Position numbers and translations under genes: made by a program | The notes under the pieces: generated by a model | What the model was told of the DNA's origin: nothing | What the model saw: the letters and a program-made list of their open reading frames with translations, nothing else | Databases searched by the model: none | Part shown: one piece after another, positions 1 to 34,654 of the stretch | How the letters are laid out: every line of letters begins with the position of its first letter | How positions within the stretch are numbered: the first letter of the stretch is position 1 | NCBI GenBank assembly: GCA_025350905.1 | Contig: JANXWY010000099.1 | Location: forward strand, 1 to 34,654 | Direction of reading: 5' to 3' | Source: Verrucomicrobiota bacterium | GTDB lineage: Bacteria > Verrucomicrobiota > Verrucomicrobiia > Limisphaerales > JADLHS01 | Length of the DNA: 34,654 nucleotides

Positions 1-80
1 GTAAACTGTGCGCGGACCCAGCTCTCCAGTTGGTTTCGATCGGCCTCAGAAAGGACCACGGCGCTGGCGAATTTTGGCAT
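1..80 (-). CDS. IS630-family transposase, N-terminal fragment cut by the window edge
   Basis: Read from the ATG at 80, the 26 codons in the window give an N-terminus with the core VVLSEADRNQLESWVRAQF. This resembles the first helix of the helix-turn-helix domain that opens IS630/Tc1-mariner-type transposases, where an LS-x-ER-x-x-LE-x-W pattern is usual. The catalytic DDE part lies outside the window. A possible earlier ATG upstream runs into TGA directly before this start, which supports the start chosen. The segment just upstream is clearly more AT-rich than the rest of the window, as expected for an IS end. The family call rests on a short stretch, so it is probable rather than certain. 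Confidence 0.55.
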   Translation of the reverse strand, partial: MPKFASAVVLSEADRNQLESWVRAQF

Positions 81-139
81 CAACAACGATTTTGCATAGA
101 AAATCAGATATGTCTATCTATTTATGATACACTACACTA
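81..139. mobile_element. Presumed terminal/leader segment of the IS630-type element
   Basis: This AT-rich stretch lies between the transposase start and the abrupt return to GC-rich sequence near position 140. IS630 elements insert at TA dinucleotides, and a TA occurs at 138-139 where the composition changes. I infer that the element ends about here. The other end and its inverted repeat are outside the window, so the boundary cannot be confirmed. Confidence 0.3.
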
Positions 140-216
140 GGCTTCCCCGGACGGGCGAGTCGACCGCGAATGCGGAACGCAATGCGTCACCGGGGTTGAA
201 TGCAGGGCGGTGGTAA

Positions 217-501
217 TTATGCGTCATCTCTATGTCGTTGTGAACCTGAAAGGACTAAAAGCGCACTGCCGACAAGCACGGAGACGAGCCCCGGCCAGAT
301 GCGGGGCACATCCGAAAGGATATCCTTCCCAAGTTCTCGAAAATGTTTGATAGCCTGCTCTTGGGTAAGCCGGGCATCGTAACGCTGAATATCATGAACC
401 TCCGACTCAACGGCCGCATGAACTCTTCCTGGAAGTACTGCCGCGTGGTACGTCATCCAAGCGCAGCCCACCAAGCAGAGAATGATTCCGGCTTTTCGCA
501 T
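217..501 (-). CDS. Small hypothetical membrane protein (94 aa)
   Basis: I do not recognise a family. The protein begins with a basic residue pair and a hydrophobic stretch (residues 4-25, core GIILCLVGCAWM) that could be a signal anchor. It has a charged central region with a likely helix (TQEQAIKHFRELGKDI), then a second hydrophobic segment near residues 68-85 (WPGLVSVLVGSALLVLSG), and a short charged tail. It is therefore probably an inner-membrane protein with two membrane passes and a loop of about 40 residues. It lies 27 bases downstream of the PHP-domain gene on the same strand and may be co-transcribed with it. Its function is unknown. Confidence 0.55.
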   Translation of the reverse strand: MRKAGIILCLVGCAWMTYHAAVLPGRVHAAVESEVHDIQRYDARLTQEQAIKHFRELGKDILSDVPRIWPGLVSVLVGSALLVLSGSQRHRDDA

Positions 502-528
502 ATGCTCAATTTGTATTCCCCAGGCTCA

Positions 529-1884
529 TTATTGCAGTTGAATCGGGTTCGCGTAAACCCAGGGCACCCATTCATCACGCACTTTCAGTTCGGCTTCGAC
601 CCGGTATTTGCCCGGACCCGAGGGCGTCCAGTCCACCGCGCGGCCTTCCGCTTGATGAACGGCGCTCCCATCCTTGACGATGGTGAATCGGCATGGCAGC
701 GGCGACTGCGCATGCAGGCGGGTTTCGTTGGAAAACGCGAACGTTTCCCCCATGACCGCCAAGCCCGATGGGTCGTTGGCGTACCACCGAAAGCTCGAAC
801 TGTCCGCGATCATATCAAAGCCGATGAACACCCGACCCGCCCGCAACGAATCAAGGATCGCCGGCTCTTCCAATCCGCGAGCCAGGACATGTGTGTTTAC
901 AAAACGCGCCGAGCGTTCGTACGGATCCAGCTGCACGTGGAACAGTTTCCGGTTTGGTTCGAGCGGGCCGAAGAGCCAGCGGGCGAGGGGCCGGGTGAAC
1001 CAGTTCAATTTGAATTCCTTCAACGTCTTCGGACTCGTGTCCTCCACCCGGATCGTGTCGGCCTCCGTGTAGATCCCACGCACCCCAACATTCTGATGAC
1101 AGTCGTTGCCGGCGATGCCGGTAAGGTGGCGCGTGCGGTTCAGCTCGTCCCAACGTTGCAGGAACTCCGTGGGCCGCTGAAACGCCAGTCGCACTACCTG
1201 GTCCGGATAGGACCGTAAGTTGAGGAGCAGATCAGGCAATCGGTCGCGCAGCACGCCGCTCAATCCGCCCTTCGGGCGTTTGAAATCCGTGTGGAGGTTG
1301 TAGATTTCCATGCCGGTGAGCTCCGGCCGTTCCCACTCGCGCGGTTCTTCCGGATGCGCGTAAAACAGCACGCCGCCGTTCGTGACAATCTGTTGGGCCA
1401 GGATCGCGGAGTCGGTTGCATTGCTGAGCACCACGCCGGCCGCAACGCCGAACGGCATCATTCCTTCCTTCAGCTCGAACCCGGGAATGAAAAGTTTTCC
1501 GTCGTGAATCCCGCGCCATTGCCAGTCGAAATCCGCGCGGCCGTCCACGGCGTGATCGCTGAGGCAGATGAAATCCAGGCGGGCTCCATTGAGCGCGCGG
1601 AGAATTTCTTCAAACGGCACCTCGCTATCGTGCGACAAATGGGAGTGGCTGTGTAGGATGCCGCGATACTCGTTCCACCCGGCGGTGTACGCCACCGGCT
1701 GCCGTTGGGCGCGGAGCGCCTGCCACGCCGCCGCTTCGCGCGGGAAGCTCACGAACCGGTGGTAGAGCGCGCCCCGCAGCCAGAACAACACCAGCACCCC
1801 CAACAAAAGCAGAGCCCATCCGGTCAGCCGGACCAGCCGAAGCAGCCAGCGGCGCAGCAGCCCCGGAGAATTGTGATCCGTCAT
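529..1884 (-). CDS. Membrane-anchored PHP-domain metal-dependent phosphoesterase-like protein
   Basis: An N-terminal hydrophobic segment (GWALLLLGVLVLFWL) anchors the protein and should place the rest outside the cytoplasm. It is followed by a PHP-type metal-binding start (HSHSHLSHD, about residues 76-84) and the continuation LDFICLSDHA, which carries the next metal-ligand Asp-His pair. Further motifs are FYAHPEE and GNDCHQN, each with a His suited to the PHP metal cluster. The C-terminal 120 residues look like a beta-rich accessory domain. PHP proteins hydrolyse phosphoesters, but the substrate here is unknown. An upstream TTG at 1923 would add 13 residues. I prefer the ATG at 1884 because the membrane segment then sits close to the N-terminus. 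The gene is 51 bases downstream of the esterase gene and probably shares its transcript. Confidence 0.75.
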   Translation of the reverse strand: MTDHNSPGLLRRWLLRLVRLTGWALLLLGVLVLFWLRGALYHRFVSFPREAAAWQALRAQRQPVAYTAGWNEYRGILHSHSHLSHDSEVPFEEILRALNGARLDFICLSDHAVDGRADFDWQWRGIHDGKLFIPGFELKEGMMPFGVAAGVVLSNATDSAILAQQIVTNGGVLFYAHPEEPREWERPELTGMEIYNLHTDFKRPKGGLSGVLRDRLPDLLLNLRSYPDQVVRLAFQRPTEFLQRWDELNRTRHLTGIAGNDCHQNVGVRGIYTEADTIRVEDTSPKTLKEFKLNWFTRPLARWLFGPLEPNRKLFHVQLDPYERSARFVNTHVLARGLEEPAILDSLRAGRVFIGFDMIADSSSFRWYANDPSGLAVMGETFAFSNETRLHAQSPLPCRFTIVKDGSAVHQAEGRAVDWTPSGPGKYRVEAELKVRDEWVPWVYANPIQLQ

Positions 1885-1935
1885 AGCTTCGTATCCGTCG
1901 CCTCCGCTCGACTCCGAAAACAAGGCAAACCAACC

Positions 1936-4113
1936 TCACTTCCGGCCCGTCAACGCCCGTACGACCGCGGTCACCGCCGGGGACTGGTTGAGGTCAGCAA
2001 ACTCCACCCGACCTTTGGCCGCACTAAACGCCCACGCCACGCCAGCGGCGGAGCCACGAGTCTCGCCCACCACGGTGGTCGTCACGGGGGCGCACAAAGC
2101 GAGCAGCGCCGGCACGTCGCCGTACTTCGCGCCCCCGGGAACAAAGTTGATGTCCCAGACATTGTCGAGCTGCGCAAAGCGAAAGCCCGCGGTGTCGCAC
2201 GCCAGTTGATGGACCGCGCCGGTCGCCAGTGCGGTCGCGGCAGCGGCAATGACACCGGCGCCTTCAACCCCGGCGACCCGTATTTGTTTGGCGCTATGAT
2301 CTTGGTTGTCGCGAATTTCGCCGATCAGGGCGAGGGCATCGCGCACGCGCTCGGCAAACAGGCTCGGATTGTAGCCGTAGTGATAGCCGGCAAAGCCTTC
2401 GTAGGCGCCGCCAGACTTGCGCTGGTCGGCGGCGTACACGTTGGGATTGCGCGTCGCACCCAGCAGATATAATTGCGGGCAAGCAATGGCATAGCCGCGT
2501 TTTAGCATTTGAACGGCCGGTTCGCTGAGACTCCCATCGGGGTGAATAATGGATCCCTCGCCTTTGAGCGTGAGCCACAAGATGACGTCGCGGTTCCAAT
2601 CTTTTGGGTACAGAAACGTCGTCTCAACCACATCGCCTTCACAGGCCGTGGGGCCGCGTTGGAGGAGATAGTCGCCTTTGTCCTCCGACGTACGCACGGT
2701 GAAGGTGGACGCGCCAGGCTTCGGGAGCGGACGGCCAATCATCACGCCGAGCGCGCCCCCGATGACTTCGCGGGCCCGGCGCAGGTCGGCTTTGGATTTT
2801 GGATGTAGCAGCGGTTCGATTTGTTGCGTGGTTTGAGCTTTGAACCAATTGAGAATGGCGAGCTCGTGCGGCACCCCGACCTGATCGCCCGCCGGTTTCG
2901 GGTGTTGCGCATCCCAGACGCTGAGCTCCGGGGTTGCGAGCAACTCGAAGTCGCGCTCGTCGGTATTCATCAAGCCAAGTTTGAAATGTCGGTTGAAGAA
3001 GGCGTACATCTGCGCGCGGGAGACAGCGTTGTAGTTATGCGGAAACTGAATATTGAAATGCGCCTCCACGCGATCCGGAATTCCCAACTGGGTATAAAGA
3101 TTTTTCAAGTCGGGAAAACCTTTCGTTTCCAGTTCCTTGGTCCAATCGTCGGCGGCGGTCATGCCGAGCGGGCGCGGGGCGGTCAGGGCGGCGATATCAA
3201 TGTTGCCTTGATTGATCCGGAGATAATGCGCGTTCTCGCAGGTGCAACCGCCCTGCATCGCGGTGCTGACCATGACGCAGGGAAACGCCGCCGCGATGCG
3301 ATCATCAATCCCCGTGAGCATCATCGTCTGCGTGCCGCCGCCGCTTTCGCCGGTGCAGCCGATGCGCTTGGAATCCACGTAGGGCAGGCTGCTCATGAAA
3401 TCAACCACCCGCTCGCTGTTCCAGGTTTGCAGACCGAAATAGCTCACGAGATTCAATTCCGCCTCGGGGCTGACGAAACCTTTCGCCGTCGGTCCGTGGC
3501 GGTGCTCCGGGAACTGCACGCTGTCGGCGTAGCCCAGCATGTCGTAAAGGAAAACCGCGCAGCCCATCCGCGCGAGCTGCACGCAACGCGCCTGCATCGG
3601 CGAATGAGCCGCGTTCTCAAACTTTTCCGCCCCCATCGCAATCTGTTTTTTGACTTCGGCATCATCCGCGTGCATGAACCGCCCGTCGGGCCAGTGGCCA
3701 TGCGGTGAAATCACCGCGGGGATTTTTCCCGGGATGACTTTCGGCAGGTAAAGATTGCCCGTGACAAAATGCCCGGGCAGCGATTCGAACGTTACCTTGT
3801 CTACCGTGTAATCCGCTTTTTCGATGCGGCCGTGGATCACGGCATTGAGGGGAGTTTTTTCCGGTATGGGATCCAACCCCGCCGCGACGAGCACCCGGCG
3901 CTGAATTTCCTCCCGGCGCCGATTCCACTCGGCCTTGTTTTTGACCGGCGTAAACGGAAAATAGCTCTGATCCAGATTTCGTAGCGCGCGCGCGGGTTCC
4001 GGCGCCTCGGCGCCCTCCACCGTTCCCGCAGTCATAACCAAGGCCAGGCCGGACGCAAGAACCCACCCTGAATTTCGCAGCCAATGCTTTAGGATCGTTT
4101 GAAAAATGTGCAT
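1936..4113 (-). CDS. Secreted alpha/beta-hydrolase (acetylxylan-esterase-like, two-domain)
   Basis: The 725-residue protein has an N-terminal export signal (hydrophobic WVLASGLALVMTAG, likely cleaved near VEGAEA). The first half is an alpha/beta-hydrolase of the acetylxylan-esterase/dienelactone-hydrolase type: an oxyanion strand PAVISPHGHWPDG, and a nucleophile elbow GESGGG with its Ser near residue 255, followed by a His-containing segment (FPHNY) that may supply the catalytic His. The C-terminal 300 residues resemble a second, degenerate hydrolase-like domain without a clear GxSxG. Proteins of this layout are common in Verrucomicrobiota and Planctomycetota and are thought to remove ester groups from plant or algal polysaccharides in the periplasm. 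The exact substrate is an inference. It precedes the PHP gene on the same strand. Confidence 0.75.
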   Translation of the reverse strand: MHIFQTILKHWLRNSGWVLASGLALVMTAGTVEGAEAPEPARALRNLDQSYFPFTPVKNKAEWNRRREEIQRRVLVAAGLDPIPEKTPLNAVIHGRIEKADYTVDKVTFESLPGHFVTGNLYLPKVIPGKIPAVISPHGHWPDGRFMHADDAEVKKQIAMGAEKFENAAHSPMQARCVQLARMGCAVFLYDMLGYADSVQFPEHRHGPTAKGFVSPEAELNLVSYFGLQTWNSERVVDFMSSLPYVDSKRIGCTGESGGGTQTMMLTGIDDRIAAAFPCVMVSTAMQGGCTCENAHYLRINQGNIDIAALTAPRPLGMTAADDWTKELETKGFPDLKNLYTQLGIPDRVEAHFNIQFPHNYNAVSRAQMYAFFNRHFKLGLMNTDERDFELLATPELSVWDAQHPKPAGDQVGVPHELAILNWFKAQTTQQIEPLLHPKSKADLRRAREVIGGALGVMIGRPLPKPGASTFTVRTSEDKGDYLLQRGPTACEGDVVETTFLYPKDWNRDVILWLTLKGEGSIIHPDGSLSEPAVQMLKRGYAIACPQLYLLGATRNPNVYAADQRKSGGAYEGFAGYHYGYNPSLFAERVRDALALIGEIRDNQDHSAKQIRVAGVEGAGVIAAAATALATGAVHQLACDTAGFRFAQLDNVWDINFVPGGAKYGDVPALLALCAPVTTTVVGETRGSAAGVAWAFSAAKGRVEFADLNQSPAVTAVVRALTGRK

Positions 4114-4192
4114 CCGCGCAGGTTAGGGAGTGCGCGTGGAATTGCAATGGTTTCGCCAGCGTGATTCAAGGTCAGACTTGGCCGCCGGGCGC

Positions 4193-4768
4193 TCAACCCA
4201 GCAGGTCTTTGAACGCGAGGCTGAAGCCAGCGAGCAGTTTGGATTTGGCCGATTGCGCCCCCACCGCGCGGCTGTGGAGCTGATAGACCCCCTTGGTGAG
4301 CGCGAAAACCTCGATGGTTTCGCTGTCGGGGTCAATAATCCAGTATTCGGGTAGACCGCATTGCTCGTAGAGCGCCTTCTTCTCAATACGATCACGCTGC
4401 CAGCTCGTTTCTGAAATGACTTCCATGGCCAGGTCGGGCGCGCCATCCACGTAATTCTTCACGATGCCAAGCCGCGCTTTGGAAATGAAAAGCACATCTG
4501 GCTGCACCACGCGCTTCTGGGTCAGCACCACGTCCACCGGACTGACCAAGACTTCTCCCAATCCGCGCTTGCCCACGAACTGATCCAGCGATTTATAAAA
4601 TCTTCCGACGATGCGTTGGTGATTGGGATGCAGTGCGGGTGACTTGACAATTGCTCCATTCCACAACTCGGTTGGCTGGCTGGTCTCGGGTAGTTCCGCG
4701 ACCATCTCATCGTAGGTCCAAAGCCGTTGGGCTTTCGTCTTCGGACGGGTTAGTTCAGCCACAGTCAT
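4193..4768 (-). CDS. Uma2-family (DUF820) putative nuclease
   Basis: The 191-residue protein matches the Uma2/DUF820 pattern throughout: an N-terminal YDEMVAELPE segment, a WNGAIV strand, then VVQPDVLFISKARL, PDLAMEVISETSW and the ending KKALYEQCGLPEYWIIDP. The PDV, EVISE and YWI(I/V)DP blocks form the PD-(D/E)XK-like core, with Asp in QPDVLF, Glu in MEVISE and a following Lys region. Members are widespread and often present in many copies in cyanobacteria and PVC bacteria. A nuclease activity is predicted from fold only and the biological role is not established. The gene stands alone, 79 bases from the esterase start. Confidence 0.85.
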   Translation of the reverse strand: MTVAELTRPKTKAQRLWTYDEMVAELPETSQPTELWNGAIVKSPALHPNHQRIVGRFYKSLDQFVGKRGLGEVLVSPVDVVLTQKRVVQPDVLFISKARLGIVKNYVDGAPDLAMEVISETSWQRDRIEKKALYEQCGLPEYWIIDPDSETIEVFALTKGVYQLHSRAVGAQSAKSKLLAGFSLAFKDLLG

Positions 4769-4917
4769 GCGGGCAATTAGCCCCCAAACGGAGGGGAACG
4801 CAAATTAAATTCCGGCGGCGGGGACGGGGCGATGAGACCGGCACAAAATCGCGGAGCAGCTCGCCCAAGATCGGGGCGTTTGAAATCACACTCTTCACTG
4901 GCGGGAAATATCCGACC

Positions 4918-4943
4918 TCGAACATTGAACATTCAACATTCAA
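4918..4943. repeat. Heptamer tandem repeat in the acs 3' intergenic region
   Basis: Three and a half imperfect copies of a 7-bp unit (CGAACAT, TGAACAT, TCAACAT, TCAA) lie in the 253-bp gap between acs and the Uma2 gene. Similar short arrays are scattered between genes in many PVC genomes and give rise to spurious ORFs. Apart from this repeat I see nothing in the gap. Confidence 0.6.
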
Positions 4944-5021
4944 AGCGCGCGCGAACGCCAGCGAGCGGGGCGTAGGCTGCGGGACGCAGGCGGTTGGACG
5001 GTCGCGCTTTTGCTTTCCGTT

Positions 5022-7070
<2,049 letters not shown>

Positions 7071-7209
7071 AATGGTCTTGGGTATTCGTTGGCGGCGTTA
7101 ATCTCCACAAATTCAGCACGGCGTGTCAATCGTGGGGAGCGCCGAGCCGGGCGCGACCGGCGGAGCGCTCCAAAGTTCGGGCCCGGCGGCGCTCAGCGGT
7201 GCGGGGAAA

Positions 7210-7503
7210 TTAGTCCCCCAGCAAATTCTTCAGTTGGTTGCGCGCCTTGTCGGCGCGGAATTTTTCTTCCGGCGGCGCGACAAATACCCGGCGCGCCAGT
7301 TCGAACCATTCGCAGTAATTGGCGAGGTGTTTTTCCTCGACGGGATCGGCGCGGCGGTCGCGGCACTGGTAGGCCACCGTGCGATCAAAGCTCGCGCAGT
7401 TCAGGCAGACTTTGAGGTCCGCCCCGCAGTCGCACGTTTCGGAACGACCCGGCGTTCCCCGGGGTTTGTATTCCACGCCACACTTCCAACAATGCCTCGT
7501 CAT
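7210..7503 (-). CDS. Small cysteine-rich zinc-ribbon protein (97 aa), conserved hypothetical
   Basis: The protein has closely spaced cysteines typical of a double zinc ribbon: CWKC near the start, then CDC, CLNC and two later single cysteines (YQCRD, NYCEW). The middle carries conserved-looking aromatic and charged residues (CASFDRTVAYQCRDRRADPV, then YCEWFEL) and the C-terminus is a charged helix ending in LLGD. I believe similar small proteins occur widely among Gram-negative bacteria, but no function is known to me. Metal or nucleic-acid binding is the obvious guess. It is transcribed divergently from the dehydrogenase at 7575, with 71 bases between the two starts. Confidence 0.7.
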   Translation of the reverse strand: MTRHCWKCGVEYKPRGTPGRSETCDCGADLKVCLNCASFDRTVAYQCRDRRADPVEEKHLANYCEWFELARRVFVAPPEEKFRADKARNQLKNLLGD

Positions 7504-7574
7504 GACGGAATTCTACAAATTGAAACCCACCCGCCAAGCTTTCGCTGACCCACTCCCTGCGCTAGCCTCGCGGC

Positions 7575-8525
7575 ATGAACATCTGCGTCCTCGATGGCTA
7601 CACGCTCAACCCCGGCGATCTCAGCTGGGCCGAACTCCAGCAACTCGGTTCATGCGCAATCCACGATCGCACGCCGCCGACGGAAATAATCGGCCGCGCG
7701 GCCGACGCCGAAATCGTTCTCACCAACAAGACCCCGCTGACCCGCGCCACCCTCGCGGCGTTGCCGCAGTTGAAATACATCGGCGTGCTGGCGACCGGCA
7801 CCAACGTGGTGGACCTCGCCGCCGCGCGCGACCGCGGCCTCCCGGTCACGAATGTGCCGGCGTACGGTTCCCGTTCGGTGGCGCAGGCCACTTTCGCGTT
7901 GCTGCTCGAACTGACCCAGCGCACCGGGCATCACGCCCAACGCGTGCGCGACGGCGGGTGGTCGAACGCCGTGGACTGGTGTTTCTGGGATTCACCACTG
8001 GTCGAACTCGACGGCTTGACTCTTGGCATCGTTGGCCTGGGCCGCATCGGCGTCACCGTGGCGGAAATTGGTCGGGCGTTTGGAATGAAAATAATGGCCC
8101 ACAATCCCTCGGCCCGTTCCGGCCCGCCGTTCGTTCATTGCGTGGACCTCGAAACCCTCTTCCGCACCAGCGATGTCGTCAGCCTCCACTGTCCGCTCAC
8201 GCCCTTGACTCAACAGCTCGTCAACGCCGAGCGGCTTGCTTGGATGAAATCCTCCGCCTTCCTGCTCAACACGAGTCGCGGTCCGTTGATTGACGAGCCG
8301 GCCCTGGCGGAAGCGCTCAACGCCGGCCGGCTGGCCGGCGCGGGCCTGGATGTATTGTCCGTTGAGCCGCCCCCGGCAACGAATCCGCTCTTGACCGCCC
8401 AGAACGCCATCATTACGCCGCACAATGCCTGGGGCACCCGCGCGGCCCGCTCCCGTCTCCTCCGCCTCGCGGTGGAAAATTTGCGCGCCTTCCGCGCTGG
8501 CCGACCGCAAAACGTGGTCAACTAG
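7575..8525 (+). CDS. D-2-hydroxyacid dehydrogenase (glycerate/hydroxypyruvate dehydrogenase-like)
   Basis: The enzyme reduces a 2-oxoacid (probably hydroxypyruvate or glyoxylate) with NAD(P)H in the cytoplasm. The family features are all present: LKYIGVLATGTNVVD in the substrate domain, the Rossmann fingerprint GLGRIG (about residues 155-160), and the catalytic triad of Arg in NTSRGP (about 235), Glu in LSVEPP (about 264) and His in ITPHNAWG (about 283). The His-Asn-Ala-Trp arrangement is typical of the glycerate dehydrogenase branch. The residue after the nucleotide-binding glycine loop is not the usual acidic one that favours NADH, so cofactor preference is uncertain. The length of 316 residues is normal. 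It stands alone on the plus strand between divergent and convergent neighbours. Confidence 0.88.
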   Translation: MNICVLDGYTLNPGDLSWAELQQLGSCAIHDRTPPTEIIGRAADAEIVLTNKTPLTRATLAALPQLKYIGVLATGTNVVDLAAARDRGLPVTNVPAYGSRSVAQATFALLLELTQRTGHHAQRVRDGGWSNAVDWCFWDSPLVELDGLTLGIVGLGRIGVTVAEIGRAFGMKIMAHNPSARSGPPFVHCVDLETLFRTSDVVSLHCPLTPLTQQLVNAERLAWMKSSAFLLNTSRGPLIDEPALAEALNAGRLAGAGLDVLSVEPPPATNPLLTAQNAIITPHNAWGTRAARSRLLRLAVENLRAFRAGRPQNVVN

Positions 8526-8615
8526 TCGGGCAACGCGAACCCCATCTAAATGCTCGCACCCCATGGCAAAAGCCATCACGCACCATCGCCAATCCACTCG
8601 TTCCGGTTGCCCGAC
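8525..8615. repeat. 10-bp perfect inverted repeat between convergent genes
   Basis: GTCGGGCAAC at 8525-8534 is matched in reverse complement by GTTGCCCGAC at 8606-8615. The first arm starts on the last base of the dehydrogenase stop codon. The 71-base loop is too long for an ordinary intrinsic terminator, and no T-run follows. It may be a fold that protects the 3' end, or the remains of a small element. Confidence 0.4.
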
Positions 8616-8692
8616 CCGCACTGCAAATATTTAAAGCGCGGTTTTGGGAACCTAGACCTAAGCACTTAGCGCTCACTCGCGGTCTCGGGTGG

Positions 8693-9160
8693 TTACGGCT
8701 TTTTTGAAATCAGGTCCTTGGCAAACATTGGCAACCACAGGATCAGGTTCACCACCACCGCGAGCCAAAAAGCAACTTTGTGCACCTGCTGCCAACGCCG
8801 GCTTTTGTAGGAGCGGTCGGTCCACAGGAAAAAGTGAATCATAAACGGCACAAACAACAATGGGGTGGAGATGAGCATCAGGACGATTAAGATTTTGGGG
8901 AACAGCGGACTATTGACCTTGCCAAGATAGGGATCCACGTCGCACTGGTCCTGGGTATTGAGCGGGAGGCTGGGCGCGAAGTATTCCGTGCCGCAGTTGC
9001 CGCACCGAACGAGCACCTGCCGTTCAACTCCGAGCGGGATGCCAAAATAGTATGGCCGACGCTCTCGGTGCAGCACTCGCCCCGCCGAAGCCTGTCGGCA
9101 CTCTCGACACGTGAGCTTCACGTGGGGTCCGGCGGCCTCCGAATGTGTTTCGTGGACCAT
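8693..9160 (-). CDS. Hypothetical zinc-ribbon membrane protein
   Basis: I do not recognise a named family. The N-terminal half carries two Cys pairs (CRECRQ and CGNCGTEY), a likely zinc ribbon. The second half has two hydrophobic segments (ILIVLMLISTPLLFVPFMIHFF and FWLAVVVNLILWLPMF) separated by a basic loop, which predicts two membrane passes with the ribbon in the cytoplasm. A TTG at 9304 would extend the protein by 48 residues. The ATG at 9160 gives a start directly before the ribbon, and the extension is Pro/Arg-rich and unlike a real domain, so I prefer 9160. It lies 166 bases downstream of the TPR-like gene on the same strand. Confidence 0.55.
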   Translation of the reverse strand: MVHETHSEAAGPHVKLTCRECRQASAGRVLHRERRPYYFGIPLGVERQVLVRCGNCGTEYFAPSLPLNTQDQCDVDPYLGKVNSPLFPKILIVLMLISTPLLFVPFMIHFFLWTDRSYKSRRWQQVHKVAFWLAVVVNLILWLPMFAKDLISKKP

Positions 9161-9326
9161 GCAAATCGATTGGAATCTCTCAACTAACGCCCGCGGCGGT
9201 GGGCGACTGCCATTGGGTCGGTCATTGCGTGATGGCGGCAACTTCGTTTCTCGTCGGGCTTCAGGAGCGAGATTGACCCTGAACATTATTTCCGGCAAGC
9301 GCAAATGTCCGTTCGCGAGCGCGTTC

Positions 9327-9890
9327 TTATTTTGCCCGTTTCCACGTCGTCCCGCCCCAGCGGTCCCAGAACGGCTTCAGATCGGGATCGTGAATCGCCA
9401 TACACTTGGCCATGGGCTCGTTGATGGCCATCGCCTGCTTGAACCACAACTCGCATTCCTCCTGCCGACCCATTCGAGCGCAGTAGCACGCGAGACTGAA
9501 CGGAATCAGCCATACTTTGCGGAACTTTTTCCCCACGGGCAGCAGTTGATCGTACGCCTCCGGAGTGCGATTGAGCAAGTGCAGGGCATGGGATCGGAGC
9601 AGCCAGGCGATATGCCTTTTCGGGGCGAGCTTGATGATGGCGGTGGCGATGGCGACGCACGCGTCCAACCGCTTCGCGTCAAAGTAAAGGTGCAAACGGT
9701 TTTCGAGCACGTCGGGGTGACCGCGAAGATCCGGCGTTAGGCGTTCCAGTTCCGCGCCAGCTTCAAGGCTCTTGCCCCATTCGAGCCAACTTTGAGCCGC
9801 CGGCCAGTGCCGGTTGTCCGGATTTCCGAATTCCTTGGGAGTTGCGTCCGCCACGCCTTCCCTTTTACGCCGATCCCGCGGCGACCGCAA
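9327..9890 (-). CDS. Tetratricopeptide-repeat-like protein (187 aa)
   Basis: The sequence follows the TPR pattern of paired helices with small residues at fixed points: HWPAAQSWLEWGKSLEAGAELE, HPDVLENRLHLYFDAKRLDACV, IAWLLRSHALHLLNRTPEAYD and ACYCARMGRQEECELWFKQAM. About four repeats are recognisable between residues 27 and 155. The ending MAIHDPDLKPFWDRWG fits a group of small TPR proteins common in Verrucomicrobiota. There is no signal peptide, so it is probably cytoplasmic and serves as a protein-binding scaffold. Its partner is unknown. The start is uncertain because the first 25 residues are charged and not repeat-like. It is 42 bases downstream of the multipass membrane protein and probably in one transcript with it. 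Confidence 0.65.
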   Translation of the reverse strand: MRSPRDRRKREGVADATPKEFGNPDNRHWPAAQSWLEWGKSLEAGAELERLTPDLRGHPDVLENRLHLYFDAKRLDACVAIATAIIKLAPKRHIAWLLRSHALHLLNRTPEAYDQLLPVGKKFRKVWLIPFSLACYCARMGRQEECELWFKQAMAINEPMAKCMAIHDPDLKPFWDRWGGTTWKRAK

Positions 9891-9932
9891 GGTTGCCGCT
9901 TCGCGGTCAACTCAATGGCACGGCATTTCTGA

Positions 9933-10649
9933 TCAAGTGGATGGCGGACGCGTCTCCCCGTCGCGCTCGCTGGGCGGCAACAGTGAGTTCTTCCGCCGTT
10001 GGCCGAGAAAGGCGACCAGGCCCAGTGCGAGCAACAGCGCCACCCCGACGCAGAGGGTCGTGAATGCCCCTCGCGCCTGGGCATTCAGGCCGTGATCACC
10101 TTGTGCGCCCCCGATTTGAAGCGAGAGTCGGCTCGTGACGAAATAATAATGGCCGCCCGCAAGAACGCAGACCAGTCCGGCGAGCCCAATGCCTATGAAG
10201 GTTTTGTTGTTCCTAAGCACCAGATCAGCCAGCGATCCCAGCACCGGGCGGGAGTTGGTGTTTTTCAGATATTTAAACAAAATGAGCAGCCAGAGGCCCC
10301 GCACTAACGTAGTTTGCGGCTGCCAACCACCGAGCATCGCGAACATTGCCACCTCAACCACGACGCACCACACCCCATAACTGTAAAAGGCCCAGCGGCG
10401 CAGGTTCCAAATGCCGACCAGGAGCACACCGAGCACGGCGGAGTTGATTACCAGCCAGGGCGAATACCAGCTGCTCGTTCCGCTGGCAGGCCCGAAAATC
10501 GCGAGCTTGAGATTCAGCAGCGCACCCACCAGAAAAAAGCCGCAGACTACCATTATGGCGATGGGCCGGGCAATCGGCGCCACCGGCGGCGGTGAGGGCG
10601 GGAGTACGGCCGCAGGAGTCTCGGACGGGCTCTCAGACTCAGGTGGCAT
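9933..10649 (-). CDS. Hypothetical multipass membrane protein (238 aa)
   Basis: A Pro/Ser-rich N-terminus (first 25 residues) is followed by about five hydrophobic segments: PIAIMVVCGFFLVGALLNL, SAVLGVLLVGIWNL, WCVVVEVAMFAML, IGIGLAGLVCVLAGGHYYF and LCVGVALLLALGLVAFL. Short basic loops (NLRRWAFYS, KYLKNTNSR) suggest the orientation of the passes. The C-terminus is charged and cytoplasmic by the positive-inside rule (GQRRKNSLL). No family or catalytic motif is recognised. It precedes the TPR-like gene on the same strand, so the two may act together. Confidence 0.6.
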   Translation of the reverse strand: MPPESESPSETPAAVLPPSPPPVAPIARPIAIMVVCGFFLVGALLNLKLAIFGPASGTSSWYSPWLVINSAVLGVLLVGIWNLRRWAFYSYGVWCVVVEVAMFAMLGGWQPQTTLVRGLWLLILFKYLKNTNSRPVLGSLADLVLRNNKTFIGIGLAGLVCVLAGGHYYFVTSRLSLQIGGAQGDHGLNAQARGAFTTLCVGVALLLALGLVAFLGQRRKNSLLPPSERDGETRPPST

Positions 10650-11030
10650 TCTCGAGTCTCAGGACAAACTTCGAGGAGTGTCAACTGCTCAAATCAGAAA
10701 TCCATCGCGGAACCACTGGGGAAAGGCGAGGGATAGTTGCCTGCTTGCGGCGCGAGGAGAGCGACCCCAAAGCGGACTGACGCTCTTCACTGTTGAGCGT
10801 CGGCGGCGCGCGGTGGCGAAGCGGCCTACCGGAAGTCACGCCGACCTCGCCTAGAATGCCAAACTGAAGATCGACGATACCAACCGTCAGACAGATGAAC
10901 CCGCGCCAGTCTTCGCTCAACCTGGCAACAACCTGCACGAAGGTCCAAGGGATTGCCAGGGAAGGCGGCGGCAGACTTGGCCGACCTGTGGTTGCTTGAC
11001 CGTGTAACAGCTCAGCCCCAAGATCGATAG
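10650..11030. other. Non-coding or decayed stretch
   Basis: I see no convincing gene here. An 85-codon minus-strand frame across 10681-10938 has no recognisable features. A hairpin with 7-bp arms GACGCTC (10779-10785) and GAGCGTC (10795-10801) is present but is not followed by a T-run. This stretch opens the region that holds the pseudogenes described below. Confidence 0.4.
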
Positions 11031-11282
11031 ATGACCGCGAACCTGAACGGCTCCTTTCAGCTCACGACTGAACACCCCAAAAGCCATTACGGAATCCCGG
11101 TCCTGTTGCATCGTCAGTCGGGCGACACTTACGTCGCGGCGAACGTGATCAAGCCGCTGCCCAACGCACATCTACTCACTGCGGCGGCGTTCATTCTCCG
11201 GCATAGTAGAAAGTTGGTCGGTGAAGATCGCATGGCGGCTAAGAATTTCCTGCGGCAATGGCCGGAAGGCCCGCAACTCTAG
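11031..11282 (+). CDS. Possible small hypothetical protein (83 aa)
   Basis: The composition is protein-like rather than shadow-like, with a balanced mix of residues and a plausible beta-strand core (HYGIPVLLHRQSGDTYVAAN) followed by a helical C-terminus (LLTAAAFILRHSRKLVG). The YGIPVL-x(5)-SGDTY arrangement suggests a small beta domain. I do not recognise a family. There is no clear ribosome-binding site and the surroundings are decayed sequence, so it may be a remnant or a chance frame. Confidence 0.3.
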   Translation: MTANLNGSFQLTTEHPKSHYGIPVLLHRQSGDTYVAANVIKPLPNAHLLTAAAFILRHSRKLVGEDRMAAKNFLRQWPEGPQL

Positions 11283-11322
11283 CGTGCGCCGGCAGTCAGG
11301 CCGGCCGCGATTCACGAGTGAT

Positions 11323-11943
11323 TCACTTGCTGCCGTAGCGGAAATCATCAAACAGCGTCCGGCTGTCCGCCTTGGTCCAAACGCCGACCTTGCCCGCGTC
11401 CTTGAAATGGTCGTCGGTAGCTTCGATGACAATTTTGCCGGCGAAGCTCACGCCAAACTTGTTGCCGGCGAATTCCACCCGCAGTGTGTGCCAGGTGCCG
11501 GGCGCGACCTTGGCGTTAACATTTTTAAACGCAACGCGCTTGCCGCGGATCATGTGGTAAATGGTGACGTTGTCTTCCAGCGCATTGGCGCGGGCGACGT
11601 AGTAATTGTCGGCGTCCTGGCACCGCCAGATAACGCCGCCCGCCTGATCCTCCTGGCCGGCCACCGGCTTGAACTTCACTTCGACAAAACCGTCTTTGAC
11701 ACTGCTGTCGTCCTTGAGGCAAAGGGGATAGGTCGCGGCGCCGGACTGCTGCAGGACGTTCGGTTTCGACGGCGCCGTGTCGTCCCTTTCGACAGTCCAC
11801 CTCGCGGCGCCTTTGCCGGTCATGGTGACCGTCCAGCCGGCGGGCGCTTTACCGGCTGGGGCCTCGTCAAAATTGATAGATTAGGCCACGGCGCTGACGG
11901 TGATCAGGCCCTTCGTAAGCAAAAGCATATTCAGCATTTTCAT
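11323..11943 (-). pseudogene. DUF1080/3-keto-disaccharide hydrolase-like secreted protein, interrupted by a nonsense codon
   Basis: Reading from the ATG at 11943, a 20-codon signal peptide (MKMLNMLLLT to SAVA) ends at a TAA (11883-11881). The same frame then continues without a gap (SINFDEAPAGKAPAGWTVTM) into a complete LamG-like domain: FVEVKFKPVAGQEDQAGGVI, WRCQDADNYYVARANALEDN, GTWHTLRVEFAGNKF and a C-terminus VGVWTKADSRTLFDDFRYG. The stop sits where a Gln commonly follows the AVA cleavage site, so a single C-to-T change (CAA to TAA) explains it. GGAACGAAC before the ATG gives a weak ribosome-binding site. The rest of the frame shows no decay, so the mutation is recent, or it is a sequencing error. 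An internal ATG at 11823 could still start an unexported 166-residue product. Confidence 0.75.
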
Positions 11944-12119
11944 GTTCGTTCCAGTTTGGTTGATGGCCGCGCGTTGCCAATTAGGAACTCGCGCGTCCTC
12001 GACCGGCTCCGCGGTGCCGCGATCACCTTCGCCCTTCCGGCCGACTCGCACAGGCAGGCTGATCCGAGCAAAAGTGGGCGCAACCCGCCAATGCTTGCTG
12101 CTGCGCCACGCGGCGGTCA

Positions 12120-12408
12120 ATCCGGCAGGTTTCGAAACTGCTTTCCTTGGGGAGCCATTCGCGCAGGGGCTACAGTGAAGTGGTCTGGCAGCAGACGACC
12201 GAGAGCCTCATCCGGTGTCTGGAAAATGCGTTCTGTTATTTCGATGGCGTTCCCCGCACGCTGGTCATCGATCAACCTGCGGGCGGCGGTGACGCGGGCC
12301 GACTGGTATGATCCCGAACTCAACGCGAAGGCCGAAGAGTTCTGCCGCCACTACGGGACCGTGATGCTGCCAACGCGCCCGGCAATGCCGCGGCACAAAG
12401 GCAAGGTT
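12120..12408 (+). pseudogene. istA: IS21-family transposase IstA, internal fragment with a frameshift
   Basis: Two reading frames together reproduce the catalytic core of IstA. The first gives SRRGYSEVVW, QQTTESLIRCLENAF and DGVPRTLVIDQ. The second gives LRAAVTRADWYDPELNAKAE, FCRHYGTVMLPTRP and MPRHKGKV. These are the blocks around the second and third acidic residues of the rve-type integrase fold. The frames join at about 12273, where removing one C from GATCAACCTG restores the expected ID-N-L-R reading. The fragment lacks the N-terminal HTH and the C-terminus, and no istB is nearby. It ends within three bases of the recombinase-like remnant on the other strand. Confidence 0.8.
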
Positions 12409-12410
12409 GC

Positions 12411-12770
12411 TTACTGCGCTTCATCGCGATGGTTGAGCCCCGTGGGCTGCACACCGTGTTTCTGTCGTCGTTGACGGATTTGATCCACTTCTGCTTCGGT
12501 TGGTTTGTAGTATAGATATTTGTTTTCGCCGCCGAACTTGATCCCTTTGAGCATGCCGACCTGTCGCCAGTAGTTCACGCGGCTGGCGACTGAACTGATC
12601 ATCGGACCGATCATCGAACCGATTTGCCGCGCGGTCAACAACCCCTAGGCTTGGAGCCGAGTGAAGCGAGTTTTCATCCGATAGCAGTGTCGCAACATGT
12701 GAACCCTGCGCCGGGTAAATGGGTGGTGTAGCTGGCCCATTCTGTAATTATGAAAAATGATTTCTTGCTG
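12411..12770 (-). pseudogene. C-terminal remnant of a recombinase-like protein (MerR/HTH-type tail) with in-frame amber
   Basis: The downstream part (from about 12644) reads GLLTARQIGSMIG, then VNYWRQVGMLKGIKF and NKYLYYKPTEAEVDQIR. That is the helix-turn-helix-like tail (a WRxxGLL segment followed by YLYxP) found at the C-terminus of some site-specific serine recombinases. In the same frame, upstream of a TAG at 12647-12645, the sequence continues as HMLRHCYRMKTRFTRLQA, which fits the helix before this tail. An AAG-to-TAG change would restore RLQAKGLLT. The catalytic domain is absent. The left boundary near 12770 is approximate. The family call is from memory of motif layout and needs a database search. 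Confidence 0.4.
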
Positions 12771-12799
12771 AAGGCGTGCGTGAGCGGCTTTGGCTGAAT

Positions 12800-12876
12800 T
12801 GGTGGGCCTGCTCGGACTTGAACCGAGAACCAAAGCATTATGAGTGCTCTGCTCTAACCAATTGAGCTACAGGCCC
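12800..12876 (-). tRNA. tRNA with CAT anticodon (tRNA-Ile2 or elongator tRNA-Met)
   Basis: A full cloverleaf is present on the minus strand: acceptor stem GGGCCTG with CAGGCCC, D arm GCTC with GAGC, anticodon stem GAGCA with TGCTT around the loop CTCATAA, T arm CTCGG with CCGAG around TTCAAGT, and an encoded CCA (12802-12800). The 1:72 G-C pair and the absence of three G-C pairs in the anticodon stem rule out initiator tRNA. The loop and T arm (CTCATAAT, TTCAAGTCC) look closer to the lysidine-modified tRNA-Ile2 of E. coli than to its elongator tRNA-Met. That would require TilS. The assignment is not certain. Confidence 0.93.
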
Positions 12877-13049
12877 ACGGCGATAGGGTTGCAGAAGCAA
12901 TCGCAACTTTCAATAGTAGAGCCAAAAAGTTGTCCCCTGCCCTGCGTCTCAAACCGGAAAGTTGAACCAGGATCGCTTGCTATTAGGTTCAGATGCTTGC
13001 GACCATCAGTCGTTTCGATCGGACGATGTTGGTTCGGTTCTGTTTGTTG

Positions 13050-13335
13050 GAGCTTTGCTCCTCGCGCTCCTCAACTGTCCGCCGTGGCGAACTCGGGCTG
13101 ACCAAACCGTCGCAACCGCGCGGCAGCTTCCTCTTACTCGGGCCAACGGGCGGGGGGAAAACGGAAACTGTCGTCGTGGCAACTATTCATGTTTTCGGCG
13201 AAGGAAAGCTGTTCCGTTTCGACATGTCGAAATTTCAGAATCAGGAAGCGTCAGGGCTGCTGCTAGGCGTACGGCTCGGCGAAATTGGCTACCGCGCGGC
13301 GTAAGGCTCGTTGCCATTCGACGAAGCGGAAAAGG
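13050..13335 (+). pseudogene. ClpA/ClpB-like AAA+ ATPase fragment
   Basis: The frame opens in unrecognisable sequence and then gives RGELGLTKPSQPRGSFLLLG, the Walker A region GPTGGGKTE (usually GPTGVGKTE), LFRFDMSKFQNQEASGLLLG, and GEIGYRAA. An in-frame TAA (13302-13304) interrupts it. The frame resumes with GSLPFDEAEKA, which matches the Walker B segment LLFDEIEKA, and then ends at a second stop. This is the start of the second AAA+ module of a Clp/Hsp100 chaperone-type ATPase. The N-terminal domains and everything after Walker B are missing, so it cannot be functional. Confidence 0.7.
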
Positions 13336-13338
13336 CAT

Positions 13339-13610
13339 AACCACAGGCTCAAGAACCGGGGCGATCACCTGGAACACAATTTCGGCCATGGCCAAGCGCA
13401 TCTGACCAGCCTGCTCCTGACGCTGAACCTGTTGGCCTTCGGGCTCCCCACACTGCTGGATTTGACCGATGAGAGTTACCGTCTGATTCGCTCCACCTTA
13501 GGGGCGCCGCGGCCGTTCTTTACGCACCTGGCAGTGTTGACGACGTAGCTCGATTTCGCAACCTGGGAGCAGCGGATGAATTTCATGAAGCGGGGCCTGA
13601 AAATCGGGCC
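13339..13610 (+). pseudogene. DDE transposase, C-terminal fragment with in-frame amber
   Basis: Starting within a few bases of the end of the Clp-like fragment, but in another frame, the sequence reads HRLKNRGDHLEHNFGHG, HLTSLLLTLNLLAFGLPTLL and DESYRLIRSTLGAPRPFF. After a TAG at 13546-13548 it continues in frame as LDFATWEQRMNFMKRGLKI. The Asn-Arg-Gly, Glu-His-Asn-Phe-Gly-His-Gly pattern is typical of the end of a DDE transposase family frequent in environmental bacteria, where the catalytic Glu lies in the helix before the leucine-rich segment. The position of the TAG corresponds to a residue that is often Tyr, one base away. No inverted repeats were found at the ends. Confidence 0.6.
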
Positions 13611-13816
13611 CTCCGCCGTGCAAAATAGCTGCGCCCGGCAAGGCCGCGAAGAAACACGCTGCGCCAGCGCGAGGCGATGCTTGGCGCCGGTCTCATGCCC
13701 CCGTCCCCAGCGCCGCCGTTGTCCGCCCCGCTTTGTTCGCACCGGCCTTGCTCACCCGCTCCCATCTCCTGCCCCTTCGCCTAAAATCAGATCTGCTGAT
13801 TATCCGCGCCGCGGAG

Positions 13817-13845
13817 TTGACAGGCCCGTCAGGATTTGGTCTTTA
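13817..13845 (+). promoter_or_regulatory. Possible sigma-70-type promoter for amt-glnK
   Basis: TTGACA at 13817-13822 is a perfect -35 hexamer, followed 17 bases later by TCTTTA at 13840-13845 as a weak -10. The start codon lies only 13 bases beyond, so the leader would be very short. I saw no NtrC-type or -24/-12 sigma-54 site in this gap. Confidence 0.3.
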
Positions 13846-13858
13846 ACGCGACCATTCT

Positions 13859-15271
13859 ATGCGTTCAATTCATGGGATCCGATTATTGCCAGTGGTTTCG
13901 CTCATGGCGGCGGCGATGCTCCCTCTGCTAGACCACGGGGCCGCCGCTGCGCCTTCACTGGAGCAACGAGTGGCGCAATTGGAGGCGGCCGAAGCGGCCC
14001 CGCTGATCAACAACGGTGACAATGCCTGGATGTTGATCAGCACCGCGTTGGTGCTGATGATGAGTGCCCCGGGGTTGATCCTGTTTTATGGGGGACTGGT
14101 GCGCAGCAAGAATGTGCTCGCGACCATGATGCACACCTTGGTGTTAATGGCGGTGGTTTCGGCGCTCTGGATGGTCTTCGGCTATAGCATGGCGTTCGGC
14201 GAAGGAAATGCCTTTTGCGGTGATCCCCGACAATACTTTCTGCTCCACGGCGTTGGCGGGCCGCCGAATCCAAATTACGCGGGGACGATTCCGCAAACGA
14301 GCTTCATGCTCTTTCAGATGATGTTCGCGATTATCACGCCCGCGCTCATCAGCGGCGCCGTTGCCGAGCGGATCCGGTTCAGCGCCTATCTGCTGTTTAT
14401 CGTGTTGTGGGTGACCACGGTTTATTTTCCGCTGTGCCACATGGTCTGGGGCGCCGGCGGCTGGTTCAACTGGGCCCTGGGGGGGACCATCCCCGTGCTC
14501 GACTTCGCCGGCGGGACGGTCGTGCATGTGAGTTCGGGGGTTTCCGCGTTAGTGGCGGCGATCATGCTTGGCAAACGGATGGGCTACCCGCGCGAGCCCA
14601 TGGTGCCGCATAATCTGGTGCTAAGCCTGATCGGCACCGGCCTACTGTGGGTGGGCTGGTTCGGGTTCAACGCCGGCAGCGCCGGGAACGCCGGCGCCCT
14701 GGCCAGCAGCGCTTTTGCCGCCACGCATTTCTCGGCCGTGGCTGCGGCCTTGAGCTGGGCAGGACTGGAGTGGTTGCTCAAAGGGAAACCGAGTGTGCTC
14801 GGCATCGCGTCCGGCATGGTGGCGGGTCTGGCCACGATCACCCCGGCGTCCGGTTTCGTGACCGTCCCGACGGCCTTCGGCATCGGACTCTGTGGTGGAG
14901 CCACTTGCTATCTGGCCGTGACCAAACTAAAGGCCTGGCTCGGCTATGACGATGCCTTGGATGTGTTTGGCGTGCATGGCGTGGGCAGCACCGTGGGTCT
15001 GCTGTTGCTGGGCTGGGTTGCCAGCCCCGCCGTGAACGGGGCGATCGCGACGACCTATCAGGCGGGCGGACACGTGATTTCCCTGGCCGGGGGACTGGCG
15101 CAGTTCAAAAACCAGTTGATCGGCGTCCTGTTTACCGCGACGCTCGCCGCCGGAGCGACGTTCCTCATCCTGAAACTCGTGGACGCGGTCGTCGGTTTAC
15201 GACTGTCGGCGGAAGACGAACATTCCGGTCTGGATTTGACGCAGCATGGTGAAAGCGCGTACAACGACTGA
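13859..15271 (+). CDS. amt: Ammonium transporter (Amt family)
   Basis: The protein conducts ammonium or ammonia across the inner membrane as a trimer. After an N-terminal signal sequence (cleaved near AAAAPS, as in other Amt proteins) and a short helix rich in Leu/Ala/Glu, eleven membrane segments follow. The twin pore histidines are visible in GTVVHVSSG (about 222) and FGVHGVGS (about 373). The periplasmic gate Phe is in MLFQMMFAIITPALI, the recruitment region in GGLVRSKN and the fingerprint in GWFGFNAGS. The C-terminal tail (DEHSGLDLTQHGESAY) is the conserved helix that contacts PII. Its length of 470 is normal. The PII gene starts 17 bases after the stop, so the two are surely co-transcribed. 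Confidence 0.95.
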   Translation: MRSIHGIRLLPVVSLMAAAMLPLLDHGAAAAPSLEQRVAQLEAAEAAPLINNGDNAWMLISTALVLMMSAPGLILFYGGLVRSKNVLATMMHTLVLMAVVSALWMVFGYSMAFGEGNAFCGDPRQYFLLHGVGGPPNPNYAGTIPQTSFMLFQMMFAIITPALISGAVAERIRFSAYLLFIVLWVTTVYFPLCHMVWGAGGWFNWALGGTIPVLDFAGGTVVHVSSGVSALVAAIMLGKRMGYPREPMVPHNLVLSLIGTGLLWVGWFGFNAGSAGNAGALASSAFAATHFSAVAAALSWAGLEWLLKGKPSVLGIASGMVAGLATITPASGFVTVPTAFGIGLCGGATCYLAVTKLKAWLGYDDALDVFGVHGVGSTVGLLLLGWVASPAVNGAIATTYQAGGHVISLAGGLAQFKNQLIGVLFTATLAAGATFLILKLVDAVVGLRLSAEDEHSGLDLTQHGESAYND

Positions 15272-15285
15272 GCCAGCGAAATTAA

Positions 15286-15627
<342 letters not shown>

Positions 15628-15841
15628 GCGGCGCGGGGGCGAGGCGAAAAATTGACGGGCGCTGACGGATTCGAAACTGTCTTCGGAAGGTGTCCCATGC
15701 GGAATGCAATGCCGCTCGTTGCTTGATCACTGCCTTTCTCCGCACCTCGCGGCCGCCGGTGTCAGGAGCATAAATCTCGACTCGAGTTACGTTCACGCTG
15801 CATCGGCGGGTCGGAAGTGATTCAAATCAACGGTCACCGCA
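15628..15841. other. Intergenic sequence after glnK
   Basis: No gene is apparent between the PII stop and the regulatory sites upstream of the PepSY gene. The first 40 bases are GC-rich with no clear hairpin plus T-run. The features before the PepSY gene are listed separately. Confidence 0.4.
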
Positions 15842-15855
15842 TTACAAAATTGTAA
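15842..15855. promoter_or_regulatory. Inverted repeat TTACAA-N2-TTGTAA upstream of the PepSY gene
   Basis: TTACAAAATTGTAA is a perfect 6-bp inverted repeat with a 2-base centre, 108 bases before the PepSY start codon. It is the size of a dimeric repressor or activator site and sits just upstream of the direct repeats at 15863. The cognate protein is unknown. Confidence 0.35.
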
Positions 15856-15862
15856 CCCCACC

Positions 15863-15878
15863 TTCACGGACAATTCAC
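15863..15878 (+). promoter_or_regulatory. Direct repeat TTCAC-N6-TTCAC, candidate response-regulator box
   Basis: TTCAC at 15863-15867 and 15874-15878 are spaced by one helical turn (11 bp). OmpR/PhoB-type regulators bind head-to-tail half-sites with this spacing. The same half-site and spacing recur at 18484, on the other side of the two-component genes. Confidence 0.45.
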
Positions 15879-15963
15879 TTCTTTGAGGTTCGATGGGCGG
15901 AGTTGGAGCTGACTCCGACAATCAAACGAAACAAACCCAAACATGAAAACCAAAGGAAATACC

Positions 15964-16455
15964 ATGAAATTGAAGAACGTGATCCGGCCCACCATTGCCA
16001 TCGCCCTCACCGCCGGATTCGCTGCGGCCGCCTTTGCCGGTGACGAGAAGGAAGTGAAAATCACGATGGACAAAGTCCCGGCTGCCGTGCAGCAGGCCGT
16101 TAAAGCTTACGCCACCGAGGCCGAGATCAAGGGCATCGAAGAGAGCAACGTGGAGGGCACAAAAGTCATCGAGTTTGACATTGAGAAAAGCGGCCAGGCG
16201 TCCGAGATCGCCTTCCGCCCGAACGGCAAACTGTTCAGCGCAGAGGAAGAAGTCGCGCTTGCCCATTTGCCAAAAGCGGTACGGAAAACTATTGCCAGAA
16301 TGAGTAAGCACGCCAAAGCGGGCAAACCTGAAAAGATCGTTCAGGAAGGTAAGACCAGCTACGAAATCGTAATCGAGAAGAACGGCAAGAAAATTGAATA
16401 CACCCTTTCGCCCGCAGGCAAAGTCATCAACCAGGAAAAAGTTGGCAAAGAATGA
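15964..16455 (+). CDS. Periplasmic PepSY-like domain protein
   Basis: The 163-residue product has a signal peptide (basic start, hydrophobic IAIALTAGFAAAAFAG, cleavage after AFA) and two tandem copies of a PepSY-like unit. Each has a helix followed by strands: VPAAVQQAVKAYATEAEIKG then KVIEFDIEKSGQASEIAFRP, and LPKAVRKTIARMS then KTSYEIVIEKNGKKIEYTLS, ending in a GKVI segment. Such small periplasmic proteins often sit beside QseB/TctD-type two-component systems and may modulate the sensor. I chose the ATG at 15964 because AAAGGA lies 6 bases before it. An ATG at 15943 would add seven residues and lacks a site. It lies 270 bases before the regulator gene. The gap between them holds only a 5-bp inverted repeat (16472-16483). 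Confidence 0.75.
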   Translation: MKLKNVIRPTIAIALTAGFAAAAFAGDEKEVKITMDKVPAAVQQAVKAYATEAEIKGIEESNVEGTKVIEFDIEKSGQASEIAFRPNGKLFSAEEEVALAHLPKAVRKTIARMSKHAKAGKPEKIVQEGKTSYEIVIEKNGKKIEYTLSPAGKVINQEKVGKE

Positions 16456-16725
16456 TTGCCGCCGCCGCTTGACACTAAAGTGTTATAGCGCCGCGGCCAG
16501 TTCGGATTGAACACCCTGACATATTAATATGACTCCAACCGGCCAAGCAACCTCGACCAAGAAATTAGGCCTCTCAACCTGGGGTTGCCCAATTCAAATA
16601 TTCTTTGCTCCAATATGAATTGTCCGGCGGCATAGAAACGCGATTGCGACTGACGACCCGGCAGGGAAAGAAACGGCGGCAAGTTTTGCTCGTCGCGAGT
16701 TTCGTTTTCGAGCAGCATGCATCAC

Positions 16726-17400
16726 ATGCGCATCCTTGTGGTGGAGGACGAGAAGAAGACCGCCTCTTTTATTCGCAAGGCGCTCCAAGCCGAGGGCTTT
16801 GCCGTGGATGTCTGCCCTAACGGCAATGAGGTTCTGGCGGCGGTCAGCACCACCGCTTTTGACGGCATCATCCTCGACATCATGTTGCCGGGGCGCGACG
16901 GCTTGAGTGTGCTTCGTCAATTGCGTCAGCGCAGCGACACCACGCCCGTGCTGTTGCTTTCGGCGCGCGGAGAAGTGAACGAACGCGTGGACGGCCTCAA
17001 CGCGGGCGCCGATGATTATCTGCCAAAACCCTTCGTCATCGCCGAACTCGTCGCCCGCATCCGCGCGCTCGGTCGGCGCAGCGGCGAAACAAAATCAACC
17101 GTTTTGCGACTGTCCGATCTGCTCCTGGATACCGTCACCCACGAAGCGCGCCGCCAAGAGACGCGGATCGAACTGACAACGCGCGAATATCTACTTTTGG
17201 AATTTTTGCTCCGCTCCGCCGGGCGCATTTGCAGTCGCATGGCGATCCTCGAAAAAGTTTGGAACTATGATTTCGACCCGGGCTCAAACCTAGTGGATGT
17301 CTATATCAAACGCGTGCGCGAGAAAATTGATGACGCGTTTGAACCCAAACTGCTCCATACCGTGCGCGGTATCGGTTATGTCATGAAGGAAACTCCATGA
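16726..17400 (+). CDS. OmpR-family response regulator
   Basis: The receiver domain (residues 1-115) starts with MRILVVEDE, carries the phospho-acceptor Asp near residue 51 in GIILDIMLPG, Ser of LLLSARG and the conserved Lys of YLPKPF. The C-terminal winged helix (about 130-222) has ELTTREYLLLEFLL and the recognition segment SNLVDVYIKRVREKID, ending HTVRGIGYVMKE. It is closest in layout to the CusR/CopR/QseB group. The ATG at 16717 would add three residues (MHH). I prefer 16726 since MRILVVEDE is the common start. The stop overlaps the kinase start by ATGA. The flanking direct repeats suggest that it regulates both neighbours. Confidence 0.93.
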   Translation: MRILVVEDEKKTASFIRKALQAEGFAVDVCPNGNEVLAAVSTTAFDGIILDIMLPGRDGLSVLRQLRQRSDTTPVLLLSARGEVNERVDGLNAGADDYLPKPFVIAELVARIRALGRRSGETKSTVLRLSDLLLDTVTHEARRQETRIELTTREYLLLEFLLRSAGRICSRMAILEKVWNYDFDPGSNLVDVYIKRVREKIDDAFEPKLLHTVRGIGYVMKETP

Positions 17401-18464
17401 CCATCCGCACGCGCCTCAATCTCTGGTACGCGGCAATCCTTTGTCTCACTTTGCTGGTGATGGCCGGTTTGTCCTACAATGAATTCGTGGTAGAAAAGCG
17501 CGAGCCCCGACCCGCGGAAGAAACTTCCGCCAACCAGGACGTGGCCGACCTCGTCGGGATTCTTTGCGTAACGGTCCTGCCCGCCGTCCTGTTTGGCCTG
17601 CTGGGCGGATGGTGGCTTACGCGACAGGCGCTCGCCCCCGTGGCGGCCCTCACAAAAGCAGCCGAACGAATTCACGAACGCAATCTGCACGAACAACTGC
17701 CACGCTCCCGCAACGGCGACGAACTGGACCGACTCACGGAGGTTTTCAATGCCATGACCGCGCGGCTCAATGGCTCGTTCCAGCGTATCCGCGAATTTAC
17801 CCTGCACGCGTCGCATGAACTCAAGACCCCGCTCACCATTCTGCACGCGGAAATGGAAACGGCCATGACGGAAGAACCCCTGACCGCGAGTCAACGCGAG
17901 CGGATTGCCAGTGAGTTGGACGAGGTCCAGCGGCTCACCAAAATAGTGGACGGGCTCACCCTGCTCACCAAGGCAGATGCCGGTCAGATTCAATTGAAGC
18001 GCGAACCGCTCCAATTTGATGACATCGTGCGCGATGTTTTTGCCGACGCACAAATCCTTGCCAAACCCGCAAACATCGAAGTCCAGCTCACGAACTGCGA
18101 ACGGGTCATAATTCAAGGGGACCGCCATCGCTTGCGGCAACTGCTGTTGAACCTGGTGGACAACGCCATCAAATACAACACACCGGGCGGACTGGTGAAC
18201 ATCGCCTTGACGCGCGTGGCTCAGTACGCCGAACTGCTGGTCACCAACACCGGGCCGGGGATTCCCGCCGAGTCGTTGACGCGCGTCTTCGACCGGTTTT
18301 ATCGTGCGGACCCGGCCCATGGTGATGAGGTCGAGGGCTGTGGCCTCGGCTTGAGCATCGCGCAATGGATCACCTCGGCGCACGATGGCTCGGTCAAAAT
18401 CAAATCCGCGCCAGCCGGACAAACAATCGTCACCGTGCGCCTGCCCGAGGCGGTGGCAACATGA
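17397..18464 (+). CDS. Sensor histidine kinase (HAMP-HisKA-HATPase)
   Basis: The 355-residue kinase has a first membrane segment (residues 8-25), a short periplasmic stretch of about 30 residues, a second membrane segment (about 50-75, ILCVTVLPAVLFGLLGGWWL) and a HAMP linker. The HisKA helix follows, with SHELKTPLTILHAEME containing the phospho-accepting His near residue 142. The ATPase has the N box NLVDNAIKYN (about 251), the G1 region NTGPGIP and the G2 loop GCGLGLSIA (about 314). The sensor loop is unusually small, which is common for kinases that sense through the membrane or through an accessory protein, here perhaps the PepSY protein. It is co-transcribed with the regulator. Confidence 0.93.
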   Translation: MTIRTRLNLWYAAILCLTLLVMAGLSYNEFVVEKREPRPAEETSANQDVADLVGILCVTVLPAVLFGLLGGWWLTRQALAPVAALTKAAERIHERNLHEQLPRSRNGDELDRLTEVFNAMTARLNGSFQRIREFTLHASHELKTPLTILHAEMETAMTEEPLTASQRERIASELDEVQRLTKIVDGLTLLTKADAGQIQLKREPLQFDDIVRDVFADAQILAKPANIEVQLTNCERVIIQGDRHRLRQLLLNLVDNAIKYNTPGGLVNIALTRVAQYAELLVTNTGPGIPAESLTRVFDRFYRADPAHGDEVEGCGLGLSIAQWITSAHDGSVKIKSAPAGQTIVTVRLPEAVAT

Positions 18465-18472
18465 CAAAACTG

Positions 18473-18500
18473 TCATCCGCGGTTCACCTGCGGTTCATCT
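18473..18500 (+). promoter_or_regulatory. Tandem 11-bp direct repeats, candidate response-regulator operator
   Basis: GCGGTTCACCT (18479-18489) is followed directly by GCGGTTCATCT (18490-18500), identical at 10 of 11 positions. A third TCA in the same phase lies at 18473-18475. The core is TTCAC-N6-TTCAT, the same arrangement as at 15863. It is about 100 bases upstream of the beta-propeller gene, which heads the efflux cluster. Confidence 0.5.
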
Positions 18501-18601
18501 CGATCTGCTACAAGTGATGGGTTCCAAGTCGTGAAAAATAACCAAAGATTTGCAGGCCGACTTCAACTGATGAGCGGTGGGTCGAAAAACAATTATTTAC
18601 C

Positions 18602-19723
18602 ATGAACAACAGCAATCATGTTTCTCGCGTCTTGCTGGTGGCTGGAATCGGGATGTTGGCGGCCAGCGGGGTGGGCCAGACCGCTTCCGCCGTTGAGCCG
18701 TACAAAATAGTCAACACCGCCCAGATCATGGGTACGGGCGGAATTGATTATGTCTCGGCGGACAACGATGACCGCCGCCTTTATGTTCCGCGCGGCGGTG
18801 AAGTACTGGTCTTTGACCTGGACACGCTCCAGTCGGTCGGTTCCATCGCCAATGCCCGGGCGCGCGGCGCGGCGGTGGACCCCAAGTCCCACCATGGATT
18901 CAGCAGCAGCAGTCCCGTCGTTATGTGGGATTCCAAATCACTCGAAACGATCACGACCATTCCCGTGCAAGGCCGCCCGGACGGCATTCTCTTTGAACCT
19001 TTGACGGAACGAATTTATGTTTTCAGCCATAGCGCCCCCAACGTTACGGTGATGGATGCCAAAGATGGTACCATCGTCGGTACAATTGATCTTGGCGGCG
19101 CGCCGGAGCAGGCGCAGAGCGACGGCCATGGCCATCTCTACGTTGACGTTGAAGACAAGAACCGCCTGGCCGTGGTGGATGTGAACACGCTCAAGGTGAC
19201 GGCGCATTATGAACTCGGCGAAAAAGGCGACGGCCCGGCCGGTCTGGGGCTGGACGCAAAAAATCATATTCTGTTCGCCATGTGCCACAGCCAAAACTGT
19301 GTCGTCCTTAATGCTGACAACGGAAAAATTCTGGCCACCCTGCCTATCGGCAAAGGCACCGACGGCGGCGGGTTCAATCCCGCCACCATGGAAGCGTTTA
19401 GTTCCCAAGGCGATGGCACGTTGACCATCATCAAGGAAACCAGTCCGACTAGTTTTGAAGTCGAGCAAATCGTAACCACCAAGTCGCGCGCCAAAACTTG
19501 TACGCTCGACACCAAAAGCAACCAGATTATTTTGATCACCACCGAACCCGCCCCGGCTGGTGCGGCCGCGGCAACCGCAATTACAACAGCTACAACAGCT
19601 CCACAAACTGCCTTGGCATCACCGCCGGCCGACCCGAACCAACCCGCTGGCGGGCGACGTGACGGACGCGGCGGCGGCAACAACGGCCCGTCAATGCTTG
19701 ATATTCTCGTCGTTGGGCGGTAG
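18602..19723 (+). CDS. Secreted beta-propeller protein (YncE/YVTN-like)
   Basis: After a signal peptide (VLLVAGIGMLAASGVGQTASA) come about seven beta-propeller blades with the repeating pattern of a residue pair followed by V-x-D-x-x-T. Examples are RRLYVPRGGEVLVFDLDTL, KDGTIVGTIDLGGAPEQAQS, LYVDVEDKNRLAVVDVNTLK and HSQNCVVLNADNGKILATLP. Members are periplasmic and bind metal or protein partners, and this kind often precedes a tripartite efflux operon. Between the last blade and the closing strand (MLDILVVGR) lies a low-complexity insert of about 45 residues rich in Ala, Thr, Pro, Arg and Gly. It lies 137 bases after the kinase gene and downstream of the tandem operator repeats, so it is probably under the regulator's control. 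There is no clear ribosome-binding site. Confidence 0.8.
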   Translation: MNNSNHVSRVLLVAGIGMLAASGVGQTASAVEPYKIVNTAQIMGTGGIDYVSADNDDRRLYVPRGGEVLVFDLDTLQSVGSIANARARGAAVDPKSHHGFSSSSPVVMWDSKSLETITTIPVQGRPDGILFEPLTERIYVFSHSAPNVTVMDAKDGTIVGTIDLGGAPEQAQSDGHGHLYVDVEDKNRLAVVDVNTLKVTAHYELGEKGDGPAGLGLDAKNHILFAMCHSQNCVVLNADNGKILATLPIGKGTDGGGFNPATMEAFSSQGDGTLTIIKETSPTSFEVEQIVTTKSRAKTCTLDTKSNQIILITTEPAPAGAAAATAITTATTAPQTALASPPADPNQPAGGRRDGRGGGNNGPSMLDILVVGR

Positions 19724-19809
19724 ACATACGAAGTTTTCGGCCGCGACAACCTTTTGGGTTTTGCATGGAAACACTTCGGCGTTGAAATGATTGGCCATAA
19801 CCTGTCGCT

Positions 19810-21213
19810 GTGAAGCATTGGTCTATCATACTGGGAATCGTCCTGCTGGCGGGCTGCGCTCGCTTTCAGTCCCAACTCATTTCCCCGGCGGAATCGGCCG
19901 CCAAACTGGAAAGCCGTTCGCTCACAAACGCAGTCCTCAAAGCGTATCTCGAAAACAATCTCCATCGCGAGCTCTCCCCCTGGCCAACGACGCAGTGGGA
20001 TTTGGAAATGCTCACGCTCGCGGCGTTTTACTATCAGCCGGGTCTGGAAGTCGCGCGGGCGCAGTGGCGTGTGGCGCAGGCGGAAGTCCAAACCGCCGGG
20101 GGACGACCCAATCCCACGCTCACCGCGGGTCCGGGGTACAACTTCAGCGCGGCCGGCGGCCTCACGCCATGGATGCCGTTTGGCTCCCTGGACCTGCCAA
20201 TTGAGACGGCAGGCAAGCGCCGTCATCGCATTGCGCGCGCCGAACATTTGTCCGCCGCCGTGCGGTTGAACCTTGCCACGACGGCATGGTCGGTGCGCAG
20301 CAGCGTGCGGGCGGGCCTGCTCGACGTCGCGACGGCCCGACGCCGCGCGGATATTTTGTCAGCCCAAACTTCCTTGGCTCAGCAAATCGTCGTTTCACTG
20401 GAACAACGCCGACAGGCCGGCGCGACTTCCGGCGCGGAACTCGGCGTCGCGCACGTCGCCCGAGCCAGGACCCAGACCGAGCTAGCCGACGCCCGCCGCC
20501 AACTGGCGGAGGCCAACGCGCGCGTGGCGGAAGCGGTGGGGATTCAATTGGACGCATTGAACGGGATCGAGTTGAGTTTCAATCTTTCCCAACTTCCGGC
20601 GTGGGACGAACTGACTTCCGCGACCGTTCGCGAGCAAGCGTTGCAAAAGCGCACGGACATTTTGGGGGCGCTCGCCGGGTACGCCGCGAGCCAGTCGGCG
20701 CTGCAACTTGAAATCGCAAAACAATACCCCGACATCCACCTAAACCCGGGCTACCAGTGGGATCAGGGCGAAAACAAATGGCAGCTCGGCCTCACCGCCG
20801 AACTGCCGGTCTTCAACCAGAACCAAGGCCCGATTACGGAAGCCCGCGCGCGGTGCGCGGAATCCGCCGCGCGCTTCGAGGCGGCGCAGGCGAAGGCCAT
20901 TGCGGAAATTGACCGTGCGACGGCGGAGCTGGGTGCGTGCCGAACCAACGCCAGCGCGGTGCAAGGGTTGGCCGCCGCGTACCAAAGCCAGCGTGAGTCC
21001 GTAGCGGCACAAGTCCGGGCAGGCGCGACGGAACCATTGGATTTGCTGAACGCACAGTTGGAATCCGGTGCGGTCGCGTTGGCTGAACTTGAGGTGCAGA
21101 TGAAGTTACAGCAAGCCATCGGCGCATGGGAAGACGCGGTACAACGGCCACTCAACCTGCCCACCACCGCCTTCGAGTCATCGCCGAACCAGGAAAAGGA
21201 GCAATCAAAGTGA
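19810..21213 (+). CDS. Outer-membrane efflux protein (TolC/CzcC-type lipoprotein)
   Basis: The GTG start is followed by a lipobox-like sequence (ILGIVLLAGCARF), so the mature protein should be lipidated on Cys near residue 16. The rest is the two-repeat TolC layout: long helices (ARAQWRVAQAEVQTAGGRPN, ATTAWSVRSSVRAGLLDVAT, ELADARRQLAEANARVAEAV) and beta strands that insert into the outer membrane (NPTLTAGPGYNFSAAGG and DIHLNPGYQWDQGENKWQLG). The Pro-Asn/Asp-Pro turns that start each beta hairpin are visible. Length 467 is normal. The product is the exit duct of the RND pump encoded behind it, and its stop overlaps the adaptor start by GTGA. Confidence 0.9.
   Translation: MKHWSIILGIVLLAGCARFQSQLISPAESAAKLESRSLTNAVLKAYLENNLHRELSPWPTTQWDLEMLTLAAFYYQPGLEVARAQWRVAQAEVQTAGGRPNPTLTAGPGYNFSAAGGLTPWMPFGSLDLPIETAGKRRHRIARAEHLSAAVRLNLATTAWSVRSSVRAGLLDVATARRRADILSAQTSLAQQIVVSLEQRRQAGATSGAELGVAHVARARTQTELADARRQLAEANARVAEAVGIQLDALNGIELSFNLSQLPAWDELTSATVREQALQKRTDILGALAGYAASQSALQLEIAKQYPDIHLNPGYQWDQGENKWQLGLTAELPVFNQNQGPITEARARCAESAARFEAAQAKAIAEIDRATAELGACRTNASAVQGLAAAYQSQRESVAAQVRAGATEPLDLLNAQLESGAVALAELEVQMKLQQAIGAWEDAVQRPLNLPTTAFESSPNQEKEQSK
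21194..21201 (+). promoter_or_regulatory. Ribosome-binding site that fixes the adaptor start
   Basis: AAAAGGAG ends 8 bases before the GTG at 21210. It is one of the few strong sites in the window and marks the adaptor start inside the end of the TolC-like gene, in preference to an ATG at 21126. Confidence 0.7.
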
Positions 21214-22238
21214 ACAAATATTTTGCGACCATCTTCGTCATGTCCCCCGCACTCGCAATTCTCAGTTGCTCGCCTTCCAGTCGGGAAAAACCCACCGAAG
21301 CGACGGCGGAAAAACCGGCCGAACCGGAATCGCGCGTGCAGCACGGTACGAACGGCGAAACCATCATCAAACTCGATGCCGTGACTCAAAAAACCATGGG
21401 TTTGGAAATGACGCCCCTCGCCGCGGCGGAGCTGGCGCCCGAGGTGAAATGCTTCGGGCGGGTGGTTGACCCCGCACCGTTGGCCGAAATGCTCATGGAA
21501 CTGGGCAAGGCGCAACTGGTCTTCGACAACTCGCATCAAGAGTTAGAGCGGATGAAAGTCTTAAAACAGGAGAACAACGCTTCGGAGCGCGCCTTTCAAA
21601 CGGCGGAGCTGATGTATCGTCAAAATAGCGGCGAGGTCAGCGCGATCTGGTTCAAGCTGCAAAAGAACTTTGGCGGCCGAATCGCTGAGCTTACCGGACC
21701 GATGGTTCTCCCGCCCGGGACGCAGCGAAAACCTGGCCTACTAGATGAGATTGCGGACGCACGCGGAGTTTTTCTGATCCGCGTAGACATGCCGGTGGCG
21801 GAGACTTTGAATTTTGCCCCAACCGGCGCCCGGATCTTGGGTTTGGCCGATGGCGCATGGCCGGTTCCAGCTTCCTCCTTCGGTGCGGTTCCGGCCGTTG
21901 ACCCGCTAACTCAGACGCGCGGTTACTTCTTTTTGGCGACCACCAATCAGCCGCCACTGATCCCAGGCATGGCGGTGACCGCTTTCATCCAGACGGAAGC
22001 GCAAGCGCAGTCCGGCGTGATCGTACCGCGCAACGCCGTCGTGCGCTGCAATGGGGCCTCGTGGGTTTATCTTCAGACCGGTGATGAAACCTGGCAACGA
22101 GTCGAAGTCAAACTGGATCGCCCACTCGCCGCCGGGTATTTCGTTCGCGAAAAATTAAAACCGCAGGACCCGGTCGTCACGGTCGGCGCCCAGCAGTTGC
22201 TCTCCGAGGAACTCAAGGGACCGAGCACCGGAGATTAG
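21210..22238 (+). CDS. RND efflux periplasmic adaptor (short, lipoyl-poor type)
   Basis: The adaptor links the inner-membrane pump to the outer-membrane duct. It begins with a lipobox (SPALAILSC), followed by a charged spacer. The core lacks the usual two lipoyl half-motifs. Instead, FGRVVDPAPLAEMLMELGKA leads straight into a helical hairpin (about residues 91-155), then a beta-barrel part (FLIRVDMPVAETL) and a membrane-proximal part (GVIVPRNAVVRCNGASWVYL, QTGDETWQRVEVKLDRPL, VTVGAQQLLSEELKG). At 342 residues it is shorter than CusB or CzcB. I believe this layout occurs in other beta-propeller-linked RND operons. The GTG start overlaps the preceding stop and has a strong ribosome-binding site. 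Only 5 bases separate it from the pump gene. Confidence 0.82.
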   Translation: MNKYFATIFVMSPALAILSCSPSSREKPTEATAEKPAEPESRVQHGTNGETIIKLDAVTQKTMGLEMTPLAAAELAPEVKCFGRVVDPAPLAEMLMELGKAQLVFDNSHQELERMKVLKQENNASERAFQTAELMYRQNSGEVSAIWFKLQKNFGGRIAELTGPMVLPPGTQRKPGLLDEIADARGVFLIRVDMPVAETLNFAPTGARILGLADGAWPVPASSFGAVPAVDPLTQTRGYFFLATTNQPPLIPGMAVTAFIQTEAQAQSGVIVPRNAVVRCNGASWVYLQTGDETWQRVEVKLDRPLAAGYFVREKLKPQDPVVTVGAQQLLSEELKGPSTGD

Positions 22239-22243
22239 CCTCG

Positions 22244-25200
22244 ATGCTGCAAGCGCTCGTCCAATTTTCGCTCAAGTTTCGCGGCCTCGTGGTGGCGCTC
22301 GCGGGCGTGTTGTTGTCGTACGGCTTCTACGTCGCCAGAAACGCGAAGCTGGATGTTTTTCCAAACTTCGTGCAACCGCAGGTTGAGATTCAGACCGAAG
22401 CCCCGGGACTTTCGCCGGAACAGGTCGAAATGCTGGTAACGCGCCCCATCGAGACCACCGTAAATGGCCTTGGCGATCTGGCCTCACTCCGTTCGGAGTC
22501 GATCGAGGGACTTTCCATCGTGACGGTGGTGTTCCAGGAAGGCGTCGATATTTTCCGGGCGCGCCAGACACTCGGCGAACAACTGTCCGAGCTGGCCGGG
22601 GCATTACCGGCCGGCGCCAAGACGCCGCGCATGTCGCCGCTCACGTCGTCCACGATGGATTTGCTGAAAGTCGGCCTGGTGTCGGCCAGCCTCTCGCCGA
22701 TGGAACTGCGGACGTTCGCGGATTGGACCCTCAAGCCGCGCTTGCTGGCCGTGCCGGGCGTGGCGCGGTGCATCGTGTTCGGCGGCGAGGTGCGGCAATT
22801 GCAGATTCAGGTCTTACCCGAACGCATGCTGGCCTACGGCCTCGCGCTTTCGGACGTGTTGTCGGCCGCGCGCGTCGCGACGGGGGTGACGGGGGCGGGG
22901 TTCATCGAGACGCGCAATCAACGCATCACAATCCAGACCGAAGGCCAGGCGCTCACGCCGGACGTGCTCGGGGAGGTCGTTGTCACGCACAACAACGGTT
23001 TCAGTGTTCGGCTGAAGGACGTGGCGCGCGTGGCCGAGGGCGCCGAACCGAAGTCTGGCGACGCGGTGATACAGGGCCAACCTGGCGTGCTGCTGGCGAC
23101 GGCCAGCCAGTACGGCGCGAATACGCTGGAAGTAACCCTGGCAGTAGAAGCGGCGTTGGCCGAAATGCAGCCGGTGTTCGCGCAGGCGGGCATCGAAGTT
23201 TTCCCACGCCTGCACCGGCCCGCGTCCTTCATCGAGGCCGCCCTCAAGAACATGAAACACTCGCTGGCCCTGGGCGGAATTCTGGTGGCGGTCGTGTTAT
23301 TCCTGCTGCTCGGCAGCGTGCGCTCGGCGATCATTTCGCTGACGGCGATTCCGATTTCACTGCTCACCGCCGTGATCGTGCTCCAAAAATGCGGCATCAC
23401 CCTCAATACCATCACGCTCGGCGGGCTGGTCATCGCCCTCGGCGCGGTGGTGGACGATTCGATCATTGACGTGGAAAACATTTCCCGGCGGCTGCGCGAA
23501 AATAAAGCCCGCGCGCTTCCCCGCCCGGTCAGCCGCGTGATTCTGCTGGCGTCACTCGAAGTGCGACGGGCGATTGTGTTCGCCACGTTCATCGTCGCGC
23601 TGGTGTTTCTGCCGGTACTGACGCTGACGGGCTTGCAGGGCAGTTTCTTTGCGCCACTCGCGTTGAGTTACATTCTCGCGATCCTGGCGTCATTGGGGGT
23701 CGCACTCACGCTAACGCCAGCGCTGGCGTATCTGTTTTTCGACCAGGGCGCGGCCCAGCTCGACGAGCCGCGCCTGCAAGCTTGGTTGAAAAAGAGCTAC
23801 GGGCACACGCTCGGTTTTGTCACGCGCTGGCCCCGCGTCATTCTGGCGGTCGTGGCGGCGGGGTGCCTCGGCGCCCTGACGCTGCTGCCACACGGCGGGG
23901 AATTTCTGCCCGAATTTCGCGAAGGCCATTTCGTGATCCAAGTTTCCACCGCGCCGGGTACGTCACTGGCGGAAATGCTGCGGATCGGAACGCTGATTTC
24001 CCGAAAACTCCTCGCAGACACCAACCGCATTGCCACGGTCGAACAACAGGCCGGGCGGGCGGAACAAGGCGAGGATGCCTGGTCGCCGAACCGCAGCGAA
24101 TTTCATGTCGAGCTGTCGCCGATTTCCGGGGCGGAGCAGAAACGGATCGCCGATGACATCCGCAACGTGCTCAAACAGTTTCCCGGTCTCCAGTTTGAAG
24201 TGCTGACGTTTCTGGGCGACCGCATCAGTGAGACCATCTCCGGCGAGACCGCGCCCGTGGTCGTGAACCTTTTCGGCGATGATCTGGACGGGCTCGACGC
24301 GAAAGCGCGGGAAGTGGCCGACGTGCTCTCCTCCATCACCGGCCACGCAGACGTGCAGGTGAAATCGCCCCCCGGCGCCCCACGCATCGCCGTTCGCCTG
24401 CGCCCCGACCGGATGACGCAATTCGGTTTTCGTCCCGTCGAAGTGCTGGAGGCGATTCAAGCCGCCTATCAAGGAACGGTGGTGGCGCAGACCCATCGCG
24501 CGAATCAAGCCACCGACGTGGCGGTGATGCTCGACGAGCGCGACCGGCAAGACCCGGAAGCCATTGGCTCGTTGCGGTTGCGCAGTCCGCAGGGCGCCCT
24601 GCTGCCGTTGCGCGAACTGGCGGAGATTTATCCCACGAGCGGCCGCCCGGCCATCCGGCACGAAGGCGCGCGCCGCCGGCAAACGGTGACGTGCGCGACG
24701 AGCGGCCGCGACGTGAGTTCGTTCGTGGTGGAAGCCAAGCAACAAGTCGCGGCGAAAATAAAATTTACCGCCGGCACTTACGCGGTGTTCAGCGGCGCGG
24801 CCGAGGCGAAGGAAAAAGCGCAGCGCGAACTCCTGCTGCACTCGGCCATCGCCGCCGTGGGCATCTTGTTGCTCCTGACGATGGTGTTCCACAACTGGCG
24901 CAACCTGCTGCTCCTGCTGGTGAACGTGCCGTTCGCGCTGGTCGGTGGCGTGCTGGCCGTGTGGGTGAGCCAAAGACTTTCGCCGGGCGATGGTGGCCTG
25001 ACCATCGGCTCGCTGGTCGGGTTCGTGACGTTGTTCGGCATCACGATGCGTAACTCAATTATGATGATTTCGCACTTTGATCATCTGGTGCAAGAGGAAG
25101 GCCTGACTTGGGGACCCGCTGCGGCCCGGCGCGGGGCCGCAGAACGCCTGATGCCAATTCTGATGACGGCCACGGTGACCGCGCTGGGGCTGTTGCCGCT

Positions 25201-25354
25201 GGCTCTCGGCAGCGGCGAAGCCGGCCGCGAGATTGAGGGGCCGATGGCCATCGTGATTCTCGGCGGCTTGATTACTTCCACCGCGCTCAATTTGTTGGTG
25301 CTGCCGACGCTGGCGCTACGCTTCGGGAGATTTGAAAAAACGGTTGCTGGGTAG
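22244..25354 (+). CDS. RND efflux pump, heavy-metal-efflux/CusA-CzcA-like
   Basis: The 1036-residue inner-membrane pump uses the proton gradient to expel substrates through the adaptor and duct. It has the standard twelve-helix duplicated plan. The first helix is followed by PQVEIQTEAPGLSPEQVEML, the porter domains by LTSSTMDLLKVGLVSASLSP and NQRITIQTEGQALTPDVLGE, and helix 4 reads GAVVDDSIIDVENISRRLRE. In CzcA-type pumps helix 4 carries D-x(5)-D-x(6)-E. Here the first Asp is replaced and there is a neighbouring Asp pair as in AcrB-type drug pumps, plus the conserved Glu. The second half closes with GITMRNSIMMISH and ITSTALNLLVLPTLAL. A metal, drug or organic acid substrate cannot be decided from sequence. 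Confidence 0.9.
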   Translation: MLQALVQFSLKFRGLVVALAGVLLSYGFYVARNAKLDVFPNFVQPQVEIQTEAPGLSPEQVEMLVTRPIETTVNGLGDLASLRSESIEGLSIVTVVFQEGVDIFRARQTLGEQLSELAGALPAGAKTPRMSPLTSSTMDLLKVGLVSASLSPMELRTFADWTLKPRLLAVPGVARCIVFGGEVRQLQIQVLPERMLAYGLALSDVLSAARVATGVTGAGFIETRNQRITIQTEGQALTPDVLGEVVVTHNNGFSVRLKDVARVAEGAEPKSGDAVIQGQPGVLLATASQYGANTLEVTLAVEAALAEMQPVFAQAGIEVFPRLHRPASFIEAALKNMKHSLALGGILVAVVLFLLLGSVRSAIISLTAIPISLLTAVIVLQKCGITLNTITLGGLVIALGAVVDDSIIDVENISRRLRENKARALPRPVSRVILLASLEVRRAIVFATFIVALVFLPVLTLTGLQGSFFAPLALSYILAILASLGVALTLTPALAYLFFDQGAAQLDEPRLQAWLKKSYGHTLGFVTRWPRVILAVVAAGCLGALTLLPHGGEFLPEFREGHFVIQVSTAPGTSLAEMLRIGTLISRKLLADTNRIATVEQQAGRAEQGEDAWSPNRSEFHVELSPISGAEQKRIADDIRNVLKQFPGLQFEVLTFLGDRISETISGETAPVVVNLFGDDLDGLDAKAREVADVLSSITGHADVQVKSPPGAPRIAVRLRPDRMTQFGFRPVEVLEAIQAAYQGTVVAQTHRANQATDVAVMLDERDRQDPEAIGSLRLRSPQGALLPLRELAEIYPTSGRPAIRHEGARRRQTVTCATSGRDVSSFVVEAKQQVAAKIKFTAGTYAVFSGAAEAKEKAQRELLLHSAIAAVGILLLLTMVFHNWRNLLLLLVNVPFALVGGVLAVWVSQRLSPGDGGLTIGSLVGFVTLFGITMRNSIMMISHFDHLVQEEGLTWGPAAARRGAAERLMPILMTATVTALGLLPLALGSGEAGREIEGPMAIVILGGLITSTALNLLVLPTLALRFGRFEKTVAG

Positions 25355-25405
25355 ACGTCGTGAGCCCGAGAGGCGGCGGGTGGCGGGTGACCAAACTGAG
25401 GAAAG

Positions 25406-25433
25406 GCCCCCCCGTATTGTCAGCGTGGGGGGC
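25406..25433. terminator. GC-rich hairpin between convergent genes
   Basis: GCCCCCC (25406-25412) pairs with GGGGGGC (25427-25433) across a 14-base loop. It sits 52 bases after the RND pump stop and 20 bases from the end of the convergent HEAT-repeat gene, so it could stop transcription from both sides. No T-run follows. Confidence 0.45.
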
Positions 25434-25452
25434 GGGGCTGATCCGGGCCGGC

Positions 25453-26145
25453 TCAATTAATACCTGCTTTCGCCGCTGCTTGCGGGTCGATTTGCTTCAG
25501 GGCCTTGGGCACGGCCAACATAATTTCCTTGGAGCTGCGATCCTGGAGCAGCTTCACCAACTCCGGGACCGCGACGGCGGCCTTGGGGCCGAACCCGCCA
25601 AGCGCCTCGACTAAGTCCGGTCGGCCATGGCCGTTGCGGTCCAAGAGACTGTTGATCAGGATGGGAATCACTACCTCCGGATCCGCGTGGAGTTTGACGA
25701 GGGCGGCAGCGGCGGGGCCGCACAGCGTATCGTCATCGAGTTTGACCACGGCCAGCAACGTGGGAGTTGCGGCCAGCGCTCGGGGCCCCAAGGCCGCCAG
25801 ATTGTCGATGGCGCCCGCCCGGCGACCGTCCGCGCACGTGAAATCAATGTGGAGGCCCGGCAGGCCGTTCAACGCTTCGACCAAGGCCACTCTTAGCCTC
25901 GAGTCGTTGGTGTCGGAAAGCACCTGGTTGGTTAGACGAGGGATGATGACGTCGTTGAGGATGGCATTGGCGCGGTTACTGGATGTCAGTTCCGCACTAC
26001 CCAACTCCTCACACCAATAACTGAACGACTTCCCTTGATAGCGAATCTCCTGGTCGCCCAGCAATCGGGCGAAGACAAAGAGCCCGATGGCCAACCCGAC
26101 CAGTCCGGTCACCACACTAATGCTTATCCGGAGCAACCGTTTCAT
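25453..26145 (-). CDS. HEAT-repeat protein with an N-terminal membrane anchor (230 aa)
   Basis: A signal anchor (ISVVTGLVGLAIGLFVFARLL) is followed by RYQGKSFSYWCEEL. The YQGKxxxYW arrangement is typical of HEAT-repeat proteins of Verrucomicrobiota. Helical repeats then run to the C-terminus, for example NAILNDVIIPRLTNQVL, NLAALGPRALAATPTLLAVV, CGPAAAALVKLHADPEVVIP, LVEALGGFGPKAAVAVPELV and IMLAVPKALKQIDPQAAAKA. The repeats make a superhelical protein-binding scaffold, facing the periplasm if the anchor is uncleaved. The partner is unknown. It is convergent with the RND pump gene. Confidence 0.75.
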   Translation of the reverse strand: MKRLLRISISVVTGLVGLAIGLFVFARLLGDQEIRYQGKSFSYWCEELGSAELTSSNRANAILNDVIIPRLTNQVLSDTNDSRLRVALVEALNGLPGLHIDFTCADGRRAGAIDNLAALGPRALAATPTLLAVVKLDDDTLCGPAAAALVKLHADPEVVIPILINSLLDRNGHGRPDLVEALGGFGPKAAVAVPELVKLLQDRSSKEIMLAVPKALKQIDPQAAAKAGIN

Positions 26146-26228
26146 GCTGCTTCAGTGGACGGCCAAGACCCATTGGGCGTAGGCGCATAGGCGGCCCGGC
26201 GGCACCCGCGACCCGCAACCGCGGTGGT

Positions 26229-26945
26229 TCAGCCCCATTTCTCCGTCTTCATCTGCGCCTTGGGAACCTGCAAGCCATGAACCACCAGTTCCTCGGCGAA
26301 TTCCACCAACGGATTCGGACCGCAGGCATAGAATACGGTATTGGGCAGATCATGAACTTGTTCCCGCACCCACTCGGCGGTGATGCGTCCGCGATGGCCG
26401 GTCCATACGTCCTCCGGATGCAGCCGCGTGCAGGTGATCAGAAAGGTGAAGTTGGTATTTTGCGCGGCGTAGTCGAGAAATTCGCGTTGAAAAATGACAT
26501 CGTTGGTGGTGCGCACGCTGTACAGCACGGTGATCTTGGTCTCAAGGTTGCGCCGGGTGGCTTCGCGCACAAAACCGCGAAACGGCGTGACACCCGAGCC
26601 ACCCGCGATGCAGATGAGATGTTTCTGCGGTTCAAACACGGGCAGAAACTTTCCCGCCGGCGGCAGCACCATTAGCTTGTCGCCTGGCTGGGCCCAGTCC
26701 ACGACGCGCGTGCCCATCTTGCCCTCGCGCTTGATCGTGACCTCGTAGCTGCCCCGGTCCAGCGCGCAGGAGGAAAGCGAATAGGCGCGCTTGTAGCCCG
26801 GTGCATCCGGCCAATACACCGTGATAAATTGTCCGGTCAGAAACTCCGGGTTGTGACCGTCCGGCCATTTGAGCCGGAGGGTCTTGGTGTCCGGTAATTC
26901 CGGCGTCACCGTTTCGATCAACATTTCAATGGGTTCTCGTGGCAT
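26229..26945 (-). CDS. FAD/NAD(P)-binding oxidoreductase (ferredoxin-NADP reductase-like)
   Basis: The 238-residue protein has both modules of the FNR superfamily. The FAD domain carries RAYSLSS (RxYS motif, about residue 58) and GTRVVDWAQPGDKL. The nucleotide domain carries the fingerprint CIAGGSGVTPFRGFV (about 112) and the C-terminal FYACGPNPLVEF (about 208). No Cys cluster for a 2Fe-2S centre is present at either end, unlike PaaE- or Hcr-type reductases, so electrons probably pass to a separate ferredoxin, flavodoxin or oxygenase. No such partner is adjacent. It is in the same orientation as the adenosyltransferase gene upstream, but 283 bases of repeat-bearing sequence lie between them. 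A reductant for that enzyme's cobalamin is conceivable but speculative. Confidence 0.85.
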   Translation of the reverse strand: MPREPIEMLIETVTPELPDTKTLRLKWPDGHNPEFLTGQFITVYWPDAPGYKRAYSLSSCALDRGSYEVTIKREGKMGTRVVDWAQPGDKLMVLPPAGKFLPVFEPQKHLICIAGGSGVTPFRGFVREATRRNLETKITVLYSVRTTNDVIFQREFLDYAAQNTNFTFLITCTRLHPEDVWTGHRGRITAEWVREQVHDLPNTVFYACGPNPLVEFAEELVVHGLQVPKAQMKTEKWG

Positions 26946-27051
26946 ATAATTTCGGAAAGTCGACCCAGAATAAATCAGCCGGGCACGCTGTAAAGCCGCG
27001 AATCATTCCGAAGGAGCGGCTGGAACTGGCGGGCACGGTAACGGACGTGGC

Positions 27052-27209
27052 GGCGGGCGTCTCGCCTGCCGTAGAGCCGGTGCGTCCCGCCCGGCGGAGG
27101 AGGCGCACCCATGCAACAGGCGCGTCGAAAATTTCGCGTGCCTTGACAAGGTCGGACGTCCTTTCCGGGCGGCAAGATGCCGCCCTCTCCGGCCGGCGAG
27201 ACGCCTGCC
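27052..27209. repeat. Inverted repeat pair GGCGGGCGTCTCGCC / GGCGAGACGCCTGCC
   Basis: The two 15-bp arms (27052-27066 and 27195-27209) match in reverse complement except for one base. They bracket a separate hairpin at 27167-27185. Both are in the 283-bp gap between the adenosyltransferase and the reductase and look like a dispersed repeat family common in PVC genomes. Confidence 0.5.
27167..27185 (-). terminator. Short hairpin downstream of the adenosyltransferase
   Basis: GGGCGGCA (27167-27174) and TGCCGCCC (27178-27185) form a perfect 8-bp stem with a 3-base loop, 44 bases after the adenosyltransferase stop on the minus strand. There is no T-run. It may end that transcript or be part of the dispersed repeat. 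Confidence 0.4.
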
Positions 27210-27228
27210 GCTACATTCGCCGCCCGGC

Positions 27229-27771
27229 TCACGCCGGCTTCGCCGCCTTCGTCTCCACCCACCGCGCCAGCAGCCAGAGTAAATCCGCCAGGCGGTTGAG
27301 ATAGATGATGATTTCGGAATTTTGCAACTGATCCACCTCCTGCAACGCACACACCCGGCGCTCCGCCCGGCGACAGACGGTCCGCGCCCCATCGAGCGCC
27401 GCCGAGCTCAAGCATGCGCCGGGCGTGGCCCAACCTTTGAAAGAGACACTTTGCGCCTCCACCTCCAGGACCAAGGCGTCCAGTTTGTGGGTCAACTGCG
27501 AGGTGACCAGCGTGTAACCGTCCTTCACGTAACGCGGCAAATCCTCCACTGCGGTCGCCAACTCGCCCATGAGCGTGACGAGGTCCCGCTGGATCAGGAG
27601 CAGGTTGTCGCGGAGGAAAGCCTGCTCTGCCGTGGCCCGGGCCAGGCCGAGCGCCGTGTTCAATTCATCGACGCAACCGTACGCTTCCACGCGTGGATGA
27701 CATTTCGAGACGCGCCGGCCATACATCAAGGCCGTCATCCCTTTGTCGCCGGTTTTGGTCACAATACTCAT
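27229..27771 (-). CDS. pduO: Cob(I)yrinic acid a,c-diamide adenosyltransferase, PduO type
   Basis: The enzyme transfers the adenosyl group of ATP to cobalt(I) corrinoids to make adenosylcobalamin. The PduO-family signature is complete. The N-terminal ATP-binding TKTGDKGMTALMYG is followed by RVEAYGCVDELNTALGLAR. The middle helix has LVTLMGELAT. The second nucleotide segment is ARTVCRRAERRV, with the basic residues that contact the triphosphate, and the end is YLNRLADLLWLLARWVE. Length 180 is normal. The cytoplasmic enzyme implies use or salvage of B12 in this organism. No other cobalamin gene is in the window. It is downstream of the amidase gene in the same orientation. Confidence 0.95.
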   Translation of the reverse strand: MSIVTKTGDKGMTALMYGRRVSKCHPRVEAYGCVDELNTALGLARATAEQAFLRDNLLLIQRDLVTLMGELATAVEDLPRYVKDGYTLVTSQLTHKLDALVLEVEAQSVSFKGWATPGACLSSAALDGARTVCRRAERRVCALQEVDQLQNSEIIIYLNRLADLLWLLARWVETKAAKPA

Positions 27772-27789
27772 GGGTTCTAGTTCCGGTTC

Positions 27790-27825
27790 TTACTCTTAAT
27801 CTTAATCTTAAACTTGATCTTACTC
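27790..27825. repeat. Hexamer tandem repeat upstream of the adenosyltransferase
   Basis: Six units of a degenerate hexamer occur in a row: TTACTC, TTAATC, TTAATC, TTAAAC, TTGATC and TTACTC. On the minus strand this purine-rich tract lies 19 bases before the start codon, so it would be in the leader of the adenosyltransferase mRNA. Nothing else is visible in the 110-bp gap. Confidence 0.65.
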
Positions 27826-27881
27826 CGCTGTTTACTGCTAAGGATCAAGCGAGCGCATCAGGTTGTGATCAAGCCAGCCAT

Positions 27882-28868
27882 TCACCGCTCCACGGCTTGC
27901 TTGTAGTTCTGAATCCCTTCGGTAATGGCCCGCGCCATCTGCCGACGGTACTCGGCGGTAAAAATTTTTTTCCCCTCTTCGGGATGGGACAGAAAGCCCG
28001 CCTCGATGAGGACGGCGGGCATGGTCGCCTCGCGCAACACCTCAAAGCGCGCGCGCCGCACGCCGCGATCGTCGCTTTGCAACCCGCGCAGGAGGGCCTT
28101 TTGGATTTGATACGCGAGCAGGAGGTTCTTGCCATTGGTGCGATTGCCGGGGAACGCGCCCGTCTGCACGCCCTCCCCGCGGGCGTTGGTCGACGCCGCA
28201 CCGGCGGGCGTCAGGCAATACACCTCCGAGCCGCGCGCCTCCCCGCGTCCGCTTTCGGCGGCGTTGAAGTGCAGGCTAACGAACAAATCCGCATTGGCGC
28301 GGCGCGCGAAATCCGGACGATCGGAACGTTCGACAAAATTATCGCTCGTCCGGGTGAGCAACACTTTGAAGCCGGCTTGTTTGAGCTGATCGCGCAATTC
28401 GAACGCCAGCCGCAGCGTGTAATCCTTCTCCTGGCGACCCGGGAGCCGGTTGCCGGGGTCTTTGCCACCGTGCCCGGGATCGAGGCAGATGGTCTTGAGG
28501 CGCTTCCCCGGCGGACTGAGCCCGGGCGACAGTAACGGATGCAAGGTGGCCTCCACATCGAGTTGCGAGACATACCAGTCGCCGGCACGGGCCGCCAACG
28601 GGTAGAGCAGCCAGACCTGCAGCCCATTAACGCGAGCCTCCCGCGAATCCACCGTAAACTGCAAACGCGTCGTCCGATTCGTGAGCAGGAACGATTCGTC
28701 ACGTTTAAGCCAGCGCCAGCCCAAGCCTTGCCAGCGCGCCCATTCCGCAAGCCGGACGTAGCCCGTGTCGTGGAGGCGAGCCGTCAATGGTTGCGCCCGC
28801 GCACACCGCGGCGCCGCGAGACCGACGCAAATCGTCAGCCAGAGCGCAACCGGGTAAACACCTTTCAT
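27882..28868 (-). CDS. N-acetylmuramoyl-L-alanine amidase (Amidase_3)
   Basis: The enzyme cleaves the amide between muramic acid and the peptide stem in the periplasm, for daughter-cell separation or wall recycling. A signal peptide (VALWLTICVGLAAPRCARA) is followed by about 100 residues of an AMIN-like or SH3-like region. The zinc-dependent amidase domain starts at about residue 125. Its ligands are His in CLDPGHGGKDPG (about 132), Glu in RQEKDYTLRLA and His in FVSLHFNAAE (about 198). The catalytic Glu is in LIEAGFLSHPEE (about 288). The domain carries a loop (SEVYCLTPAGAASTN) typical of AmiC-like enzymes. It follows the GNAT-aminotransferase gene by 54 bases and is probably in the same operon. 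Confidence 0.92.
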   Translation of the reverse strand: MKGVYPVALWLTICVGLAAPRCARAQPLTARLHDTGYVRLAEWARWQGLGWRWLKRDESFLLTNRTTRLQFTVDSREARVNGLQVWLLYPLAARAGDWYVSQLDVEATLHPLLSPGLSPPGKRLKTICLDPGHGGKDPGNRLPGRQEKDYTLRLAFELRDQLKQAGFKVLLTRTSDNFVERSDRPDFARRANADLFVSLHFNAAESGRGEARGSEVYCLTPAGAASTNARGEGVQTGAFPGNRTNGKNLLLAYQIQKALLRGLQSDDRGVRRARFEVLREATMPAVLIEAGFLSHPEEGKKIFTAEYRRQMARAITEGIQNYKQAVER

Positions 28869-28922
28869 GACCGCGCACTCTGCCCCGCCCCCAGGCCACC
28901 TTCAAGGCAAATGGCGAATCCC

Positions 28923-30584
28923 TCAGCCCGCCGGGCGCAATAAGTCGCCGCGCTGAGGGCGCGATGGCTCCCGACCAACGCGCCGCAAAGCGTTCAGCAG
29001 CGCGTCCGTTTTCTCGCGGGCAATCTCGCCCATGAGGCAGATCTGAATCCAATTGTTGCGTCGGAGATATTCGCTGTGGTAACTGAGCAGGAAGCCCGCT
29101 TCCTGCATCAACCGGCCGAGGGTTAAGGAATTTAATTCCGGCGGAAGCGCGACGGTGATGACGGCCGGCGAAGTCCGCGCCGCGCCGCCGACGAGGTCAA
29201 AGTTCAACTCCTGGAGTTGCACCCGCAACCGGGCGGAAGTTTCCTGGAGCTCGGCATAGCGTTGCTCCCAATCGACGCCCCGCACCGCCGCGTTGAGCGC
29301 ATGCAGCAAATTCGACGAAAACGTGAAGGGCACCCCCGCCGCCGCCGCGTAGAGACCGAGATCGAGATAGCAGGGCAATGGCGCGTTCGCGGACTGGACG
29401 GGGTGCTGATAGAAGACCATCGCGACGCCCGGATACGCGCGCAGCCCCTTCCCGCTGGCACCGGACGCGAGATGCACGCCAGTAAGATCCACCGGCAACG
29501 TGCCCAAACTGCTGATGGCGTCGAGACAAAGTTTGGTGCCGTATTGACTACACAAGAGTTTGAGCGCGGCGAGGTCGTTCAGCACGCCGGTGGAAGTTTC
29601 GCAGTGTGCGCACCAGAGCCAGGTGGGGGAAGGAACGTCGGCAAGTTTGGCCGCCACCTGCGCCAGATCCAGCGGCGCGCCCCAAGAAAACTCCAGATGC
29701 TCGAAGCGCAGCTGGAACCGGCGCGCATGATCCGCCAGGCGCACTCCAAATTCGCCGTTGCTTAACACGAGGCCCGGGCCAGGCCCCAATGAAAGCTGGG
29801 CCGCTACGACATCATTCGCCAGAGTCCCCGAGCCGAGCAAAAGCGCGACGTGAGCCATCTGGGTGAGGTCGCAAAGCGTCTGCTTGGTGTTCTCCACCTC
29901 GGCTGTGAAAGCGTCGGCGCGGTGTGATTCCGGGGCCTGTTCGAAAGCACGACGAACTTCCCGCCGCACCGCCACCGGGCCGGGCAGAAAATTTACCGCG
30001 CTCGGCTGAAAGGATCTGGCCGGGGCTGAGCGGAGGAATTCGCGGGCGGTAACTTCAAAGGTTTCCAAGGTGACAAACATGGGCTGGAAGCGCGCGTCCC
30101 CCGTGCCCACCACCGGACCAAACGGTACGAAACCAAGGTGCTGGTACAACCGGGCCTGCCGCAGCGTGCCGGAAATGATCGCCAGATCGTAGCCTCTCTC
30201 AATCCCGTGCTGCCACAGCAACGCCAGCAGGCCGGACAGAATCTGGCCACCGCGCGCGCCACGATATTTTGAGTCAATCGCCAGCAAACGAATTTCGCAA
30301 ATGCGACGACCAGCCGGCAGGTGGCGATCGAGCTCAGGCAATTTCTGGTCGAGCGAGAACGGGCGATGACCACGCGCCGCCAGCATGCCGACGATTTTCT
30401 GGTTGGTGAGGCAGATCAAATAAGTGTTCTCCGCGTGGAATTTGTCCACGAGCCGATGCGTGGGTGAAGCCTGATGTTGCGGAATCTCCTCGACGAAGGT
30501 GCGATAGTTGAGCCGGTGGATCTGCTCGAACTCCCAGTCCTCGGCGGCAAATTTGAAAATAAGGGGGGAAGGAGTACGACTCAT
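28923..30584 (-). CDS. Fusion of a GNAT-type acyltransferase with a class-V PLP aminotransferase
   Basis: Residues 1-190 form a GNAT-like domain with AENTYLICLTNQKIVGMLAA, RICEIRLLAIDSKYRGARGG (the CoA-phosphate loop RGARGGQ) and RLYQHLGFVPFGPVVG. The fold has the extra FRPFSLDQ-like segment and length seen in N-acyl amino acid or acyl-homoserine-type synthases. Residues 197-553 are a class-V aminotransferase of the alanine-glyoxylate/aspartate family: VNFLPGPVAVRREVRRAF, LLLGSGTLANDVVAAQLS, CHCETSTGV-type segments, LCLDAISSLGTLPVD and the PLP Lys in SGASGKGLRAYPG (about residue 379). Each half looks intact. The start overlaps the PlsY-like gene by ATGA. The role is unknown to me. An acylated amino acid or lipid head group is a reasonable guess from the gene pair. 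Confidence 0.82.
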   Translation of the reverse strand: MSRTPSPLIFKFAAEDWEFEQIHRLNYRTFVEEIPQHQASPTHRLVDKFHAENTYLICLTNQKIVGMLAARGHRPFSLDQKLPELDRHLPAGRRICEIRLLAIDSKYRGARGGQILSGLLALLWQHGIERGYDLAIISGTLRQARLYQHLGFVPFGPVVGTGDARFQPMFVTLETFEVTAREFLRSAPARSFQPSAVNFLPGPVAVRREVRRAFEQAPESHRADAFTAEVENTKQTLCDLTQMAHVALLLGSGTLANDVVAAQLSLGPGPGLVLSNGEFGVRLADHARRFQLRFEHLEFSWGAPLDLAQVAAKLADVPSPTWLWCAHCETSTGVLNDLAALKLLCSQYGTKLCLDAISSLGTLPVDLTGVHLASGASGKGLRAYPGVAMVFYQHPVQSANAPLPCYLDLGLYAAAAGVPFTFSSNLLHALNAAVRGVDWEQRYAELQETSARLRVQLQELNFDLVGGAARTSPAVITVALPPELNSLTLGRLMQEAGFLLSYHSEYLRRNNWIQICLMGEIAREKTDALLNALRRVGREPSRPQRGDLLRPAG

Positions 30585-31228
30585 GGTGCGGGATCAGGCG
30601 AATGCGGGACTGGACGTCGGCGTCCGGCGAATTCAGGAATCTCCGCCCTCAGATTTTTCCGGTGCGCAAACCAGACCACGGCGATCAGGCCGCCGACCAG
30701 AACGACTTGCGTACCATCCTGGCGAAACCACCAAACGGTAAATGGCAGGACGAGATAAGCCAACAGTCCCGGCAAAACCGTCCGCCGCATCAGCGCCCAC
30801 AAGACCGCGAAGGCCGCTAGATAGATCAGAGCGGAGTGCCATTCAAAGATCAGCAACCCGCCGAGCGAAGTGGCCACGCCCTTCCCGCCGCGAAAACCAA
30901 GTTGCACCGGCCAGACGTGCCCCATGGTGACGGCCAGCAAAGCCATTGCCGCCAGGACTTCCTGGCCGGTCAAATGTCTCGCGATCCAGACCGCCAGCGC
31001 ACCTTTCCCAAAATCGGCCAGCAACGTAATGCCCAGACCACTCCGCCCCAGCACCCGGCCCACATTGCGCGCGCCAATGCTGCCGCTCCCCATTTCGTGA
31101 AGGTCGCGACCGGTCTGGGCCCGCACGAGATAGTAACCGAGGCAAACGCAACCGAGCCCGTACGCCCCACCCAGATACGCCAACCCGTGGAGTGCGCCTG
31201 TTGATTGCATTTGCCCGGACCAAGCCAT
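30581..31228 (-). CDS. plsY: PlsY-like glycerol-3-phosphate acyltransferase
   Basis: PlsY transfers an acyl group from acyl phosphate to glycerol-3-phosphate, the first step of phospholipid synthesis, in the inner membrane. The 215-residue protein has about five to six membrane segments. The first catalytic block reads GSGSIGARNVGR (about residues 47-58, usually GSGNxGATN), the second FRGGKGVAT (about 109-117) and the third AHRKNLRAEI (usually HRxNIxR). The changes in the first block (Asn to Ser and Thr to Arg) are unusual, so a paralogue with another acceptor cannot be excluded. An N-terminal extension of about 20 residues precedes the first membrane segment. The stop overlaps the start of the GNAT-aminotransferase gene. 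It is transcribed divergently from the methyltransferase. Confidence 0.85.
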   Translation of the reverse strand: MAWSGQMQSTGALHGLAYLGGAYGLGCVCLGYYLVRAQTGRDLHEMGSGSIGARNVGRVLGRSGLGITLLADFGKGALAVWIARHLTGQEVLAAMALLAVTMGHVWPVQLGFRGGKGVATSLGGLLIFEWHSALIYLAAFAVLWALMRRTVLPGLLAYLVLPFTVWWFRQDGTQVVLVGGLIAVVWFAHRKNLRAEIPEFAGRRRPVPHSPDPAP

Positions 31229-31616
31229 GTTTGAAAAATCGCACGGAGTTCGCCTCCGTCAGTCGAGAGCTCACCACACGCGGTTTTGCGGATTAAAGCG
31301 AAAGACCGCACCGCGAGCGAGAAGTTTCTTGACCCAGACGGGAGGGACGCGGTTCCCCCCCATTTGGGCTGGACCGAGCGCGAAGCAACTCACAGCCGAC
31401 GAGGCGGCGGGGTCACTCCCACCCTCACCCTGTGCCCGGGCACTGAGCCCAGCCAAATTTAGATCGGTTCGATGTGCGCCGGCGAATGGCGCAGGTCGCC
31501 GGCGTGAATCAAACGCCGGAAGGTGCCGAAAATCACCTGCGCTTGAAGCCAAACTTTTCCAAGGCCCACGTCGGAGCTTGCTCGGACGCACAATCATTGT
31601 TCTTATTTCCGCCGAC
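31229..31616. other. 388-bp divergent intergenic region
   Basis: This separates plsY from the methyltransferase. The methyltransferase frame is open back to 31227, but that part is Arg/Pro-rich without any domain and looks like chance. A stretch near 31406-31443 (CCCACCCTCACCCTG followed by a GCCCGGGC palindrome) is repeat-like. I see no RNA gene or clear promoter. Confidence 0.4.
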
Positions 31617-32984
31617 ATGTTACCTAGTTTCACCCAACCGCTGCTGTTGGATTTGAGTCCAGCGAACCCCGGTTTACCGCGGCCAATGACGATTGATTTG
31701 GCTTCCGAACTCGCCGCCTTCCGGGAATTTGGCCAAGCCACGCGCCAAATTTTCACGCAGAGCGAAGCCGGTTCGACGCCAACGTTCGTCAACGAATTCT
31801 GGACCGCCCGCCAGCGCCAGGCCAGCTCGCTCCAGGAAGTCTCCTATCGGGCCTGCTTCAAACCCCAACTCCCGCGCTTCTTCATCGAGCGGCTCACCCA
31901 ACGCGGGGAGGTCGTTTATGATCCGTTCATGGGGCGGGGTACGACGCCGATTGAAGCCGCGCTGCTGGGGCGGGTCCCGTTTGGTAACGACATCAATCCG
32001 CTCAGTCTTACCTTCACCCGTCCGCGACTGCGCCCGCCTTTACTCGCCGAGCTCGCTGCGCGGCTGGCGGAGATTGACCTCACGGACCACGACGAATTTC
32101 CAGAGGACTTGCTGGTCTTCTACCATCCGGAAACCCTGCGCGAAATCTGCGCGTTGAAAAAGTATTTCCTCTCCGCGCGGCGCCCGGCGCCTCTGCGAGG
32201 GGATGAACTTGCGACCGGAAAACTTTCAGGACCGCTTCCGCGGCTGAAGCGCGCGGCGCTGCAGCGGACCGCATTCCTGGACCCGCTCGATGATTGGCTT
32301 TGCATGGTCGCCCTGAATCGGCTCACCGGCCACTCCTCCGGATTCTTTTCCGTGTACACCCTGCCCCCCAATCAGGCCGTTTCCATCAAAGCCCAACGCA
32401 AAATCAACGAGAAGCGAAACCAAGTCCCGCCGCGCCGCCTCGTGCCACCCATCCTGCTCAAAAAATCCAAACAGCTGCTTGGCGATGTCACCCCCTCGGT
32501 GCGCGACCAGCTGGCCGGCGTGGCGGCCCGCGCGCAATTCACCAACACCGCGGCCGACCGCACGAGCGAACTGCCCGCCCAATCCGTGACGCTCGTCGTG
32601 ACCTCGCCGCCATTTCTCGATGTCGTCCAATACGCGGACGACAATTGGCTACGCTGCTGGTTTCTCGGGATTGACCCCAAAACCGTCGCGCTCACGGTGC
32701 CTAAAAAGCTCGAAGTTTGGGCGGCGGCCATGACCTCGGTTTTTCACGAGCTGCACCGCGTTTTGAAACCCGGCGGCCACATCGCCTTTGAAGTCGGCGA
32801 AGTTCACGGTGGCAAAACGAAACTGGAGGAGACGGTGCTGCCGTGCGGCGTCGCGGCCGGCCTCGAACCGGTGCTGGTGCTCGTCAACGATCAGACATTT
32901 ACCAAGACGGCCAACTGCTGGGGCGTGGACAACATGAGCAAAGGGACGAACACCAACCGTATCATCTTATTTAGGAAGCGTTGA
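31617..32984 (+). CDS. Orphan DNA methyltransferase (N4-cytosine/N6-adenine type)
   Basis: The enzyme methylates a DNA base with S-adenosylmethionine. The cofactor-binding motif I reads YDPFMGRGTTPIEAALLGR (about residue 100) and leads into GNDINPLS. About 220 residues later come the catalytic motif IV, TSPPFLDVVQYADDNWLR (about 329), and a following HELHRVLKPGGHIAFEVGEV. The order I, a long middle part, IV fits alpha-type enzymes, with the target-recognition region between them. TSPPF allows either N4-cytosine or N6-adenine as the product. I chose the ATG at 31617. The next in-frame ATG (31686) would drop 23 residues before the first conserved segment, and neither has a clear ribosome-binding site. 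No restriction endonuclease gene is adjacent. Confidence 0.8.
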   Translation: MLPSFTQPLLLDLSPANPGLPRPMTIDLASELAAFREFGQATRQIFTQSEAGSTPTFVNEFWTARQRQASSLQEVSYRACFKPQLPRFFIERLTQRGEVVYDPFMGRGTTPIEAALLGRVPFGNDINPLSLTFTRPRLRPPLLAELAARLAEIDLTDHDEFPEDLLVFYHPETLREICALKKYFLSARRPAPLRGDELATGKLSGPLPRLKRAALQRTAFLDPLDDWLCMVALNRLTGHSSGFFSVYTLPPNQAVSIKAQRKINEKRNQVPPRRLVPPILLKKSKQLLGDVTPSVRDQLAGVAARAQFTNTAADRTSELPAQSVTLVVTSPPFLDVVQYADDNWLRCWFLGIDPKTVALTVPKKLEVWAAAMTSVFHELHRVLKPGGHIAFEVGEVHGGKTKLEETVLPCGVAAGLEPVLVLVNDQTFTKTANCWGVDNMSKGTNTNRIILFRKR

Positions 32985-33131
32985 GGTTTGGCAGGCGATC
33001 CGGCGGCGCCGAGTCACGACACCACACACAATACGGCGACGAAGACTGCCACCGCGCGGGTGGGTTTACCTGGCCCCGTGCATTCAGTCAGGGCTGCTTG
33101 CACGCCGGAGTCGCCGCGGCGCGGGTCGAGA

Positions 33132-34337
33132 TCAAAGCAGCTCTGGATGCATCAACAAATCGGCCACCCGACCCAGCAACCGGCCCGCCGCGCCGCCATC
33201 GAGGACCCGATGATCAAAGCTCAGCGTCAGATGTGATTCGGTCACGGGAACACATTGGGAGTTGGCTTCGTCCCAGCGCACCACTTTGCGGCCGGCCCCC
33301 ATGCCCAGCACGAGGTTTTGTTCCGGCAGCGGAATCGGCGTCGCGAGCGTCAGGCCGAACGTGCCATAATTCGTCACCGTGGCGATGGAGCCCCCGGTGG
33401 CATCCAGGGGGAGCTTGCGCTGGCGAGCGAGTTCGATCAGGTGATTGTACCTTTCGACCAGATCGGCGAGTTTCTTTTGGTCCGCGTTGCGGATCACTGG
33501 AACGAGCACGCCGTCTTCGACTTCGACGCCAAAGCCCAAGTCAATGGCCGAGGGATGCACAATATTATTCCCGATCAGTCGGCCGGCCGGTGCACTGTTT
33601 TCCGAAAGCGCGATGGCCAGCGCTCGCAAACCGTATAACGCGGGGCCGGGCTTCGGCACCTGGGCCTTGCGATGCGCCAGCAAACGATCCATGAGCACGG
33701 GCATGCCGACCGTCGCGAGCGGTCGCGTCCAACTGCGCCGCATTGCATCCGCTACGGCGACGCGCATCGAAGAAGCCGGCGTGAGCTTTTGCTTTTCCAG
33801 ATTGCTGATGTACCGCTCGAAGTCCTCGACGGTGACGCGGCCCGCCGCCCCGCTCCCCGCCAGACCTGCGAGGTCAGCCGCGTGGAGGCCCAGTTCGTGC
33901 ATGCGCGCCTTGAGTCGCGGCGACATGTACCCCGCCCCGACGGCATGCGCGGGCACCGGTAAGCCCCGAATTGTGGGCTGCACCTGCGCTTGTTGCGTGT
34001 TCGGGATGTTACCGGACAGCGGGAGGGTGGGCGCGGATTGCGATCGGGCCTTGTCAAGTTGCGCCGTGTCGAGGCCGAGACGGGCGGCCTCTGCCGGGGT
34101 CACTTCAATCTGACCCAGCGAGCCGCCGACGGGATAACTCTCGCCGAGTTGAACGGTAAATTGCTCGATGCGTCCGCACGCCGGCGCGACCAGGTTCATG
34201 GTCGCCTTGTTGGTCTCGACTTCGATGATGTCCTGATCGGCTGCGACCGTATCGCCCGGCTGGACCAGAAAATTAATGATGGTGGCTTCGGCGATGGATT
34301 CACCCAGCTGGGGCATGATGATGGGTACGTGCGGCAT
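33132..34337 (-). CDS. pdhC: Dihydrolipoamide acyltransferase E2 of a 2-oxoacid dehydrogenase complex
   Basis: The E2 core transfers acyl groups from lipoyl to CoA. The order is one N-terminal lipoyl domain (PIIMPQLGESIAEATIINFL, with the lipoylated Lys near residue 44 in EVETNKATMN, where most E2s have ETDKA), a linker, and a peripheral-subunit-binding domain (SPRLKARMHELGLHAADLAG, SGAAGRVTVEDFERY). The catalytic domain follows (about 190-401), with IATVTNYGTFGLTLATPIPL and the active-site HRVLDGGAAGRLLGRV (His near 379). Its 401 residues suit a pyruvate or branched-chain E2, and the substrate is decided by E1. The E1 beta end lies 111 bases upstream on the same strand. Confidence 0.92.
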   Translation of the reverse strand: MPHVPIIMPQLGESIAEATIINFLVQPGDTVAADQDIIEVETNKATMNLVAPACGRIEQFTVQLGESYPVGGSLGQIEVTPAEAARLGLDTAQLDKARSQSAPTLPLSGNIPNTQQAQVQPTIRGLPVPAHAVGAGYMSPRLKARMHELGLHAADLAGLAGSGAAGRVTVEDFERYISNLEKQKLTPASSMRVAVADAMRRSWTRPLATVGMPVLMDRLLAHRKAQVPKPGPALYGLRALAIALSENSAPAGRLIGNNIVHPSAIDLGFGVEVEDGVLVPVIRNADQKKLADLVERYNHLIELARQRKLPLDATGGSIATVTNYGTFGLTLATPIPLPEQNLVLGMGAGRKVVRWDEANSQCVPVTESHLTLSFDHRVLDGGAAGRLLGRVADLLMHPELL

Positions 34338-34448
34338 GGTTCAAAGTGGGTTGATCGAACGGTGGCGACTGGAAGCGGGACCCGGTGCGCGATCCCAACC
34401 CTCCAATCCGCCACCGCTGAATAGTTTTAAGTTCATGGGCCTGGGCGG

Positions 34449-34654
34449 TCAATGCTGCAGGACTTTGCGGGCGGCGTCCACGATGCTCCGGGCGGTCGGG
34501 CGGTGCGCGGCCCACAGGTCGGGGTGATACGGCACGGGCGTGTCCTTCGCGTTCAACCGGTATGGCGGCGCGTCCAGCAGATCGTAACCTTCACAAGCCA
34601 CGCGGGCGATGACTTCGGCGGCGACCCCACCCCACGGCCACGCCTCGCCCACGC
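34449..34654 (-). CDS. pdhB: 2-oxoacid dehydrogenase E1 beta subunit, C-terminal end (partial)
   Basis: The frame enters from the right edge of the window. The visible part, about 68 residues, matches the C-terminal domain of transketolase-like E1 beta subunits: GGVAAEVIARVACEGYDLLD, then APPYRLNAKDTPVPYHPDLW and a closing helix ending in AARKVLQH. The DTPVPY block is characteristic. The GTG codon at the window edge is not a start. The gene lies 111 bases upstream of the E2 gene, the normal operon order, so the complex is probably pyruvate dehydrogenase, though branched-chain substrates cannot be excluded. Confidence 0.85.
   Translation of the reverse strand, partial: VGEAWPWGGVAAEVIARVACEGYDLLDAPPYRLNAKDTPVPYHPDLWAAHRPTARSIVDAARKVLQH

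Follow-up and report, generated by a model that had tools for sequence, protein, structure and literature searches.

A diverged PlsY paralogue and a GNAT–aminotransferase fusion as a candidate operon for serinol phospholipid backbones

The acylated backbone of a phospholipid derived from serinol (2-amino-1,3-propanediol) could be made by a two-gene operon located in the window (the whole stretch of 34,654 nucleotides analyzed); the probability of this reading is estimated at about 0.6. In the usual view, phospholipids are built on glycerol or sphingoid backbones. The reading starts from the linkage of the genes, the identity of the PlsY subfamily, residue replacements and protein folds, all of which are observed; from these we infer all substrates, the acyl donor, the order of the second and third steps and the final lipid.

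The first gene of the pair, plsY2 (30581..31228, minus strand), encodes a PlsY paralogue of 215 aa matching PF02660. The second (28923..30584, minus strand, ATG start) encodes a 553-aa protein in which profile matches place a GNAT N-acyltransferase at the N-terminus and a class-V aminotransferase at the C-terminus. On the coding strand the plsY2 stop and the fusion start share the letters ATGA (30581..30584, minus strand), which suggests translational coupling. Both features, namely two intact domains in one 553-aa frame and an ATG overlapping the stop of a plsY-like gene, had been described in the sequence-only reading, and they are confirmed here with exact coordinates by the profiles, the sequence and an AlphaFold2 model (mean pLDDT 92 for the whole fusion). 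Since full-length homologues of the fusion (40–81% identity) occur in many phyla and the identical 4-base plsY/fusion overlap recurs in about 19 surveyed loci, the arrangement is far beyond chance.

What the substrate may be is indicated most strongly by the residue pattern of PlsY2. In the structures of Aquifex PlsY, the phosphate of glycerol-3-phosphate (G3P) is clamped by Ser35, Arg45, Lys104 and Asn180, its 2-hydroxyl is bound by Ser142 and His177, and the residues that bind acyl phosphate include His92 and Thr41 (PMC5700162). According to the alignment to 5xj5, PlsY2 of the window keeps Ser35, Arg45, Lys104, Asn180, His92 and His177; the same residues are retained in most of 81 operon copies, Asn180 less uniformly than the others. 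Position 142 is Ser in 40 of 40 canonical enzymes, while the operon copies carry Gly (66), Ala (10), Met (4) or, in locus L006 only, Ser. Position 41 is likewise Thr in 40/40 canonical enzymes and Arg or Lys in 62 of the 81 operon copies. In the window these positions are occupied by Gly154 (30767..30769, minus strand), replacing the 2-hydroxyl ligand, and by Arg54 (31067..31069, minus strand), replacing the ligand of the acyl-phosphate carbonyl. Because the phosphate clamp is kept and Ser142 is lost, the acceptor of PlsY2 is probably phosphorylated and lacks a free 2-hydroxyl. The replacement of Ser142 is also the reason why PlsY2 is not classed as a G3P-specific PlsY; it scores 131 bits against PF02660 (cut-off 24.1) and 120.7 bits against the PlsY equivalog TIGR00023, under the cut-off of 137.2.

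Searching GTDB genome contigs with the fusion gave 78 loci, and 76 loci with the GNAT were scored for an accompanying PlsY. Of these 76, 55 from at least 7 phyla have PlsY together with the GNAT gene, on the same strand and nearly always directly upstream; an adjacency unique to this genome would have weakened the sequence-only reading, and it is not unique. Two further loci end at a contig boundary, and 19 have adequate flanks and no adjacent PlsY, including 12 of the 30 loci from Bacilli. Among 58 genomes of the window's order, a PlsY over the family cut-off is present in 51 and a second, lower-scoring PlsY in 14, and all 14 second copies adjoin the fusion or its GNAT half. The window genome conforms to this pattern: its canonical PlsY (181.6 bits) lies on contig C177, and plsY2 is the second copy. 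A canonical PlsY is also present in the operon genomes examined, and the two-PlsY pattern recurs in Bacillus, Peribacillus, Desulfosporosinus, Planctomycetota and Chloroflexota; three carriers without adjacent plsY have one PlsY only. For a tree, PlsY sequences were assigned to the operon or the canonical type by gene context only, not by sequence. In this unrooted tree, in which the bootstrap is not fully settled and long rows occur among the Bacilli in several cases, a branch with support of 100/98 divides 53 operon PlsYs from 41 canonical ones, and plsY2 of the window falls on the operon side of it.

The GNAT half (residues 1–190; 30015..30584, minus strand) is of the FeeM/AHL-synthase type. 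It matches the FeeM profile PF21926 at residues 21–157 (38.6–41.5 bits, cut-off 27), as do 28 of 28 family members (E 0.001); Acetyltransf_5 is over its cut-off as well, and other GNAT models also match. This half was folded separately (pLDDT 92), because the aminotransferase filled the list of fold matches to the whole model. The best fold match is FeeM (2g0b; Z 18.9, rmsd 3.0, 177 residues), followed by LasI (Z 18.2), other AHL synthases and an acetyltransferase (17.5 over 142), so that the margin of FeeM over other GNATs is small; OlsB is not among the fold matches listed for this half, an absence that carries no weight against it. Long-chain N-acylation is thus the likely activity as judged from profile and model, and the proposed kinship with long-chain N-acyltransferases holds up, the best match being no characterized acetyltransferase. 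FeeM and the AHL synthases (LasI, BjaI) share with this half the GNAT variant fold and the expected long-chain acyl transfer to an amine. They differ in that the GNAT here is fused to or paired with an aminotransferase and PlsY, and its acceptor is probably serinol phosphate instead of Tyr or SAM. The 555-aa PDB chain 9os7 was considered as a solved GNAT–aminotransferase fusion and rejected: according to its title it is a methionyl-tRNA synthetase of Mycoplasma fused to ancillary domains at the N-terminus, and it showed no match to the GNAT half.

The C-terminal half (residues 197–540; 28965..29996, minus strand) is a class-V PLP aminotransferase of the AGAT/AEP-transaminase type, as judged by the Aminotran_5 profile (over its cut-off), by the fold and by Lys379 (29448..29450, minus strand), which is invariant in the family and aligns with the Schiff-base lysine of AEPT and AGAT. 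The best profile match is TIGR03301 (residues 199–534, E 6e-43) with 147.5 bits (cut-off 360.8), and the AEP transaminase equivalog TIGR02326 reaches 95.3 bits against 400.8. Of the enzymes compared by sequence, AEP transaminases are the nearest. With PhnW and AGAT this half shares the fold (Z about 42), the PLP lysine and the motifs surrounding it; unlike them, it does not reach the equivalog cut-offs and carries Gln514 (29043..29045, minus strand) in place of the substrate Arg. Gln occupies this position in 127 of 127 scorable GNAT-linked aminotransferases, and Arg occupies it in 26 of 27 unlinked class-V enzymes. The aligned residue of 1M32 is R340, the Arg that holds the substrate carboxylate or phosphonate in enzymes of this group. 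Since Gln replaces it, the linked enzymes do not grip such a group in the usual way, and Gln514 would be compatible with a different substrate, for example DHAP.

In the proposed pathway, the aminotransferase half would convert DHAP to serinol phosphate, which is G3P with an amino group instead of the 2-hydroxyl. The GNAT half would then N-acylate serinol phosphate, for which either acyl-ACP or acyl-CoA would donate the long acyl chain. Finally, PlsY2 would transfer an acyl group from acyl phosphate produced by PlsX, which is present in the window genome, onto the C1 hydroxyl, just as the canonical enzyme acylates G3P. N-acylation seems more likely to come first, since in a 1-O-acyl-2-amino compound the acyl group would be prone to migrate to nitrogen. 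The product would be 1-O-acyl-2-N-acyl-serinol phosphate, an amide analogue of phosphatidic acid with the amide at position 2, so that the GNAT would take the place of PlsC at this position. From there the usual CDP-linked routes of head-group attachment could take over. The kept phosphate clamp and the lost Ser142 are what an acceptor with a phosphate and without a 2-hydroxyl would need, which supports the serinol-phosphate route. The PlsX/PlsY/PlsC pathway resembles this scheme in the PlsY family (PF02660), the kept phosphate clamp and acyl-phosphate His and the two acylations expected on a C3 phosphate. It differs in that PlsY2 forms a separate subfamily without Ser142 and often without Thr41, and its partner is a GNAT with an aminotransferase, not PlsC.

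Single reactions of this scheme have been described elsewhere. Transamination of DHAP to serinol phosphate is known for RtxA of B. elkanii (PMC3222319) and Cj1437 of C. jejuni (PMC11800397); the first reaction proposed here is identical, whereas these enzymes serve the synthesis of rhizobitoxine and of the capsule. N-acylation of serinol is known for hm-NAS of Gemella, which makes N-palmitoyl serinol (PMC11271093) and is likened here by its described product. Serinophospholipids themselves were first described by Vyssotski et al. in 2025 (J Nat Prod 88:373), in what appears to be a relative of the window's bacterium. In a 2026 paper (PMC13388977), a large share of the membrane lipid of certain thermophiles is assigned to a diacylated serine-derived backbone, and Limisphaera ngatamarikiensis and Vyssotski et al. 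are cited. Such a backbone is the end product expected here, and Limisphaera is the type genus of Limisphaerales, the order with which the nearest relative of the window in the contig scan is labeled. Theirs is a chemical finding, and the proposed link from the operon to these lipids is drawn from taxonomy and chemistry instead of a direct match; Vyssotski et al. 2025 may already have proposed the genes.

Several other readings of the gene pair have to be weighed. The sequence-only reading had offered an acylated amino acid or a non-standard lipid head group as the product; the lipid idea is partly right, with the backbone instead of the head group as the part concerned, and an acylated amino acid or a head group as the product is less supported. 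An aminolipid or N-acyl amino acid similar to ornithine, glycine or serine lipids would be formed if the aminotransferase supplied an amino acid, the GNAT N-acylated it and PlsY2 O-acylated a hydroxyl. FeeM, the best fold match, synthesizes N-acyl amino acids, and Ala, Ser and Gly are substrates of class-V relatives; yet where these relatives have their carboxylate-binding Arg, every linked copy that could be scored carries Gln, and the phosphate clamp kept in PlsY2 would be unneeded for an amino-acid acceptor, which leaves such a product unlikely. The Gemella hm-NAS gene, too, fuses an N-acyl synthase with an aminotransferase, and the pair could by analogy be a synthase of free N-acyl serinol, perhaps a signal, with PlsY2 a mere accessory or feeding another lipid. 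The reported Gemella product is indeed the free compound; against its extension to the present operon stand a dedicated, diverged PlsY subfamily alongside the GNAT over many phyla and the remaining partners, which are phospholipid-type enzymes, and this explanation appears just as doubtful.

Less probable is a phosphonolipid whose amine would be 2-aminoethylphosphonate (AEP) or a close phosphonate. The AEP transaminase models do give the best scores of the aminotransferase half, but these scores fall well short of the cut-offs given above, AEP has no hydroxyl for PlsY2, and PEP mutase, on which the synthesis of AEP depends, exceeds its cut-off in only 1 of 10 operon genomes; none was found in the window genome. 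An incidental adjacency of a housekeeping PlsY and an unrelated fusion is strongly disfavoured. Some loci do lack PlsY, and the amidase gene downstream of the fusion in the window did not appear among the gene clusters that the loci share; the PlsY in question, though, is a second, diverged copy with the housekeeping copy elsewhere, and the adjacency goes together with both the position in the tree and the residue signature. The serinol phospholipid is the preferred reading.

The distribution of the GNAT/aminotransferase family is broad yet patchy. The scan loci belong to Verrucomicrobiota, Planctomycetota, Chloroflexota, Acidobacteriota and Bacillota (Bacillus, Peribacillus, Desulfosporosinus), and further to deltaproteobacterial groups, Thermodesulfobacteriota, Dadabacteria, Hydrogenedentota and Sumerlaeota; the names are given as recorded, many denote metagenome bins, and individual placements could be in error. 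Of 293 sampled genomes of the window's order, 59 carry the family, either as the fusion or as the GNAT half. The family occurs in 51 of 398 genomes sampled from the class of Bacillus salacetis, in 14 of 294 from the phylum of a Phycisphaerae bin and in 1 of 301 from the phylum of a Dehalococcoidia bin, where the sole carrier is the genome on which the sample was centered. Three genomes of the phylum of G060 carry the family, one fused and two split.

Separate adjoining genes for the GNAT and the aminotransferase are also found in L096, L102/L153 and L152, and such adjacent split genes favour a functional linkage instead of opposing it. A GNAT half alone (about 200 aa), with no aminotransferase half, occurs in L020, L021, G765:C207, G862, G802, G876 and G914; in L020, L021 and G765, which represent some families of the window's order, plsY2 lies directly upstream of it. 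Separation of the two domains, named in advance as a point against the sequence-only reading, thus does occur in part, but the split genes stand next to each other. In the families with PlsY2 and GNAT alone, the amine would have to come from elsewhere or be a different one. Generally, for loci without the aminotransferase or without PlsY, either the amines and acyltransferases are encoded elsewhere or the family has more than one product.

The chances are judged to be even that this is a dedicated serinophospholipid operon, defining a third class of phospholipid backbone parallel to that of PlsX/Y/C and patchily distributed over at least 7 phyla, including cultured Bacilli and Desulfosporosinus. 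We know of no report of serinophospholipids from Bacilli or Desulfosporosinus. If the proposal is true, the genes would be candidates for, and markers predicting, serinophospholipid makers, and their occurrence suggests that many bacteria of soil and sediment, and many spore formers, contain these lipids. The question could be tested directly in culturable Bacilli. The second PlsY of carrier genomes would also be explained, and the loss of Ser142 would serve as a signature for recognizing PlsY2.

Further partner genes in the surveyed loci point to glycerolipid-type chemistry. A PlsC-family gene follows the separate GNAT and aminotransferase genes in L153 and lies directly upstream in L092. LplT-Aas-like proteins of about 1135 aa (MFS/acyltransferase/AMP-ligase) are encoded upstream of plsY2 and the fusion in unrelated phyla (L053 145–3546, L074 953–4360, L080 929–4351), and L058, a locus lacking PlsY, encodes an AMP-ligase/PP-binding/acyltransferase protein next in line. 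The Bacillaceae have an LTA synthase-family gene directly downstream of the fusion (L094 6596–8446, where it overlaps the fusion stop; L089 6593–8446; L227 7605–9458), and an LTA synthase is annotated at this site in Cytobacillus spongiae. This arrangement suggests that the Bacillaceae lipid may be the anchor or substrate of a teichoic-acid-like polymer.

Many fusions of Bacilli have no adjoining PlsY and an FAD oxidoreductase instead. In L172, L175, L176, L178, L180 and L182, an oxidoreductase-like gene (about 371–394 aa), FAD-dependent as judged from the N-terminal motif, replaces PlsY before the fusion, and a convergent gene similar to helix-turn-helix regulators follows it. In several Verrucomicrobiota, a related MFS transporter gene comes after plsY2-fusion or plsY2-GNAT (L021 2189–3511, L052 6590–7951, L054 5091–6347, L055 2739–3959, L057 7004–8194, L059 5244–6527); the copy of L156 also matches the OATP family. 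A lipid exporter is a possible role for this transporter.

In the window, an N-acetylmuramoyl-L-alanine amidase gene (27882–28868, minus strand) lies 54 bases downstream of the fusion on the same strand. The amidase is not among the gene clusters common to the surveyed loci, and neighbours in the window can therefore be incidental. On the other side of the pair, a divergent frame (31227–32984, plus strand) matches N6/N4 DNA methylases (PF01555) in two stretches, and its listed start is probably too early. Farther away (16717–25354, plus strand), a response regulator, a histidine kinase, an outer-membrane efflux protein and an AcrB-type RND pump are encoded in a row, forming an ordinary-looking efflux locus.
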